From Candidatus Nitrospira kreftii (lineage in GTDB: Bacteria > Nitrospirota > Nitrospiria > Nitrospirales > Nitrospiraceae), in NCBI GenBank assembly GCA_014058405.1, contig CP047423.1, positions 868,001 through 932,000 on the forward strand: 64,000 nt of DNA, in the 5' to 3' direction. Below, one piece after another: positions 1 to 64,000 of this stretch; positions within the stretch are counted from its first letter, which is position 1; every line of letters begins with the position of its first letter. The notes below the pieces were generated by a model that made no database searches, was not told the DNA's origin, and saw only the letters and a list, made by a program, of their open reading frames with translations. The position numbers and the translations under genes are program-made.

Positions 1-140
1 CGAAATTTTGCGGACTTGTCGCTATTTCGGCCATTGAGAGACGGAAGAGGATGGGCTATGATGATCCCCCTTAACCCACCAAAGCGTATGGTCGCATGAT
101 CAGGGTTGTGGTGTTCTGAAAGACATTGGGTAGTGGGTAG

Positions 141-521
<381 letters not shown>

Positions 522-579
522 CGCGAAAGATTCACACGATGGCAGTTCATTGTGGAGGATCTCTCAAAGGAGGACGGGA

Positions 580-1989
580 ATGAACGTGCGCGAGGTGTTG
601 GAGTTCGCCAAGAAGCATAGGGTGAGGATGGTAGACCTGAAGTTCGTCGACTTGCCGGGTGTGTGGCAACACATGACCATCCCTCTGAGTGAACTGACAG
701 AAGCCCTATTCAAGGACGGTTCCGGCCTTGATGGATCATCAATTCGTGGCTGGAAGGCTATTAACAACAGCGACTTATTGGTGGTTCCCGATCCCGAGAC
801 GGCCTGCTTGGATCCCTTTACAGCAGTCCCGACGCTCAGCATGACCGGCAATGTTGTGGATCCGATCTCACGAGAAAATTACGAACGCGATCCCCGATTT
901 ATCGCGCAGAAGGCGGAGAAATATCTCCAGAATACAAAAATTGGGGACAGCTCGTTCTGGGGGCCGGAGGCGGAATTTTTTATTTTTGATCATGCGCGTT
1001 ACGACCAAACCAGCCATAGCGGCTTCTACTATGTAGATTCCGAAGAAGGCGTATGGAACATGGGGCAAGAGGGCATCAACTTAGGGGGGAAGATCCGCCA
1101 TAAACAAGGATATTTCCCCGTCGCTCCGGCAGACACGCAACAGGATATCCGGAGTGAGATGGTCCTTGAAATGGAAAAAGCCGGCATCGTGGTGGAAAAA
1201 CATCATCACGAAACGGCCTCGGCCGGCCAGGCCGAAATTGATATTCGTTTTGATTCTCTCGTGCGAACTGCCGACAAGATGATGATGTACAAATACATCG
1301 TGAAAAACGTGGCTCGTCGGCACGGGAAGACGGCGACGTTCATGCCGAAGCCGCTGTTCAGCGATGCCGGATCCGGTATGCACACTCATCAGAGCATTTG
1401 GAAGGATGGAAAGCCGCTCTTTGCCGGGAAGGACTATGCCGGCATCTCACAGATGTGTTTGTATTATATCGGAGGCATTCTGAAACATGCGCCGGCGCTG
1501 GCTGCGTTTACGAATCCGACAACGAATTCGTACAAGCGCATCACGCCGGGATTTGAAGCGCCGGTTCTTCTCGCCTATTCCAGCCGGAATCGGTCGGCCG
1601 GCGTCCGTATCCCGATGTACTCTCCAAGTCCGAAGGCTAAACGCATCGAAGTGCGGTTTCCTGACCCCTCATGCAATCCGTACTTAGCATTCTCCGCGAT
1701 GCTCATGGCGGGTCTGGACGGTATCCAGAACAAGATCAACCCCGGTGAGCCGGCAGAAAAGGACCTCTATGATCTTGATCCAAAAGAGGCCGCCAGTATC
1801 CCCACGATGCCTGGGAGTCTTGATGAAGCGATCGGTAGTCTAGAGAAAGATCATCAGTTTCTGCTCAAGGGAGAGGTATTTACCGAGGATCTGATCGAGG
1901 CTTGGATCGGCTATAAGCGAACCAAGGAAATCGATCAGATGCGTCTTCGACCGCATCCCTATGAGTTTTTCTTATATTATGATGTCTAG
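580..1989 (+). CDS. glnA: Type I glutamine synthetase
   Basis: This cytoplasmic dodecameric enzyme makes glutamine from glutamate, ammonia and ATP. The protein is 469 residues when started at the ATG at 580, which has AAGGAGG upstream; an in-frame start at 550 would add 10 residues unlike the family. Recognisable blocks include [10 protein letters not shown], the [12 protein letters not shown] nucleotide region and NRSAGVRIP. The Tyr in DLYDLDP falls exactly at residue 397, the classical adenylylation site, so GlnE-type covalent control is possible. It follows glnB closely. Confidence 0.97.
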
Positions 1990-2030
1990 CTTGATGAGAC
2001 GATCGGCACGCTGCACACTCATTCAAGACA

Positions 2031-2420
2031 CTAGCGCGTCCCGCAAGCGGTTTCCGAGAGGGCGTGATCGGCGCTGTGCATCTCAATCACCTGCCAGCCG
2101 CCATTTTTGATGTAGCCGGCGGTGGATCGACCGGTGCCCATCTGTCGAGAAAACTCTATGACCTGAAGGACGCGAACGCGCGATCCTTCACAGTCAAATT
2201 CCTTATGTGTCTTGTAAGATAAGAATCGTGTCATGCTGTTCCACTTGATATCAGTCAACTGCCACAGCGTTACCCGCTCGCCTTCTCGTTGAATCGTGTT
2301 CGGATCGAAGTACACCGTTTCGAGACCGGTCGGTTGATACTGTTTCTCGAGGGCGACCCATCCCGCATAACCCAGGTCATAACCGAACATGAACAGGACG
2401 ACGAGGAACAGGCGCTTCAT
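2031..2420 (-). CDS. Small secreted protein, surface-adhesin-E-like fold
   Basis: A 129-residue protein with an N-terminal signal peptide (MKRLFLVVLFMFGYDLGYAG) and a compact domain. The pattern YFDPNTIQREGERVTLW followed by SYKTHKEFDC resembles the small secreted SAE-like domain proteins common in Gram-negatives: Val-Asp-Pro near the start, a Trp strand, then a conserved Cys. It is probably periplasmic or outer-surface. It is convergent with glnA and stands alone. The function is unknown and the family assignment is by pattern only. Confidence 0.7.
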   Translation of the reverse strand: MKRLFLVVLFMFGYDLGYAGWVALEKQYQPTGLETVYFDPNTIQREGERVTLWQLTDIKWNSMTRFLSYKTHKEFDCEGSRVRVLQVIEFSRQMGTGRSTAGYIKNGGWQVIEMHSADHALSETACGTR

Positions 2421-2585
2421 AAGTGATCTTTTCTCAAATCCAGATTGAATGGAATAAGGGCTATCCCGTCAAAAAATCAAGACATAAAATTCAGGTGCTG
2501 TAAGTCTGAAAAAGCGTACCCTTGGCCCTCTTGAGCCTCGTGGCGGCTTAGGGTATTCTCGCGGTCACAACCTAGGAGGGATCCA

Positions 2586-3347
2586 ATGCCGAAGCGAGTG
2601 CGAACAGGGCTGACGCGAAGTGACATTCTCGATCGGTATGTCGAGCGGTTCAAGCAGCAGCTCGTGAAATTCCAGCCATTCCTCTCACGCAAGCGCGGGT
2701 CATCTTCGCTCGAAGATTTCGACGAGGCCGCCGAAGAGCTGATCAGCCAGGTGTTCGGAGGTGCGTCCGATGAATCGGAGGCCTATTTCTTTGCGAAAAC
2801 CGGGGAGTCGGCGCTCCTTCCGGAAGAAGCGCAGGAAAATGGAACCCACGATGTCGAACGTGAAGGCCTTCATCAACGTCGACAAGTACTGGAAAGTTGC
2901 CTGGCTGACCTCGAATTGCGTCGTCGGTTGCAGGCAACCAGGCAGGGCAAAGGGGCAGAGCGAACACTCGTCTCAGACTACATGTCGCACGATGTAAGGA
3001 GTATCCATAAGGAAGCGACGATCAAGCAAGCGGGGCAGCTCTTGCAGAAGCACAAAATCGGCTCCCTGATTGTGGACGATGGATCCCGCTATATAGGGAT
3101 CATCACCGAATCGGACCTCACCCGCAGAGCGGTTGCAAAGGGCCTTGACCCCAATTCTACAAGCATCGCCTCCTGCATGAGCCGGTCTCTCGTCACGATC
3201 GAGGAAGACGAATCGTTGGCCGAGGCCAGATCGCTCATGAAGAAGCACGGCATCCGGCATCTTCCCGTGACCGCAGACGCTACGATCATTGGAGTCCTCT
3301 CCGTCTCCGATATTCTCCGCGCTTTCGAAGAGCCGAAATCGTCGTAA
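2586..3347 (+). CDS. CBS-domain pair protein
   Basis: A 253-residue soluble protein. About 125 N-terminal residues are charged and match no domain I recognise. A tandem CBS pair (Bateman module) follows: the first from about residue 128 (VSDYMSHDVRSIHKEATIKQ, GIITESDL) and the second to about residue 247 (ASCMSRSLVTIEEDE, GVLSVSDILRAF). CBS pairs bind adenine nucleotides and usually regulate a partner protein. The start is supported by CTAGGAGG upstream. No catalytic domain is fused, so the role is open. Confidence 0.85.
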   Translation: MPKRVRTGLTRSDILDRYVERFKQQLVKFQPFLSRKRGSSSLEDFDEAAEELISQVFGGASDESEAYFFAKTGESALLPEEAQENGTHDVEREGLHQRRQVLESCLADLELRRRLQATRQGKGAERTLVSDYMSHDVRSIHKEATIKQAGQLLQKHKIGSLIVDDGSRYIGIITESDLTRRAVAKGLDPNSTSIASCMSRSLVTIEEDESLAEARSLMKKHGIRHLPVTADATIIGVLSVSDILRAFEEPKSS

Positions 3348-3373
3348 CGCCCATCACGCTGCTGCCAGGCCAC

Positions 3374-5050
3374 TCAGTCAAGATGCCGCGAGAGCCGCAA
3401 GGCGAGTCCGACTAGGGTGCGCACCGGGTTGGCTGCGGAGCTGAGCGGCATCACCGACATGTCGCACACATAGAGCCGGTCCGTCCCGACCACGCGCAAG
3501 TCTTCATCTACCACGGAATGGCCTGCAAACGGCGCGTCGACCTGTGGCCGATAGGGCATCCGCAAGCTGCCGACTGCATGGTGCACCGTGCCCCAGCCAA
3601 ACCCTTTGCCTCCTTGCCCGTACCGAGCATTATCGGCCGGCTGAGCCGGTTGGCCGTTGAGCTGAAACTGTGAGAAAATCCGAAGGGTCACCTGATTGAG
3701 CACGTCCCAGATCTGCTCGGGATTCTTCTGCCACCCGGCCAGGGCGGGGAACCGTGATCCAGCCAGATAATCAGCCCAGCTCTGGTTCCTGAACGCGAGC
3801 TCCGGCACATACCCAAATGGCGGGGCCGGCTTGACCTCGTTGTTCTCGTCAAGACAGTTGCCGAAGCTGAATTTGACGTCGATCCTGGCCGCTCCGCCGG
3901 TTAGAGGTGGAGGTGCCGCTTCGGGGTCGTTCTCCCGCAGGTGCCAGTACTCGTGGTTGAGGTTCATCTCGATATTGAACGGATAGCGGATCTCGTTGTT
4001 TGCGTCACGCAGGCCGCGGGAGTAAAAGACGATCTTGGCATGATCACCTTGTCCAAGCGGGATACTACCGATGTTCGTCACGAACGTCGTAATCTCGTTT
4101 GACGTCGGGTGATCCGTGAGACCACGGCCCACCAGATCCTTCACGTCCTGTGACAACCATGGGAACATGCTGGAGCGACGGAGCAGTTTCGGACTTTCGA
4201 TCGATCCGGCGGCAAGGACGACCCTTCCGGCCGTGAAAAACCGGGCCTGCCCAGTCCGAGTATTGCGGGCGACGAGCGTCAGATGGCCACCGTGATTCTG
4301 CACATCCTCGACGTAATGGTTCAGGAGTAAGTGGAGGCCAGGCCCGTCTCCGTGGCTCACCCCGGGTGTGAGGCCGACCTGGTTCACCAGGAGCTCAGCC
4401 GTATTGAACACGCCGGTGCCCTCGGTGAAGAACTCGTCCTTCGGCGTGCCGTCTGGTTTCAAATAGGGCTGGTGCAGTGCACGTGGGGTTTCCTCAATGA
4501 TGAAGTCGGCGTCGAGCGAGGACTCACGCAGGCGCCCGACCACGGCCTGAGCCGTGGCTCCCATCGATGTGGACTCGTTCATTGTCTGCCCGGCCTGGTC
4601 CAGCAGTCCACTTGTTAAGTCTTGCCGAACCCGTAACGGAAAGTAGTCCAGCTCCCAGCCTTGGATACTCGGGATCAATCCCGACCAAAAAATCGAGCGA
4701 CCGCCGAAGTTCAGCTGTGGCTTTTCGCCAATATAGTTCTGCGCGCCGTTGTTTCCGGCTTGCCAAAACGTATCGCAGCCGAAGTGTCTTGCTAAGCTGC
4801 TGTTGGGGATACGGGAAATGTTGTAGACATGGGTGGGGTAGAGAAACGATCCGGCCTCCAGCACGAGAATTCGCTTTTGCGAACCAAGCCGGTCAGCCAA
4901 GTCATCCGCGAGCACCCCGCCACCGATCCCTGAGCCGACGATAATAATGTCGAAATCCTCGCGCCAGCCGATGTACTCCAGAAACAGACGCTCCCGGGCG
5001 GCCGTGTCTTCCGAGACAAAATTCACGTAGGTTGAAGGGGTGAAAGTCAT
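3374..5050 (-). CDS. GMC-family FAD-dependent oxidoreductase
   Basis: A 558-residue flavoprotein. It has an N-terminal dinucleotide-binding motif (IIIVGSGIGGGVLADDLA, near residues 34-51), a central substrate-binding region, and a C-terminal GMC signature. That signature comprises HHAVGSLRMP and a closing block with SVMPLSSAANPVRTLVGLALR, which supplies the catalytic His and Asn region. Such enzymes oxidise alcohols or sugars. No signal peptide is visible. It is monocistronic on the minus strand. The substrate cannot be predicted. Confidence 0.88.
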   Translation of the reverse strand: MTFTPSTYVNFVSEDTAARERLFLEYIGWREDFDIIIVGSGIGGGVLADDLADRLGSQKRILVLEAGSFLYPTHVYNISRIPNSSLARHFGCDTFWQAGNNGAQNYIGEKPQLNFGGRSIFWSGLIPSIQGWELDYFPLRVRQDLTSGLLDQAGQTMNESTSMGATAQAVVGRLRESSLDADFIIEETPRALHQPYLKPDGTPKDEFFTEGTGVFNTAELLVNQVGLTPGVSHGDGPGLHLLLNHYVEDVQNHGGHLTLVARNTRTGQARFFTAGRVVLAAGSIESPKLLRRSSMFPWLSQDVKDLVGRGLTDHPTSNEITTFVTNIGSIPLGQGDHAKIVFYSRGLRDANNEIRYPFNIEMNLNHEYWHLRENDPEAAPPPLTGGAARIDVKFSFGNCLDENNEVKPAPPFGYVPELAFRNQSWADYLAGSRFPALAGWQKNPEQIWDVLNQVTLRIFSQFQLNGQPAQPADNARYGQGGKGFGWGTVHHAVGSLRMPYRPQVDAPFAGHSVVDEDLRVVGTDRLYVCDMSVMPLSSAANPVRTLVGLALRLSRHLD

Positions 5051-5225
5051 AGCGTCCTCCCATCGTTGGAGTGAGCTGTCGTGTCTGGCAGCATGTATGT
5101 TGGCGTGCTCAAATTAGTGGTCTGTGATCTGTGCTCAGTGGAAATGATAGGAGGTTGAGAGAAGAAAGTCGATGCGCGAGTTGCAAAACATGAAATAAGA
5201 CTTCCGTAGGCCCACCTCCTACTAG

Positions 5226-5816
5226 TTATTCGACGGTGTGCCCTTCCAGGAAGATTGCTTGCTCCAGAGTCCGAAAGAACTGCTGATAGGGCACAGGGTC
5301 TTCGACGGCGCGAAGATAGAACTGCGCGCTGGCGCGGACGATGAGCTGCGACTCGTTGCGGTCACGGACGGTGACGGTCAGCCGCACGAGGTCACTCCGA
5401 TGATAGAACGGGCCCCAGGCTCGGTAGGTTCTGGTCAGAAACAGGAGCGTATCTGGACGGTAGAGGACATAGGATGGATCAAGGAAAGTCGGTTGCTCGA
5501 GGTCGAGATATTTCTTGGCAGATACGATCCCTAGTTCTTCATCGAGCACGTCGATCTTGCAGTTCAGGTCCTGCAAGGTCATGATGATCGCCTGGAGCAT
5601 CTTCCGCCGGTCTTTGGTGTCGAACACACGCGTCTGTGCAGCCCGGACCTTGACCTGACTCTCCTCGGACAACCAGATCTGCGTTCGTGCGTCCGATTGA
5701 TTGTCGTGCCGCATTTCGTAGGGAGAGCAGGCGGTGAGCAGCACTGCTCCGGCGACCACTGTCGGCAGCAGCATTTGCAAAGATCTTCGCGAATTGAGCG
5801 ATTGGTTGTTGGTCAT
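5226..5816 (-). CDS. Lipoprotein, paralogue 3 of a three-gene family
   Basis: A 196-residue predicted lipoprotein with lipobox LLTAC (Cys30). The mature part contains the family pattern shared with the next two genes upstream: QTRVFDTKDRR, then ALQDL-type sequence (TLQDLNCKIDVLDEELGIVSAKK), a VRLTVTVRDR strand, and a C-terminal DPVPYQQFFRTLEQAIFLE. It overlaps the preceding gene by 4 bases (ATGA), so the genes are translationally coupled. It is probably anchored to an outer membrane leaflet. The function is unknown. Confidence 0.82.
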   Translation of the reverse strand: MTNNQSLNSRRSLQMLLPTVVAGAVLLTACSPYEMRHDNQSDARTQIWLSEESQVKVRAAQTRVFDTKDRRKMLQAIIMTLQDLNCKIDVLDEELGIVSAKKYLDLEQPTFLDPSYVLYRPDTLLFLTRTYRAWGPFYHRSDLVRLTVTVRDRNESQLIVRASAQFYLRAVEDPVPYQQFFRTLEQAIFLEGHTVE

Positions 5817-6277
5817 GACGAGGGTATCGACTCTTGAGAGAGAAACAGGGCGCGTTGCAGCGCAGCGAAGAAGTTCTGGTACACCTTCGGGTCTTCGATG
5901 GGCTTATTATTATAGATCGCGCTCGCGCGGAAGCTCATCTTGTCCGCCGTCTCCTGCCGCACTGTCACGGTGATGGTGACGACGTCGTAGTAGTTGGGCT
6001 CGGCGAATCTCGCCGCGGTCACAAGTCCAAGTCCTTCGTTGGCGCGCTCGATGATGAAACCCAGGTCCTGCAGGGAGGCGATGACGCCTCGAATCGCGGC
6101 GTTCCGGTCTGTGAGGTCAAAGGCTCTGGTTTGAAGGCTTCGGATCTTCATCTGCGCCTCGGTTGGGGCCAGCAAGTCCGGTGCGGGCTGCGGTGCCGCG
6201 CAGCCCTGTAGGACGAGGATTCCGGCGAGTAGAAGGCCCGTACTGAGTGTAGCGATCTGCATCGTAGATTTATTCAT
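5813..6277 (-). CDS. Lipoprotein, paralogue 2 of a three-gene family
   Basis: A 154-residue predicted lipoprotein with lipobox LVLQGC (Cys26). This is the shortest and cleanest copy of the shared domain: RSLQTRAFDLTDRN, SLQDLGFIIERANEGLGLVTAA, VVTITVTVRQE, SFRASAIYN and DPKVYQNFFAALQRALFLS. It lies between its two paralogues with an overlap downstream and 9 bases upstream, so they form one operon. The repeated motifs suggest a common fold, perhaps subunits of one envelope assembly; that is inference. Confidence 0.82.
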   Translation of the reverse strand: MNKSTMQIATLSTGLLLAGILVLQGCAAPQPAPDLLAPTEAQMKIRSLQTRAFDLTDRNAAIRGVIASLQDLGFIIERANEGLGLVTAARFAEPNYYDVVTITVTVRQETADKMSFRASAIYNNKPIEDPKVYQNFFAALQRALFLSQESIPSS

Positions 6278-6286
6278 GCCATGTCC

Positions 6287-6859
6287 TCAGATTCGATGCG
6301 CCTCCAGGAAGACGGCCTTGGAGAGTTTGGCGAAAAATTGCTGATAGATTTCCGGGTCCCGGATCATTTCCATATATTGTTCACCGGGCGGGATGTATTG
6401 ATTGTCGACTTGTCCGTCCCCCTTCCAGACGACTCGGTAAAACATAATGCGGACTTCCTGGCGGGTGGCTTCAGGATTCAGCGGACGGGAGATCATGGAT
6501 GCGGCGATCTTTTGATGGAGGTCCACCGGCTGCATGAGTTTTCCGAGGGAGAAAATCAGCACCAATACTTGTCTGACATATTGGCCATACTCGCGAGCGC
6601 TGCGTTCCTTTGTCGCGCGCAGGAAGCCGACGTGCCGCTGGCTTTCTTCGACCTGAAAACCCAAGTCTTGGAGTACGGCGGCCGAGGCGGAGAGGAGTTC
6701 CCGTTCATTCGGTGTTTCGAACATTCTGGTCTGCATCGCCCGGTTCTTCGGCATGTCCGGCGTCAGTGCGAAGAGCTCGGCCGGTTCGGTATGGCCGACG
6801 CAGCCGCTCAGAAACGCAAGGGCTAGGATCGGGCCAAAAGGTCGACCTTTTCCAACCAT
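6287..6859 (-). CDS. Lipoprotein, paralogue 1 of a three-gene family
   Basis: About 190 residues when started at the Met giving MVGKGRPFGPILALAFLSGC, a clean lipoprotein signal with Cys20. An upstream in-frame start at 6910 would put 17 extra residues before the signal and overlap the preceding gene. The family motifs are present: RAMQTRMFETPNERELL, VLQDLGFQVEESQRHVGFLRATK, then DPEIYQQFFAKLSKAVFLEA. An extra QYVRQVLVLIFSLGKLM segment differs from the other two copies. The function is unknown. Confidence 0.8.
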   Translation of the reverse strand: MVGKGRPFGPILALAFLSGCVGHTEPAELFALTPDMPKNRAMQTRMFETPNERELLSASAAVLQDLGFQVEESQRHVGFLRATKERSAREYGQYVRQVLVLIFSLGKLMQPVDLHQKIAASMISRPLNPEATRQEVRIMFYRVVWKGDGQVDNQYIPPGEQYMEMIRDPEIYQQFFAKLSKAVFLEAHRI

Positions 6860-6884
6860 GGTGCTGATCCGGCTCACCGGCGGG

Positions 6885-7274
6885 TCAGAACTGGGTGTAG
6901 TTGTAGGCAAAGTCCCGGACCTTCTTCTCTTCGTCGTACTTAATGATGATGGTGAGGGTCCGTTGACGCTGCGAGCTCGAACTGTCGCGCGAAGTGGCGC
7001 CGAGAATGATGATGCTCGCGAAGGTTGAGCTGGCCGTATCCACGCGATCAGTGGAAACCTTATCGTAGATCCAGACCTCGCGCCGTTTCTCGTCCGTGGT
7101 CACGATATTGGGACTCCCGAGCAGTTCGGCCACCTGTGAACCAGGCATCCCGACTTTGATTTCGCCCTGCACCTTGCCGACGGTAAGACGGTCTTCCTTG
7201 ATCTCAGCTTTCCCGCCGCAGCCTGTGGCGGCAATGAGCAGACACAGGCTTAGGATGCTCCAAAACGATTTCAT
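6885..7274 (-). CDS. SmpA/OmlA-like small lipoprotein
   Basis: A 129-residue lipoprotein with lipobox IAATGC (Cys19). The mature domain has the BamE/SmpA-type signature GEIKVGMPGSQVAELLGSPNIVTTDE followed by EVWIYDKV and a late RTLTIIIKYDEEKKVRDF strand. This is the fold of outer-membrane assembly accessory lipoproteins. It is the first gene of the four-gene lipoprotein operon on the minus strand. Whether it is the true BamE or a specialised relative cannot be decided here. Confidence 0.8.
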   Translation of the reverse strand: MKSFWSILSLCLLIAATGCGGKAEIKEDRLTVGKVQGEIKVGMPGSQVAELLGSPNIVTTDEKRREVWIYDKVSTDRVDTASSTFASIIILGATSRDSSSSQRQRTLTIIIKYDEEKKVRDFAYNYTQF

Positions 7275-7418
7275 GGTGACGTTCCCCTTTCTGTTGTCTC
7301 GGTGTGACGTGAAGTCCTCGACGATGACAGGCTACTGTTCCTATGGGAGTGTGTCAACGTAGTAGAAGAAAAAGCGCCGCTCGCCCCCCAAGATCGAGTA
7401 CACTACCCCTCACCGATT

Positions 7419-9251
7419 ATGCCACCGACTATGTTGCTCAGTTGCGAGTTGCTTGAGAAGAGTTACGGGATCAAACCGTTGTTCACCGGTCTGTCGATCG
7501 GACTCTGCGACGGCGATCATGTCGGATTAATCGGACCCAACGGCTCTGGAAAGTCCACGTTGCTTAAGATATTGGCCGGCCTCGAACAACCGGACAGCGG
7601 CACTCGATCGGTGCGGCGGCAAGTTCGCATCGGCTATGTTCCCCAAGAGCCTTCATTTGGCGAGCAGCATTCAGTCGAAGACGTATTGACTCAGGTTTTG
7701 CTCGATGAAGGGTTTGATCCGCATGAGCAGGGTGGTCGAATAGCCAAGGCCCTGAGCCTCAGCGGATTTGTCGGTTCGGACCAGGTTGTCTCGACGTTGT
7801 CGGGAGGATGGAGAAAGCGGCTCGCGATTGCGCGGTCGCTGATGCTGGAACCAGACGTGCTGCTTATGGATGAGCCGACGAACCACCTGGATGTCGAGGG
7901 CATCCTTTGGCTTGAAGGTCTGTTGAAGGCCGAGCCCCATGCCTTCATTGTCATCAGCCACGACCGGCAATTTTTGGAATCGGTGACCACCAGAGTTTGG
8001 GAATTAAACCGCCGATATGCCAACGGGGTCTTTCAGGCGAATGGTCGGTATAGCGAGTTTTTGGAGCAGCGCGACGCGGCGTTACAGGCGCAGGCGGATT
8101 ATCAGTCGTCGCTGGCTAATCGTGTACGGCGTGAGGTGGAATGGCTCAGGCGAGGGCCCAAAGCCCGCACGACTAAAGCCAAGGCTCGGATCGATTCAGC
8201 AGGGCGGCTCATTGAAGAGCTTCAGGATATGGAGTCGCGACGGCCGCAAGGGTCGGCCGGGATTGACTTCACGGCCTCCGGACGAAAATCCAAACAATTG
8301 TTGGTTGCGAAGGGGCTTGAGAAAGCACTCAGCGGCAAGGCGATCCTTTCCGACCTCGATATGTTGTTAGGCCCGGGCGAACGGATCGGCCTGCTTGGCC
8401 CCAACGGCAGCGGCAAAACAACGCTTCTGAAACTCTTGGCCGGTACGTTAAAGCCGGATCGCGGCTCCATCACACGCGCCGATCGGTTGCGAGTGGTGAC
8501 CTTCGAGCAACATCGTGAGTCGTTGGACCAACAAGCGACCTTGCGACGCGCTCTGGCTCCAGCCGGCGGCGATGCCGTCGTCTATCAGGATCGATCTGTC
8601 CATCTCGTCTCATGGGCCAAGCGCTTTCTCTTTGCCCCTGAGCAACTGGATCTGCCGGTCTCGCGCCTCTCCGGTGGAGAACAGGCTCGGTTACTGATCG
8701 CGCAGCTGATGCTGCAACCCGCTGATCTCTTGATCCTCGACGAGCCGACGAATGACCTCGATATCCCGACGCTCGATGTGCTGGAAGACAGCTTGTTAGA
8801 ATTTGCCGGAGCGCTTGTTCTGGTGACGCACGACCGCTGGCTCTTGGACCGTGTCTCCACCAGACTCCTTGCATTGGACGGGATGGGCCGTGCCGAGTGG
8901 TTCGCTGATTATGCTCAATGGGAAGCGGCCCAGTCGAAAAAAGCCTCGGAGGAAAACAGGCCATCGTCTCCACGAGACCGTGCGAGGACGAGTTCTAAGA
9001 AGCGGAAAGGCTTCTCGTACAACGAACAGAAGGAATGGGACCAGATTGAAGCGAAGATCCTGGCGGCGGAGAAGATGGCCGCGGCTTGCCACGCGGGGGT
9101 GAACGATCCGACGATCGTCGCATCCGCCGAAGTACTTCAAGAACGATACGCCGCGCTGCACGCCGCGCAGGCCGAGGTTGAGCGGCTATATAAGCGCTGG
9201 GCAGAGCTGGACGAGAAACGAGCGGAATTAATCGGCGGCGCGCAACTCTAG
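7419..9251 (+). CDS. uup: ABC-F family ATPase (Uup-like)
   Basis: A 610-residue soluble protein with two ABC domains and no membrane segments. Domain 1 (about 5-230) has GPNGSGKST, LSGGWRKR and DEPTNHLD. A basic linker follows. Domain 2 (about 290-500) has GPNGSGKTT, LSGGEQAR and DEPTNDLD. The charged, helical C-terminal tail (about 540-610) is the Uup-type coiled coil that binds branched DNA or ribosomes. ABC-F proteins act on translating ribosomes; the Uup branch is judged from the tail. An alternative in-frame ATG lies at 7431. Confidence 0.9.
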   Translation: MPPTMLLSCELLEKSYGIKPLFTGLSIGLCDGDHVGLIGPNGSGKSTLLKILAGLEQPDSGTRSVRRQVRIGYVPQEPSFGEQHSVEDVLTQVLLDEGFDPHEQGGRIAKALSLSGFVGSDQVVSTLSGGWRKRLAIARSLMLEPDVLLMDEPTNHLDVEGILWLEGLLKAEPHAFIVISHDRQFLESVTTRVWELNRRYANGVFQANGRYSEFLEQRDAALQAQADYQSSLANRVRREVEWLRRGPKARTTKAKARIDSAGRLIEELQDMESRRPQGSAGIDFTASGRKSKQLLVAKGLEKALSGKAILSDLDMLLGPGERIGLLGPNGSGKTTLLKLLAGTLKPDRGSITRADRLRVVTFEQHRESLDQQATLRRALAPAGGDAVVYQDRSVHLVSWAKRFLFAPEQLDLPVSRLSGGEQARLLIAQLMLQPADLLILDEPTNDLDIPTLDVLEDSLLEFAGALVLVTHDRWLLDRVSTRLLALDGMGRAEWFADYAQWEAAQSKKASEENRPSSPRDRARTSSKKRKGFSYNEQKEWDQIEAKILAAEKMAAACHAGVNDPTIVASAEVLQERYAALHAAQAEVERLYKRWAELDEKRAELIGGAQL

Positions 9252-9394
9252 TGAGCATAAGTGGAATATGTGACTACTCTTTAAAAGCAAACTCTCCTGT
9301 TTTTGCAACGGTCGATTCTGGTATGGTATCACCCTGTCGAGTGACTTCCCCTCGGGTGTATCTAGTGTGTTGAATGAATGGGAAAGGAAACCCC

Positions 9395-10957
9395 ATGCTT
9401 CCTAGTTCAAGACACCGTGTCGTTATCGCCTTGTCGTTCCTGTTGTCGTTGACGAGTTGTTCCGATACCGATTTTGTCGTTCGCCCTCCGGCACCGGAGA
9501 AACTCTCGACAATAGAAAACCCAATCGTCGGGACCACGGATTCCGTCATCAGCGTGCCGGTGCAGCTGGACCTTTCGCCTTTTCTTCAAGCTGTCAACGA
9601 TCAGAACATGATCCCGAAGAAGTTCGATCATTGGGGGAGCTTTATCAAGCATCCTAAAGGCGTGGAGTACAAATACTACGCAGAACGGGATGACTTTTCC
9701 ATCGAGCGATCTGGTTCTCAGCAAATGGGTGGCGCCGAGCCCGGTATGTCGAACGGAGATCTGTCGCTCAGAAATTGGTGGAAAGGCATTGATCTCTCAG
9801 GGTCATCGATCTCCGTGAGCGCCCCTCTTCGCTATAAGATTGGTTTGCACCCCCATTCTCAGATCGATGATGCCCCTGCTCAGTGTGGCGACGGCAGTGA
9901 ATGGCCAAAGCAAGGCACGCTCAAAGGAAGCATCGCGATGGCGATGATGCCGAATTATGGCGTGTCGGCGTCCCTGCGGGGTGTGACGGTGAATCCCGTC
10001 GATCCGTGCAAGCTACGCATGGCGGATATGGACCTGTATCCGGTCGTCAATGCCAAACTCTCGGAGCACGTCAAAGGCGGACTGAGTAAGGCTGTCTCAC
10101 AGCTTAATACACTGACCGTCAGATCTCACGCCGAAGAGGTCTGGAGTGCGCTGCGCAATCCTATCCAGTTGGAACCGGATGTCTGGCTCCTGCTCAATAT
10201 CGACAAGGTGAAACATGGTGGATTTTCTGGGGATGGTCACGTGGTGAATGACACTCTTCAGATTACTGGCAACCCGGTAATCGTCTATGGTGCTGAACCA
10301 TCTGCTACATCCGCTGCACTTCCTCAGATCGAAACTGAACCGGTTTCCCCGGAATTTCGCGGCGTAGCAGATGTCCAAGGAGACTATTCAGGGACGCGGT
10401 CGGCTTCCAATAGATTTCACGTTCTGAGCGACACCCAGGTCGATTACAGTACGCTTTCGAAGTCGCTTTCGAACCGACTCAGAGGGAAACGCGTCGTCAA
10501 TAAAGGTAACTTTATTCAGGTGACAGGCGCCACGATTTCCGGCTTGGGGGCCAACCAAGTGCTTTTGCGTGTTGATTTTACAGGAGACGCGCGCGGCCAC
10601 GTGTATTTGATCGGGAAACCGGAGATCAATGCGATGACACAGACTGTCTATCTCGGTGGTCTTCGCTATGATCCCAAGACTACTCATCTGCTGCAGACAG
10701 CGGTCCCCGAGTGGTTCTATCACGCGCCGCTCCGAGAGGCCATTACCCCAGAAATCGTGTTCGGAGTGACCCCGATGATCGACCGATTACGAGATCTTGT
10801 GAAAACCGGGCTGAATCGAACACTGAGTCCCACCGTCTCAATGCAGGGGACCGTGACGTCGATGCAAGGCGTCGCCGTGTTCGCCGACATTGATGCGCTG
10901 CATGTTCGAGCGATGAGCGATGGAACGCTCAATGTGGCCGTGGGCAGTAAGCCCTGA
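9395..10957 (+). CDS. DUF4403-family lipoprotein
   Basis: A 520-residue envelope lipoprotein (lipobox LLSLTSC, Cys22). The start at 9395 is preferred over 9374 because GGAAAGGAAA precedes it and it gives a standard signal. The body has the DUF4403 features: SVPVQLDLSPFLQAVN near the start, a W-containing central part, PVVNAKLSEHVKGGLSKAV, and a late repeat with KLSEH/SKSLSNRLRGKRV and VTGATISGLGANQVLLRVDFTGDARG. It is stand-alone. The function of the family is not established. Confidence 0.82.
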   Translation: MLPSSRHRVVIALSFLLSLTSCSDTDFVVRPPAPEKLSTIENPIVGTTDSVISVPVQLDLSPFLQAVNDQNMIPKKFDHWGSFIKHPKGVEYKYYAERDDFSIERSGSQQMGGAEPGMSNGDLSLRNWWKGIDLSGSSISVSAPLRYKIGLHPHSQIDDAPAQCGDGSEWPKQGTLKGSIAMAMMPNYGVSASLRGVTVNPVDPCKLRMADMDLYPVVNAKLSEHVKGGLSKAVSQLNTLTVRSHAEEVWSALRNPIQLEPDVWLLLNIDKVKHGGFSGDGHVVNDTLQITGNPVIVYGAEPSATSAALPQIETEPVSPEFRGVADVQGDYSGTRSASNRFHVLSDTQVDYSTLSKSLSNRLRGKRVVNKGNFIQVTGATISGLGANQVLLRVDFTGDARGHVYLIGKPEINAMTQTVYLGGLRYDPKTTHLLQTAVPEWFYHAPLREAITPEIVFGVTPMIDRLRDLVKTGLNRTLSPTVSMQGTVTSMQGVAVFADIDALHVRAMSDGTLNVAVGSKP

Positions 10958-11080
10958 GTCGCCTGACCAGAATCTTCCTGCCGTTTCCCGTGTCTCCACT
11001 GGTCTACTCCGTTCTACAGTTCTGCCCGTTGCTAGCCGATAGAGAAGGTGGAAGCCGGTCACAACTGAAAGGCCCCCAGC

Positions 11081-11938
11081 ATGCCATCGGCTCACGAGCT
11101 GGTTCAGTCCTGTACCTCCATCTTCACATTGCCGGAGATTTACTTTCGTGTGCGGGACGTGGTGGACGATCCCGATTCGACGATGGACGATCTCGCCGCA
11201 GTCCTCAAGCTGGATCCGGCCATTTCGGCAAGGTTGCTCCGCATCGTCAATAGCCCTATGTATGGGTTTTCCAAACAGATCGATACCATCACTCACGCCG
11301 TCAATCTTCTTGGCACACAGGCTGTCAGCGACCTTGTGACCTTGGCCACCATCGGGCGGACGTTTTCTGGGATGCCGGTTCAACTTATGGACGTCCCCCG
11401 GTTCTGGCGCAAAAGCGTGTTCTGTGCCCTCCTTGCCGGAAAGACTGCCAAGGCTTGCGGCATCGACGACAGCGAGCGCTTCTTCATCGAAGGCCTGTTG
11501 CGCGACATCGGCCACTTCGTCCTGTATCAGACCGTCCCCCAGAGGGCCCAATCTGCGCTCATCGAGGCGGACTACCTCGACAACTCACTCGCCGAGGTGG
11601 AGCAGTCCAATATCGGATGCGACTTCGCTGAAGTGGGTGCGGAACTGATTCACGCATGGGGTATGCCTGTACAGATTGAGCAGGCCGTCCGTTACCAACT
11701 CAGCCCAAGCGAGGCTGGCGATTGTGCTCTCCACGCGTCGATTGTTCATATAGCCGGCGTTGTCGCCGATCACGAAGAGCTCGAGCCGAACCGCCGCCAT
11801 GAGGTCCTGCCGTTCGATCCCTTCGCTATCACCACCGCGCAGTTTAAGACACCCGGCCTCTCGGCGCTGCTCATAGAGACCCATGCGCAACTACAAGATA
11901 CTCTCGCGCTGATCCACCCTCCCGCCATGGCTGCGTAG
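11081..11938 (+). CDS. HDOD-domain signalling protein (copy 1)
   Basis: A 285-residue HDOD protein. The N-terminal half has LKLDPAISARLLRIVNSPMYG and KQIDTITHAVNLLGTQAV, the classic HDOD segment. The degenerate metal motif reads LLRDIGHF, with Arg where catalytic HD proteins have His, so phosphodiesterase activity is not expected. HDOD proteins usually act as adaptors in signalling. The N-terminus and most of the length match the gene at 14012 (roughly 70% identical by eye). It is convergent with the next gene. Confidence 0.88.
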   Translation: MPSAHELVQSCTSIFTLPEIYFRVRDVVDDPDSTMDDLAAVLKLDPAISARLLRIVNSPMYGFSKQIDTITHAVNLLGTQAVSDLVTLATIGRTFSGMPVQLMDVPRFWRKSVFCALLAGKTAKACGIDDSERFFIEGLLRDIGHFVLYQTVPQRAQSALIEADYLDNSLAEVEQSNIGCDFAEVGAELIHAWGMPVQIEQAVRYQLSPSEAGDCALHASIVHIAGVVADHEELEPNRRHEVLPFDPFAITTAQFKTPGLSALLIETHAQLQDTLALIHPPAMAA

Positions 11939-12130
11939 CTCTTCAAAAGCACATTCAGAAGACGATCTGCAAAGGGTGCCGGCTTGATTATGCTCTTTCG
12001 ACCTCTCGATCTGGCCCTTACCATGGGGAGCACTGTGTTTTCGTGGAGTGACTATGGTTTTCTGGCAAGAGGTAGGCTATGAGGTCATTTCTCAGAACAG
12101 CTACCTGATAGAAGAGCGCTCTCCATCCCT

Positions 12131-13477
12131 CTACTTCACCTGTAGGTGTAAAGAAGATACGCGGTCTCCGACACAAGCTGCGATTGCCTGGCTGCTCTGC
12201 ATTGAGTAGTGATCTCCTTGTGGGATAAATCGGTCCTCGTGAGGGACATTGTGGAGGCAGGGACGCAAATCAAGATAATTGACTCCGGACGAGCGGAGAA
12301 CGATCAAGCTTGGAGTTTCTTTTCCCAGGTTTCTATCGTCGGTCTTGTCGGGAAGATAAAGAATCAATGGAATGGATTTATCGGATTCAACCGCTTGAAG
12401 AAAGGTGCGGAATAAGGCGTGATGAAGCGCTTCGCGTGAATCTCCGTTTTGTTGGCGTCGCCAAATCCCATATTGTGTCGTATAGAGGCGGAAGAGATAG
12501 GAATGGTAGAAATACCGCCATCGTCGGATCTCCCATCGACCAGGAGCAAAAGACCAATCGTAGTCAATAGAGGGAAGCTCGCTGACCCATTGGGCATCTG
12601 CAATCTCTTGCAATGACGGCAGCGGGATATTGATCGGTGTCGGTTCATCATTCTTCAATAGGAATCGTGGTTGCGCCCACGGTATTCCGGGAAACAGTCG
12701 GGTCAGGCCGTACACGCCCATCGTCCTCCCCGCTGTGTTGCTCGACAAAGCAAAGAGCACGACAGTCGGATGCCATGGACGAACATCACGCAGATATCGC
12801 AGATACATTTGTCCTACACTATATCCGCCTACTCCAAAGTTGAGGATCTGGCACTCCGGCAGGTATGTCCGGAGGAGATAACCCCAAGTTTCTTCAAACT
12901 TCAGCTCTTCGCCAAACGTATGAGAATCGCCGACAAGAGCGATTCGACATGCTGCACCCTCTGCCTTGAATTGGGTATCGGTTTTCGAGGTTCGTATTCC
13001 ATCAACGCTTGTGTAATACAGCCCATCAGTCGTGCTCAGATTTGGTCTGACGATCCACCCTAGAGTCCGATCGTACGAAAGGAATGAATCGATCCGGTAG
13101 TTGTCCACCACGACCTTCAGATTCTGTGGGAATAATGGCTCTCCCAATAATATGGTTTCCGTGGGGGTCTCTGTGGCAATGAGTCTCAGGGTGGTCTCTA
13201 GAGCAGCGACTGTAAGAAACAACGGTACGGCATTCCAAATGAGTGCTATTCGGAAAGGGCGTTTCCCCGTTCTCCTGAGTCGCATCGCGTAACGGACTGC
13301 CATGACGCTACTACACAAAAGGGCGATCATGGCGACGATCAATAGTTGTCCGTCGGAATACCCGAAGACTAACAACCCATCCGGTTTGTCCTCGATGCGA
13401 TACAGGGTCAGAATGACCAGCACGATGCTTGCCGTTGACACCCAAAGCGATAGGATGAAGGTGAGCGGGGACATCAT
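12131..13477 (-). CDS. Membrane protein with SGNH hydrolase-like domain
   Basis: A 448-residue protein with three hydrophobic segments in the first ~110 residues (about 4-24, 43-62 and 78-98), then an extracytoplasmic SGNH domain. Block I is ALVGDSHTFGEEL, block II is LNFGVGGYSVGQ, and the late GDHYS supplies the Asp-x-His-type pair. SGNH proteins of this layout modify or deacylate polysaccharides or lipids. It lies between the two HDOD paralogues on the opposite strand. The substrate is unknown. Confidence 0.78.
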   Translation of the reverse strand: MMSPLTFILSLWVSTASIVLVILTLYRIEDKPDGLLVFGYSDGQLLIVAMIALLCSSVMAVRYAMRLRRTGKRPFRIALIWNAVPLFLTVAALETTLRLIATETPTETILLGEPLFPQNLKVVVDNYRIDSFLSYDRTLGWIVRPNLSTTDGLYYTSVDGIRTSKTDTQFKAEGAACRIALVGDSHTFGEELKFEETWGYLLRTYLPECQILNFGVGGYSVGQMYLRYLRDVRPWHPTVVLFALSSNTAGRTMGVYGLTRLFPGIPWAQPRFLLKNDEPTPINIPLPSLQEIADAQWVSELPSIDYDWSFAPGRWEIRRWRYFYHSYLFRLYTTQYGIWRRQQNGDSREALHHALFRTFLQAVESDKSIPLILYLPDKTDDRNLGKETPSLIVLRSSGVNYLDLRPCLHNVPHEDRFIPQGDHYSMQSSQAIAACVGDRVSSLHLQVK

Positions 13478-14011
13478 TCGGGGTGGGTGTGGATGGGAGC
13501 GAACGGTATTGTGGCGACCGGATATCGCCGATGACGAAGTGTTGCCGCCATAAGCCAGTTGGTAATCAAAAAGTTCTCGTGGTCCTCATGAGCCTTTCGA
13601 ACGAATAAGAGATTCTCACCGTAAGATGAGCATCTGGTCTGACGTTCGGCCCGGTGGCTGCTACCCTACTCTAAAAGTTGTACGTGCCAAAGGGAAGACT
13701 TGATTTGCCCTTGGGCTTAGGAATGCTTGAGGCCGCGGTGAAAAAGAGTGAGCGATTCCGACTGGAAGGCAAGGACGACGTTATCAGAGAAGCAGATATC
13801 GTGTATGTTAGGTGTGCCATCCTTTGTGCAGCCATGTCCACCTGCTGAGTAACGATCCGATCCTTGCAGGATATCGCGAATCGGTTACACTGAAGGAGGG
13901 GAGATTGGGACATTTTATTTGAAGGCACAAACAGTTCCGGCCATTCGCGTCTGATAAAATAAAAGACGGGGGCTTCTATCTATTGACAGATAGCTGGGAG
14001 GATTCTGCACC
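13478..14011. other. Gene-poor spacer between SGNH gene and HDOD copy 2
   Basis: A 534-base stretch with no convincing gene. On the plus strand, 13678-13848 is open for 56 codons after a stop and reads RLDLPLGLGMLEAAVKKS in a protein-like way, but it has no good start or recognisable relative, so it may be a gene fragment. The last 30 bases hold a GGGAGG ribosome-binding site for the HDOD gene at 14012. Confidence 0.4.
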
Positions 14012-14869
14012 ATGCCATTAGCCAGCGAACTGGTTCAGTCCTGCACCTCGGTCTTCACATTATCGGAGTTGTACTCCCGCGTGCGAGACGTGGTGGACAA
14101 TCCAAGCTCGTCGATGGATGAGCTCGCCAACGTCCTAAGGCTTGATCCAGTCCTCGCGGCAAGGCTACTCCGTACCGCAAACAGCCCTCAGTATGGGTCC
14201 CCGAAGCAAATCGATACTATCTCCTGCGCAGTCAACTTGATTGGTGTCCAGGCGGTGAGGGACCTCGTGGCCGCAACCACGATCGGCCAGACTTTTTCTG
14301 GGATGCTGCCTCAATTCATGGATGCGGCGAGATTCTGGCGCAAGAGCCTATTCTGTGCGTTGGTCGCCCGAAGGATGGCACCGTCGTGTGGCATCGCTGA
14401 CAGCGAGCGCTGTTTTGTCGAAGGGTTATTACGCGACATCGGCCACTTCGTCCTCTATCAGACTGTCCCGCAGCGGGCTCAGTCCGCTCTGATTGAAGCA
14501 GGATACCTCGAAGCCTCACTGGCCGAGGTGGAGCAGTCCAACATCGGCTGCGACTTCGCTGAAGTCGGTGCCGAACTGATCTGGTCATGGAACATGCCGG
14601 TCCACATCGAGCAGGCTATCCGCTGCCAACTGAGTCCGAAGGATGCCGGAGAATTTTCTCTTCATGCGTCTCTTGTTCATCTGGCCGGTGTCGTCGCCGA
14701 CCATGAAGAACTTGAGCCAAGCCGACGCCCTGCCCTGTTACCGTTCAGTCCTCATGCGATCACCGCCACAGGGTTTGTCCTCACCAATCTCCCGGCATTA
14801 CTGACCGATGTCCGCGCCCAGCTGAGCGACACTCTGGCGCTTGTCTGCCCGCAGGCCATGGCGGCGTAG
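14012..14869 (+). CDS. HDOD-domain signalling protein (copy 2)
   Basis: A 285-residue HDOD paralogue of the gene at 11081, of identical length and collinear throughout. It has LRLDPVLAARLLRTANSPQYG, KQIDTISCAVNLIGVQAV and the same degenerate LLRDIGHF. Differences cluster in the linker segments and the last 60 residues. The start is preceded by TGGGAGGATT. It probably arose from the neighbouring copy by duplication, with the SGNH gene between them. Adaptor-type signalling is inferred from the family. Confidence 0.88.
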   Translation: MPLASELVQSCTSVFTLSELYSRVRDVVDNPSSSMDELANVLRLDPVLAARLLRTANSPQYGSPKQIDTISCAVNLIGVQAVRDLVAATTIGQTFSGMLPQFMDAARFWRKSLFCALVARRMAPSCGIADSERCFVEGLLRDIGHFVLYQTVPQRAQSALIEAGYLEASLAEVEQSNIGCDFAEVGAELIWSWNMPVHIEQAIRCQLSPKDAGEFSLHASLVHLAGVVADHEELEPSRRPALLPFSPHAITATGFVLTNLPALLTDVRAQLSDTLALVCPQAMAA

Positions 14870-14945
14870 TTCCATCACCCATTGTCTGACGCCACGAAGG
14901 GGTTGGCAATAGGTCGAGGAGCATGCCTGCGGCTGGTTTGATGAG

Positions 14946-15590
14946 TTACCCCTGCCGTGTATCCAAGCGCCAGATATGTTCCGTTGCCGGGCACTTGCCC
15001 TTGAGCCCACCAGGGACGTCTATTCGGGCTAGGGGTGTGAGGGTGTAGGTGTCGCGATAATGGCGATGGAGCTCATCGGCGGTGACGGAAAAAGGAGGCC
15101 CTGCCATGATGGTTTGGTCGTATTCATAGCCGATGATGAGCTGGGGCGCCAAGGCTGTGATGGCCTTGAGATGCTTCGTGTACCGTACCCGCATGGTCTC
15201 CGGTATCGCGACCAATGCGGCCCGGTCATAGATCGCATCGACGGGGCCGAGGATCTTGCGCGATAGGTCGAAGAGATCGCCCACGAAGATGTCGATCTTC
15301 TCTCCGCGAAAGAGCTTGAGCTTCCCAACCGCCGAGATAATCGGTTCCACCCCAAGGTCGGCAAACAGCTGCGTCACAGCCAGTTCGCTGAGTTCCACCC
15401 CGGCGACATCATAGCCGTGAGACAGGAGCCACCTAAGATCGAGCGACTTGCCACAGAGCGGCACAAACACACGACTGCCTGGAGGTACGTTCAGAGAAGG
15501 GAAATGGGCGATCAGCAGAGGGTTGACGGTGGATTCGTGCCATCCCGTCTGGTTCGTCTGCCAGCGGTTATGCCAAAAATTTGCATCCAT
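14946..15590 (-). CDS. tpm: Thiopurine S-methyltransferase-like protein
   Basis: A 214-residue SAM-dependent methyltransferase of the TPMT family, which methylates thiol, selenium or tellurium compounds. Signatures are the N-terminal WHNRWQTNQTGWHESTVNP, VFVPLCGKSLDLRWLLSHG (SAM-binding loop), GVELSELAV, and DAIYDRAALVAIP. The length equals the bacterial family. It is convergent with HDOD copy 2 and stands alone. Confidence 0.92.
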   Translation of the reverse strand: MDANFWHNRWQTNQTGWHESTVNPLLIAHFPSLNVPPGSRVFVPLCGKSLDLRWLLSHGYDVAGVELSELAVTQLFADLGVEPIISAVGKLKLFRGEKIDIFVGDLFDLSRKILGPVDAIYDRAALVAIPETMRVRYTKHLKAITALAPQLIIGYEYDQTIMAGPPFSVTADELHRHYRDTYTLTPLARIDVPGGLKGKCPATEHIWRLDTRQG

Positions 15591-15798
15591 GCGAATCTCT
15601 CTCTGACTATGGTTGGTTGTAGCCTTCGAGCGCCATCCTAAAGGGCAGAAACGAAGAGAGGCAATATGGGGTGGAGGCTAAGGGGAGATGGTAGAACGGA
15701 AAAGGATCGAGTTGTACGCCTGAAAATTAGGTCAACCCTCCAGCCTGACCACAACCCTACTCATGTTGAATGCACTGTGGGGTAAGGGAAACAATCGC

Positions 15799-15827
15799 TT
15801 GCAAATCATACGGCGATACCGTACTCC
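15799..15827 (+). promoter_or_regulatory. Candidate higBA promoter with inverted-repeat operator
   Basis: A TTGCAA box (15799-15804) lies 17 bases before TACTCC (15822-15827). Between and over them lies the perfect inverted repeat TACGGCGATACCGTA (15809-15823; 5-base arms, 5-base centre), a plausible operator for the HigA-type antitoxin. With this -10 box, transcription would begin 1-3 bases before the higB ATG, giving an almost leaderless message; no Shine-Dalgarno sequence is visible. Inferred from sequence only. Confidence 0.45.
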
Positions 15828-15836
15828 TATAAGCAG

Positions 15837-16127
15837 ATGATTATCCGATCTGTGCGCCACCAGGGATTGAAAAGACTGATCGAAGCCAATCAGACCAGGG
15901 GACTACGGCCCGATCTGGTGAACCGGGTCCGCAATATTCTGACAGCACTGGCTGTCGCCGAGGATATGAAGATGTTTCGGGCCTCCGCCCCTCCAGGCTG
16001 GCGAGTCCATCGACTCTCAGGAGATCGCAAGGGGATATGGAGTATCTCCACATCAGGAAATTGGCGGATCACCTTTGAGGAAGAAGACGGGTATGTGGGT
16101 GACTTAAATTTGGAGGACTATCACTAA
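15837..16127 (+). CDS. higB: HigB-family mRNA interferase toxin
   Basis: A 96-residue RelE-superfamily toxin of the HigB branch: IIRSVRHQGLKRLIEAN, then RNILTALAVAEDM, PPGWRVHRLSGDRKGIWSIS and the C-terminal NWRITFEEEDG...LNLEDYH. These toxins cleave mRNA on the ribosome. It precedes its antitoxin, as is usual for hig loci, and its TAA stop overlaps the next ATG by one base. Confidence 0.93.
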   Translation: MIIRSVRHQGLKRLIEANQTRGLRPDLVNRVRNILTALAVAEDMKMFRASAPPGWRVHRLSGDRKGIWSISTSGNWRITFEEEDGYVGDLNLEDYH

Positions 16128-16432
16128 TGGCGCAGAAAGAGATCAAAATCGGCATGAAGCCCTCACACCCTGGGGCCTTCATCAGAGCTGAGGTTATTGA
16201 CGAGTTGGGATTGAGTATGAGCAAAGCCGCAGAAATTCTGCGCGTGCGGCGTGCCACGCTGTCCGACTTGCTGAACGAAAAATCCTCGCTCACACCTGAA
16301 ATGGCGTTGCGTATGGAGAAGGCCTTTCATCTCAACATGGACATGCTCCTACGCATGCAGGCCTGGTATGACGCCACCGAGATGCGAAAGCATGCGGGAA
16401 AAATCAAAGTCGATCCCTATGTCGCAGCATAG
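16127..16432 (+). CDS. higA: HigA-family antitoxin
   Basis: A 101-residue antitoxin with an XRE-type helix-turn-helix (LGLSMSKAAEILRVRRATLSDLLN, residues ~31-55) and the HigA opening MKPSHPGAFIRAEVIDEL. It neutralises HigB and represses the operon. A GGAGG sequence 12 bases upstream inside higB serves as ribosome-binding site, and the stop-start overlap TAATG couples translation to the toxin gene. Confidence 0.93.
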   Translation: MAQKEIKIGMKPSHPGAFIRAEVIDELGLSMSKAAEILRVRRATLSDLLNEKSSLTPEMALRMEKAFHLNMDMLLRMQAWYDATEMRKHAGKIKVDPYVAA

Positions 16433-16852
16433 AGGGCGCAGAATCGTCGACCAAATGCTATCGTATGTCGAGCAATGCACAATACAAGATCCGACCCTAC
16501 AACATACTTCTGTTCTAGTTCGATCTTGAGTTGCGTCATCTTGGCCATGAATGGTCTCCGAGCGGAACAACGGGCATCAGGCTAAGCCTCCATAGACGGA
16601 AAATCGAGCAGTCATTGGATCACAGTGCACCATGAGAAATATGTCAAGACGTAGCCAGACCCAGATCGTCACCGGCCCCGGATTGTTCTTTCTGATTACG
16701 CAGGCATTTTGCTCGACAAGAGCATGGTGTAGCGCAATGAAGAGCAGAGCAGAGCAGCTGGAGGCCAGATCAGTTCTCCCGTACATGCGCGACTCAAGAT
16801 CCAACCTCAACGTAGCGATGCTATAGCCTTCCAGACATTCGGTAGTACCAAG
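16433..16852. other. Spacer after higBA holding one arm of a diverged repeat
   Basis: A 420-base stretch without a convincing gene. Its right part belongs to the direct repeat described at 16722-16872. An open frame on the minus strand (16577-16810) contains the repeat, but it lacks codon support and a recognisable relative, so I do not call it a gene. Confidence 0.5.
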
Positions 16853-16872
16853 TCAAGAGCCGACCTCGTTTT
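16722..16872. repeat. Diverged direct repeat, left copy
   Basis: About 140-150 bases that align along their whole length with 19781-19920 at roughly 75-80% by eye, with a few short gaps. Shared blocks include GCAATGAAGAG, GATGCTATAG, TCTTCCAGAC/CCTTCCAGAC and AGTCAAGA. The right end of this copy includes the last four codons and stop of the C39-like gene; the other copy keeps the same Gly-Ser-stop reading. With its partner it brackets the 3-kb GlxA/C39/OsmC/VOC segment. Confidence 0.75.
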
Positions 16873-17281
16873 TCGTTCTGCCTTCGATGAACCATTTGGG
16901 CATGATGCGGCTGAAGTCGCGACGCACATTGCTGCGCAGCGCCTGCTTTGAGTCATACACGACGGGTCCGTGCGCGTCGCGTACGAAGACTACCCAGTGC
17001 CAATAGGGTGTGTTGCGTACGAGACGCCATTTGATAGCAAGCGTGGCGAGATCCGGCAGTGCTTCCCACGACGCAAACGGTATTTCAGTTGGTGCGGTTG
17101 TGCAGCCAAAATGCGCAAGCAGGCGACGCACGTGATCAGTATCAGACCACAGACGAGGATCTGAAGGGAAGATGCCGAGTGACGCGCCGGCCGTTTGGGC
17201 AAGTGTGTAGCTGACACCAGCAATTGCCGCGACGCTGGCAATTCCGCAACCGGTCATCTTTTCCTGTAATATGGGTTTCAT
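16853..17281 (-). CDS. C39-like cysteine peptidase domain protein
   Basis: A 142-residue protein resembling the C39 bacteriocin-processing peptidase fold: the N-terminal EKMTGCGIASVAAIAG puts the nucleophile at Cys12, YWHWVVF gives His95, and VVYDSK gives Asp110, a complete Cys-His-Asp set. No transporter domain is attached. It overlaps the upstream regulator gene by 4 bases (ATGA), so it is co-expressed with it. It may be a peptidase or an inactive substrate-binding relative. Confidence 0.7.
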   Translation of the reverse strand: MKPILQEKMTGCGIASVAAIAGVSYTLAQTAGASLGIFPSDPRLWSDTDHVRRLLAHFGCTTAPTEIPFASWEALPDLATLAIKWRLVRNTPYWHWVVFVRDAHGPVVYDSKQALRSNVRRDFSRIMPKWFIEGRTKNEVGS

Positions 17282-18321
17282 ACGGTGCCTCCCGCATTGA
17301 GTATGGGCTGGAACATGCGCCGGTATCCAGCGGGCGTGAGTCCGGTCAGGCGCTTGAAGAGGCGGTGGAAAAACGAGTGGTCCTCGTAACCGACCGCTGG
17401 TCCGATCTCCTCGGTGTTCATGCCAGTGGTTTCGAGTAGGCGCTTGGCTTCTTCGATGCGGAGGTTTTGCACGTACTCGATAAAGGTGATGCCGGTGGCA
17501 GCCTTGAAGCGGCGCTTCAGCGTGCGTTCAGGAATCCGTGCTTTTCCGACGATGTCTTGGATCACATTCGACTCCCGATAACGTCGATCAAGTTGTCGCT
17601 GGCATTCGCGAACTACGGAGTCGGCATGCGGCGAGACGCGTGAAAGCGGTGCATATGGCAATTGGCCCTCGCCGTGCCATTTGAGTAGATACACCTTGGC
17701 GATGCGCAGCGCTTCACCGGGATTAGCGTGGCGTGCGATGATGTGGATCGCGAGGTCGTGCCAAGAGGTGGTGCCGCCAGCGGTCACGATGCGACCCTCG
17801 GGGTCAGCAATGACGAGGTTTGGTTCGGGGTGAAACTGTACATTGGGGTAGCGCTTACGGAACAGATCCTGATAGGCCCAGTGTGAGGTCGCAGAACAGC
17901 CGTCAAGCAGACCAGTAGCCGCGAGCATCACCGCACCAGAGCAGGCGGAGTATAGAAAAGCACCCTGTTTGTAGGCCCTGCGTAACCAGTCCATCAGAGT
18001 CGGATAGCGGTCGCGGATGTCCTCGTCTGGCCCGAGCCAGAGCTCAGGCAGGATGACAATCTGCGCCTCCGGCTCATCGGCTATGACGCAGTCGGGCCTG
18101 ACAGGGATGCCGTGGCCGCAAACAAAAGCCTTCTTTATTGGCGCAGCGATGCGTACGGTGAACAGGGACTTGCCTTCGCCCTGCCGAGTGAGCGTTTCCC
18201 ACACACTGCCCGCAGCCTTGAGCACGTCCACCATGCCGTATAGCGCGGAGCCAGCGGTCTCCGGAACAGCGACGATGAGCACGTCCATCTGGGTTTGTCC
18301 TGATTTCTGGGTGACAGCCAT
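17278..18321 (-). CDS. GlxA-type transcriptional regulator (DJ-1/PfpI + AraC)
   Basis: A 347-residue regulator. Residues ~12-195 form a DJ-1/PfpI glutamine-amidotransferase-like sensor (MDVLIVAVPETAGSALYGM, FLYSACSGAVMLAATGLLDG with the elbow Cys). Residues ~225-335 form an AraC/XylS DNA-binding domain (two helix-turn-helix units; EEIGPAVGYEDHSFFHRLFKRLTGLTP). It is divergent from osmC and leads the C39-like gene. It may control osmC across the shared spacer; that is inference. Confidence 0.92.
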   Translation of the reverse strand: MAVTQKSGQTQMDVLIVAVPETAGSALYGMVDVLKAAGSVWETLTRQGEGKSLFTVRIAAPIKKAFVCGHGIPVRPDCVIADEPEAQIVILPELWLGPDEDIRDRYPTLMDWLRRAYKQGAFLYSACSGAVMLAATGLLDGCSATSHWAYQDLFRKRYPNVQFHPEPNLVIADPEGRIVTAGGTTSWHDLAIHIIARHANPGEALRIAKVYLLKWHGEGQLPYAPLSRVSPHADSVVRECQRQLDRRYRESNVIQDIVGKARIPERTLKRRFKAATGITFIEYVQNLRIEEAKRLLETTGMNTEEIGPAVGYEDHSFFHRLFKRLTGLTPAGYRRMFQPILNAGGTV

Positions 18322-18488
18322 GTGTTTTAACTCAAGTCATCGATTCATTTAGTGGCACGAAAGCCCAGTTTTCGTCATAAACGCACCTTACTCCGTTCGC
18401 TGTCAAGCGGTATTGTTCTCCTGCGGCGATAAAAAGCATTGGGCGATCCGATGCGACACCACATTAACCCTTACCGAAGGAGATCAGC
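18322..18488. promoter_or_regulatory. Divergent intergenic region, GlxA regulator / osmC
   Basis: A 167-base spacer from which both genes must be transcribed. No clear sigma-70 box pair stands out. The osmC side ends with AAGGAGATC as ribosome-binding site. It is the obvious place for an AraC-type operator, but I could not identify a direct repeat with confidence. Confidence 0.4.
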
Positions 18489-19088
18489 ATGACCACGCAA
18501 ATCAGCAAAACCTGCAACGGACTTGACCTCGAACAGATGGGCCAAACCGTCAGCGCGCTCAAGAACAATCCGGCCCTGGCACAGTTCCAGTTCCGAGCCC
18601 GCAATCGGTGGATCGACGGTGGCGAGAACCGCTCGACGATCAAGGACTTCTACGGCGCGGGGTCGGAGGACACGTCGCGCAGCGAGGCCTTCGTCTTTAC
18701 GAATGGCGAGCCTCCGGTGCTGCTCGGGCACAACGAGGGAGCCAATCCCGTAGAGTTCCTGCTCCACGCGCTGGCCGGCTGCGTCACGACGACGACGGTG
18801 CTGCACGCAGCGGCACGCGGTATCAAATTGCGCAAGTTGTCGACCGAGCTCACCGGCAACATTGACTTACAGGGTTTGCTCGCGCTTGACGACAGCGTGC
18901 CAGTCGGCTACGAGTCGATCCATATCAGGATGGACATCGAGGCCGATTGCAGCGATGAGGATCTGGCGGAGCTTATCGCGTTCGCCCAGCGACATTCGCC
19001 GGTGTGTAACACGGTCTGTCGTCCGGTGCCCGTGACGATCGAGCGCGTCGTTGTCCAGTGTGCCGCATCCGAGGCGCACGCGGCATGA
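18489..19088 (+). CDS. OsmC-family protein
   Basis: A 199-residue OsmC/Ohr-superfamily protein, likely a thiol peroxidase acting on organic hydroperoxides. The two redox cysteine regions are present: HALAGCVTTTTVLHAAARG and HSPVCNTVCRPVP, the second with an extra Cys. The ~60 residues before the core (NPALAQFQFRARNRWIDGG) are typical of the longer OsmC relatives. It is divergent from the GlxA-type regulator, and a strong hairpin follows the stop. Confidence 0.9.
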   Translation: MTTQISKTCNGLDLEQMGQTVSALKNNPALAQFQFRARNRWIDGGENRSTIKDFYGAGSEDTSRSEAFVFTNGEPPVLLGHNEGANPVEFLLHALAGCVTTTTVLHAAARGIKLRKLSTELTGNIDLQGLLALDDSVPVGYESIHIRMDIEADCSDEDLAELIAFAQRHSPVCNTVCRPVPVTIERVVVQCAASEAHAA

Positions 19089-19103
19089 CCTGCCGAGGGA
19101 AGT

Positions 19104-19129
19104 GGCCCGGTTGGCGACGCCACCGGGCC
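19104..19129 (+). terminator. Strong hairpin after osmC
   Basis: GGCCCGGTTGGCG and its near-perfect complement CGCCACCGGGCC form a stem of about 12 pairs with a one-base loop, 15 bases past the osmC stop. No T-run follows, so it may be a weak or factor-dependent terminator, or an mRNA-stabilising hairpin. Confidence 0.5.
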
Positions 19130-19179
19130 TACCTCTCTGGTCGTTTCCACTGAGGCCGAAACCCATTGGAGGAACGTAC

Positions 19180-19236
19180 ATGGGATTTCTGGTCGAATGG
19201 ATCCGGCGCGCCGTTCTCATGAAGGCAACATTCTAA
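19180..19236 (+). CDS. Possible 18-residue leader peptide before the VOC gene
   Basis: An ATG with a well-placed GGAGG opens a frame of 18 codons (MGFLVEWIRRAVLMKATF) ending 12 bases before the VOC start. It may be a short upstream ORF that couples translation, or the residue of a degraded gene. There is no homology to lean on. Confidence 0.3.
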   Translation: MGFLVEWIRRAVLMKATF

Positions 19237-19248
19237 GGGGGAAGATTC

Positions 19249-19626
19249 GTGGAGTTAAACCAGGTCACGCTGCCCGCAATCGATGTCGCGGCATCGATTC
19301 GCTTCTACCGTACGATGGGGTTCGAGCTGATCGTCGAGGAGCCGCATTACGCACGCTTCCGATCGTCCGTCGGAGATGCGACTTTTTCGGTGCATGCCGT
19401 TGGGGAAATCTTTGAGCCTTCGCAGACGGTCGTTTATTTCGAATGCCAATCGCTCGATGAGGAAGTCGTCGCGCTACAGGCCAAGGGGATCGGGTTTTTC
19501 CAGGAGCCACGTGATGAGCCCTGGCTGTGGCGCGAGGCGCGCATGCGCGATCCCTCCGGCAACACGATCTGCCTCTACCATGCCGGGAAGAACCGGCTTG
19601 CCCCGCCATGGCGAGTGAGGCGCTGA
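19249..19626 (+). CDS. Glyoxalase/VOC-superfamily protein
   Basis: A 125-residue single VOC module, started at GTG with GGGGGA upstream. The opening LNQVTLPAIDVAASIRFYRTMGFELIV and the close ARMRDPSGNTICLYHAG show the paired beta-alpha-beta-beta-beta units and the conserved metal-side Glu/His region. VOC proteins include isomerases, dioxygenases and resistance proteins; the substrate is not predictable. It is downstream of osmC in the same direction. Confidence 0.85.
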   Translation: MELNQVTLPAIDVAASIRFYRTMGFELIVEEPHYARFRSSVGDATFSVHAVGEIFEPSQTVVYFECQSLDEEVVALQAKGIGFFQEPRDEPWLWREARMRDPSGNTICLYHAGKNRLAPPWRVRR

Positions 19627-20011
19627 GCAGCCCCACCGCATCATCATCGAGCGTGCGCTGGTGGTCATGCGTGCCTCACGCCATCCAACCGATTTCGGAT
19701 AACACAGGATCGCCCATGGCTTTTTCGTTTTTTCGGATCAGCCACACGTTTCGACGCGACAACATCTCGGCTTAGCGCAATGGCGTGGTGCAATGAAGAG
19801 AAGAGCCGCTGGAGAACAGATCAGCTCTCCTGCGCATGCACGATTCAAAATCTAACTCCCACGCGATGCTATAGTCTTCCAGACCTTCGGCAGTACAAAG
19901 TCAAGAACCGACCCCGCTTCCCTCTCCGCGTGCTCGCCTCTGGAAGAGATTCGGCGATTGAAACGCGGGCGGGTACGCCGCGACGGAGCAGGAGTAAAAC
20001 ACTGGGCGTTC
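19627..20011. other. Spacer after the VOC gene
   Basis: A 385-base stretch without a gene. It carries the right copy of the diverged repeat (19781-19920). Sequence after the repeat shows no recognisable feature. Confidence 0.5.
19781..19920. repeat. Diverged direct repeat, right copy
   Basis: Partner of 16722-16872, in the same orientation about 3.05 kb away. On the minus strand both copies read LDxESxM and SxLLFIAxxH in one frame, and both end in Gly-Ser-stop beside TCAAGA. This copy therefore may hold the decayed tail of a second C39-like gene or a mobile-element end. Confidence 0.7.
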
Positions 20012-20971
20012 TTATGGAGAATCCGGCTTTGCCCCTACCACGATATCAACCTCGCCCTCCGCAACCTTGGGATGGATACCCAAGCTTAGGGGAATCCCAA
20101 CGGAATCCAGGGCATGGGCGATCAGCATACCAAACTCTGGAATCTTAGTCCGATCTCTAAACCTGAGTTCTACGCCAGTCATACTTTTGTCGAATAGAGA
20201 TACGTGGAGATGCAAATCGGCCCATCCAGCCTCCCTCAAAGCATCTCGGATTTGTGTCGCAAACATGCGGCCTTCTTCATCCCCCAAGAGACACGTAAGC
20301 TTTATCGGCCCTTTGGGAATTAGTTTCAGAATTTCGACTAGACGAGAGCGCTTGTTATCTGGAATATGCCGTGGCGTTATTCGCGATTGGATCTTCAGGA
20401 GTTCTGTTTCCGCGCGCGCTGCTCGCTCCCGAAGGGCAGCTGCCTCAATTTCCAGTTTGATTGTGCGTTCTTTGGCGGCTGCAGTCTCGGCGAGCGCTTT
20501 GGCGGTGCCCTCACCCGCCTGTGCTGCTTCTTTTTTTGCCTCCTCGGCTTGCGCTTCTGCGGCTTTAATCTTGTGTTCTGATCGAGTCGTTCGCTCCCAA
20601 AGACTTGCAGCTTCAACCTCTAACCTCCTCGCACGCTCGTTGGCAGCGGCAGTTCCCTCTCGAGCCTTGCTCACCTCAGCCTCCGCGAGTTTCATCTTAC
20701 TTTCATGTTCGCGCTCGAATCGGGCGCGGGCTTCTTCTTTCATTCCACTGACGGTGAAGGAGAACCACCATGACAGACAGCCAAGTAGTGCGGCCACAAG
20801 AGCACAAATCTCGCTTACCTTCCTCGTCCGATCTGCGGACTTAAAGAAGCCCAAGATCACGGCCATCGCGGTAAAGCCCACGGTTGCCAGCCCCGTCCAA
20901 AATGCCCACGATTCTAGTGCGGAATAGATCATCCTGCTTTGTCTCGCTAGGGTCTTTTCCTGGACCACCAC
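20012..20971 (-). CDS. Membrane-anchored coiled-coil protein
   Basis: A 319-residue protein (a start at the internal MIYSALES would give 306). Two membrane helices lie near residues 23-42 and 55-74. A long Ala/Glu/Lys/Arg-rich coiled coil spans ~76-195, with three near-repeats of AAAxERAxRLExEAAxLxER. A globular C-terminal domain covers ~205-315 (LTCLLGDEEGRMFATQIRDALREAGW). The topology suggests a membrane scaffold with a cytoplasmic sensor or effector end. I do not recognise the C-terminal domain. Confidence 0.72.
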   Translation of the reverse strand: MVVQEKTLARQSRMIYSALESWAFWTGLATVGFTAMAVILGFFKSADRTRKVSEICALVAALLGCLSWWFSFTVSGMKEEARARFEREHESKMKLAEAEVSKAREGTAAANERARRLEVEAASLWERTTRSEHKIKAAEAQAEEAKKEAAQAGEGTAKALAETAAAKERTIKLEIEAAALRERAARAETELLKIQSRITPRHIPDNKRSRLVEILKLIPKGPIKLTCLLGDEEGRMFATQIRDALREAGWADLHLHVSLFDKSMTGVELRFRDRTKIPEFGMLIAHALDSVGIPLSLGIHPKVAEGEVDIVVGAKPDSP

Positions 20972-21092
20972 TGGTGGGCGGAATGATACTGGCTAAAAAA
21001 CCATTTTGCCAGGGCTGGCACGAGCCATTTGGGTATCGTGCATCGCTGGCTGCATTGATCACTTGCTCAAGGCAGGTGATGCAGTACAGATG

Positions 21093-21419
21093 CTATGGCG
21101 TGGTTGATGGACTATAGGTTTTGAGGCCGGTGCGGCTGCTGTCATTCAACGAGCTTTCGCCTCTCAATAGCGGGCCTGATTGTGTCCGTTGATTGAGATC
21201 GGAGTCTGTGGGCTGTACGCGATGGCGTGGGAGCTGACATCTGGTAGAGGCGGGATTGCACCGCCCGCGTTTGGTTTTCATCGGGAGCGGGGAGTCGCTC
21301 TGAATGGCACGACCTGTGCGCGGGTGGAGGGAGGATGAATCAGGACCTTGTGCTGAGACCACGGTGGCGAGGATAACGACGGAGGCAACCGCAGTCCATT
21401 GAACCAGGATTGTTCTCAT
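21093..21419 (-). CDS. Possible small secreted protein
   Basis: From the Met at 21419 the frame encodes about 108 residues with a plausible signal peptide (MRTILVQWTAVASVVILATVVSAQG) and a polar, low-complexity mature part rich in Ser, Arg and Pro. No ribosome-binding site is evident and no family is recognised. The longer in-frame start at 21476 seems less likely because it precedes the signal. Confidence 0.35.
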   Translation of the reverse strand: MRTILVQWTAVASVVILATVVSAQGPDSSSLHPRTGRAIQSDSPLPMKTKRGRCNPASTRCQLPRHRVQPTDSDLNQRTQSGPLLRGESSLNDSSRTGLKTYSPSTTP

Positions 21420-21505
21420 TGAGTCTAAGCGTAGCAGGAGCTGGGCTGACGTCAATGAGTGCCGGTATGAGGACACACGTGAGGAAATTTAGGGGTACGT
21501 CGTGT

Positions 21506-24500
21506 CTAGTCCATCACCGGCCTGCTCGGTGATTCCAGCAGCTGAAGATCCTGTACGGTTAGCGTTGCGACACCAAAGCTTTCTTCCACCAGTCCATGGA
21601 CGACGTATGGTCGGTTGGGTGAAAGCAGATGGCAGCAACGGCGATAGACCTCAGGAAACAGCGTGGCATCGTAGAGGGTTGTGACGTCTTGCAGGGTGAT
21701 AAATTCCATGGCCTGGCCATACTTGGTCTCAGTCGCCTTCTCGGTGATCAGCACACCGACCATGGTGATGCGCTGGCCCACGAACCGATGCATCTGGGAG
21801 GCTGGTACCGGTCGTAGCCGCTCGATCTGTTTGCGGTAGAGGATCAGGGGATGGTGGCTGGCGAGAAAGCCAAATGATTCGATTTCATGGGCTCGCTTCT
21901 GAGCAGCGGAGTAGTCATCCGGCACCGGTAAAGGGTCGGAAGGAAAATCGCTTCCCGCGTAGAGCCGCCATAGCAAGGCTGGTCTCGTCAGCTCGCCGGC
22001 GATGGAATCACAGCAGCCGGCCCGGACCAAGGCTCTAGCCTGAGCCGGCTCTGGCTTCGCACGCTGGAGAAAGTCCTGAAATGATCGATACGGACCATTC
22101 TGAGTGCGCTCGGTGACAATCTTCTCACCGAGGTCTTTGGGGATGGTTTTCACCTGCATCAAGCCTATCCGCAGCCGTTCACCTTCACCACGGTAGGCCC
22201 AGTCGCTTTCGTTGACGTCAGGTAACAGAATCGCCAGTCCCATGCGGCGAGCTTCCGAAACATAGGCGAAGGTTGAATAAAACCCGCCTTGGTTGCTGAT
22301 GACCGCGGCCATGAATTCTGCTGGATAGTGGATGCGGAGATACGCGGATTTGAACGACACTTGTGCGTAGCTCGCCGAATGGGGTTTGCAAAAACTGTAA
22401 CCAGCAAAACTCATGATCATCTTCCAGATTCTGTCGATCGTCTCCGGCGAGGCGTGGTTCTTTTCCGCTCCTCGACAAAACTGGTGATAATAGTCTCGCA
22501 GTTGTCGCTGTTTGTGTTTCTTGCTGATGACCTTACGCAGCTGATCCGCATCTTCGACGGAGAAATCGGCCAGCGCCATGGCCACTTTCGTCACGTCTTC
22601 CTGATAGGTCATAATGCCATGTGTTTCGTCGAGCACTCCGTTCAGCTTGGGATGCCAGGAGGCGCAGGAACCTTCATGCGTTCGGCGGATAAACTCTTCG
22701 ACGAAGGCATTCGTAGCAGGTCTGACCAGAGACGAAACCATCACCAGATACTCGAAGACATCGGCGACTGCGCGGCGGTGCGGCGGCATGCCGGTCCATA
22801 GTTTTTTCAGCAAGAGGCGTGTGGCGGGCGACTCGATGTAGAAGCAGCCGATCGTATCACCGCATCGGATAGCTTCTTGGGTGGCGCCATCTTCCAATGG
22901 ATTCCATGTGGCGAAGTCGATTGGTTGACCCGTATGTTCGGCAATGGCCGTGAGGGCATCCCGGATTACAGCCAGTGACCGGTTGCCCAAGATATCGATT
23001 TTGACAAGCCCTGCATCTTCCGTCTGGTCCTTTTCCCATTGGATGACCGGTAAGCGTTTGGCCGTGTATTCCACCGGCACATAGCGCCGGATCTCGTCCG
23101 GTACGATGACGACCCCGCCGCAATGCATGGAAAGGTGACGAAAATGATTCTGCGCCCGTAACGCCTGAGCGAGGATCTCGGGCCAAGGTGCTTTCAGGTT
23201 GAATGCCTGGGAGAGTCGACAGAGCCATTGCTCGATAGTCGGCGGAGTAGGAAAATTCAGGATGTCCTTCTGCCGTACGATACGCGACGACATCGTGCCG
23301 ATCTCTTCGGCCGGCATGCCGTACACCTTCGCGACTTCGCGGATGGCGGCTCGGAAACCGAGACTGTTTTGGTTTGCCACCATGGCGGCCTGACGTTCGC
23401 CATATTGTGTAAACACCCATTTCAAAATGTCATCGCGCTCGTCCCAGGGAAAGTCGATGTCGATGTCCGGCGGGTCTTTCCTTCCGGGATTGAGAAACCG
23501 TTCGAAGAAGAGATTGTGTTTTATCGGATCGACGTGGGTGATGTTGAGACAATAGGACACAATGGAGGCGGCGACCGACCCGCGGCCGCAGGTGCGAGGT
23601 GCCTGACGGACGATTTCCTCCACGACAAGGAAATAGTGAGCGAAGCATTTGTCTCGAATGATAGCCAGCTCTTTTTCGATCCGGTCACAAACTGCTTTTG
23701 AGACAACGGAGTAGCGTTGACGCGCGCCAGCGTAGGTCTTCTCTTGAAGTGTGGTGAATGCATCGTCATCGGTCAGTCGGCGGAAGGCTGGAAAGATCGT
23801 TTCGCCGAAACGCCAGTCGCTGTGACAGGCCTCTGCAATGCGAAGGGTGTTCGCCATTGCCTCAGGGACATGAGGAAACTGAGACGCCATGAGTGCGGGC
23901 GGCATCAGCCATTGCCTCGCAGTGCAACAGGCTTCTTTCGGTAGACGTGACAGCGTTGTGTTGAGGGCGATCGCACGCAATAGACGATGTGTGGGAAAGC
24001 CATCTGGACCAGAAAAGTACACGCGATTGGTGGCGACAGGCGGGAGTTTGGCCCGGCGACTGAAAAATAGTGCCTCCTGCATGGCCGGTCCTGGAGTCAG
24101 TTCGACGTAGAGATCGTGCCGTGATTCTTCTGCCCACCGCATGAGTGCGGCTTTATCGTCCGTAAAAATGATTATGCCGCTACGGTAGCGTGAAACGGAC
24201 GTGAGAAAGTCGAACGCGGGATTGCAATGGCGTTCCGACAGGAGGCGAGAGAGATTGGCATAACCATCCGGCGTTTTGGCCAGCAAGACTGCGCGATGGT
24301 CGTTGGTCGTCAGTTCGGCGCCGAGAATCGGCCGGAGACCCTGTCGTTTGGCCTGCTCGACAAATCGGATCGCTCCATACAAGCCGTTCGTGTCGGTTAC
24401 GGCTATGGCCAGTGAGCCGTGCCGTTGCGCTACGGTGCAGAGCTCTTCCAGTGGCGACACTCCACGCATCGGTGAATAATCGGAGTGAACATGGAGATGC

Positions 24501-24514
24501 ACGAAGGGTGTCAT
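21506..24514 (-). CDS. dnaE2: Error-prone DNA polymerase III alpha subunit (DnaE2/ImuC type)
   Basis: A 1002-residue C-family polymerase. The PHP domain (residues ~1-200) opens with FVHLHVHSDYSPMRGV. The palm carries CGRGSVAASIVSYCL and the catalytic PPDIDIDFPWDERD. The fingers contain SYAQVSFKSAYLRIHYPAEFMAAV, and a C-terminal OB domain has ITMVGVLITEKATETKYG. It is shorter than replicative DnaE1 (~1160) and lacks its tail, as expected for translesion DnaE2. Its ATG overlaps the imuB stop by one base, so the two form a coupled mutagenesis operon. Confidence 0.92.
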   Translation of the reverse strand: MTPFVHLHVHSDYSPMRGVSPLEELCTVAQRHGSLAIAVTDTNGLYGAIRFVEQAKRQGLRPILGAELTTNDHRAVLLAKTPDGYANLSRLLSERHCNPAFDFLTSVSRYRSGIIIFTDDKAALMRWAEESRHDLYVELTPGPAMQEALFFSRRAKLPPVATNRVYFSGPDGFPTHRLLRAIALNTTLSRLPKEACCTARQWLMPPALMASQFPHVPEAMANTLRIAEACHSDWRFGETIFPAFRRLTDDDAFTTLQEKTYAGARQRYSVVSKAVCDRIEKELAIIRDKCFAHYFLVVEEIVRQAPRTCGRGSVAASIVSYCLNITHVDPIKHNLFFERFLNPGRKDPPDIDIDFPWDERDDILKWVFTQYGERQAAMVANQNSLGFRAAIREVAKVYGMPAEEIGTMSSRIVRQKDILNFPTPPTIEQWLCRLSQAFNLKAPWPEILAQALRAQNHFRHLSMHCGGVVIVPDEIRRYVPVEYTAKRLPVIQWEKDQTEDAGLVKIDILGNRSLAVIRDALTAIAEHTGQPIDFATWNPLEDGATQEAIRCGDTIGCFYIESPATRLLLKKLWTGMPPHRRAVADVFEYLVMVSSLVRPATNAFVEEFIRRTHEGSCASWHPKLNGVLDETHGIMTYQEDVTKVAMALADFSVEDADQLRKVISKKHKQRQLRDYYHQFCRGAEKNHASPETIDRIWKMIMSFAGYSFCKPHSASYAQVSFKSAYLRIHYPAEFMAAVISNQGGFYSTFAYVSEARRMGLAILLPDVNESDWAYRGEGERLRIGLMQVKTIPKDLGEKIVTERTQNGPYRSFQDFLQRAKPEPAQARALVRAGCCDSIAGELTRPALLWRLYAGSDFPSDPLPVPDDYSAAQKRAHEIESFGFLASHHPLILYRKQIERLRPVPASQMHRFVGQRITMVGVLITEKATETKYGQAMEFITLQDVTTLYDATLFPEVYRRCCHLLSPNRPYVVHGLVEESFGVATLTVQDLQLLESPSRPVMD

Positions 24515-25695
24515 CAGTACAGGGTTCTTCCCCAGGACAGGGCTCGTTCACCGAACTTCGCGCGAATTGCATCAAGGGCCAGCGAGAGTCGGTGCGCGCG
24601 AGGAGGATGTACGGAGTCGGTTTCATCGAAAAGTAAAAGTTGCTGAGTCGGCGGCTCCAGTCGGCTGACGAAAAGTCTCAACTCTGTAAGACGCACTCGT
24701 CGGTTGAAACATCGATAAAACAGTCGTGTCACTACAGGTTGGAGATCGATCTCCCAGTAGGTGCCTCGGGGCAGCATTTCTCCTGCTGTCTGCTCGAGAT
24801 GGTCGCTGTATCGAGTCGTCAGCGAAATGAGTCGGCAGATACGTTGTTGTTGTCGAAGCGTGGTGCACAGCTGCTCCAACAATCGGTACAGTCGACCCAG
24901 CACGAGGGGATCATCGACTTCATCCGGATCCAAGCGAATGGAACATTCGATCACAGGCTGTGCGATCGGTGGATGTACTGGGGAACAATCGATTCCTTGG
25001 GCCCAATCGTGCAGCAAATTGGCGGGCGCACCAAGGATGGCTTGCAGGTGCGCTAACGAAACAGCGGCAATCGCCCCGAGTGTGAGAAGATTCAAATCCT
25101 CCAAGTGTTGCCGGACTCGTGAGGTATTGGCCCGGTGAAGGCCAGGGAGCAAGAGAGTCGACAATGGAGCGAGAAACGGCTGTTCTGAGCCTGGGTGAAT
25201 TGAGAGGATTTGCGGCGGCTTGGCCAATGTTGTTGCGGCTAGTTGCGAAACCAGCTTGTTGCCCGCCAGTCCGATTGTGCTGGGCCATCCTTGTCGACAG
25301 GCCAACTCTCGACTGATGCGAGTTGCTGTATCGATAGGAGGTCCGAAGAGTCGAGTGGTGCCGGTGAGGTCTAAGAAGAGTGAGCCGGGTCTGATGGATT
25401 CCCAGACCGGCGCAACGGAGGAGATGTGCTGTTGCAACTCATGATGGGCAACGTGAGTCTGTGATGAATCCGGAGGGATCACTCGCAGGCCCGGACAGAT
25501 GAGCCGTCCAAGAGCTATGGGCATGCCAGGCTGAAGACCTTCGCGAAACGCTTCAGTGGAAATCTCTCGAATCAACGCGCGTGGCGTATGTGTTGGTGCG
25601 ACGGCCACTGGTCTGTCCCTAAGCGCGCTATCAGCGGCACGGGCCAGCACAATTCTAAAAGCAGATATCTGGAGACAGACAATATGCCGGTCCAT
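24514..25695 (-). CDS. imuB: ImuB-like inactive Y-family polymerase
   Basis: A 393-residue Y-family relative. The catalytic positions are lost: the first motif reads IVCLQISAFRIVLA where active enzymes have an Asp, and PGSLFLDLTGTTRLFGP lacks the Asp-Glu pair. A helix-hairpin-helix-like region and little-finger-type sequence follow. Near residue 350 the TQQLLLFD motif fits the beta-clamp-binding consensus (Q-L-x-L-F). In known ImuABC systems ImuB is the catalytically dead hub linking DnaE2 to the clamp. No ImuA gene is next to it. No LexA box was identified upstream. Confidence 0.88.
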   Translation of the reverse strand: MDRHIVCLQISAFRIVLARAADSALRDRPVAVAPTHTPRALIREISTEAFREGLQPGMPIALGRLICPGLRVIPPDSSQTHVAHHELQQHISSVAPVWESIRPGSLFLDLTGTTRLFGPPIDTATRISRELACRQGWPSTIGLAGNKLVSQLAATTLAKPPQILSIHPGSEQPFLAPLSTLLLPGLHRANTSRVRQHLEDLNLLTLGAIAAVSLAHLQAILGAPANLLHDWAQGIDCSPVHPPIAQPVIECSIRLDPDEVDDPLVLGRLYRLLEQLCTTLRQQQRICRLISLTTRYSDHLEQTAGEMLPRGTYWEIDLQPVVTRLFYRCFNRRVRLTELRLFVSRLEPPTQQLLLFDETDSVHPPRAHRLSLALDAIRAKFGERALSWGRTLY

Positions 25696-25858
25696 AGCAT
25701 GGCATGATTAGTATCCAATGGTTACACTTATGTTTCCTTCTGTCAATGTAGGGAAAGACCGTAATGAAGACGAGAAGCAGGTCGTGCGAGTGCACTCGAG
25801 ACTGGTTTGTGTAGAACCTCCCAGAATAGATTACCCTTACATTACCCTGTGGCATTCA

Positions 25859-25888
25859 TTGACAGTGTGAGAAATCCTGTGCTACCGT
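25859..25888 (+). promoter_or_regulatory. Candidate promoter of the rpsF operon
   Basis: TTGACA (25859-25864) and TACCGT (25883-25888) are separated by 18 bases, about 80 bases before the rpsF start. The -35 box is perfect; the -10 box is weak. Confidence 0.45.
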
Positions 25889-25927
25889 CCACCGTTCTTT
25901 ACGCTAAATAGGTACCTACACCTCGCT

Positions 25928-25942
25928 CCCGACGGGTTCGGG
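25928..25942 (+). promoter_or_regulatory. Leader hairpin before rpsF
   Basis: CCCGA-CGGGT-TCGGG forms a 5-pair stem in the untranslated leader, followed by GGCC and the AGGAGG ribosome-binding site. rpsF leaders in many bacteria fold into a structure bound by S6:S18 for feedback control; this hairpin is placed where such a site would lie, but I cannot verify the conserved bulge. Confidence 0.35.
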
Positions 25943-25967
25943 GGCCTTTGTCCAGGAGGATTGCTGC

Positions 25968-26315
25968 ATGGAGCTCTACGAGTCTCTGTTTATTATCCGT
26001 CCGTCCGTTTCCGACGAGGAGACGAAAGCCCTCATCGATAAGATGAAAAACGTCGCCGATAAGACCGGCGCCCAATTCATCAAAGCCGAGAATTTAGGGA
26101 AGAAGAAGCTCGCCTACGAAGTCCGTCGTGAGCGGAAGGGCACCTACGGCTATTTTTACTTTAAAGCTCCGAACAACACTGTCGGAGAGCTTGAACGAGC
26201 CTATCGGTTAGAAGATAACATCATCAAGTTTCTGACGATCCATCACGAGAAACCGTTGATGGAGCGGCATCCAGCGGAAGCCTCAGCACAGGAGTCCGAC
26301 GGTGGCCGGGTTTAA
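25968..26315 (+). CDS. rpsF: Ribosomal protein S6
   Basis: A 115-residue S6 protein of the small ribosomal subunit, which binds 16S rRNA together with S18. It opens with MELYESLFIIRPSVSDEETKAL and contains GKKKLAYEVRRERKGTYGYFYF and RLEDNIIKFLTI. The C-terminal tail after residue 98 is variable and acidic. The start follows AGGAGG. It overlaps ssb by 14 bases, and rpsR follows, giving the conserved rpsF-ssb-rpsR order. Confidence 0.97.
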   Translation: MELYESLFIIRPSVSDEETKALIDKMKNVADKTGAQFIKAENLGKKKLAYEVRRERKGTYGYFYFKAPNNTVGELERAYRLEDNIIKFLTIHHEKPLMERHPAEASAQESDGGRV

Positions 26316-26700
26316 CAAGGTCATCCTGATGGGGAATCTCACCAGGAATCCTGAGCTTCGGTACACACCGAGCGGGACACCGGTGGCAAGTTTCGGTCTG
26401 GCGGTGAGCCGTCGGTTTAAGCAGGGTGACGATCTGAAGGAAGAGGTCTGTTTTGTCGATATCGTCGTGTTCGGCAGGCAGGCGGAACATTGCGGACAGT
26501 ATCTGAGCAAAGGCAACGGGGCGATCGTCGAAGGTCGGTTGCAGCAGCGTCGATGGGAAACCGAAGACGGCCAAAAACGTAGTAAGCACGAAGTGGTCGC
26601 GCAGACGGTCACGTTCATGCCGAAGCGCCAGGACGGGGGTGCCAGTGCCGAACCTCCGATACACGACGACCCCGGGTATGAAATGGGTGAAGACGGTTAA
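26302..26700 (+). CDS. ssb: Single-stranded DNA-binding protein
   Basis: A 132-residue SSB with a GTG start inside the end of rpsF. The OB fold is complete: FNKVILMGNLTRNPELRYTPSGTPVASFGLAVSRR, FVDIVVFGRQAE, GNGAIVEGRLQQRRW. The C-terminus is short and acidic (DDPGYEMGEDG) but lacks the usual terminal D-D-D-I-P-F tip that recruits repair and replication partners. Either this is a secondary SSB or its partner contacts differ. Confidence 0.95.
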   Translation: MAGFNKVILMGNLTRNPELRYTPSGTPVASFGLAVSRRFKQGDDLKEEVCFVDIVVFGRQAEHCGQYLSKGNGAIVEGRLQQRRWETEDGQKRSKHEVVAQTVTFMPKRQDGGASAEPPIHDDPGYEMGEDG

Positions 26701-26723
26701 TGCCAAGCGTATGAGGAGGCAGT

Positions 26724-26975
26724 ATGGATCGAGGTGAAAACGAGCGTGGAGGCGGTGGGCGGTTGTTTCAGCGAAGGCGTCCCTGCCGATTTTGTCTGGA
26801 TAAAGCGCCGATCGATTTCAAGGATGCCGGCCTGCTCAGGAACTTCTTGACGGAGCGGGGGCGGATCGTGCCGCGCCGAATTTCTGGAAATTGCATGCGT
26901 CATCAGCGTGAGCTGACAGTGGCCGTGAAACGGGCTCGGCATATCGCCATCATCAGTTTTGCTGAGGAGCGATAA
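26724..26975 (+). CDS. rpsR: Ribosomal protein S18
   Basis: An 83-residue S18 of the small subunit, partner of S6. The core [39 protein letters not shown] is present, with the CxxC of zinc-type S18 proteins, then [21 protein letters not shown] Gly-rich N-terminal extension is normal. GAGGAGG precedes the start. Confidence 0.97.
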
Positions 26976-26980
26976 CGAAC

Positions 26981-27637
26981 GTGACCGGTGATTCCGACGC
27001 ATCGAGATGGGGACGAGGCAGCAGTACGTTGTCGGGGATGACCATGGATATCTTGACACCGAAAATCGCGGACATCACGGCAGAAGGCCTTTCTTTGTCG
27101 GCTGACCTGACAGGCGAAACTCTCGGGTTGGCTGATGTGGATGTGTCCATTCGAGGAACGGTGGCAGTGGGGCTGGATCTTCGAGCAATCGAACGTACCA
27201 TCTATGTGACCGGAGTTGTGGAAGGGACGGCCATTCGCCAATGTGTGCGGTGTCTCAAGGATTTCGACGACCCCCTGGCGTTTTCGTTGCGAGTAGCGTA
27301 CGAACGGGAGCCGAAGGCGACGGCGTCTGCTCCAAAACGAGACGATGGACGAAAGAAAAAGGCGACGACGTCCCCTGAGGCTGAACAGGACGAGCAGAAC
27401 GACGACCTGTATTACTTTACCGGTGATCAGCTGGAGCTGACTCCGATGTTACGCGAGCAATTGATTCTCGCATCTCCGATGCATCCCTTGTGTTCCGAGG
27501 AGTGCCTCGGGTTATGTGCACGTTGTGGCAAAGACCTGAATGAAGGACCCTGTCATTGTGTAGTGGACCAGACGGGAGGTCCATTTCAGGTCTTGCGCAC
27601 GATGAAGGAAAAGCTACGAAAGTCCGGCAATCGTTGA
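26981..27637 (+). CDS. yceD: DUF177/YceD-family protein
   Basis: Up to 218 residues from the GTG at 26981; the family-like part begins at the ATGs at 27038 or 27044 (MDILTPKIADITAEGL), giving about 197-199 residues, with GGGGA before 27044. Conserved features are the CVRCLKDF motif near residue 90, an acidic middle, and a C-terminal cysteine-rich stretch (CSEECLGLCARCGKDLNEGPCHC). YceD proteins are linked to 23S rRNA accumulation in plants and bacteria. It sits directly upstream of rpmF, the usual arrangement. Confidence 0.88.
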   Translation: MTGDSDASRWGRGSSTLSGMTMDILTPKIADITAEGLSLSADLTGETLGLADVDVSIRGTVAVGLDLRAIERTIYVTGVVEGTAIRQCVRCLKDFDDPLAFSLRVAYEREPKATASAPKRDDGRKKKATTSPEAEQDEQNDDLYYFTGDQLELTPMLREQLILASPMHPLCSEECLGLCARCGKDLNEGPCHCVVDQTGGPFQVLRTMKEKLRKSGNR

Positions 27638-27673
27638 ATGACGATCGGGATCGAGCGGAAATAAGGAGTTACC

Positions 27674-27859
27674 ATGCCCAATCCAAAACATAAACATTCA
27701 CGGGCGAGACGTGATAAGCGTCGTACTCAAAAGCTGCGCATAACCCCACCAGGAATGGCCGTGTGTCCGCAGTGCCACGAGCTGAAGTTACCGCATTACA
27801 CGTGTCTGAATTGCGGTACCTATAAGGGCAAGGCCGTCATTCAGGTCGAGGAAGCGTAA
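27674..27859 (+). CDS. rpmF: Ribosomal protein L32
   Basis: A 61-residue L32 of the large subunit. It starts MPNPKHKHSRARRDKRRTQ and carries a zinc ribbon with CPQC and CLNC (residues ~36-53). AAGGAG precedes the ATG. It belongs to the yceD-rpmF-plsX-fab cluster. Confidence 0.97.
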   Translation: MPNPKHKHSRARRDKRRTQKLRITPPGMAVCPQCHELKLPHYTCLNCGTYKGKAVIQVEEA

Positions 27860-28081
27860 GCAGAATGTCGAACATCCGCCAGTGTGCCACGAGGCCAGGC
27901 GTTGATGGGGCAAGGCACGTTCATCACGAGCTTGCGTACGGTCTTGGCCGTAACGTTGAAGACCGCTCAGTGTACACATCGGTCCGTTGCCTTAGGTTCT
28001 CAGCGCATCCGGTGTGAACCAAAGGGGGCGACGCATGGTCAGCCACTCTTTCCGACGCCATCTGTGAATACACCATCTCGT

Positions 28082-29101
28082 ATGAAGATCGCGCTTGATG
28101 CGGTGGGGGGCGATCATGGCCCTGCGCCCTGTATTGAGGGAGCGGTTCAGGCCGCGAAAGAACTCGACGTCGAGATCATTCTTGTCGGCGATGAAACGAT
28201 CCTCAAACAAGAATGCGAGCGTCTCGCCTGTCACGATTCCCGCATTTCTATTCGACATGCGTCCCAGGTGGTTGAGATGCATGAATCGCCCGCCGCAGTT
28301 GCTCGAAAGAAGCGGGACTCGTCTATTTGGGTCGGAACGGAGCTCGTGAAGAACGGTCAGGCCGAGGCGATCGTGAGTCCCGGCAATACCGGAGCCAGCA
28401 TGGTGGCGTCGTTCTTCTTGCTAGGCTTGGCAAAGGGGGTTGAACGACCAGCCATTGCGACCAGTCTGCCGACGCTGAGCGGGGAAGCGATCATGCTGGA
28501 TGTCGGCGCGAATGTTGACTGTACCGCCGAGCACCTTGAGCAATTCGCGTTGATGGGGAACGAATATGGAAAGCATCTACTCGGGAAACCGAATCCTCGT
28601 GTCGGTCTTCTGAGTATTGGAGAGGAAGATAGTAAAGGCAACGAAGTCACGAAAGAGGCGTTTAAGCGGCTCAAGGGAAGTTCGCTCAATTTTGTCGGGA
28701 ATGTCGAAGGGCGTGATGTGTATAGTGGAATCGCCGATATCGTTGTGTGTGACGGGTTTATCGGCAATGTCGCTCTGAAGATTTCAGAAGGGGTTGCCGC
28801 GATGATCAAGCGGCTTCTGCTCAAAGAAATCTCGGGGCATTTCCTTGGCCGGCTTGCGTATCCCTTCATTTCAGGTCCGCTACAGAATCTCAAGCGGAAA
28901 ATCGACTATGCCGAGTTCGGTGGCGCTCCACTTCTTGGGGTCAATGGAATTACGATGATTTGTCATGGCCGATCGTCGGCCAAAGCCATTAAAAATGCGA
29001 TTCGACGAGCCAAAGGGATGGCGGATAGCAGGGTCCCAGAGCTGATCCAACGGGATATTGAAGCTAGTCACTCCCAGCCATCGGTGGAACTCGAGACATG
29101 A
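28082..29101 (+). CDS. plsX: Phosphate acyltransferase PlsX
   Basis: A 339-residue enzyme that converts acyl-ACP to acyl-phosphate for phospholipid synthesis. I start at the ATG at 28082 (MKIALDAVGGDHGPAPCIEGA), the family N-terminus; the open frame extends back to 27884, but those residues are unlike PlsX. Blocks include VSPGNTGASMVASFF, GEAIMLDVGANVDC, LLSIGEEDSKGNE and the PLLGVNGITMICHGRSS close. No clear Shine-Dalgarno is seen. Its TGA overlaps the fabH ATG by 4 bases. Confidence 0.95.
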   Translation: MKIALDAVGGDHGPAPCIEGAVQAAKELDVEIILVGDETILKQECERLACHDSRISIRHASQVVEMHESPAAVARKKRDSSIWVGTELVKNGQAEAIVSPGNTGASMVASFFLLGLAKGVERPAIATSLPTLSGEAIMLDVGANVDCTAEHLEQFALMGNEYGKHLLGKPNPRVGLLSIGEEDSKGNEVTKEAFKRLKGSSLNFVGNVEGRDVYSGIADIVVCDGFIGNVALKISEGVAAMIKRLLLKEISGHFLGRLAYPFISGPLQNLKRKIDYAEFGGAPLLGVNGITMICHGRSSAKAIKNAIRRAKGMADSRVPELIQRDIEASHSQPSVELET

Positions 29102-30072
29102 AGGCGCGCATTGCCGGAACCGGATCCTATGCTCCTACGAAAGTGCTGACCAATGCGGACCTTGAGCGCATGGTCGCCACATCCGATGAGTGGATCCGGG
29201 AGCGGACCGGTATCCGAGAGCGTCGAATTGCAGCGACTGGAGAAGCGTGCTCAGATTTGGCAGTTCAAGCCGGGAGACGAGCGCTCACAGCGGCCGGTGT
29301 GGCGGCGACCGATCTCGATATGATTCTGGTCGCGACGTGCACGGGTGATTTCCCTCTTCCGGCAACCGCGTGCCTTGTGCAGCATCAACTTGGTGCCACG
29401 AAAGCAGGGGCGTGTGACCTTTCTGCTGCCTGCTGTGGATTTGTCTACGCGTTGTCCGTGGCGGACGCCTACATCAAGACAGGGATGCGTCACGTCCTCG
29501 TGATCGGATCCGAAGTGATGTCCGCCATTACTGATTGGACAGACCGGAATACCTGTGTGCTATTCGGGGATGGGGCAGGGGCGGTGGTCCTCAGTGCGAG
29601 CGATGGAGAGCAGGGTATTCTTTCCACTGATCTCCGTTCCGACGGAACTCTCTGCGAGTTGATTATGGTGCCGGGAGGAGGCTCGCGGACTCCACCGTCC
29701 GAAAAAGTGATCACGGAGCGTCTGCACACTATCAAGATGAAAGGAAACGAGACGTTCAAAGTTGCGGTACGCACATTGGAAGAAATTGCGCGCACGACAC
29801 TGTCAGCCAATCATTTCCGGGTGGAGGATCTCGATCTGTATGTCCCGCATCAGGCCAATACACGGATACTCAGGGCGGTGATGGAACGGCTCGGTCTTCC
29901 GATCGAAAAAGTGCTCCTCAATCTCGATCGTTATGGGAACACGTCAGCTGCATCCATTCCGATCGCTCTGGATGAAGCCGTTCGCGAGGGGCGCATCAAG
30001 GACGGTTCGTTAGTGATGCTCGGGGCGTTTGGAGCTGGATTGACGTGGGCTTCTGCGATGATCCGATGGTAA
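29098..30072 (+). CDS. fabH: Beta-ketoacyl-ACP synthase III
   Basis: A 324-residue condensing enzyme that starts fatty-acid chains from acetyl-CoA and malonyl-ACP. The catalytic triad is visible: Cys in CDLSAACCGFVYAL (~113), His in LYVPHQANTRI (~252) and Asn in RYGNTSAASIPIAL (~282). The N-terminal TSDEWIRERTGIRERRI is the family signature. It is translationally coupled to plsX. Confidence 0.97.
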   Translation: MKARIAGTGSYAPTKVLTNADLERMVATSDEWIRERTGIRERRIAATGEACSDLAVQAGRRALTAAGVAATDLDMILVATCTGDFPLPATACLVQHQLGATKAGACDLSAACCGFVYALSVADAYIKTGMRHVLVIGSEVMSAITDWTDRNTCVLFGDGAGAVVLSASDGEQGILSTDLRSDGTLCELIMVPGGGSRTPPSEKVITERLHTIKMKGNETFKVAVRTLEEIARTTLSANHFRVEDLDLYVPHQANTRILRAVMERLGLPIEKVLLNLDRYGNTSAASIPIALDEAVREGRIKDGSLVMLGAFGAGLTWASAMIRW

Positions 30073-30150
30073 GCGGCCGTTCGGTGAGGTGAAGAGGCAA
30101 GACCTCCCGGGTGTAATGAGAACAGGTGACAGGTGAAAACTTTTCCCGTT

Positions 30151-30179
30151 GACTTTGCACGGTATTTCTAAGATATCTA
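30151..30179 (+). promoter_or_regulatory. Possible internal promoter before fabD
   Basis: In the 114-base fabH-fabD gap, TTGACT (30151-30156) is followed after 17 bases by GATATC (30174-30179). The -10 match is modest; this would allow extra transcription of fabD onward. Confidence 0.3.
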
Positions 30180-30186
30180 ACCCCCC

Positions 30187-31122
30187 ATGGCTCAAGGAAT
30201 CGGGTTTGTTTTCCCAGGACAGGGGTCTCAATCGGTTGGAATGGGGAAGTCGCTCTATGACGCGCATCCCTCGGTCAAATCCGTTTATGATGAGGCATCC
30301 TCAGTTCTGGGATATGATGTCGCGACATTGTGTTTTACCGGACCTCCGGAACGGCTCAATCTCACGGAATTCACCCAGCCGGCCTTACTGGTCAGCAGCA
30401 TGGCGGCATTCAAACTTTTGGAGCCGGTTGGACTTAAGCCAGTCGCCGTGGCCGGCCATAGTTTAGGCGAGTACTCGGCGTTGGTTGCGGCCGGCGGCCT
30501 CGCATTTCGAGATGCGGTCGCCCTCGTTCAAAAACGAGGGCGCTACATGTCTGAAGCCGTGGCGCCAGGAACTGGTCTGGTGGCTGCGCTGTTGGGTTTG
30601 ACGGCCGAGGTTGTGAAAGATGTGTGTCGCCTTGCGTCACCTGCCGGAGTTGTTGGGGCAGCCAATTTTAACTCACCGGGGCAGATTGTTATTGCCGGGG
30701 AAAAAGCGGCGGTAGAACGGGCGATCGAATTGGCCAAAGGCCAAGGTTGTAAAAAAGCCATTCCTCTCCCGGTGAGTGTGCCGGTCCATACTCCGCTGAT
30801 GCAGCAAGCTGCCGATCGATTGGCGCAGGACTTGGCTGAAGTTTCGTGGTCGGACCTCCGCGCACCTCTCGTGAACAATGCTGAAGCGACAGCGATCAGC
30901 CGGGCCAACGAGATCCAAGCGTCGCTGATTCGCCAGTTGCCGTCTTCTGTGTTGTGGGAAGATACCGTGCGGACGATGAAAGCGATGGGTGTCACGACGT
31001 TTGTTGAGGTCGGCCCAGGAACAGTCCTAACTGGATTGATCAAACGAATTCTCCCGGGCGCGAGATTATTGAATGTGAATGACCCAACGTCGTTAGACAC
31101 GACGCTCGCGGCTGTCGCTTAA
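30187..31122 (+). CDS. fabD: Malonyl-CoA:ACP transacylase
   Basis: A 311-residue enzyme that moves malonyl groups from CoA to ACP. It has FVFPGQGSQSVGMG at the start, the nucleophile motif AGHSLGEYSALVAAG (Ser ~92) and the catalytic His in PVHTPLMQ (~200). The C-terminal FVEVGPGTVLTGLIKRI is typical. It lies within the fab cluster. Confidence 0.97.
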   Translation: MAQGIGFVFPGQGSQSVGMGKSLYDAHPSVKSVYDEASSVLGYDVATLCFTGPPERLNLTEFTQPALLVSSMAAFKLLEPVGLKPVAVAGHSLGEYSALVAAGGLAFRDAVALVQKRGRYMSEAVAPGTGLVAALLGLTAEVVKDVCRLASPAGVVGAANFNSPGQIVIAGEKAAVERAIELAKGQGCKKAIPLPVSVPVHTPLMQQAADRLAQDLAEVSWSDLRAPLVNNAEATAISRANEIQASLIRQLPSSVLWEDTVRTMKAMGVTTFVEVGPGTVLTGLIKRILPGARLLNVNDPTSLDTTLAAVA

Positions 31123-31198
31123 CCTGATGAGCCTCACAGAGGAAACCAGGTGACGAACTCCCTGTCGGCCTGTTAACGTATTGCCTGAAAGGTCTGTC

Positions 31199-31942
31199 AT
31201 GTCATTACAAGGAAAAACTGCGATTGTCACCGGCGCTGCGCAAGGGATCGGTCGGGCCATTGCCGAAAACCTTGCTCAAGCTGGCGCCGATATCGCCGTG
31301 GCCGATCTCGATCCTGGACGTTCTTTGGAAACGGTCGGAGCTATCGAGAAGCGCGGAAGAAAGGCCCTGAACCTGAAGGTCAACGTTGCGGACACCAACG
31401 ATACCAAGGCGATGGTTGAGCAAGTGATCAAGGCTTGGGGAAAGATCGACATTCTGGTCAACAATGCCGGGATTACACGCGATGGGCTGCTCTTGCGGAT
31501 GAAAGAGGAAGATTGGAATCTGGTGATTCAGATCAACCTGAACGGCACCTTTAATTGCACGAAGGCGGTGTTGCAGCCGATGACCAAGCAACGGTATGGC
31601 CGCATCGTGAATATTGCCTCGATCGTTGGAGTCATCGGCAATGCAGGACAAGCGAATTATTCGGCGTCCAAGGCAGCTGTGATCGGGTTTACTAAAACCG
31701 TTGGACGGGAATACGCCAGTCGCAATGTCACGGTGAATGCGGTGGCGCCAGGTTTTATCGATACGGCCATGACCCACGGCCTTCCCACCGATGTGAAAGA
31801 CACATTGCTGAAACAAATTCCGTTGGGTCGGTTGGGGACGCCGGGAGATGTGGCTGCGGCCGTGCGGTTCCTCGTGTCTGAGGAGGCGGCGTATATTACC
31901 GGTCATGTCCTGCATGTGAACGGCGGGATGTTGATGGTCTAG
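31199..31942 (+). CDS. fabG: 3-oxoacyl-ACP reductase
   Basis: A 247-residue short-chain dehydrogenase that reduces 3-oxoacyl-ACP with NADPH. It has the TGAAQGIGRAIAENLA cofactor loop, NNAGITRDGLLLRM, Ser in NIASIVG and the YSASKAA catalytic Tyr-Lys. The ATG at 31199 gives the family N-terminus (MSLQGKTAIVTG); a TTG 18 bases earlier is also in frame. It lies between fabD and acpP. Confidence 0.96.
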   Translation: MSLQGKTAIVTGAAQGIGRAIAENLAQAGADIAVADLDPGRSLETVGAIEKRGRKALNLKVNVADTNDTKAMVEQVIKAWGKIDILVNNAGITRDGLLLRMKEEDWNLVIQINLNGTFNCTKAVLQPMTKQRYGRIVNIASIVGVIGNAGQANYSASKAAVIGFTKTVGREYASRNVTVNAVAPGFIDTAMTHGLPTDVKDTLLKQIPLGRLGTPGDVAAAVRFLVSEEAAYITGHVLHVNGGMLMV

Positions 31943-32032
31943 GGATAGCGAATTGTTTGGGCACACGGCCGTCACAGATCCCCATGGGGCGGTGCAGAGG
32001 GAGTCATACTGGGGAAGGAGGTAGTCATAGCA

Positions 32033-32266
32033 ATGGCAACTGTCGAAGAGCGAGTCAAGAAGATTATTGCTGAGCAGCTTGGTGTGGAAGAAGACGAAGT
32101 GACGCCGGAGGCCTCCTTCGTCGAAGATCTTGGCGCTGATTCGCTCGATACCGTCGAGCTTGTGATGGCGCTTGAGGAAGAATTCTCGATCGAAATTCCC
32201 GATGAGGATGCTGAGAAGATTCTGACTGTCGGGAAGGCGTTGGACTACATCAAGGAAAAGTCATAG
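32033..32266 (+). CDS. acpP: Acyl carrier protein
   Basis: A 77-residue acidic four-helix protein. The phosphopantetheine attachment Ser lies in [19 protein letters not shown] (Ser37). GGAGG precedes the start. It is followed within 3 bases by fabF, the classical order. Confidence 0.98.
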
Positions 32267-32268
32267 GT

Positions 32269-33531
32269 ATGCCTCCAGAATCCTCCAATCCAGCCGGCCG
32301 ACGTGTTGTGATCACCGGTCTTGGGCTGGTGACTCCACTAGGCACGGGTGTCGAGAAGACCTGGAAGGCGATCTGCGCCGGTGAATCAGGGATCGCTCGG
32401 ATCACTAGGTTTGATCCAACAAGGTACGATGCCCAGATTGCGGGGGAGGTCAAGGATTTTGATCCGGCTCGATTCATTGAAAAGAAAGAAATTAAGAAGA
32501 TGGATACGTTCATCCACTATGCCGTGGGGGCTGCCCAATTGGCTGTGGATGATGCCGGGCTGAAGGTAAAGCCGGAGGAAGCCACCAAGGTGGGGGTCTA
32601 CATCGGTTCTGGGATCGGTGGGCTTGGATCGATTGAACACTACCATGAGGTACTCAAAGACAAGGGGCCCGGTCGAGTCTCACCGTTCTTCATCCCCATG
32701 ACCATCATTAACCTTGCCTCTGGTCAGGTAGCAATTCGGATTGGTGCCAAAGGACCAAACTCCTGTGCCGTGACTGCTTGTGCTACAGGTAACCATTGCA
32801 TCGGAGATGCCTACCGTCTGATTCAGCGAGGTGATGCCGACGTCATGGTTGCAGGAGGCGCTGAAGCGGCGGTGACTCCGCTCGGCGTGGCAGGATTCGC
32901 ATCAGCCAAGGCGTTGTCGTTTCGGAATGATGCCCCGACGAAAGCAAGCCGCCCGTTCGACAAGGACAGAGATGGCTTTGTGTTAGGCGAAGGGGCTGGT
33001 GTCGTGGTGATCGAGGAGCTTACTCACGCCCTTCAGCGTGGGGTCAGAATCTATGGCGAGATCATCGGCTATGGGATGAACAGCGACGCCTATCACATTA
33101 CTGCCCCACCGGAAGAAGGTGAGGGGGCTGTTCGTTGCATGGAATTGGCGCTCAAAGATGCCGGCATTCAACGCGATCAGATCGGCTACATCAATGCGCA
33201 TGGTACCTCGACGATGGCCGACGCAATTGAGACTCGAGCAATCAAGCGGGTATTCGGTGAACAAGCCGCTTGTATTCCTGTCAGCTCAACCAAATCTATG
33301 ACCGGGCATTTGCTCGGAGCAGCGGGTGGGATCGAAGCCGTCTTCAGCGTTTTGGCCCTATATCAGGGGATTCTTCCGCCTACCATCAATCTCGACAATC
33401 CTGATCCAGCCTGTGATCTCGATTATGTTCCCAATACGGCTCGGCCGGCTGCAATTCAGATAGCCCTGTCGAACTCCTTCGGATTCGGAGGGGTCAACGC
33501 CTGTTTGATCTTCAAGAGGTTGGACGCTTAG
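32269..33531 (+). CDS. fabF: Beta-ketoacyl-ACP synthase II
   Basis: A 420-residue elongating condensing enzyme. The catalytic Cys is in AVTACATGNHCIGDAYR (~172), and the two His are in YINAHGTSTMADAIET and STKSMTGHLLGAAGGIEAVF. The close is IALSNSFGFGGVNACLIFKR. It is adjacent to acpP (2-base gap) and upstream of rnc. Confidence 0.97.
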   Translation: MPPESSNPAGRRVVITGLGLVTPLGTGVEKTWKAICAGESGIARITRFDPTRYDAQIAGEVKDFDPARFIEKKEIKKMDTFIHYAVGAAQLAVDDAGLKVKPEEATKVGVYIGSGIGGLGSIEHYHEVLKDKGPGRVSPFFIPMTIINLASGQVAIRIGAKGPNSCAVTACATGNHCIGDAYRLIQRGDADVMVAGGAEAAVTPLGVAGFASAKALSFRNDAPTKASRPFDKDRDGFVLGEGAGVVVIEELTHALQRGVRIYGEIIGYGMNSDAYHITAPPEEGEGAVRCMELALKDAGIQRDQIGYINAHGTSTMADAIETRAIKRVFGEQAACIPVSSTKSMTGHLLGAAGGIEAVFSVLALYQGILPPTINLDNPDPACDLDYVPNTARPAAIQIALSNSFGFGGVNACLIFKRLDA

Positions 33532-33544
33532 TGCGCGCGCCACA

Positions 33545-34273
33545 ATGAAACCGGCTTCTTCCGCCGATTCTCTTTCTGCTATATCAAATTATCGATTTAC
33601 AAACTCAAGCTTCTTGCAAGAAGCTCTGACACACAAGTCATATGTAAATGAACGGCGCCCGTCGGGCCTAAACCATAATGAACGGTTTGAATTTCTGGGC
33701 GATGCCGTCTTGTCTCTCGTTGTCAGCGACTATCTCGCGAGTCGATACCCAGAGTTAAGCGAGGGGGCCCTCTCGCAGTTCAAAGCTAGATTGGTGAGTG
33801 AAGCTCCATTGGCCAATGCTGCCAGGCGCCTTGACCTTGGGGCTAGACTGAGACTTGGGCGTGGCGAGGACCTTTCGAAAGGGAGGGAGAAAGCCTCGAT
33901 ACTTGCCGATGCCTTGGAAGCGGTCATTGCGGCGGTTTATCTCGACGGCGGCCTTGAGGCCAGTCGCAACTTTACGATCAATGTCTTAGATGAAGAGCTG
34001 CGTTACATCGACGAGTTGCAAACAAGACCGGATGGAGGTGACTACAAGACACGCTTTCAGGAGTGGTGTCAGAAGCACCATGACGTGTTGCCACGGTACG
34101 CGATTACGCGGGAAACCGGGCCTGATCATCAAAAATTGTTTGAGGTGGAAGTGTATCTGAATGATGAGGCGTGTGGTATTGGTCAAGGATATAGCAAGAA
34201 AGAGGCAGAGCAGCAGGCAGCACAACGGGCATTGGTGCGGGTTGAGCGAGGAGATGATTTTCCATTAAGATAA
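33545..34273 (+). CDS. rnc: Ribonuclease III
   Basis: A 242-residue double-strand-specific RNase. The N-terminal catalytic domain has NERFEFLGDAVLSLVVSDYL and the second acidic site in KASILADALEAVIAAVYLDGG. The C-terminal double-stranded-RNA-binding domain spans ~170-236 (DYKTRFQEWCQKH, GQGYSKKEAEQQAAQRAL). It is the last gene of the fab cluster. Confidence 0.97.
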   Translation: MKPASSADSLSAISNYRFTNSSFLQEALTHKSYVNERRPSGLNHNERFEFLGDAVLSLVVSDYLASRYPELSEGALSQFKARLVSEAPLANAARRLDLGARLRLGRGEDLSKGREKASILADALEAVIAAVYLDGGLEASRNFTINVLDEELRYIDELQTRPDGGDYKTRFQEWCQKHHDVLPRYAITRETGPDHQKLFEVEVYLNDEACGIGQGYSKKEAEQQAAQRALVRVERGDDFPLR

Positions 34274-34311
34274 CAGTCCTCTATTATCATCTAAGGTCAG
34301 GGAGGATAAAA

Positions 34312-34896
34312 ATGCTGGAGCGAGCAAGATGGCGAATGCTTATTGGACTGCTGGCATGTGTTGCTTTCTCAATCACAAGTATCGAATCGGTCATGGCCGC
34401 GGATACGGCATCAAAAGCGCCGAGGGCAATCATCAAAACAAAATTCGGCGATATTGAGATTGAGTTCTATCCGGATGTTGCGCCAAGACATGTGGAGAAT
34501 TTTATTAAGCTTGCAAAGGACGGGTTTTACAATGGAACAATTTTCCACCGCGTCATTCCTGGTTTCATGATTCAAGGTGGAGACCCTAATACCAAGGATA
34601 CCCTTAAAAAAGAGACGTATGGCCAGGGAGGGCCAGGCCACAACGTGAAGGCGGAATTCAACGATATTCCGCACAAGCGTGGCATTGTCTCGATGGCCAG
34701 GGCGGCCGATCCGGATTCAGCGGGTTCTCAGTTCTTTATCGTCGTAGAGGACTCACGATTTCTGGATCGTAAGTATACTGTCTTTGGACAAGTGAAAAAG
34801 GGAATTGGTGTGGCCGACAAGATCGTCAATCTGCCACGCGATGAACGAGATAACCCAAAAGAGCGTGCGGAGATGACGGTCACGATTGTGGAGTAG
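34312..34896 (+). CDS. Secreted cyclophilin-type peptidyl-prolyl isomerase
   Basis: A 194-residue protein with a signal peptide (about 1-29, ending SVMAAD) and one cyclophilin domain: FIKLAKDGFYNGTIFHRVIPGFMIQGGD, GIVSMARAADPDSAGSQFFIV and KYTVFGQVKKG. It catalyses proline isomerisation during periplasmic folding. GGGAGG lies before the start. It follows rnc by 38 bases and may be partly co-transcribed. Confidence 0.93.
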   Translation: MLERARWRMLIGLLACVAFSITSIESVMAADTASKAPRAIIKTKFGDIEIEFYPDVAPRHVENFIKLAKDGFYNGTIFHRVIPGFMIQGGDPNTKDTLKKETYGQGGPGHNVKAEFNDIPHKRGIVSMARAADPDSAGSQFFIVVEDSRFLDRKYTVFGQVKKGIGVADKIVNLPRDERDNPKERAEMTVTIVE

Positions 34897-35103
34897 GAGT
34901 GCGTGCGTATCTGCCTAGTTGGGTACCTGACCGGCTAGATATTTGTCCGTGGTGTCTCGCGTGCCTTCCTCGTCTCTTCAAGTGATTCCTTCCATATTCT
35001 CAAAAAAGCCTTACTTTTGAGGGGCGGCTTTCGTGGGGTTTCCCCCAACCTATTTGACGGGTATTCTCTGAGCCACGTTCTTCGTCTCCTCAAAGGAGGG
35101 CTC

Positions 35104-35448
35104 ATGAAACCCGTTGTGACGCGTCGCATGTATCGTCGGGTCTCGGCTGAGTATCAAAGTTATTATCTCATGGATCAGGTGCTGAGACAGTCGGTTATAC
35201 GGGATATCTCTTTAAATGGAGTTCGAATTCAGAGCCTTTCCGAACTTCCGCGGAATCCCCTGGTGATGATACGGCTCTGGTTGCCCGATCAACAAGGCTG
35301 CCTGGATATTGATCAGGCGATCGTGCGGTGGGTGCGAGGACAGGAATTCGATGTTCAATTTGTATCGCTTTCAAATGAGGCAGATTTTCGTCTGGCGGTT
35401 CATATTGAACGGGTTTTAGAACAGCAATCCGCAACTGCCGCCGTCTAA
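35104..35448 (+). CDS. PilZ-domain protein
   Basis: A 114-residue single PilZ-like domain: RRMYRRVSAEYQSYY at the N-terminus, then DISLNGVRIQSLSELPRNPLVMIRLWLP and WVRGQEFDVQFVSLS. The c-di-GMP signature RxxxR and D/NxSxxG are recognisable (RRMYRR, DISLNG). The ATG at 35104 has AGGAGGGCTC upstream; an earlier in-frame start at 35017 looks unlikely. Confidence 0.8.
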   Translation: MKPVVTRRMYRRVSAEYQSYYLMDQVLRQSVIRDISLNGVRIQSLSELPRNPLVMIRLWLPDQQGCLDIDQAIVRWVRGQEFDVQFVSLSNEADFRLAVHIERVLEQQSATAAV

Positions 35449-35466
35449 TTGACGTAGAAACATCGG

Positions 35467-36165
35467 CTAATGGTGGTGCTTGCAGTCGGGACCGTGGGTG
35501 TGAACGTCGGTGGCGGGCGGCGGTAGGAAAGATTGGCCAGGCAGAAGGATGTGTCCGGGTTCATGAGTCTTCTTCAGATGGGCCGCGATTTCCGGATGCA
35601 TCATCTTAACATACCCGATAAGTCCTCCCAGAAACCGGCTTGATTGAAAATCATTCTCGGAACATTCGGAGACAAACCGAGCAGCGCGATCCAGAACTTC
35701 CAGTGCCTCGGCTGATTCAGCAATTTGGTCAGGGTTCTGCTTGCGAAACACCTCGTACTCCTTCTTGAGATGTTCAGCAAACACCGGCATCGGTGCGGCG
35801 GGAACATGAAGTGGGCTCAGTGTGCGACGGAGCGCTTGCAGTGCCGCGACGATTTCGGCGTCCTGCCCATCCCTACGCCCTTCAAAATAGCCAAAGGTGA
35901 TGACTTCGATTAGATTGAATAGCGCGACGGCTTTATGGCCTCCCAATCGGTCCAGTTCCTGATAGAAGGTTCGGCGAAGAGGCATGAATTGTGTGCCGAG
36001 TCGTTTTTGCTGATAGTCGCTACCGCTATCAAGGTAGGTGCAATCATTGGGGCATGAGATCCGTGTCATACGGTGCTCGCCACAGCAGATACTACAGATC
36101 AATCCTTGAAGAGCCGGACATGGGCGTTTGCCCTTTCGGCTGTGACAATACGTGCACGCGCTCAT
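35467..36165 (-). CDS. Cysteine-rich zinc-binding protein
   Basis: A 232-residue protein with a metal-binding N-terminus (CTYCHSRKGKRPC, then ICSICCGEHRM and CPNDC within 40 residues), a helical middle, and a His-rich end (DVHTHGPDCKHHH). The Cys spacing suggests a zinc ribbon or treble clef. It overlaps the propeller gene by 4 bases, so the two form an operon. The function is unknown. Confidence 0.75.
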   Translation of the reverse strand: MSACTYCHSRKGKRPCPALQGLICSICCGEHRMTRISCPNDCTYLDSGSDYQQKRLGTQFMPLRRTFYQELDRLGGHKAVALFNLIEVITFGYFEGRRDGQDAEIVAALQALRRTLSPLHVPAAPMPVFAEHLKKEYEVFRKQNPDQIAESAEALEVLDRAARFVSECSENDFQSSRFLGGLIGYVKMMHPEIAAHLKKTHEPGHILLPGQSFLPPPATDVHTHGPDCKHHH

Positions 36166-37187
36166 TTAGTGGTCTCTTCCCTGTCGGGCTTGGGAGGCGG
36201 AGGAATAAACCCGTAGTCTGCGAGTGTTCGTTTTTCACTCTTCGATTTTGCCGATGGCGGAGTTTCTAGTCCATTCATCTCGGCCGCATGCATGTAATGG
36301 TAGGGAACCAATATCAGGTTGTTGGCACGATCAATCCCGATATCAGCCGGGGCGGGGAGATGCTCCGCAATAACCTGGAATCGATGGTCTCGGGTCATGC
36401 GCCAAACCTTACCTTTTGTGAAGTCTGACACATACATATTACCCCATTGATCGAAATCGACTCCGCTCAGATTTTGGAAGCGACTCGTAAAAAACCCATT
36501 CGCTTCGACTTCGCTCAGCTGTCCGTCGGGAGTGATTTCAAGGATTTTCCCTTTCTCCCAACTCACGGTAATAAGATGATTCGTCACGGGATGGATCGCG
36601 ATTCCCGCAGGGCCTGCAAGCCTGCTGTCGCGAATCAGTAGGTCGATTCGATGATTGTCCGTTGGGTTGATACGGTAGATTGAATTGGCCGTTTGATCTG
36701 AGACATAGAGCAGACCGGTCGGTGAAGCGACCACGTCGGTCAACGACACCTGACCCTGCGAGCGAGACGAAAAAGATACGGTAGCCACTTGTTTCCCTGT
36801 CGTCTTATCAAAGCCTTTCAATTGATCAAGATCCGCGACATAGAGGATCGACCCCACGAGTGCCATCCCTTTGGGGGCATGGAGGAAGATCTCTCCGACA
36901 CCGCCTTGTACGAACTTGAGGCTGGTGACCTTCCCCTCGGCATTCAACTTGGTGATGAAGCCATTGTTGTCTCGAGTGTCTGGTTCACCATTGATGTTGG
37001 AGATGAAATATTCGCTGCCGGATGGGTCGCCGACGAAGCTGTTGGGAGACGCCAAGCCAGTGATCTGGACCGCCTCACTAGGCAATGCAAGACCTAACGT
37101 CAGAGCTATGAACGAGACAAATCGGAAATAGAAATGAACAGGCAAAGGAGGGCTGTCCCCAATTGAACTGGAAGCCATCGTATCCAA
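36162..37187 (-). CDS. Secreted NHL/SMP-30-type beta-propeller
   Basis: A 341-residue protein with an N-terminal signal-like segment (FVSFIALTLGLALPSEA, ~24-40) and repeating propeller blades: EYFISNINGEPDTRDN, MALVGSILYVADLDQLKG, LLYVSDQTANSIYRINP, GVDFDQWGNMYVSDFTKGKVWRM. The charged tail (ADYGFIPPPPKPDREE) resembles that of other such proteins. It is probably periplasmic; the ligand is unknown. Confidence 0.82.
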   Translation of the reverse strand: MDTMASSSIGDSPPLPVHFYFRFVSFIALTLGLALPSEAVQITGLASPNSFVGDPSGSEYFISNINGEPDTRDNNGFITKLNAEGKVTSLKFVQGGVGEIFLHAPKGMALVGSILYVADLDQLKGFDKTTGKQVATVSFSSRSQGQVSLTDVVASPTGLLYVSDQTANSIYRINPTDNHRIDLLIRDSRLAGPAGIAIHPVTNHLITVSWEKGKILEITPDGQLSEVEANGFFTSRFQNLSGVDFDQWGNMYVSDFTKGKVWRMTRDHRFQVIAEHLPAPADIGIDRANNLILVPYHYMHAAEMNGLETPPSAKSKSEKRTLADYGFIPPPPKPDREETTK

Positions 37188-37370
37188 GGGGTGAAGAGCC
37201 TGTCAAGGAAGGATGGGGCAGGGGAGAGGGGACGCACTGAAGTAGAGAGTCCTGATTCCTGACGGCTGGCGCGATAACTTGCGCAGGGTCGAGAAACGTT
37301 GACTTACCTAAAATTCCCCTGATAAGTTGCAGCATTTTTACTGGCTAAATTGCTAATGGGGAGGGGTATT

Positions 37371-38231
37371 GTGGCCGCAAAGCTGATCGACGGAAAAGCG
37401 CTTGCACAGCAGGTTCGTGACCGACTAGCACGGGAGTCGGCCGAACTGTTTGCTCAAAAATCGATTAAGCCTGGTCTGGCGACCATTTTGGTTGGTGATG
37501 ATCCTGCCTCGCACGTCTATGTCCGAAACAAGCAAAAGGCCTGTGAGTTGGCAGGAATCTATGTTGACGATCACAAGCTTCCCGCCAGTACGACACAGGT
37601 CGAGCTGCTAACGCTCATTGAACAGAAGAACGTGGATCCAAAAATCCACGGAATCTTGGTTCAGCTCCCACTGCCGAAGCACATCGACAGCAAGGTCATC
37701 CTCGAGGCGGTCTCGCCACTCAAAGATGCGGACGGCTTTCATCCTTACAACTTTGGTCGTCTCGTTGAGGGGCATCCCGTATTTGAAGCCTGTACTCCTA
37801 AAGGCGTTATCAAGATGATTGAATCTGCAGGAGTGACGGTTGAAGGGAAGCGAGCGGTGGTGCTGGGCCGGAGTAATATTGTCGGGAAGCCGTTAGCTCT
37901 CATGCTTCTGCAGAGAAACGCCACGGTGACCATCTGCCATTCAAAGACGAAGGATCTCCCGGCCGTATGTCGAGAGGCGGACTTGCTTTTGGTAGCGATC
38001 GGAAAGGCGAAGTTTGTCACCGCTGATATGGTGCGCGAGGGTGCGGTTGTCATCGACGTGGGAATGAATAAAACGCCGGAGGGCAAATTATGCGGCGACG
38101 TGGATTTCGATGCCGTCAGTCAAAAAGCCGCTTGGATCAGCCCTGTGCCGGGAGGAGTGGGGCCGATGACGATCGCGATGTTGCTCGAAAATACCGTGGA
38201 GTCTGCTAAGAGGTCCGTCGGACTAGGATAA
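37371..38231 (+). CDS. folD: Bifunctional methylene-THF dehydrogenase/cyclohydrolase
   Basis: A 286-residue FolD that interconverts methylene-, methenyl- and formyl-THF. The GTG at 37371 has GGGGAGGGG upstream and yields the family N-terminus AAKLIDGKALAQQVRDRL; longer starts exist. Signatures: ILVGDDPASHVYVRNKQKAC, ILVQLPLPKH, VVLGRSNIVGKPLALML and the PVPGGVGPMTIAMLL close. It leads folD-metF-panB. Confidence 0.95.
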   Translation: MAAKLIDGKALAQQVRDRLARESAELFAQKSIKPGLATILVGDDPASHVYVRNKQKACELAGIYVDDHKLPASTTQVELLTLIEQKNVDPKIHGILVQLPLPKHIDSKVILEAVSPLKDADGFHPYNFGRLVEGHPVFEACTPKGVIKMIESAGVTVEGKRAVVLGRSNIVGKPLALMLLQRNATVTICHSKTKDLPAVCREADLLLVAIGKAKFVTADMVREGAVVIDVGMNKTPEGKLCGDVDFDAVSQKAAWISPVPGGVGPMTIAMLLENTVESAKRSVGLG

Positions 38232-38241
38232 GGAGTCATCG

Positions 38242-39129
38242 ATGAGCCGAGAGCCTCAGCGTCTGATCGACGTCCTCAATCGTGGGACGTTTGCCGTCAC
38301 GGTCGAATACAATCCTCCTAAGGGGACGAATATTTCCTCTGTTCTGGACAGTGCCAAACAGCTGGTGGGACGGGTCCATGGCGTCAATGTCACCGACAAT
38401 ACCGCAGCCGTGGTCCGTGCCGGTTCCCTTCCCGTCTGTCGCCTGCTGTATGAGTTAGGGCATGATCCTGTGATGCAGTTGACCTGCCGCGACCGTAATC
38501 GGATCGCCATGCAATCCGATTTGATGGGCGCGCACATGCTCGGGATCAGAAATATCCTATGCCTCACCGGCGATTATCCGACAGTCGGTGATCATAAGGA
38601 GGCCAAGCCGGTCTACGATCTTGATTCTGTTCAAGTGATGCAACTGGTGCAGGGCTTGAACAACGGCAAGGATATGATGGGAAACAAGCTGGACGGGTCC
38701 ACGGCATTCACGATCGGTGCAGCCGTCACACCGGAGGCCGATCTCGTCGGGCCGGTGTTGGCAAAGTTTGAAGTGAAGGTGAAAGCCGGCGCCCAGTTTT
38801 TCCAGACTCAAGCGGTCTATAACCCCGATGTCTTCGCCGGGTTTATGAAACAGGTACGGCCATTCAACGTGAAGGTGCTTGCCGGTATTCTTGTGCTCCG
38901 GAACCACAAGATGGCGGAATTCATGAATGCCAACATCCCCGGCATGTCGGTACCCAAAGAGATGATTGATGAGCTCAAAGCGGCAGGAGATCGAGCGGAA
39001 GATGTCGGAGTCGACATCGCTGTGCAATCCATCAAGGCGGTACGGCCCCATTGTGACGGCGTGCACATCATGGCCATCAAGGCTACGCATCGATTGGCGG
39101 AGATCATCACCAAGGCTGAAATAGGCTGA
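38242..39129 (+). CDS. metF: Methylenetetrahydrofolate reductase
   Basis: A 295-residue flavoprotein reducing 5,10-methylene-THF to 5-methyl-THF. It has VTVEYNPPKG, the VTDN and LTCRDRNRIAMQSDL blocks, NILCLTGDYPTVGD and AGAQFFQTQAVYN. It lacks the C-terminal zinc domain, which may be supplied by the small protein at 46864. It follows folD by 10 bases and overlaps panB by one base. Confidence 0.93.
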   Translation: MSREPQRLIDVLNRGTFAVTVEYNPPKGTNISSVLDSAKQLVGRVHGVNVTDNTAAVVRAGSLPVCRLLYELGHDPVMQLTCRDRNRIAMQSDLMGAHMLGIRNILCLTGDYPTVGDHKEAKPVYDLDSVQVMQLVQGLNNGKDMMGNKLDGSTAFTIGAAVTPEADLVGPVLAKFEVKVKAGAQFFQTQAVYNPDVFAGFMKQVRPFNVKVLAGILVLRNHKMAEFMNANIPGMSVPKEMIDELKAAGDRAEDVGVDIAVQSIKAVRPHCDGVHIMAIKATHRLAEIITKAEIG

Positions 39130-39917
39130 TGACCATCCTCGAATTCCTACAGTACAAACAGGACCGGAAGAAGCTTGTCGTGGTGACGGCCTACGACGCG
39201 CTGTTTGCTCGCATCGTGGAGCAAGCAGGGATCCGGGTGATTTTGGTAGGGGATTCGCTGGGAGTCGTCGTGCAGGGTAAGCCCAATACGCTCTCCGTGA
39301 CAATGGAGGATATGCTGTACCACACCAAATTGGTCGCCGGTGCGGTGCAGCGATCGCTGGTGATCGCTGACATGCCGTTTATGTCTTACCAGGCAAGTCC
39401 GGAAGATGCCGTGCGAAATGCGGGGCGCTTGCTACAGGCTGGAGCGGCTGCTGTGAAACTGGAAGGTGGTGCTGTGATGGCTGATCGAATCAAGGCCATG
39501 ACGAGCATCGGGATACCTGTCATGGGCCATCTTGGCATGACGCCACAATCGGTTCATGTGCTAGGTGGTTACAAAGTTCAAGGCAAAGTCGACGACCAAG
39601 CCTTGAGGCTGCTAGAAGATGCGAAGGCCCTTGAGGCTGCTGGAGCCTTTGCATTGGTGCTGGAAGCGATACCTGTTGATTTGGCGAAAAAGATTACCCA
39701 AGCCGTTTCCATTGCGACCATCGGGATCGGTGCAGGACCACATTGCGATGGCCAGGTCCTTGTGATTTACGATCTGCTGGGACTCTTTGATACCTTCATC
39801 CCGAAATTTGTGAAGACCTATGCCCATCTGAAAGCCGATACCCTGCAAGCTCTGGGTCGGTATAAGGAAGACGTCGAGCAGGGAAAGTTTCCGTCGGATT
39901 CGGAATCCTATCACTAG
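39129..39917 (+). CDS. panB: 3-methyl-2-oxobutanoate hydroxymethyltransferase
   Basis: A 262-residue PanB, the first committed step to pantothenate; it uses methylene-THF, which ties it to folD and metF upstream. It has VVVTAYDALFARIVEQAG, VILVGDSLGVVVQG (metal-site Asp), KLEGG, GHLGMTPQSVHVLGGYKVQG and IGIGAGPHCDGQVLVIYDLLG. The TGATG overlap couples it to metF. Confidence 0.96.
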   Translation: MTILEFLQYKQDRKKLVVVTAYDALFARIVEQAGIRVILVGDSLGVVVQGKPNTLSVTMEDMLYHTKLVAGAVQRSLVIADMPFMSYQASPEDAVRNAGRLLQAGAAAVKLEGGAVMADRIKAMTSIGIPVMGHLGMTPQSVHVLGGYKVQGKVDDQALRLLEDAKALEAAGAFALVLEAIPVDLAKKITQAVSIATIGIGAGPHCDGQVLVIYDLLGLFDTFIPKFVKTYAHLKADTLQALGRYKEDVEQGKFPSDSESYH

Positions 39918-40026
39918 TCGATCGTTCGCCCTCACGCTCGTCGGCAGCAGACAGCCTTGTCTGATCCCCTGTGACTTCGTCAGTACGATTGCCCGTGGCG
40001 ATTGAGCATGGGTACGAAAGTGTTTA

Positions 40027-40236
40027 TTAGGTAAGCATAATGTTAGGAGTAGCGAAGCAGCTACGTATGCACGCTGCGATTAACAGCACGTCGTCGTGAA
40101 TGGTGTAGATCAGGCTATAAGGAAATTACCGCAACGTCGCCCGCCGGGCGTTGCCGACACGAGAGGATAGCGCGTGGGATGGCGCTGCACCTGCCCGATG
40201 ACTGCGTCGAGCACCCAGAAACTCCGCCCAGGATTC
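40027..40236 (-). pseudogene. RelE/ParE-like toxin remnant, truncated and frameshifted
   Basis: Reading the minus strand away from the IS630 end gives SFWVLDAVIGQVQRHPTRYP, then in another frame RRATLR-stop-FPYSLIYTIHDDVLLIAACI. This is the RelE/ParE signature (hydrophobic helix, arginine block, FPYxxxY, DDVxxxxA). The first ~25 residues are missing, one frameshift lies near 40140-40160, and an in-frame TAA interrupts the arginine block. It is clearly dead. Its expected antitoxin partner begins on the far side of the IS island. Confidence 0.65.
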
Positions 40237-40238
40237 TA

Positions 40239-41406
40239 GTGTAGTGGGTCATAAGTAGCTTGACTTATTGTCTCGCGTGAGTATCCTCTGTTCCCCAAGG
40301 AGGATCGGCCCATGCGCATCGCCCCCGCCGTTCATCTGAGTGACCCTGAACGCCAGCAACTCGAGCAGTGGGCGCATGGGCGACGAACGCCTGCGCGACT
40401 GGTGCTCCGCGCCAAGATTCTGTTGTTGGCGGCCGCGGGCCACGACAATCACCAGATTGCCGCTGCCGTAGCCACAAGCCGGCAAACCGTGGGGCTCTGG
40501 CGGCAGCGCTTCGTGACCCAGCGCGTGCTCGGTCTTGCCCAGGATGCCCCTCGCGGAGGGCGGCCCCCAAGGCACGCCGGACTCTGACCGCGCGCATCCT
40601 GAAGACGACGACGCACACGAAACCACCCGCCGCTACCCACTGGTCCACCCGCACCTTGGCGCGACACCTGCGGACGAATCCCACGTTCGTGCAACGGGTC
40701 TGGACTGCGCATGGGCTGCACCCCCATCGAGTCCGCGCCTTCAAGCTCAGTCAGGATCCGCACTTCCAGGAGAAATTGGAGGATGTGGTGGGGCTCTATC
40801 TCCATCCGCCCGCGCATGCGGTGGTTCTGGCTGTCGATGAGAAAAGCCAAATCCAAGCGCTCGATCGCACACAGCCTGGCCTCCCGCTGAAGAAAGGCCG
40901 GTGCGGGACGATGACCCATGACTACAAGCGCCACGGCACGACCACGCTCTTTGCCGCCCTCAACGTCGCGGAGGGCTCCTTGATCTCCACCTGCTTGCCC
41001 CGCCATCGGCACCAGGAATGGCTGCGGTTCCTACGGCTGATTGATCGGCAGATTCCTCAGGACAAGGCCCTGCATCTGATCGCCGACAACTATGCCACTC
41101 ACAAACACCCCACGGTCCAACGGTGGTTGACACGGCACCCCCGCATCCACATGCACTTCACCCCGACGAGTAGCTCGTGGCTCAATCTCGTGGAGCGTGT
41201 CTTTGGCGACCTGACGGCCAAACAGCTGCGGCGCGGTGTGTTCCGGAGCGTCCCCGAGCTGATTGCGGCCATTGACGCGTACATGACCCAGCGCAATGCC
41301 CAGCCTAAACCGTTTGTGTGGACCAAATCCGCCCAGGAGATCCTGACAAAAGTGAATCGAGCCAAGATCGCCCTGGATAAGACAAGAACAGCATGAATCA
41401 CTACAC
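40239..41406 (+). mobile_element. IS630-family element, copy 1 (defective)
   Basis: A 1168-base element. Outer ends read CTAGTGTAGTGGGTCAT on the left and the complement of CTAGTGTAGTGATTCAT on the right (17 bases, 2 mismatches, counting the TA target). A TA dinucleotide flanks each side (40237-40238, 41407-41408), the hallmark of IS630 insertion. The right TA is shared with copy 2. The transposase is frameshifted. Confidence 0.92.
40312..41396 (+). pseudogene. IS630 transposase with frameshift
   Basis: Same sequence as the intact copy downstream except that a run of six C is five here (40564-40568), shifting frame after GRPP. The first 84 codons read normally (HTH domain); the catalytic part continues in the +1-related frame to 41396. 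It could be a real inactivating deletion, a homopolymer assembly error, or slippage-compensated expression. IS630 elements are sometimes expressed by frameshifting, but copy 2 shows a single frame suffices. Confidence 0.85.
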
Positions 41407-41408
41407 TA

Positions 41409-42577
41409 GTGTAGTGGGTCATAAGTAGCTTGACTTATTGTCTCGCGTGAGTATCCTCTGTTCCCCAAGGAGGATCGGCCCATGCGCATCGCCCCCGCCG
41501 TTCATCTGAGTGACCCTGAACGCCAGCAACTCGAGCAGTGGGCGCATGGGCGACGAACGCCTGCGCGACTGGTGCTCCGCGCCAAGATTCTGTTGTTGGC
41601 GGCCGCGGGCCACGACAATCACCAGATTGCCGCTGCCGTAGCCACAAGCCGGCAAACCGTGGGGCTCTGGCGGCAGCGCTTCGTGACCCAGCGCGTGCTC
41701 GGTCTTGCCCAGGATGCCCCTCGCGGAGGGCGGCCCCCCAAGGCACGCCGGACTCTGACCGCGCGCATCCTGAAGACGACGACGCACACGAAACCACCCG
41801 CCGCTACCCACTGGTCCACCCGCACCTTGGCGCGACACCTGCGGACGAATCCCACGTTCGTGCAACGGGTCTGGACTGCGCATGGGCTGCACCCCCATCG
41901 AGTCCGCGCCTTCAAGCTCAGTCAGGATCCGCACTTCCAGGAGAAATTGGAGGATGTGGTGGGGCTCTATCTCCATCCGCCCGCGCATGCGGTGGTTCTG
42001 GCTGTCGATGAGAAAAGCCAAATCCAAGCGCTCGATCGCACACAGCCTGGCCTCCCGCTGAAGAAAGGCCGGTGCGGGACGATGACCCATGACTACAAGC
42101 GCCACGGCACGACCACGCTCTTTGCCGCCCTCAACGTCGCGGAGGGCTCCTTGATCTCCACCTGCTTGCCCCGCCATCGGCACCAGGAATGGCTGCGGTT
42201 CCTACGGCTGATTGATCGGCAGATTCCTCAGGACAAGGCCCTGCATCTGATCGCCGACAACTATGCCACTCACAAACACCCCACGGTCCAACGGTGGTTG
42301 ACACGGCACCCCCGCATCCACATGCACTTCACCCCGACGAGTAGCTCGTGGCTCAATCTCGTGGAGCGTGTCTTTGGCGACCTGACGGCCAAACAGCTGC
42401 GGCGCGGTGTGTTCCGGAGCGTCCCCGAGCTGATTGCGGCCATTGACGCGTACATGACCCAGCGCAATGCCCAGCCTAAACCGTTTGTGTGGACCAAATC
42501 CGCCCAGGAGATCCTGACAAAAGTGAATCGAGCCAAGATCGCCCTGGATAAGACAAGAACAGCATGAATCACTACAC
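41409..42577 (+). mobile_element. IS630-family element, copy 2 (intact)
   Basis: A 1169-base element, apparently identical to copy 1 apart from one extra C. It abuts copy 1 head-to-tail through a single shared TA (41407-41408) and has TA on its right (42578-42579). The tandem suggests insertion of one copy into the target TA of the other, or a tandem duplication. Confidence 0.93.
41482..42567 (+). CDS. IS630-family transposase
   Basis: A 361-residue DDE transposase. The N-terminal helix-turn-helix region ([22 protein letters not shown]) is followed by a linker and the catalytic domain: first Asp in [16 protein letters not shown] (~176), second Asp in [12 protein letters not shown] (~255), Glu in [15 protein letters not shown] (~292). 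AAGGAGG precedes the ATG. The length suits the family and the enzyme looks functional. Confidence 0.95.
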   Translation: MRIAPAVHLSDPERQQLEQWAHGRRTPARLVLRAKILLLAAAGHDNHQIAAAVATSRQTVGLWRQRFVTQRVLGLAQDAPRGGRPPKARRTLTARILKTTTHTKPPAATHWSTRTLARHLRTNPTFVQRVWTAHGLHPHRVRAFKLSQDPHFQEKLEDVVGLYLHPPAHAVVLAVDEKSQIQALDRTQPGLPLKKGRCGTMTHDYKRHGTTTLFAALNVAEGSLISTCLPRHRHQEWLRFLRLIDRQIPQDKALHLIADNYATHKHPTVQRWLTRHPRIHMHFTPTSSSWLNLVERVFGDLTAKQLRRGVFRSVPELIAAIDAYMTQRNAQPKPFVWTKSAQEILTKVNRAKIALDKTRTA

Positions 42578-42622
42578 TAGCTGCGTTCTGCCGGGCTGAA
42601 CTTCAAAATTTCCGCGGTCACG

Positions 42623-42627
42623 GTTTC
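42623..42627. repeat. Target-site duplication, left (IS21 element)
   Basis: GTTTC directly before the left end TGCGTATTCC, duplicated at 44839-44843. Confidence 0.8.
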
Positions 42628-42700
42628 TGCGTATTCCGCTGAATCCGGCCGCCGATTCCGAGCGAATCCGGCCACTCGTCGGAGCCCCGCGACGCAGGCC

Positions 42701-43234
42701 TCAGTGCTCGGTCTTCAGTGGCCGACTTCCGTCTGCTTTGGCTAACCGTTTGCGCATCGATTCTCCTTTCAAGGTGATCTTATAGGCATTGTGCACGAGC
42801 CGGTCAAGAATGGCATCGGCCAGCGTCGGCTCCCCGATCGCCGTATGCCAGTGATCGATCGGGAGTTGACTGGCCACGAGGGTAGCCCGACGTCCATGCC
42901 GATCATCGAGCAGTTCCAACAGATCGCGGCGATGCTCGTCGGTCAAGGGGGCCAAGCCCCAATCATCGAGGACCACAAGGTCCGTCTTGGCGAGACTCCG
43001 GAGCAGGCGGCCATAGCGGCCATCGCCTTTGGCGATCGCGAGTTCTCGGAAGAACCGTGGGAGTCGCAAGTACAGGGCGGAGAACCCCAGCCGACAGGCC
43101 ATCTGCGCCAGCGCACAGGCCAGATACGTCTTTCCCGCGCCGGTCGGCCCCACGATCAACACATTGTCATGACTGCGAATCCATTGACCAGTGGCCAGCG
43201 ACGCGATCACGGATTTCGAGCCGTGCCGGGCCAT
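42701..43234 (-). pseudogene. istB: IstB ATPase, N-terminus deleted
   Basis: Encodes the AAA+ helper ATPase of IS21 transposition from IASLATGQWIRSHDNVLIVG onward: Walker A GPTGAGKTYLACALA, Walker B DLVVLDDWGL, then RHGRRATLVASQLPIDHWH and DAILDRLVHNAYKI. About 75 N-terminal residues of the usual ~250 are missing. The apparent start (MARHGSKS) is istA sequence read in another frame, so the true start was lost in the istA-istB deletion. Confidence 0.85.
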
Positions 43235-44597
43235 ATGTCCGTTCCAGGCGGAGAATCCCCAGGCAGGACCGGTAGCCTTGCTCGGGATGCGGCCGCCGCG
43301 CCAGGAGTTCGGCCACGACGGTTCCGGTCGCGGGCCCCACGGTCGCGGCCCACTGGATCAGTCGCGAGGGAGACCACGCCAGATACTGCTGATGCGCCGA
43401 GGGGAGATGCACCACCACCGTCGTATGCCGGCCCCGCTCGGCACTCCGCACATGGCTGGCGATCCGCTGCCCCTTGTGGAAGCACTCGATGGTGGCAGCC
43501 GTGAGTCGCACATCGAGTGGGGCATGGATCAGCGGGGACGGGACGCTGTAATAGTGGCCTTCGACCTCCACATGCGAATCGATATTCACCCGCGCCATCT
43601 GCCACTCGGCATAGACGTACGGCTCGGTCGGCAGCGGTTGTAGGGCTGGACGATCGACGGCCTCAAACTGAGACTGCCGACAGCCGGGGAGTTTCTTGAA
43701 GGGACGGCGATTCAACCGGTCCAAACAGGTGGCGATCGCCGTGTTGAGCTCGGCCAGACTGAAGAAGGGGTGATGCCGCAGACAGGCCAGGATCCAGCGT
43801 TCGACGAGCAGGACGCCCGCTTCGACCTTGGCCTTGTCGCGCGGTTTACGGACGCGGGCCGGAATCACCGCCACGCCATAGTGCCGCGCCAAATCGGCAT
43901 AGGTGGGGTTCAGCTCCGGTTCATACCGGCAGGCCTTCGTCACGCCGCTGCGTAAGTTGTCCGGTACGATGATCTCGGGCACGCCGCCAAAATAGGCGAA
44001 GGCCCGGATATGGGAACCGGTCCAATCGGGCAGCGTTTGGGTCCAGGTCGCCTCGGCGTAGGTGTAATTGGAGGCCCCCCATACCGCGACGAAGATCTGG
44101 GCCGACCGGATCTCACCGGTCTGCCGGTCCTGGACCGGCACGGTCTGGCCGGCATAATCGACAAAGAGTTTCTCGCCGGCGCGATGCTCTTGCCGCAGAC
44201 ACCGATCCAGGGTGGCCCGCCAGGCGCCATAGAGATCACAAAAGCGGCTGTACTGATAGCCGTCGGGATGCTGGGCTTTGTACTCTTGCCACAGCAACGC
44301 CAGGGTGACGCCCTTGCGCATCAATTCCTGATGCACGGTCGCCCAATCCGGCATGGCCCGCAGCGGGCCGGTCGGCGATGGAGCCGCCGGATACAACCGG
44401 GTTTCCAGCTGCTGATCGTCCAGCTCCTCCGGGAATGGCCAGGACAACCCCGCCGCCGTGGCCCGATAGAGCGTTTCCGCCACCGTGCTCCGCGCCACGC
44501 CACAACTGGCCGCAACTTGCCGGTTACTGAGTCCGCAGGCCCATTTGAGTCGAAGAATGTCTTTGATCTTTCGCATGGTCACTCGCTCCGCTGGCAT
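43167..44597 (-). pseudogene. istA: IstA transposase, C-terminus deleted
   Basis: A 476-residue IS21 transposase from the ATG at 44597 (GGGAGGG upstream; an earlier start at 44693 is unlikely). The HTH is LGLSNRQVAASCGVARSTVAE-like near residues 20-45. The DDE core has LFVDYAGQT, IVPDNLRSGV and KAKVEAGVLLVERW; the C-terminal beta-barrel holds YYSVP. It reads normally to CLGILRLERTYGPARLE, then enters foreign frame (IRDRVAGHW...) belonging to istB. The usual ~40-60 C-terminal residues are gone. Confidence 0.87.
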
Positions 44598-44838
44598 CGG
44601 TCCCTCCCCATATAATGAAGAAACACGATACCGAAGGTTGAGGAGGACTTGCGTCGCGAGTGGCTCCGGAACGGTCGGGCGGCGGCTCGCCACCCCTTAT
44701 TCCGAGGGATGTCGGCCACCGATTCCGAGAAGGCTCGAAAAAGTGGCCGGCTTCCGGTCGGAATCAGTGGCCGCGTTCCGTCGGAATGGGTGGCCGACTT
44801 GCGTCGGAATCAGTGGCCAGCTTGGGTCGGAATACGCA

Positions 44839-44843
44839 GTTTC
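44839..44843. repeat. Target-site duplication, right (IS21 element)
   Basis: GTTTC directly after GGAATACGCA, matching 42623-42627. It falls within codons 5-6 of the disrupted antitoxin frame. Confidence 0.8.
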
Positions 44844-45016
44844 TTTTATATTCACGTACCTCCTCTGACGAGGACTGTTGGCCGATCGTATCGTGTCGCA
44901 GCCGGGCTTTCTAGCTTCCCCACTTTTTTAGAGAAGGACCGGCGTCTGTTCGAGCAGGTTGGAATCGGCAAGGCTAGCGGATGTCGGCGATCACGGAGCG
45001 AAGCCCCAGCCGGTGC

Positions 45017-45535
45017 CTATTCCTGTCTGATACCGATCAGGCACATGAGTGGTGCCTGGCACTCGGGGCCGTTCACGCACTGCCGTACTCCTTCGGTGAG
45101 GCGTGCGACATCCATCCCCATATAGAAGTCCGGCACTCGTTCTAGTCGAACCAGTCCACGTTGCAGCAGATTCTGCGCAGCCTGCGGGTTGCCCATGAAC
45201 AGCTTCAGATTGGCTGCAGCGAGCTGGATGAGAGCTTGGAAGAAATTCCCCTGTTCCGTGTGGCGTCCAGCCATTTTCCACAGGTCTTCGAAGACCTCAT
45301 GGCACTCCCACCAATAGCCGTGATTGTAGAGGTCAATTCCATACCGATAGTCCTGAGAATGTTGCCATTGATCGGGGGGGGGGAACGGGGATGGTTGCGG
45401 CTTCGGTTGAGCGTAGGAATGCCCCTGGGTGGTTTGTCGAGGATGTGGCATTCGTCCAGGCACAAAACGCGAGGAAGGAAACGGGCCTGACGAGTAGCGG
45501 AGCGGCATAGGATCAGGGAACTCTGACTCAATCAC
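45017..45535 (-). CDS. DUF309-domain protein
   Basis: Up to 172 residues. The DUF309 core begins near residue 64: YGIDLYNHGYWWECHEVFEDLW, FFQALIQLAAANLKLFMGN, AQNLLQRGLVRLERVPDF. It is a small helical domain of unknown function with His and Glu positions suggesting metal binding. The Pro/Ser-rich N-terminus is poor in family sequence, so the true start may be one of the later Mets. It is upstream of the island's right edge. Confidence 0.82.
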   Translation of the reverse strand: MIESEFPDPMPLRYSSGPFPSSRFVPGRMPHPRQTTQGHSYAQPKPQPSPFPPPDQWQHSQDYRYGIDLYNHGYWWECHEVFEDLWKMAGRHTEQGNFFQALIQLAAANLKLFMGNPQAAQNLLQRGLVRLERVPDFYMGMDVARLTEGVRQCVNGPECQAPLMCLIGIRQE

Positions 45536-45553
45536 CGTTCTATATCTGCACCG

Positions 45554-46351
45554 TCATAAGGAAACCTGAAATACCGCTCGGTCTTCCAACCGTATGGCTG
45601 TCAGTTCCCGTCCCCACACACAGCCGCTATCGATGGCCAGGAGATGCTCTTCGCAGTGGAGACCCAATGCGGCCCAGTGGCCACAGACAATAGTGGTGTT
45701 GCGACGAGCTTCGGCATTGATCGTAAACCAAGGGAGGTATCCGATGGGGATCCGTTCAAGCGGACCGCTGAAGGATGATTCCATCAGGCCATCCGGTGAA
45801 CAGGCTCGAAGTCTTGTCAAAACCTTGATTACAGTGGCGAGCCGGGTGGGACCGGTCAAATCCGGAGACCATTGAAGATGTTTGCTGGGATGCAGGGCTC
45901 GGAGGATGTCTCGATACAAACGACCTCGTAAACCAGCCTGGACTTCCTGGGCTAGTTTTTCTGCCTCATCGATGGACCATTGAGGAAGTAGGCCTGCATG
46001 GACAAGGACGAAAGGATCTGCTCGATAGAACAAAGGTTGCTGACGGAGCCACGCGATGAGTTCATCACGATCCGGCGCACTTAGGATGGCCTGCAGGGTG
46101 TCTTCTGGACGAACTGTGGCAATACCCTCGGTAACAGCGAGAAGAAAAAGGTCGTGGTTGCCTAAAACGACAACCGCCCGGTTTCCCAGATTCTTGATAT
46201 AGCGGAGGACACCTAGCGAATCCGTGCCGCGATTGACCAAATCACCGACAAACCAGAGGCGGTCGACTACTGGGTTAAAATGAATGTGTTGAACGAGGCG
46301 TTGCAAGGCATCATTGCATCCCTGCACATCGCCGATAGCATACGTTGCCAT
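45554..46351 (-). CDS. apaH: Symmetrical diadenosine tetraphosphatase
   Basis: A 265-residue metallophosphoesterase that hydrolyses Ap4A to ADP. It has the GDVQGC, GDLVNRG, GNHD motif series (residues ~7-70) and the family-specific LVHAGLLPQWS and IVCGHWAALGL. It is on the minus strand, in a row with DUF309 and queF. Confidence 0.95.
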   Translation of the reverse strand: MATYAIGDVQGCNDALQRLVQHIHFNPVVDRLWFVGDLVNRGTDSLGVLRYIKNLGNRAVVVLGNHDLFLLAVTEGIATVRPEDTLQAILSAPDRDELIAWLRQQPLFYRADPFVLVHAGLLPQWSIDEAEKLAQEVQAGLRGRLYRDILRALHPSKHLQWSPDLTGPTRLATVIKVLTRLRACSPDGLMESSFSGPLERIPIGYLPWFTINAEARRNTTIVCGHWAALGLHCEEHLLAIDSGCVWGRELTAIRLEDRAVFQVSL

Positions 46352-46427
46352 ATTGGAAAGATGAAAACCTGTCCCCGTTTCGCACGCATTGGGTTAGACA
46401 AAGGCACGGCAGCCCAAACGTTGAGCT

Positions 46428-46844
46428 CTATGGAAACTTGGCTTCAATTCGACTCGACAGCCCACCTCGCGCCGTAAAGGTGCCGGTGACTTTGGCCCAA
46501 ACGGGCCGGCTGGATTTTACGACATCGTGGAGAATCCTGTTGACGGCATTTTCATAAAAAATGCCGAGATTGCGGTAAGCGTAGATGTACATCTTGAGCG
46601 ATTTCAGCTCAAGACATGCTTTATCGGGCATGTAGTACAGCGTGATCGTCCCGAAGTCCGGCAAATTAGTTTTTGGACAGATCGCCGTATACTCGGGAAT
46701 CTCAATCGTGATTTCATAACCCTTATACTGATTGGGGAACGTTTCTATTTCAGGCAGTGAAGCGGTGATGCCGCTTTTTGCATGCCGTTCGTTGTATCCC
46801 AGTTTCGTGGTTTTTTGGATTCTTCCGCTCGTTTCACGTTTCAC
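46428..46844 (-). CDS. queF: NADPH-dependent 7-cyano-7-deazaguanine reductase
   Basis: Up to 138 residues of the short, unimodular QueF that makes preQ1 for queuosine. The active-site Cys is in EYTAICPKTNLPDFGTI and the Asp two turns later; ELKSLKMYIYAYRNLGIFYENA and WAKVTGTFTARGG are family blocks. The GTG start lies within a heptamer repeat (CGTGAAA). Family proteins usually begin a few residues before LGYNERHA, so a later non-ATG start is possible. Confidence 0.92.
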   Translation of the reverse strand: MKRETSGRIQKTTKLGYNERHAKSGITASLPEIETFPNQYKGYEITIEIPEYTAICPKTNLPDFGTITLYYMPDKACLELKSLKMYIYAYRNLGIFYENAVNRILHDVVKSSRPVWAKVTGTFTARGGLSSRIEAKFP

Positions 46845-46850
46845 GTTTCA
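46821..46850. repeat. Short tandem heptamers at the queF start
   Basis: On the plus strand CGTTTCA repeats about three times (CGTTTCACGTTTCACGTTTC), followed by a partial unit. Because 7 is not a multiple of 3, each unit offers GTG in a different frame, and the annotated queF start is one of them. Confidence 0.6.
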
Positions 46851-46863
46851 CGCCTCACGTCTT

Positions 46864-47148
46864 CTACACTTGTTTCATCCATTCCGTCTGACCGATCTTC
46901 TCCAATTCGATGTAAAGCGAGACCCAGGGGCATTTCATCTCGGGGTAGACTTCGCATAACCCCCCCCTGCGCACACCTCCACAAGGGCCGTGGGCCATGA
47001 ACTTCGGACACTCAGCTTTGAGTGAGTCGTCTGGAATCGGCGGACGCTTGTGAACTCCGCCGACATGGGTCCCAGTATCATCTTCACCCGCGATAAGAAC
47101 CCGTCGTGACATGAATTGCAGTGTAAACGGAATATGGTTGATCGGCAA
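46864..47148 (-). CDS. Methylene-THF reductase C-terminal-domain protein (MetV-like)
   Basis: About 82-94 residues. The second half has the cysteine-rich signature CPKFMAHGPCGGVRRGGLCEVYPEMKCPW, as in the C-terminal domain of split methylenetetrahydrofolate reductases (MetV of acetogens). It may pair with the short MetF at 38242, which lacks this part. The start is uncertain: TTG at 47148 or ATG at 47112 (MSRRVLIAGEDD). Confidence 0.75.
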   Translation of the reverse strand: MPINHIPFTLQFMSRRVLIAGEDDTGTHVGGVHKRPPIPDDSLKAECPKFMAHGPCGGVRRGGLCEVYPEMKCPWVSLYIELEKIGQTEWMKQV

Positions 47149-47580
47149 TCTCTAAACATGAATTGTCATGAAAGTTATGTTTATGAATGATTTGGGCAGT
47201 TACTTGAGAGGTGGTGGCTTTGTGTGTCGGTTGGGGCGAATGGCCTATTTCACGATTTTAATCTAGGCCTTCTTTCGGATACCTTGGGCCCTCTTTGAAG
47301 TTGCTTTGATTTTCCTGACGTTATACTATCTGTATAGATTTCGTTGGAAGTCTCCGCGCAAGGGGCCAAAGGAAACATGAGGCGACGGATGAGAGGAAAG
47401 ACGAAGCAAAGATTGACAGCCTTTTTTCGGCTTTGCTAGGATGCCCAATAGTCAATGATCAAGAGATAGTGGTTCGGTTGTTCAAACCCTCAAGTCTCCA
47501 CGTTTTCTTCGATGCAAGTTGGTGGTGTAAAGAATATAAGCAGCGGTCTGCCGTTGCCAACGATATAAGGGAGGTGCCTG
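47149..47580. other. Long leader region before the oxidoreductase operon
   Basis: A 432-base spacer with no gene. It is AT-richer than the surroundings and contains the promoter at 47413-47442, giving an untranslated leader of about 130 bases. No clear riboswitch fold was recognised. Confidence 0.6.
47413..47442 (+). promoter_or_regulatory. Candidate sigma-70 promoter of the oxidoreductase operon
   Basis: TTGACA (47413-47418), an 18-base spacer, then TAGGAT (47437-47442). It is the best box pair in the window. The -10 box resembles that of the aclB promoter. Confidence 0.65.
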
Positions 47581-48474
47581 ATGAGCCTTGATTATGTCAA
47601 GTTTTCCAATGGATTTGAGAAGTTCATGCCAAAGGAATACCGAGACATGGTGGAGCATGGACCGTTTGGAAAGAAGGTCACTGTTTCACAGATGGGGAGT
47701 TTCAAGGAAGTATTGGAAGAGCACCCCATGTGTGCTGGCTGTGCGATGACGCTCTTCATCCGACTCGCCATGGTTGCATTTCCAAATCCTGAAGACACAA
47801 TTACTGTTGGGACGGCTGGATGTGGACGTCTTGCCATCTCTCAGGCGGCGATCCCATTTGTCTACGGCAACTATGGTGATCAAAACGGAGTGGCCAGTGG
47901 ATTGTCCAGAGGCCTCCGTCTTCGTTTCGGCGATAAACCAAAAGATGTGGTTGTGATGGCCGGAGATGGCGGTACGGCGGATATCGGCTTTCAGCAGGTG
48001 CTCCATTCTTGGTTCCGCAAGGAACGATTTACGACCATCATGTTGGACAACGAGGTATATGGGAATACCGGCGGTCAGGAAAGCGGGATGACGAACAGGG
48101 GCGCCGTGTTAAAAATGGCCCCGCTCGGGAAGAAGTTCGAGAAGATGGATATGTTACAGATGGCCAAGGTTGCCGGTTGTGCCTATGTGGCAACCGTCGT
48201 GCCGAATAATCCACGTCGTGTCGAAAGTGTCATTAAGAAAGCCGTGTTGATCGCTCGTGAAGTGGGGTCAACCTATATTCAGGCGTACACCTCTTGCAAT
48301 ATCGAATATGCTATTCCGACCGACAAGGTCATGGAAGATGCGAAGACGGTCGAGAACGATCGATACCAGTTCACCGAGTATGTCAGCGAAGAGGCCAAGC
48401 AGTACCTTGCCGAGCGCTATGGCTATAAGGAGTTCCTTCCCAAGCCAGCTGCTGCGATTCCCAACAAGGCTTAA
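47581..48474 (+). CDS. porB: 2-oxoacid:ferredoxin oxidoreductase, beta (TPP) subunit
   Basis: A 297-residue subunit that binds thiamine diphosphate and an Fe-S cluster. The TPP motif GDGGTADIGFQQVLHSWFRK...NEVYGNTGGQ lies at ~129-170, and the Cys pairs in HPMCAGCAMTLF and TAGCGRLA are cluster ligands. First gene of a five-gene operon, with GGGAGG upstream. In the reverse TCA cycle it carboxylates acetyl-CoA or succinyl-CoA; pyruvate versus 2-oxoglutarate specificity cannot be set from sequence alone. Confidence 0.9.
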   Translation: MSLDYVKFSNGFEKFMPKEYRDMVEHGPFGKKVTVSQMGSFKEVLEEHPMCAGCAMTLFIRLAMVAFPNPEDTITVGTAGCGRLAISQAAIPFVYGNYGDQNGVASGLSRGLRLRFGDKPKDVVVMAGDGGTADIGFQQVLHSWFRKERFTTIMLDNEVYGNTGGQESGMTNRGAVLKMAPLGKKFEKMDMLQMAKVAGCAYVATVVPNNPRRVESVIKKAVLIAREVGSTYIQAYTSCNIEYAIPTDKVMEDAKTVENDRYQFTEYVSEEAKQYLAERYGYKEFLPKPAAAIPNKA

Positions 48475-48496
48475 GCGGCTGTAAGGAGATTTCACA

Positions 48497-49219
48497 ATGG
48501 CGAAACGCTTTAATATTCGAATGGCAGGTGTCGGCGGACAGGGCGTCGTGACCGGCTCTCATATCCTGAGCACGGCCGTCATCAACGCCGGTGGAGAAAG
48601 TACGATCGTACCGTTCTATGGATCTGAAAAACGGATGGCGCCGGTCGAAAGCTATGTTCGTGTGTCAGATGAGCCGATTTATGAGATTGGTGAAATCACG
48701 TTTCCGCACATTATCATCATTTTTCACCCACAGGTCATCACGCACGGCAAATCGTATACGATGCCGTTCTACTTCGGTCTGAAGGAAGACGGGGTTGCCT
48801 TGATCAACAATGACGGACCGATGAATCTCCACAGAGACCAGGCAGCTGAATTGGAAAAGCTTCGGGCAAAGCTCTATTATTTTCCAGCGACAAAGATCTC
48901 CCTGGAAGTGGCGAATATGGATCTTGCCACGAACATGGCGCTGATGGGCTGTATTGGCGCGATTACGGGACTCACGAGCATGGAGGGGTTGGACCAGGCC
49001 GTAAAGGACCGGTTCCTCGGTAAAGGCTTTGTGGTATCTGGCGGGACTGCCGCGCTCGATAGTGTCGTTGAACGGAAGTTTAAAAAGAAACAGGAGTTGA
49101 TCGAGAAAAACGTGGCTGTTATGCGGGCAGGATGGAACTACGCGGTTGACCATGGGTGGGCAGCACCCGATGTCAAACGCGCAGAAGAACCAGTGGCAAC
49201 GGCCACTGCGACTGTGTAG
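48497..49219 (+). CDS. porG: 2-oxoacid:ferredoxin oxidoreductase, gamma subunit
   Basis: A 240-residue gamma subunit with the characteristic FNIRMAGVGGQGVVTGSHILSTAVINAGG opening and the FYGSEKRMAPVESYVRVS block, which binds CoA in related enzymes. The C-terminal ~50 residues are extended and Ala/Thr-rich. It lies between the beta and ferredoxin-like subunits, 22 bases after beta. Confidence 0.9.
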   Translation: MAKRFNIRMAGVGGQGVVTGSHILSTAVINAGGESTIVPFYGSEKRMAPVESYVRVSDEPIYEIGEITFPHIIIIFHPQVITHGKSYTMPFYFGLKEDGVALINNDGPMNLHRDQAAELEKLRAKLYYFPATKISLEVANMDLATNMALMGCIGAITGLTSMEGLDQAVKDRFLGKGFVVSGGTAALDSVVERKFKKKQELIEKNVAVMRAGWNYAVDHGWAAPDVKRAEEPVATATATV

Positions 49220-49240
49220 GCGAGCCACAAAGGAGTCTTC

Positions 49241-49564
49241 ATGTACCTTGTAGCCGATATTAGCGTTGAAATCTGCGCAGCGAAGAGCTGCAAACTTTGT
49301 ACGCAGTATTGTCCGGAAGCTAACACCATCCTTTATAGCGAAGAGATGGGGAAGGATCAGGGATTCAAGTATGGCTCGGCCTATGTCGCAGTAGACCGCT
49401 GTAAAGGATGTGCGCAGTGTGTGTGGGTCTGTGACAACATGGCGAAGAACAATGCGATTAAGATGATCATGATCGATCAATTGCCGAAGGCGGCGTTAAC
49501 GGACAACATTACATACGGCGAAAAGAGCACGACGGCCGTTTTGGCCAGTCCGGTCGTCGGATAA
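49241..49564 (+). CDS. porD: 2-oxoacid:ferredoxin oxidoreductase, delta (ferredoxin-like) subunit
   Basis: A 107-residue 2[4Fe-4S] subunit. The first cluster motif is CAAKSCKLCTQYCPE (~12-26) and the second CKGCAQCVWVC (~54-64), with the crossed Cys-Pro as usual. It passes electrons from the TPP site to ferredoxin. AGGAG precedes the start. Confidence 0.9.
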   Translation: MYLVADISVEICAAKSCKLCTQYCPEANTILYSEEMGKDQGFKYGSAYVAVDRCKGCAQCVWVCDNMAKNNAIKMIMIDQLPKAALTDNITYGEKSTTAVLASPVVG

Positions 49565-49586
49565 GAGCGAGGAAAGGGGAAAGGGA

Positions 49587-50351
49587 GTGGCAACAACACA
49601 GGATACGAGAGAGCGCATCATTGTACCGGGGCCTGCGGGTTTCCATCCTCCATCAGCCGCGCAGTTAGGTGTGTCGCTGCCGGATCCTGGCCAGGGGTTG
49701 TTCTATGGATTACTCGAGCCGAACGAGGAAGTGGTTATTGAAGAGATGGCTCGTAAGATGCTGACGAGCCCGAACGCGACGCTCTTTCCCGGGCCGCTGT
49801 TACTATGGGCCTGGAACGATCATGCCGTGGAAAAAGCAAAGGCGACGCTGGAAATTGCCGCGCAGATTCCGGAAGTCATGATCATCCCGATGCCGGATTA
49901 TCGGCCCAAGTATCCAAAGATCGATCCTGAAGAAGTGATCAACCCTAACCATCCAAATCTGACGATCTGGGGCAATAAGATCGAAGCCTGCATCTTTATC
50001 GGTGTGCATTGCCATTATGCGAATCTCACCCTCAAGATGATTCGGGCGGGAACCAATTGCTGTACCATGGCGATCTGTGCTGAGCAGGGCCACGAAGACG
50101 CCATGCTCACGATCCGAGACTCCGATACACTGAAGATCAAGCGTGTCGCAGAGATTTTCAAGCGCGTCCGTGAGGAGATGGGGATCAAGTTACCGGAAAA
50201 CGGGGAAAACGTCCGCTTTACCGGCACGCAGTCAAAAGTGCATGGTGGCAAGACCCACACGAACCCGATGGCATTCGCTCCGACTCCAGGTGGTACGGGT
50301 AGTGCGGCGATGTTCGGTCATTCTGCCGAGCACATGAAGCGGGAAGGATAA
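49587..50351 (+). CDS. 2-oxoacid:ferredoxin oxidoreductase, fifth subunit
   Basis: A 254-residue protein with a GTG start and GGGAAAGGGAG upstream. It is not a standard alpha, beta, gamma or delta subunit. It has an N-terminal segment PGPAGFHPPSAAQLG, a globular middle (EVMIIPMPDYRPKYPKIDPEE, IFIGVHCHYANLTLKMIRAGTNCCTMAICAEQGHED), and a Gly/His-rich tail. Database names for relatives mention a carbon-monoxide-dehydrogenase beta-like family; the role here is inferred as the epsilon-type extra subunit of five-subunit enzymes. Confidence 0.78.
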   Translation: MATTQDTRERIIVPGPAGFHPPSAAQLGVSLPDPGQGLFYGLLEPNEEVVIEEMARKMLTSPNATLFPGPLLLWAWNDHAVEKAKATLEIAAQIPEVMIIPMPDYRPKYPKIDPEEVINPNHPNLTIWGNKIEACIFIGVHCHYANLTLKMIRAGTNCCTMAICAEQGHEDAMLTIRDSDTLKIKRVAEIFKRVREEMGIKLPENGENVRFTGTQSKVHGGKTHTNPMAFAPTPGGTGSAAMFGHSAEHMKREG

Positions 50352-50391
50352 GGCCGGGCGGCAACGCTCGAACTAGCCAAGAGGTGTAATC

Positions 50392-51726
50392 ATGAGCGAG
50401 ACCGAAGTCAAAACCAATCCACAAGGTGATCCGATTACCAGCGTCGCAGTACCTAAGGCAGATAGAAAAACAGATCCGCATGGCGAAGCCAAAAGACAGC
50501 GCGTCGTGACGCCAGAATATATGTTCCACGAGGCGCCGCGAACCAAAGAGTTCATCACGGGTAGCGAAGCCGCCAAGGAGGCGATCCGCCGCTCGAACGT
50601 GGATTTAGCCATCGCCTATCCGATCACCCCACAGAGCGAAACGATGCAGCTTGTCGGCGTGCTCTATGGTGAAGGTTATGTGAAAGAGTATTATCGTGGT
50701 GAAGAAGAAGTCGGCGTAATGGCGGCCATTGCCGGAGGCTCACGGGCAGGAGTTCGTTGTTACACTGCTACGGCGGGTCCCGGCACATTGCGTGGTCTCG
50801 AAGGCATTGCCTCCTGGCCAGGCCACCGTCTTCCAGTCGTGGCCATGTTTACCTGCCGCGTCGTTAACGCTCCGCTGGCCATACAACCGGACAACATCGA
50901 AGTCTCTTATCTGCTCAACTGCGGCATGATCGTATTCCACGCCGAGAACCAGCAGGACATGTTTGACTTTACGATGGCCGGTTTCACGATCAGCGAAAAG
51001 AATGATGTGACGTTGCCCGTCGGTGTCTGCTGTGACGGCTTCTTTGTGACGCATGCTCGTGGGTATGTGCGCATGCAAGATCGTGGCATCAAGCTTCCGC
51101 CGCGCGAAGCATGGCGTGGTGCCGTCCCTGTGCTCGATGCGGAGAATCCTCCTGCGCGTCTGTCACGCGACGCTCCGGTACAGAAGTCGAACTTTATGGC
51201 GTACAACATTCACGCCGTCTGGCAACAGGAAGTCTGGGCGGCCGTCGAACGGTCGCGTAAATACATCGATCGGTATATGGGTGGATTACTCACGGCGGAG
51301 AATGTCGATGACGCAGAAGTCATCATTATTGCTTCCGGCAGCGCTGCTGCGCAGTCCCGCGAAGCGGTTCGTCTCTGCAAGGAAAAAGGCATGAAAGTCG
51401 GACTGATCAAGGTCCGGTCCCTCCGTCCATTCCCGACGAAGGAACTCCGTCAGTTGTGCGGCAAGGCCAAGTTGATCGTTATTCCGGAATTCAATTATGT
51501 GGGCTGGTTGGCGAAGGAAGTAGCAACCGCTATCTATGGCTTCTCCAGCGCGAAAATCATCGGTGGTCCGCGTGTGTACGGTGGACAGTCGATGCCGGTC
51601 GAGTTGATCGTGGACGAAGTTGAGTCTGGTGTAAGCGGTAAGAAGTCTACCAACGTCGCGATGTCGCAAATTATGGGCGGAGTCGTCAATGCTGACGAAG
51701 TCGCCCACTTCATGCGCAGCATCTAA
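50392..51726 (+). CDS. porA: 2-oxoacid:ferredoxin oxidoreductase, alpha subunit
   Basis: A 444-residue alpha subunit. After a ~60-residue charged N-terminus it has the core EAAKEAIRRSNVDLAIAYPITPQSE (TPP-contact YPITP), GVMAAIAGGSRAGVRCYTATAGPG, and a C-terminal transketolase-like domain (AAQSREAVRLCKEKGMKVGLIKVRSLRPFP). It completes the five-gene set and is followed by a strong terminator. Confidence 0.92.
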   Translation: MSETEVKTNPQGDPITSVAVPKADRKTDPHGEAKRQRVVTPEYMFHEAPRTKEFITGSEAAKEAIRRSNVDLAIAYPITPQSETMQLVGVLYGEGYVKEYYRGEEEVGVMAAIAGGSRAGVRCYTATAGPGTLRGLEGIASWPGHRLPVVAMFTCRVVNAPLAIQPDNIEVSYLLNCGMIVFHAENQQDMFDFTMAGFTISEKNDVTLPVGVCCDGFFVTHARGYVRMQDRGIKLPPREAWRGAVPVLDAENPPARLSRDAPVQKSNFMAYNIHAVWQQEVWAAVERSRKYIDRYMGGLLTAENVDDAEVIIIASGSAAAQSREAVRLCKEKGMKVGLIKVRSLRPFPTKELRQLCGKAKLIVIPEFNYVGWLAKEVATAIYGFSSAKIIGGPRVYGGQSMPVELIVDEVESGVSGKKSTNVAMSQIMGGVVNADEVAHFMRSI

Positions 51727-51748
51727 ACAAAGTGTGTTGAGAAAGCAC

Positions 51749-51781
51749 AAAGGCCCGCTCGGCTTAGCCGGGCGGGCCTTT
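51749..51781 (+). terminator. Rho-independent terminator of the oxidoreductase operon
   Basis: AAAGGCCCGCTCGGC-TTA-GCCGGGCGGGCCTTT forms a 15-pair near-perfect stem with a 3-base loop, 22 bases after the alpha-subunit stop, followed by GAATTTTT. It is flanked by A and T runs, so it could also serve the convergent gene on the minus strand. Confidence 0.92.
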
Positions 51782-51803
51782 GAATTTTTAGAACAGGTAG
51801 CCG

Positions 51804-52052
51804 TCAACCCTGGATCTCGTCCTCGATCATTTCCTCGCTGTTCGGCATCCCATAGGCCACGTACTTCGCATAGGATAGGTAGATCGATGCGCTGTCGGTC
51901 ATGGCTTTGGAGCCAGCGGTCAGTCGGACGACTTTGTCTGAGCCGGGCGGCTCCACGTTCTGCAACATGGTGACATGGTCGTGCAGCAGTGTGATGTAGC
52001 GTTCAACAGCCGATTCGACCTCTTTATAGGCTTTCAAAATGTCATCCGTCAT
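51804..52052 (-). CDS. Small hypothetical protein
   Basis: An 82-residue acidic helical protein (MTDDILKAYKEVESAVERYI...) started at 52052, with GGAGGAC upstream; the longer in-frame start lies in the divergent gene's promoter. No domain is recognised. It is convergent with the oxidoreductase operon. Confidence 0.65.
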   Translation of the reverse strand: MTDDILKAYKEVESAVERYITLLHDHVTMLQNVEPPGSDKVVRLTAGSKAMTDSASIYLSYAKYVAYGMPNSEEMIEDEIQG

Positions 52053-52090
52053 GGTTGTCCTCCGTATTGGGCTCAGCATACACTACGCAG

Positions 52091-53269
52091 ATGCAATGCC
52101 TCAACGCTACGGTCTCGCCGCTTCTTCTTGGCGCTATTAATGGGCTTGCTCAAGAAGAAGGACTTTCGCACGAGAAGATTGTGCGGGCTATAGCGGAACT
52201 GTCCCGCCGTTTCAACAAAGAGCGCAGTTCTCTGAACCAAACCTATTTAGATGACCGACTCCTGTCGGCTGCGTATCTTCAGTATTTCCTTCCGGTCAAT
52301 CTCGCCAAGATCCAGGCGTTGCTCACTGAGCTGCCGGCACTGGGACCCGTTGAGGAGTTTTCCGTTCTCGATATTGGTTCTGGGCCAGGGACCGGAGCCC
52401 TAGCGGTTCTAGACTGGTGGTATCAGCGAAGGTGGCCCTGTATGGTATCAGTAACCACCGTCGATAAGTCCAGGGGCGCTCTTAGACAAACCCGACAGTT
52501 GTGGAATGGGTACTGCCGCGCGGCTGGCCTTGGAGACATTGACTTACAGACGGTCGAAGGAGATCTAGAGCGACGAACCTGGGTTGAGCCGGTAAGAAAG
52601 AAGGCTCCGTTTGATCTCATCATTCTCGCCAATGCTTTGAATGAGGTCCACACAGGGGACAGCGATCCAATCATAGCGCGAACTGCCCTTGTGGAAGAGG
52701 CCATGTCGTTACTTGCGGCAAACGGCACCATGATGATTGTCGAACCGGCCTTACGCGAGACGTCCCGAGCGTTGCACCAGGTGCATGATCGATTACTCCA
52801 AGAAAAGCGCTGCACCATCTATAGCCCATGCCTCCATGAAAACAGCTGCCCCGCGCTCGTGAAGCCAGACGATTGGTGCCATGAAGAGCGGGCTTGGGCG
52901 TCGCCGGCATCAATCCAGGAAATTGACGGCGAAGTTGGCTTTATCAAAGACGCGTTGAAGTTTTCGTATCTGTTATTGCGCAAAGATGGGAAGACGATTG
53001 TTGATAGGCAGGCAGACGTATATCGAGTGGTGAGTGAACTCCGTCATCTTAAGGGTGAGAAGCGGGCCTGGCTCTGCAATGAGACGGGGCGGTCTGAAAT
53101 TGGTCGACAGGATCGCCTGGTTTCGCCGCAGAACGCGGCGTTTGATAACTGGCATCGCGGCGCAATCGTGCAGATCGAACGGATTGCGCATAAAGAGAAG
53201 GCTGGCAAAGTGTCATTGTTGGGACGGATTGAACAAGATGCAGCAGTGCAGATTGTAAGATCCGTCTGA
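52091..53269 (+). CDS. Rsm22/METTL17-like ribosomal methyltransferase-fold protein
   Basis: About 392 residues (an earlier TTG at 52055 would add 12). It has a SAM-binding fold (SVLDIGSGPGTGALAVLDWW, ILANALNEV) and a four-Cys segment (CTIYSPCLHENSCPALVKPDDWC, ~257-279 from this start). Relatives of mitochondrial Rsm22/METTL17 share such a cluster, which binds [4Fe-4S] and acts in small-subunit assembly. A bacterial counterpart role in 16S maturation is inference. Confidence 0.8.
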   Translation: MQCLNATVSPLLLGAINGLAQEEGLSHEKIVRAIAELSRRFNKERSSLNQTYLDDRLLSAAYLQYFLPVNLAKIQALLTELPALGPVEEFSVLDIGSGPGTGALAVLDWWYQRRWPCMVSVTTVDKSRGALRQTRQLWNGYCRAAGLGDIDLQTVEGDLERRTWVEPVRKKAPFDLIILANALNEVHTGDSDPIIARTALVEEAMSLLAANGTMMIVEPALRETSRALHQVHDRLLQEKRCTIYSPCLHENSCPALVKPDDWCHEERAWASPASIQEIDGEVGFIKDALKFSYLLLRKDGKTIVDRQADVYRVVSELRHLKGEKRAWLCNETGRSEIGRQDRLVSPQNAAFDNWHRGAIVQIERIAHKEKAGKVSLLGRIEQDAAVQIVRSV

Positions 53270-53505
53270 GTCAAGCATGAATGCCGGGTGACTAACGGTG
53301 CATATGCTCAGACTTGGCGCATACGGACAAGTAGTTTCGGCTGACGAATGCAGGTGGCTTTGCCCCGGCCATAATTGTAGAAGATTGACGATTACTTCAG
53401 CAGCTCAAGGAATAGATGTTGAGGGAGTGGGGGAGCATAGCAGCCTCCTGGATCAGAGGAAAGGAATGGAATGACTCGTAAGGATTCTTAACAATCACAG
53501 AGACT

Positions 53506-54237
53506 ATGTCCATTCCTCAATATGCCATAGATCGCCTTGCTCCCTGTGTTCAGCCGCTAGTCTTCGAAACGGGTGTTGAAGAAGCACTGTACTCCTCCAC
53601 GCGCGGTACTGTCTTTCTGGTGGGTTATGAGCGTAGATCATATGTGTTAACTGCACGCCATGCGCTCCAGCCCAATAACCCCATGCCAATTTGTGTATTC
53701 GCTTCAGATACTTCGGACAAACTCGTTCCATTAGGGAAAGCATTTTACGTTCCCCCCTCACCTGACGGTTATGATTTTGAGGATCTTTCAGTAATAGATA
53801 TTGATCCCAGATGGATAACGCATCCAGATGTTGCCGGTGCAAAACTAATCAATCTGGATCTTTCTTGTGGTAAATGGGAAGAATGCGCGCATGAAGCGCA
53901 GTTTTTCATTCTTGGCTACCCTGAGGAGCGATCGTTTTTAAATTATGAACCATTGGAATTTCGAGCGGACCGTGTGATTCTACTTGGGCGCTACGCTGGT
54001 CCATCGACTCTTCAGCACCATCATGTTCTGTCGGTCTTAGACAACTTATCACTGACAACGTTCAGTGGACTTAGCGGTGCGCCAGTTTTTGCCTGGATTG
54101 AGCTGCCCATGCAGCGTCCAACACCAGTACTCTGTGGAATGGTATTACGAGGATCACCTCAGTCAGGTTTGATTCATTTCCTTGATCGGGATGTACTTCT
54201 TGATGCACTGAATGCAAAATGTCAGTTGGAACACTAA
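53506..54237 (+). CDS. Trypsin-like peptidase-fold protein
   Basis: A 243-residue protein with a chymotrypsin-type triad: His in YVLTARHALQ (~51), Asp in FEDLSVIDID (~91) and Ser in SLTTFSGLSGAPVFAW (~198). No signal peptide is visible, so it is probably cytoplasmic, which is less common for this fold. It stands alone between an Rsm22-like gene and small ORFs. The target is unknown. Confidence 0.75.
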   Translation: MSIPQYAIDRLAPCVQPLVFETGVEEALYSSTRGTVFLVGYERRSYVLTARHALQPNNPMPICVFASDTSDKLVPLGKAFYVPPSPDGYDFEDLSVIDIDPRWITHPDVAGAKLINLDLSCGKWEECAHEAQFFILGYPEERSFLNYEPLEFRADRVILLGRYAGPSTLQHHHVLSVLDNLSLTTFSGLSGAPVFAWIELPMQRPTPVLCGMVLRGSPQSGLIHFLDRDVLLDALNAKCQLEH

Positions 54238-54390
54238 GACAGTAGGATAATTCCGCGCTATAAGAACGGGCTGAGGCTTAGCGTGGTCAAGTAGACGCAT
54301 CTGAGCAGGACAGACTGCCGGCGCTGCTAGTGTTGAGCTGATTAAGCGGTTTGCTGAACGCTGATGGCTGATAGCAGTGAGCTTGGTAGA

Positions 54391-54573
54391 CTAATCCGCT
54401 TCCGGCTCCGAACTGCCGTGCTGGTGGGAGACCTTGTCCTCTTCGAAGAGCTCGGCCATTTCTTCAGCCATGACATCTGCATCATCCTGAATGGCGATGA
54501 GCGGGATTTCTTTCCTAACCTTAGGTGCTTCCTCTGGCGAAGGCTGGTCGGTTTGTTTAGGCTGATCAATCAT
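54391..54573 (-). CDS. Small acidic protein
   Basis: A 60-residue, strongly acidic protein (DDADVMAEEMAELFEEDK), rich in Glu, Asp and Pro. No Shine-Dalgarno is seen, but TATACT lies 7 bases before the ATG, so transcription may start at or next to the start codon (leaderless). A longer frame on the opposite strand looks like a shadow. Confidence 0.5.
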   Translation of the reverse strand: MIDQPKQTDQPSPEEAPKVRKEIPLIAIQDDADVMAEEMAELFEEDKVSHQHGSSEPEAD

Positions 54574-54612
54574 AGTAATCAGTATACACCAGCGGAGGCT
54601 GGGACTGTGGGT

Positions 54613-54972
54613 TTATTCAAAGGCTTCCAGCGACGATTTTTCCGGGAACTCTCGTTTACAACCCTGGCACGTCACGAAGTAATAGGCGTCCCGCACGGAC
54701 AACGTGGCTCGCAAATCGAGGCTTACCCCACGGTGATTGCACGCAGTACAGGAAATCTCTTTCAACCGTAGCGGTACATCGGGCTGCGTCCTCAGGTAGA
54801 ATTCCATGTCGGTATGGACCGGGAAGGTGTAAAAGCACTTCTTGCAGATGCCCCGCCAGTCCCCGTCTGGCCCCATAAACCGCTCATCGATGGCGAAGTC
54901 GGACTGTTTGCAGACGGCACAGGGGACCGTGTTGAGCCGCCGTTCCACTTCCTGTTGAGTGAGAGTAACCAT
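54613..54972 (-). CDS. Zinc-ribbon protein
   Basis: A 119-residue protein, started at MVTLTQQEVERRL (54972), with four CxxC pairs: CAVC, CKKC, CTAC and CQGC. They make two likely treble-clef or zinc-ribbon units. The frame extends upstream to 55056 without support. It is downstream on the same strand as nothing else, 40 bases before the acidic ORF. Confidence 0.7.
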   Translation of the reverse strand: MVTLTQQEVERRLNTVPCAVCKQSDFAIDERFMGPDGDWRGICKKCFYTFPVHTDMEFYLRTQPDVPLRLKEISCTACNHRGVSLDLRATLSVRDAYYFVTCQGCKREFPEKSSLEAFE

Positions 54973-55102
54973 AGAGATCAACTGTCGTTTGTGCGCCACA
55001 TGAATGCTGAGTATAACGGGAGGGGAAATGGAATCGCAACCATGCCACAGCGCCATCCGGAATACTTGACGGCCATTATGGTCGAGCTATACTGGCTAGG
55101 CG

Positions 55103-55513
55103 ATGCACATGATTACGGACAATCTGTTGGTGGGGAGCATCGATGATGCGCAGGAGCCTCCTACGGTGGTGGGCACACTGCTCTTCGTCGCTGAAGAGTT
55201 TACGATCACACCGGCTGAATGGGTTGACTATCATCGGATTCCCTTTCGGGAGTTTGCCAAAGCCGATCCGGTCAAGTTGATGGAAGCCGTCCAATGGCTT
55301 GAATCGCATGCCCCTAAAGGCCGGACGCTGGTCTGCTGTCGAGCAGGAATGGGCCGTTCGGTTTCAGTGGTTATGGCATACCTCTGTTGTGTGGAAGGTC
55401 GAAGCTATGATGAGGTGTTGAAGCTGGTCATGGCTCGGCGACCCGGCGCTATGCCGCTGCCGAATCTTCAAGTTGCCATTGAACAGGTTCGACAACTCCG
55501 GCGTGCCAGGTAA
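55103..55513 (+). CDS. Dual-specificity protein phosphatase
   Basis: A 136-residue cysteine phosphatase. The P-loop reads VCCRAGMGRSVSVVMAYLC (C-x5-R), and IPFREFAKADPVKLMEAVQWL precedes it. It is a compact DSP-type domain. An alternative Met lies two codons downstream. The substrate is unknown. Confidence 0.85.
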   Translation: MHMITDNLLVGSIDDAQEPPTVVGTLLFVAEEFTITPAEWVDYHRIPFREFAKADPVKLMEAVQWLESHAPKGRTLVCCRAGMGRSVSVVMAYLCCVEGRSYDEVLKLVMARRPGAMPLPNLQVAIEQVRQLRRAR

Positions 55514-55589
55514 TCCAGGTTTAAGTCAGTACTGATCCTTTTCTCGATCCTCTTCCTAATCTTCCAGCACCGTCTTGCCTTTCCGTGAG

Positions 55590-55616
55590 CCGCATGGCGT
55601 AATGCGGGTCCTTTTT
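55590..55616 (+). terminator. Likely terminator between the phosphatase gene and mutM
   Basis: CCGCAT-GGCGTA-ATGCGG forms a 6-pair stem, followed by GTCCTTTTT. It lies 20 bases before the mutM ATG. Confidence 0.5.
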
Positions 55617-55636
55617 CTCGGTGAACTGATCAGCAT

Positions 55637-56467
55637 ATGCCGGAGTTGCCTGAAGCAGAAGTCGTTGCCCGACAAATTCGTACGTGCCTCCTTGGGGCGC
55701 GGTTGAGGGACGTGTGGGTTGGGCGTGCGGATATTGTGCGTGAAGGCTTCAGCAGCGTACTGTGGTATCGAGATACCATCTTACAGTCTGTCCAGCGATT
55801 CGGGAAAAGCGTGGTCTTAGGATTTGTAAATGAACAGGCCTGCCGCTATGTGGTGGCAGAGCTTGGGATGACCGGCCTCCTCTTGTTCCGGTCTGTCCCG
55901 ACGAAATACCCACAACACGTTCATGTCAGACTGTCGTTTGAGGGCTGCCGTGAGCCGGAGTTGCGGTACTGGAACCCTCGTCGGTTCGGACGGCTCTCAC
56001 TGCTGGACAAGACCGGGCTTGAACGATACCTCATGCGCCGATTTGGGGTGGATCCCCTTCTTGTCTCGAAGCAGCACTTTGTCAAAATCCTGCGAGAGCG
56101 ACGCGGTCGACTGAAGCCGCTCCTGATGCATCAGCAGGTCATTGCCGGTATCGGGAACATCTATGCAAACGAGATTCTCTTCAGGGCCGGGTTTCATCCG
56201 AACATGCAGGTCAGTCGGCTTTCAGTGCAGAAAATAGAACGTCTCCACACGATTATGCGCGAGGTGCTTGAGGAAGCGATTCTCTCAGGAGGGTCGAGCA
56301 TCCGCGATTTTTTTGCGCCCGACGGCACCGAGGGGCAATACAAGCGCCGCCATTTGGTGTATGGGAAAGAGGGTCAACCCTGTCCAAATCGTTGTGGACA
56401 CGTTATCCGACGTCTCCAAAGCGAGCGCAGTTCGTTCATATGTCAAACTTGTCAGGTTTCCCGATGA
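55637..56467 (+). CDS. mutM: Formamidopyrimidine-DNA glycosylase
   Basis: A 276-residue base-excision repair enzyme removing 8-oxoguanine. It has the N-terminal PELPEAEVVARQI (catalytic Pro1/Glu2 after Met removal), a helix-two-turn-helix (GIGNIYANEILFRAGFHP), and a C-terminal zinc finger with four Cys (CPNRCGHVIRR...CQTC). The Val-to-Ala change in PELPEAE is tolerated in the family. Confidence 0.95.
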   Translation: MPELPEAEVVARQIRTCLLGARLRDVWVGRADIVREGFSSVLWYRDTILQSVQRFGKSVVLGFVNEQACRYVVAELGMTGLLLFRSVPTKYPQHVHVRLSFEGCREPELRYWNPRRFGRLSLLDKTGLERYLMRRFGVDPLLVSKQHFVKILRERRGRLKPLLMHQQVIAGIGNIYANEILFRAGFHPNMQVSRLSVQKIERLHTIMREVLEEAILSGGSSIRDFFAPDGTEGQYKRRHLVYGKEGQPCPNRCGHVIRRLQSERSSFICQTCQVSR

Positions 56468-56620
56468 GCGAGCGAAGGCAGGTGTGATGCTACTCTACTC
56501 CTGCATCCAGAAGGTTTTCATAAGAACTTAGTCTGCTTTTTCATTTGGTTAGCATTGTGCACCGACAATCGCCGTCCTGGTAGGCCTTTTGAGCCATCTG
56601 AACTTAGTCCCTCTGGTGTC

Positions 56621-56650
56621 TTGAGACATCCTATTGATTTCCGCTAGAAT
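56621..56650 (+). promoter_or_regulatory. Candidate promoter of the aclB operon
   Basis: TTGAGA (56621-56626), an 18-base spacer, then TAGAAT (56645-56650). The start of aclB follows 43 bases later, with AAGGAG as ribosome-binding site. Confidence 0.6.
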
Positions 56651-56693
56651 CCGGCTCCCCTATCGGCTGAGTTCATGATGAAGGAGAATGCGC

Positions 56694-57893
56694 ATGGCTA
56701 AGGTGTTGGAAGGTCCCGGCATGGGGCTGATGAAGAAGTGGGGCATTCACGTTCCCAACTATGTTGTTGTGATGTCTGCGGACGAGCTGGCAAAGCTCGG
56801 ACAAGCCAATGATTGGATGAAGACTTCCAAACTAGTGGCGAAGGCGCATGAAGCGCTTGGGTCGCGTTTCAAACTCGGTCTCGTGAAAGTCGGCTTGGAT
56901 CTGAACGGTGCTGTGGCTGCGACCAAGGAAATGATCGGTCGCCAAGTCGGCAGCATCACCGTGAAGCAAGTCATCGTGTCGGAAATGGTTGCTCATAAGG
57001 AAGAATATTATTGTGCTGTGAAGTCCACCCGTGAGGGTAGCGAGATTCTGGTCGCCAATTGTGGAGGGATTGAAGTCGAATCCAATTGGGATCGTGTCAA
57101 GCGGCTGTGCCTCGAAGTCGGTCAGTCACCCAGCCATGAAGCTCTTGAAAAGCTATCGAAAGATGCAGGATTTACAGGCACTCTTACCAAAAAGATGGCC
57201 GATTTCGCAGGCAAGATGTTTACCTGTTTCGACAACGAGGACGCACAGTATCTCGAGGTGAATCCGGTCGTGGTACGCGAGAGCGATGGTGAACTGATTG
57301 CCCTCGATGCCGTGACGCTACTGGACGGAGACGCGAAGTTTCGCCATCCGGATTGGAACTTCCAGTTTGCCGCAGAGTTCGGGCGTGCCTACAGTAAAGA
57401 CGAAGTGGAAGTGATGGCAGTCGACAGTAAGATCAAGGGCTCGGTCAAATTCATTGAGATTCCTGGTGGAGACACGGCCATGCTTCCCGCCGGTGGGGGG
57501 GCCAGCGTGTACTACTCGGATGCGGTCGTGGCGCGAGGTGGGAAGCTGGCGAATTATGCCGAATACTCCGGCGATCCACCCGATTGGGCTGTGGAAGTTC
57601 TCACGGAGAAAGTGTGTTCGCTGCCCGGTATTAAGAACATCATTGTTGGTGGCGCAATTGCGAACTTCACGGATGTGAAAAAGACCTTTGGCGGCATCAT
57701 CAACGGATTTCGCAAGGCAAAAGGCGACGGCAAAATGAAGGGCGTCAAGATTTGGGTCCGACGCGGAGGGCCGCGTGAAAAGGAAGGCCTCGACGCGATG
57801 CGAGCATTGAAGGACGAAGGGTTCGACATCAACGTCTTCGATCGTAACACCCCGCTGACGGACATCGTCGACAAAGCGCTGCAAAAACAGTAA
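56694..57893 (+). CDS. aclB: ATP-citrate lyase small subunit
   Basis: A 399-residue protein from the ATG at 56694 (MAKVLEGPGMGLMKKWGIHVPNY), with AAGGAG 7 bases upstream; a second ATG at 56688 is too close. It resembles the succinyl-CoA synthetase beta-like, ATP-grasp half of ATP-citrate lyase, with VGSITVKQVIVSE and LEVNPVVVRESDGELIALDAV. The C-terminal third (NIIVGGAIANFTDVKKTFGG) matches AclB. It cleaves citrate to acetyl-CoA and oxaloacetate in the reverse TCA cycle. Confidence 0.94.
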   Translation: MAKVLEGPGMGLMKKWGIHVPNYVVVMSADELAKLGQANDWMKTSKLVAKAHEALGSRFKLGLVKVGLDLNGAVAATKEMIGRQVGSITVKQVIVSEMVAHKEEYYCAVKSTREGSEILVANCGGIEVESNWDRVKRLCLEVGQSPSHEALEKLSKDAGFTGTLTKKMADFAGKMFTCFDNEDAQYLEVNPVVVRESDGELIALDAVTLLDGDAKFRHPDWNFQFAAEFGRAYSKDEVEVMAVDSKIKGSVKFIEIPGGDTAMLPAGGGASVYYSDAVVARGGKLANYAEYSGDPPDWAVEVLTEKVCSLPGIKNIIVGGAIANFTDVKKTFGGIINGFRKAKGDGKMKGVKIWVRRGGPREKEGLDAMRALKDEGFDINVFDRNTPLTDIVDKALQKQ

Positions 57894-57900
57894 CGCGGAC

Positions 57901-57961
57901 TCAGGACTGAGTGCGAGGCTCTTCACTCGCTTGGTACTCAGTCCTCAGCACTCAGTCCTGA
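57901..57961 (+). promoter_or_regulatory. Intergenic inverted repeat with two alternative partners
   Basis: TCAGGACTGAGTGC (57901-57914) is perfectly complementary to GCACTCAGTCCTGA (57948-57961). The same left arm can instead pair with ACTCAGTCCTCA (57936-57947, one mismatch). A smaller hairpin (GCGAG...CTCGC, 57913-57930) overlaps the base of the left arm. The mutually exclusive folds could set aclB:aclA expression or act as a processing site. Confidence 0.65.
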
Positions 57962-57979
57962 AGGAAAGAGGAGATTCCG

Positions 57980-59800
57980 ATGAGCATTTTGGCTAATAAA
58001 GACACCCGCGTGGTGATCCAAGGAGGCGCCGCCGGTGTCAACGCGGCCCGCCGTATGGCGGAGTTCTGCTACCTGATCAAGCGCCCGCTCAACGTCGAGG
58101 CATTCGTCTACCCACCGGATGCCGGCAAGACCAACGAGATCCCATACGGCAGTGGTTTGATTGCCATCCCTGTGTACAAAACAATTGCTGAAGCGACGAA
58201 GAACCATCCGACGATCAACACCAGCCTCGTCTATATCGGCGCCGACCGCGCAATGAAGGGCACAATGGAAGCGCTAGATGATTCGCATATTAAGGTCGTG
58301 TCGATGATTACGGAAGGCGTGCCTGAAAAGGACGCCAAGTTGCTCGGTGCTCATGCGCGAAAGCTCGGCAAGGTGTTCAATGGCCCCTCCTCTATCGGGA
58401 TCATTTCCGCGGGAGCCTGCCGATTAGGCGTGATCGGCGGTGCATTCGACAACCTGGTCCTCTCTAAGCTCTACCGCGAAGGGTCGTTCGGCGTCATCAC
58501 GAAGTCGGGCGGTTTGTCCAACGAGATCATCTGGATCTGTTCTCAATTCGCCGACGGTATCACGACGGCGATCGGAATCGGCGGTGATGCATATCCAGGG
58601 ACGGACTATGTGAGCTACCTCGAGATGTTCGAGAACGATCCGCAGACTAAAGCCGTCGTCATTGTCGGCGAAATGGGCGGCGACCTGGAAGAGCGGGCAG
58701 CAGAGTGGTACGGAGCGAAGAAGCGTCGCGTGAAGCTCATCGGTGTCGTATCGGGTTTCTGTCAGGAGAGTTTGCCGAAGGGGATGAAGTTCGGCCACGC
58801 CGGCGCGAAGGAAGGCATGAAGGGCGAAGGGTCGGCCCGATCCAAGTCCGATGCTCTCAAGAAAGCCGGCGCGATTGTCCCGGCAACATTCGGCGCGCTG
58901 GGTCCGGCAATCAAGGACACATACCAGGAATTGTTGAAGTCCGGTCAGGTCAAGGAAGTTGTTGAGCCTGCCACTCTTCCAAGACTCCCTAAAACGGTTG
59001 AAGAAGCGATGAAGGCGGACGAAGTCATGGTTGCGCCGCTGATTCGCACGACCATCAGCGATGATCGAGGTGATGAACCGTGCTACGACGGCTATCCGGC
59101 TTCCGAACTCATCAATAAGGGATACGAGATTCCTCACGTGATTGGGTTATTGTGGGACAAGCGGCTGATTTCGAAGCAGGAAGCTGAAATCATCAAGCGC
59201 ATCATGATGTTGTCGGCCGACCATGGTCCTTGCGTGAGTGGTGCCTATGCGACGATCCTCGCGGCCTGCGCTGGCATTGGACTGTCACAAGCGGTTGCCG
59301 CCGGATTGATCATGATCGGACCGCGTTTTGGTGGAGCCGTCACGGATGCCGGACGTTGGTTCAAGTATGCCGTCGACAACAAGATGAATGTGGACGACTT
59401 CCTGGTCTACATGAAGAAAAATGTGGGGCCTGTGCCCGGCATTGGGCACCGCGTCAAAAGCTTGCGCAATCCGGACAAGCGGGTGAAAGAACTTGTCGGA
59501 TACGTCAAGAGTTTGAACATTAAGACACCCTGCCTTGATTTTGCTCTACAAGTTGAGCAGGTGACGGCGACCAAGAAAGATAATCTTATTCTGAACGTCG
59601 ATGGGACAATGGCGGCCGTTTTAGTTGACCTCGGCTTCCCGGTTGATAGTTTGAACGGTTTCTTTATCCTGTCTCGTACGATCGGATTGATCGGCCACTG
59701 GGTCGATCAAAAACGGCAAGACAGCCGTTTGATCCGGTTGTTCGATTATTTGGTGAACTACGCGGCGCCGAAACGGCGCGAAGTGCCACCATTGAAATAA
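57980..59800 (+). CDS. aclA: ATP-citrate lyase large subunit
   Basis: A 606-residue protein with the succinyl-CoA synthetase alpha-like half and the citrate-synthase-like C-terminal domain. The phospho-His motif is KFGHAGAKEGMKGEG (~276). It also has IGIGGDAYPGTDYVSYLEMF, GRFGG-type GPRFGGAVTDAGRWF and a closing citrate-synthase block (GIGHRVKSLRNPDKRVKELV). It partners AclB as the first enzyme of citrate cleavage. GAGGAG precedes the start. Confidence 0.95.
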   Translation: MSILANKDTRVVIQGGAAGVNAARRMAEFCYLIKRPLNVEAFVYPPDAGKTNEIPYGSGLIAIPVYKTIAEATKNHPTINTSLVYIGADRAMKGTMEALDDSHIKVVSMITEGVPEKDAKLLGAHARKLGKVFNGPSSIGIISAGACRLGVIGGAFDNLVLSKLYREGSFGVITKSGGLSNEIIWICSQFADGITTAIGIGGDAYPGTDYVSYLEMFENDPQTKAVVIVGEMGGDLEERAAEWYGAKKRRVKLIGVVSGFCQESLPKGMKFGHAGAKEGMKGEGSARSKSDALKKAGAIVPATFGALGPAIKDTYQELLKSGQVKEVVEPATLPRLPKTVEEAMKADEVMVAPLIRTTISDDRGDEPCYDGYPASELINKGYEIPHVIGLLWDKRLISKQEAEIIKRIMMLSADHGPCVSGAYATILAACAGIGLSQAVAAGLIMIGPRFGGAVTDAGRWFKYAVDNKMNVDDFLVYMKKNVGPVPGIGHRVKSLRNPDKRVKELVGYVKSLNIKTPCLDFALQVEQVTATKKDNLILNVDGTMAAVLVDLGFPVDSLNGFFILSRTIGLIGHWVDQKRQDSRLIRLFDYLVNYAAPKRREVPPLK

Positions 59801-59937
59801 CCGCGGGAGCTCCTGCTGCTTGGTAAGTGGCGGGATGTGCCGCTCTAACAGAGGCTATCGGTGAAGGGTGCGCGGCAAGGGAGACCAACTCCCTCGCTCC
59901 CGACATCATATCCCTAGCCCGTTCGAAGGAGAGAGCA

Positions 59938-62181
59938 ATGTCACTTGAGCTTGCGAAGAAGCTCTACGCGAAGATGCCCGATGTGTGCGCGAAGGCGAGG
60001 GCAAAATTCGGCCGCCCGTTGACGTTGTCCGAGAAGATTCTTGTTTCACATGCCGACAACGTCGATACTCAAACTTGGGAGCGCGGGAAAGCCATGCTGG
60101 CGCTGCGCCCCGATCGTGTGGCCATGCAGGATGCCACGGCCCAGATGGCAGTGTTGCAGTTTATGCAGGCCAACAAGCAGAAAGCCGCTGTGCCGAGTAC
60201 TATCCACTGCGACCACTTGATCCGCGCTGAGATGGGGTCCGAGAAGGACTTGCTTCGGGCCATGGATGAGAACAAGGAAGTCTATAACTTCCTCGCGTCC
60301 GCCGCAAAGAAGTATGGAATCGGATTCTGGAAGCCTGGCGCCGGGATCATTCACCAAGTGGTCCTGGAAAATTACGCCTTCCCTGGCTGCCTAATTATCG
60401 GCACTGATTCACACACGCCGAACGGTGGTGGGTTGGGGGGGCTGGCCATCGGTGTCGGAGGCGCCGACGCCGGTGAAGTGATGGCAGGTTTGCCCTGGGA
60501 GGTGCTCCATCCGAAATTGATCGGCGTGAAACTCACCGGTAAATTGAGCGGCTGGGCCTCGCCCAAGGACGTCATTCTCTATCTATGTGGTCTGTTGACC
60601 GTGAAGGGTGGGACGAATAAGATCGTTGAATACTTTGGTCCGGGAGCCGAGACGATCAGCGCGACCGGGAAAGGCACCATCTGTAATATGGGTGCTGAGC
60701 TAGGCGCGACGACATCGGTCTTTCCCTTCGATCAGAAGATGGTCGACTATTTGAACATCACGGATCGAGCGGATTGGGCGAAATTGGCTCAGGCCAACAA
60801 GGCCTTGCTCATGGCGGATCCAGAAGTCGCCCAGACGCCGGAGAAGTACTACGACCAAATCGTTGAGATTGACCTGTCGAAGCTTGAACCACACGTGGTT
60901 GGTCCGCATACACCGGACCTCGCGCGGCCGGTTTCAAAGCTGAAGGCGGAAGCAAAGGAGAAGGGGTACCCGGTCGAGCTCAAGGCGGCCCTAATCGGCA
61001 GCTGCACGAATTCATCTTACGAAGACATCAGTCGCTCGGCCCATGTGGCACAACAGGCCCTGAAGGCCGGTTTGAAGGCGAAGGCGTCGTTCCTCATTTC
61101 CCCTGGATCGGAACGCATTTACCATACAATGAAGCGTGACGGATTCTTAGACACATTCGAGAAGCTTGGTGGTACGGTGCTGTCCAATTCCTGCGGTCCC
61201 TGCATCGGGCAATGGAAACGTGCCGATGGGGTCAAAGGCAAAGCCGATTCGATCGTCAGCTCCTTCAACCGGAATTTCCCGGGCCGGAACGATGGGATCA
61301 GTGAGACGCTGTCGTTCCTGGCAAGTCCGGAAGTCGTGACGGCCTATGCGATTACCGGTGACTTGGGCTTTGATCCGGTCAATCAGACGGTGAAGGGCGC
61401 AGACGGTAACGAATTCAAGCTCCAGCCGCCAGTGGGCGAGGAGTTGCCGGCTAAGGGTTTTGCCAAGGGTGAAGAGGGGTATGTTGAGCCTGCCGCAGAC
61501 GGCTCAAGTTTGACGGTCGAGATCCCGCCGACAAGTGAGCGGTTGCAAGTACTGGAACCGTTCCCGCGTTGGGACGGAAAAGATTTCGAGAAGTTGCCGC
61601 TCTTGATTAAGACCAAAGGCAAGACCACAACAGACCATATCTCTCCGGCTGGGCCTTGGCTCAAGTTCCGAGGCCATCTGGATAAGATCAGTGACAATAT
61701 GTTTCTCGGTGCCAACAGCGCGTTTGCATCTGAGCCCGGCAAGGGAACGAATGTGTTGACCGGTGAGGCAAACCTGACGATCGCTCAGATCGCCCGAGCC
61801 TATAAAGCAAAGGGCATTGGTTCCATCGTCGTCGGCGATGAAAACTATGGCGAGGGCAGCAGTCGTGAGCATGCCGCGATGTCTCCGCGGTTCCTAAACG
61901 TCCGCGCCGTCATTACGAAGAGCTTCGCGCGCATCCATGAAACAAATCTGAAGAAGCAGGGCATTCTCCCGCTGACATTCGCCGACCCGAATGACTACGA
62001 CAAGATCGAAATGAATGATCGGTTGAGCGTGGTGGATTTGGCAAATCTCTCACCGGGGAAGCCGGTCACGGTGGTCGTCCACAAGGCGAGCGGCGATGTG
62101 AAAGTTCAGGCCAATCACAGTATGACGACTCAACAAATCACGTGGTTTAAAGCTGGTTCAGCGCTGAATGCGCTCAACTAA
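59938..62181 (+). CDS. acn: Aconitate hydratase
   Basis: A 747-residue aconitase of the mitochondrial-like class, interconverting citrate and isocitrate. The ATG at 59938 has AAGGAGAGAG upstream; the open frame extends to 59827 without support. The cluster ligands are in LIGSCTNSSYEDISR and LSNSCGPCIGQW. The C-terminal swivel domain (DENYGEGSSREHAAMSPRFL) is complete. It is placed between acl and icd, as in a reverse TCA operon. Confidence 0.94.
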   Translation: MSLELAKKLYAKMPDVCAKARAKFGRPLTLSEKILVSHADNVDTQTWERGKAMLALRPDRVAMQDATAQMAVLQFMQANKQKAAVPSTIHCDHLIRAEMGSEKDLLRAMDENKEVYNFLASAAKKYGIGFWKPGAGIIHQVVLENYAFPGCLIIGTDSHTPNGGGLGGLAIGVGGADAGEVMAGLPWEVLHPKLIGVKLTGKLSGWASPKDVILYLCGLLTVKGGTNKIVEYFGPGAETISATGKGTICNMGAELGATTSVFPFDQKMVDYLNITDRADWAKLAQANKALLMADPEVAQTPEKYYDQIVEIDLSKLEPHVVGPHTPDLARPVSKLKAEAKEKGYPVELKAALIGSCTNSSYEDISRSAHVAQQALKAGLKAKASFLISPGSERIYHTMKRDGFLDTFEKLGGTVLSNSCGPCIGQWKRADGVKGKADSIVSSFNRNFPGRNDGISETLSFLASPEVVTAYAITGDLGFDPVNQTVKGADGNEFKLQPPVGEELPAKGFAKGEEGYVEPAADGSSLTVEIPPTSERLQVLEPFPRWDGKDFEKLPLLIKTKGKTTTDHISPAGPWLKFRGHLDKISDNMFLGANSAFASEPGKGTNVLTGEANLTIAQIARAYKAKGIGSIVVGDENYGEGSSREHAAMSPRFLNVRAVITKSFARIHETNLKKQGILPLTFADPNDYDKIEMNDRLSVVDLANLSPGKPVTVVVHKASGDVKVQANHSMTTQQITWFKAGSALNALN

Positions 62182-64000
<1,819 letters not shown>

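Follow-up and report, generated by a model that had tools for sequence, protein, structure and literature searches.

Five-subunit 2-oxoacid oxidoreductases are already known from Nitrospira, Hydrogenobacter, and Aquifex. In Hydrogenobacter thermophilus and Aquifex aeolicus, which use the reverse TCA (rTCA) cycle, the POR and OGOR enzymes (por, for) likewise have alpha, beta, gamma, two-cluster ferredoxin-like, and CODH/ACS-epsilon-like subunits encoded in one cluster (PMC10052474), and five-subunit enzymes have been described in Nitrospira (PMC8115632, PMC10579370). The fifth subunit was identified in active A. aeolicus complexes (PMC10052474) and, as cited in PMC3578206, was required for expression of the H. 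thermophilus holoenzyme in E. coli and contains no known prosthetic-group motif. Its relation to CODH epsilon has already been published (PMC2607301, PMC10052474).

In the window, the whole 64,000-nucleotide stretch of Candidatus Nitrospira kreftii DNA analysed here, all five genes of such an enzyme, as claimed in the original prediction, were found as open-reading frames on the forward strand with Pfam support (Table 1). Separate genes for alpha (POR_N, PFOR_II), beta (TPP_C), and gamma (POR) lie in one predicted operon that also contains the PF02552 fifth-subunit gene, with intergenic gaps of 22, 21, 22, and 40 nt in the order beta, gamma, ferredoxin-like, fifth, and alpha. This order was kept in 68 of the 69 loci with all five genes among the best 80 of 427 loci, all close relatives, and the fifth subunit is 87–99% identical across the same 80. 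The profiles, the conserved order, and the published descriptions of Nitrospira enzymes (PMC8115632, PMC10579370) bear out the assignment to the five-subunit oxidoreductases of an rTCA bacterium. Our preferred reading, which we consider probable, is that the operon encodes a ferredoxin-dependent rTCA 2-oxoacid oxidoreductase, likelier an OGOR, in which the TPP core would consist of alpha, beta, and gamma, with electrons entering through the ferredoxin-like subunit. The fifth subunit, of the CODH/ACS epsilon family and most likely holding a metal, probably zinc, would be required for assembling or supporting the complex and would not serve a CODH, with a downstream-encoded two-helix protein as a possible sixth partner.

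Table 1 Features of the oxidoreductase operon and its flanks (window positions)
Feature	Position	Strand	Evidence
Promoter-like site TTGACA-18-TAGGAT, extended -10 (TG)	47413..47442	+	Promoter scan and conservation
Beta subunit, TPP-binding	47581..48474	+	PF02775 (TPP_enzyme_C) E 4.9e-18
Gamma subunit	48497..49219	+	PF01558 (POR) E 4.5e-34; TIGR02175 above its cut-off
Ferredoxin-like subunit	49241..49564	+	Eight Cys; Fer4 / PorD_KorD matches below cut-offs
Fifth subunit, CODH/ACS epsilon family, GTG start, 254 aa	49587..50351	+	PF02552 E 6.3e-36
Alpha subunit	50392..51726	+	POR_N PF01855 E 8.8e-53; PFOR_II PF17147 E 3.9e-19
Intrinsic terminator-like hairpin, 16 pairs, T tail	51748..51782	+	Hairpin scan
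Convergent 91-aa gene, helical-hairpin small protein, candidate sixth partner	51804..52079	-	
Divergent 94-aa DUF5981 gene	46864..47148	-	PF12225 E 1.7e-12

The beta subunit carries GDGGTADIG at residue 128, and its Cys 51, 54, 81, and 239 likely hold a 4Fe-4S cluster. Against the PDB, beta matched the beta chains of PFOR and oxalate oxidoreductase (E about 8e-19), and the chain closest to alpha was PFOR alpha (9bt4_B, E 1.8e-39). The ferredoxin-like subunit has two 4Fe-4S motif groups (Cys 12, 17, 20, 24, 54, 57, 60, and 64), the first with the spacing C-x4-C-x2-C-x3-CP.

The operon had been predicted to lie between a strong promoter and a terminator. The promoter-like site is unconvincing alone, since the scan found 10 sites versus 4.2 ± 1.9 in shuffles, but an equal-scoring site ranks best in 65/65 related upstream regions versus 1/65 shuffled (67 loci had a strong beta match, 65 of them with 300 nt upstream; being related, these regions are not independent), and this conservation gives the site better support. 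Downstream of alpha, a T-tailed stem of 16 pairs could serve as the terminator, and in 74 of 76 related loci the alpha gene precedes a terminator-like hairpin, a raw count with no shuffled comparison. The DUF5981 (PF12225) gene, which we take to be MetV-like, is a conserved neighbour of the operon, divergent and less than 1 kb from beta in all 60 related loci with room for it.

A search of the genome for a second paralogous operon found one at 3626.6-3630.9 kb. On annotation-level evidence, the window enzyme is likelier to be the 2-oxoglutarate than the pyruvate enzyme, and the sister operon is likelier to encode the pyruvate enzyme. Peptides of the N. marina POR alpha subunit given in PMC8115632 agree with the sister alpha at 11/12, 8/12, and 6/11 positions, versus 7/12, 5/12, and 4/11 for the window alpha. 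At three loci (L145, L154, and L158) the window-type set precedes the sister-type set, like the order for then por given for the Leptospirillum locus in PMC2607301. The gene order of the sister operon resembles that reported for the A. aeolicus OGOR, fifth-alpha-beta-gamma-Fd (PMC10052474), so that gene order alone would suggest the opposite substrate assignment.

The fifth subunit had been called an orphan with no standard domain name. This is incorrect, as it matches PF02552 (CO_dh, CODH/ACS epsilon) with 124.1 bits against a curated cut-off of 21, and CODH epsilon chains are the top Foldseek matches of its predicted model (pLDDT 81 overall, about 75 at residues 141-150 and about 50–58 at residues 101-120). 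Only four Foldseek matches had E ≤ 0.001, all of them CODH epsilon chains (top 9c0s_C, E 6.3e-5). VIA-align also placed one first (9c0r_C, Z 10.3, with 140 residues aligned at rmsd 3.6); formylmethanofuran dehydrogenase chains tied with it (5t5i_J, Z 10.2), and TPP enzymes were not far behind (Z 9.6). The predicted model thus has the CODH epsilon fold, by a small margin. A PDB sequence search with the family profile gave no match, and an NCBIfam search gave nothing for the fifth-subunit relatives or the small protein. The CdhC (PF03598) and Prismane (PF03063) profiles had no match in this genome, and both matched in the control methanogens M. jannaschii and M. acetivorans. A remnant CODH/ACS was therefore rejected and, as no CODH was found in the genome, the fifth subunit would not be serving one. 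The phylum search also gave six weak matches to PF02552 (G002, G012, G030, G235, G078, and G086), which were rejected as fifth subunits and excluded from the genome counts; judged by eye, three (L213, L215, and L218) start like what we presume to be acetolactate-synthase-type TPP enzymes and two (L214 and L216) are proteins of another kind that lack the Cys/His set, and the sixth, L217, was also dropped.

Archaeal CODH epsilon has been suggested to act in electron transfer or ferredoxin docking, and the weaker matches of the model in Foldseek and VIA-align, TPP-enzyme middle domains and sirtuins, are flavin or nucleotide binders. The predicted fold would thus suit a flavin- or nucleotide-binding subunit for electron transfer or ferredoxin docking, a role that we consider doubtful given that the complex already contains a ferredoxin-like subunit and that the invariant columns of the fifth subunit include Cys, His, Asp, and Arg, with no dinucleotide motif visible by eye.

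The Cys/His-rich stretch that had been noted in the fifth subunit is present, with C135, H141, C142, H143, C158, C159, C164, and H169 at residues 135-169. Among 127 different relatives (after collapsing identical sequences, in three groups set by nearest query and not by operon), H122, H141, C142, H143, C158, and C164 are invariant and C135 is present in 125, an invariance that is new as far as the open-licence papers searched reach. Judged by secondary structure, these residues would lie at the ligand edge of a Rossmann-like sheet. Such conservation suggests that the fifth subunit most likely holds a metal, which is probably zinc when the gene cluster described below is also considered; the residues could instead bind iron-sulphur or act in catalysis.

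Four related genomes have a zinc-starvation-type cluster that contains a paralogue of the fifth subunit of the sister operon together with ZIP, dihydroorotase-like, ALAD, and S18 genes and, at two loci, also S14 and CobW; gene sets of such a kind have been described for Zur regulons (PMC2770081). This placement, new within the reach of the same literature, indicates that the fifth-subunit family is probably zinc-linked. The cluster S18 is without the cysteine motif in all three readable copies and four ordinary S18 copies keep it, in a comparison that excludes the third S18 copy of G105 (L208). The four paralogues group as a single clade (100/100) nested among the sister-operon subunits, in a tree whose bootstrap is not quite settled and which omits one gene copy with a long X run that is included in the Cys/His comparison. 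All Cys/His residues are retained in these paralogues, indicating that they are not zinc-free stand-ins and weakening the idea that the zinc paralogue lost its ligands. A palindrome search for a Zur box at the zinc clusters found no clear regulator box, which, like the retained residues, counts against the preferred reading. The zinc-type cluster and six Cys/His that stay invariant across 127 relatives from several contexts also argue against a purely structural assembly factor with Cys/His conserved for folding only; such a factor would account for the need for the fifth subunit in E. coli (cited in PMC3578206), and we regard it as a possible but unlikely alternative to a metal-holding subunit.

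Among the fetched phylum loci, 18 of 96 fifth-subunit family genes lie beside DabA or DabB, an adjacency not met before in the open-licence papers searched. Together with the zinc-type cluster, the invariant Cys/His/Asp/Arg, and the fixation of CO2 by anabolic oxidoreductases, this could point to a zinc-dependent CO2/bicarbonate module that supplies, hydrates, or dehydrates CO2 beside the carboxylating active site. We find this role improbable, as the DAB-linked copies, all from one Nitrospirota family, nest among oxidoreductase fifth subunits in the tree (two with porD-type genes, 100/99) and may thus be relocated enzyme subunits, which also weakens the case for them as pump parts of their own. 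In addition, no carbonic anhydrase appeared among the Foldseek and VIA-align matches listed, and the DabA of this genome lies far from the window operon, at genome position 3886 kb. A complex-I-like arm lies next to a decayed oxidoreductase, a gamma/alpha-II fusion accompanied by two fifth-subunit relatives, in this genome as well, and this arrangement is likewise new as far as those papers reach; some relatives occur in clusters with no recognised TPP core. A wider proposal, to which we give little weight, takes the fifth subunit to be, instead of an oxygen shield, a zinc-dependent module for handling CO2/bicarbonate on a CODH-epsilon fold, common to carboxylating oxidoreductases, DabAB-linked loci, and an undescribed membrane complex made of the decayed oxidoreductase and a complex-I-like proton arm, with the oxidoreductases carrying a small two-helix sixth subunit.

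Oxygen tolerance, which the original prediction had associated with the fifth subunit, is not readable from sequence and is not established for the window enzyme, and the literature conflicts. Nitrospira is aerobic, the five-subunit form is the one employed by H. thermophilus in air (cited in PMC8115632 and PMC10066037), and an oxic-water Sulfurimonas has it too (PMC10066037), all of which would suit a shield over the iron-sulphur clusters or TPP radical that makes the enzyme usable in air. On the other side, exposure to air cost the A. aeolicus OGOR 95% of its activity and the PFOR its entire activity, which reductants restored in part (PMC10052474), the OGOR of aerobic Nitrospina gracilis does without the fifth subunit, for which the authors propose that the POR subunit may stand in (PMC3578206), and relatives of the fifth subunit also occur in clusters without a recognised TPP core. 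We therefore view an oxygen shield as unlikely, though not far-fetched, and retain the metal-holding assembly or support subunit as the preferred reading.

The small convergent gene lies outside the operon transcript because of its orientation. Of 73 window-type operons in loci from Nitrospira, 72 have it as a neighbour, and a relative (profile-profile probability 97.9) is beside 15 of 16 sister-type operons, three of these 15 scoring only 20-22 bits; the search reached 700 nt from window-type operons and 2 kb from sister-type ones, and 4 of 83 window-type and 1 of 17 sister-type operons were excluded for want of downstream room. In drawn genomes of other families, a recount found it beside 0 of 6 window-type operons, which weakens it as a neighbour outside Nitrospira, and none was displayed beside 8 further window-type operons. 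Of the 106 genomes that hold the fifth subunit, 103 also encode a member of the small-protein family, in a phylum search that is partly circular for G010, G082, and G098, since their three weak small genes are rows of the search alignment A3. The sister-operon paralogue of the small protein has a two-helix predicted model, and the best match in a PDB fold search with the small protein had E 0.36. These associations suggest that the small protein is a possible sixth partner of the complex; its family was not found described in open-licence papers, in searches not aimed at this nameless protein. A sixth protein, if real, would alter enzyme reconstitution for synthetic CO2 fixation.

Published work leaves the role of the fifth subunit open: the presence of two copies in the gene clusters is ‘intriguing’ according to PMC10052474, and PMC2607301 asks that the displaced forD genes be analysed further. 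The zinc link, the invariant Cys/His, and the DabA/DabB and complex-I-like relatives make this question testable. Compared with methanogen CODH/ACS epsilon (9c0r_C, 3cf4_G, and 1ytl_A), the fifth subunit shares PF02552 and the predicted fold (Z 9.6–10.3 over 131–140 residues) but only 10–15% identity, and this genome has no CODH/ACS match. In Leptospirillum ferriphilum, forD1, forD2, and porD are likewise PF02552 delta subunits, but forD lies away from its operon (PMC2607301), unlike the in-operon fifth gene of the window; at loci of family f19, which we infer to be the Leptospirillum family, fifth-subunit-type genes lie beside DabB and DabA. The window operon differs from those of H. thermophilus and A. 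aeolicus in its gene order, beta-gamma-Fd-fifth-alpha. This order is shared with N. defluvii (L097) and N. moscoviensis (L107), as are the queF, metV, small-gene, and rsm22 neighbours, and the five-subunit OGOR/POR of N. marina is alike by its published description (PMC8115632). Nothing essential separates the window operon from these Nitrospira OGOR/POR operons, of which it is one more copy.

The five + strand open-reading frames of the window operon (47581-51726) are separated from their neighbours by gaps of 21-40 nt, in a genome that forms a single contig of 4.13 Mb, the window being its bases 868001-932000. The original prediction had rightly seen a five-gene 2-oxoacid oxidoreductase operon, as the five frames, their profile matches, and their conserved order attest, and the operon is an enzyme of known kind. 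Among the best 80 of 427 loci, the five-gene order is conserved in 68 of the 69 with all five genes, and the closest fifth-subunit records, from Nitrospira MAGs, N. defluvii, and N. moscoviensis, are 87-99% identical, which marks the organism as Nitrospira-like. A promoter-like site of the TTGACA-18-TAxxxT type lies upstream, and an equal-score site was the top one in 65/65 related upstream regions versus 1/65 shuffled; 74 of 76 loci have a terminator-like hairpin behind alpha, a count made without a shuffled control. In the ferredoxin-like subunit, the first cluster motif is spaced C-x4-C-x2-C-x3-CP, with C-x5-C in the sister operon, a second, paralogous five-subunit operon of this genome; relative to the usual C-x2-C, we take the motif to carry extra residues past its first cysteine. 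The DUF5981 gene and the operon diverge in 60/60 related loci with room, and the genome holds two further 2-oxoacid oxidoreductases.

Features of the operon, its surroundings, and related clusters
Feature	Location	Strand or orientation	Content
beta		+	TPP_enzyme_C
gamma		+	POR
ferredoxin-like protein	49241-49564	+	eight cysteines
fifth subunit		+	254 residues, GTG start, Pfam CO_dh
alpha		+	POR_N and PFOR_II
small gene	51804-52079	convergent	91 residues; diverged paralogue behind sister operon
DUF5981 gene	46864-47148	-, divergent	stand-alone, 94 residues (methylene-tetrahydrofolate reductase C-terminal)
third cluster	genome C1 about 138.5-149.5 kb (L008:6508-17536)		fifth-subunit relative with NuoL-, NuoH-, NuoB-type genes
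further oxidoreductase	genome C1:157626-160730 (L009)		POR-domain frame, then alpha gene and beta gene
further oxidoreductase	genome C1:165180-168780 (L009)		1197-residue protein with POR domain, single-chain PFOR-like
zinc-starvation-type cluster	L168:3515-9986

Gene order and peptide matches favour 2-oxoglutarate as the putative substrate of the window enzyme. In three loci (L145, L154, and L158), a window-type alpha-beta-gamma-ferredoxin set is followed by a sister-type set and a fifth subunit, which is the published order of the Leptospirillum for and por genes, and the sister alpha matches three excerpted N. marina POR-alpha peptides at 11/12, 8/12, and 6/11, compared to 7/12, 5/12, and 4/11 for the window alpha. 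Against 2-oxoglutarate, the genes of the A. aeolicus OGOR are arranged as in the sister operon, according to an excerpt of PMC10052474.

The fifth subunit, originally described as an orphan without a domain name, belongs to an existing family, the epsilon subunit of archaeal CODH/ACS (Pfam CO_dh, 124 bits against a cut-off of 21). A sequence search of the PDB with the family profile found no chain. A model built from a 39-row alignment (pLDDT 81) gave four Foldseek matches at E ≤ 0.001, every one a CODH epsilon (best 6.3e-5). In VIA-align, the margin of CODH epsilon (9c0r_C, Z 10.3, rmsd 3.6 over 140 residues; 1ytl_A, Z 9.7; 3cf4_G, Z 9.6) is small because formylmethanofuran dehydrogenase chains tie with it (5t5i_J, Z 10.2), followed by TPP enzymes at Z 9.6 or below and by sirtuins at about 9. 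CdhC and Prismane searches of the genome returned zero matches; therefore, the fifth subunit serves no known CODH here.

Conservation was read from 127 different relatives, which divide by their closest copy in this genome into 94 (window copy), 25 (sister copy), and 8 (third copy). Six residues never vary among them (H122, H141, C142, H143, C158, and C164); C135 occurs in 125 relatives and H169 in 119, with Asp replacing H169 in the eight that are closest to the third copy. In a later set, position 135 is Ala in all three full-length examples shown of the extra copy that lies upstream of third-type clusters, and a broken copy in L164 has HCP. The model places C135 within one strand, H141-H143 next, at the start of the following helix (pLDDT about 75 for residues 141-150), and C158 and C164 on either side of the neighbouring strand. 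Rossmann-like sheets bind ligands at the edge where these conserved residues sit in the model.

In four genomes (L168, L170, L172, and L180), an extra fifth-subunit copy is clustered with a ZIP transporter, a dihydroorotase-like protein, ALAD, and S18, joined in L172 and L180 by S14 and CobW GTPases; names rest on Pfam for L168 and L172 and on similarity for the others, with the S18 of L170 identified in its genome by separate search. The S18 cysteine motif is absent from the three readable cluster copies (one is cut by its contig and a further copy, L208, was unread) and kept by four ordinary copies. Zur regulons with COG0523 genes and paralogues of PyrC, HemB, and carbonic anhydrase are described in an excerpt of PMC2770081. 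The four fifth subunits form a single clade within the sister-type subunits (100/100, bootstrap not quite settled), indicating one event in related genomes, and they retain all Cys/His residues, so that they count as spares and not as zinc-free substitutes. A search for a regulator box at these clusters found none. We infer that the fifth subunit may need zinc.

Other contexts were surveyed by classifying 96 family genes in 80 loci from the phylum search, a choice that favoured multi-copy genomes, so that the counts are not frequencies: 44 lie by oxidoreductase genes, 21 in third-type clusters, 18 by DabA or DabB, 5 alone by a ~160-residue protein, and 4 in zinc-type clusters, with 4 unclassified. 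The solitary genes, each followed by the uncharacterised ~160-residue protein, are in L144, L148, L155, L156, and L159 (family f19). DabB and/or DabA (inorganic-carbon pump), often with P-II, adjoin fifth-subunit genes in L130, L132, L146, L147, L149-L152, L157, and L160-L162; Pfam confirms DabA, a DabB-like membrane protein, and P-II in L132 and L130. These copies occur in one Nitrospirota family only, f19, in 11 genomes and two arrangements, and, since they group in the tree with oxidoreductase fifth subunits, may be enzyme subunits relocated near the pump. One genome (G019) has four fifth-subunit genes apart from its three alpha genes, and L. ferriphilum forD lies at 'strikingly different' loci (PMC2607301, excerpt). 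In the third cluster, a 500-residue protein matches PFOR_II, weakly gamma-type parts, and, in NCBIfam, an oxidoreductase alpha subfamily; no TPP domain was recognised in this fusion. The membrane arm is complex-I/Hyf-like, with a NuoB-type subunit, and such clusters recur in several Nitrospira-family genomes (L164, L166, L177, L181, and L183) and partly in L133 (f19).

A whole-genome search with the sister-operon paralogue of the small gene found itself and exactly the window gene (E 0.16), nothing else, and profile-profile comparison of window-type and sister-type small genes gave probability 97.9 and E 4e-13. The family lies within 700 nt of 72/73 window-type operons in Nitrospira loci and of 0/6 in drawn genomes of other families; 8 further window-type operons had no member displayed alongside. 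It lies within 2 kb of 15/16 sister-type operons in several families, three at just 20-22 bits. Among 245 genomes drawn from the phylum, the small family was found in 107 and PF02552 in 112, or 106 after six weak matches were dropped. It is present in 103/106 fifth-subunit genomes versus 4/139 others (three incomplete genomes, one at E 8.9e-4), a figure that overstates the independent evidence, as the genomes are related. All 15 genomes listed of the sister family f2 have two copies, and a second copy lies about 380 kb (G137) and 464 kb (G177) from the window-type operon. The sister-operon paralogue is modelled as two long helices, and no Pfam family, NCBIfam family, or convincing PDB fold was found for the small protein. 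In an excerpt of PMC10052474, the 15-kDa Aq_1163 adjoins and was captured with A. aeolicus OGOR.

The relation of the fifth subunit to CODH/ACS is already in print (excerpts of PMC2607301 and PMC10052474); the new leads are the residues that never vary, the small protein, and three gene contexts: the zinc-type cluster, the neighbourhood of the DAB genes, and the third cluster. As for its role, an oxygen shield would agree with excerpts calling the five-subunit form presumably oxygen-tolerant (PMC10579370) or O2-tolerant (PMC8115632), but air cost the A. aeolicus enzymes 95-100% of activity (PMC10052474, excerpt), and excerpts of PMC3578206 describe a Nitrospina OGOR without the subunit and cite heterologous expression that required it. 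An assembly or metal role therefore fits the published facts better than an oxygen shield.
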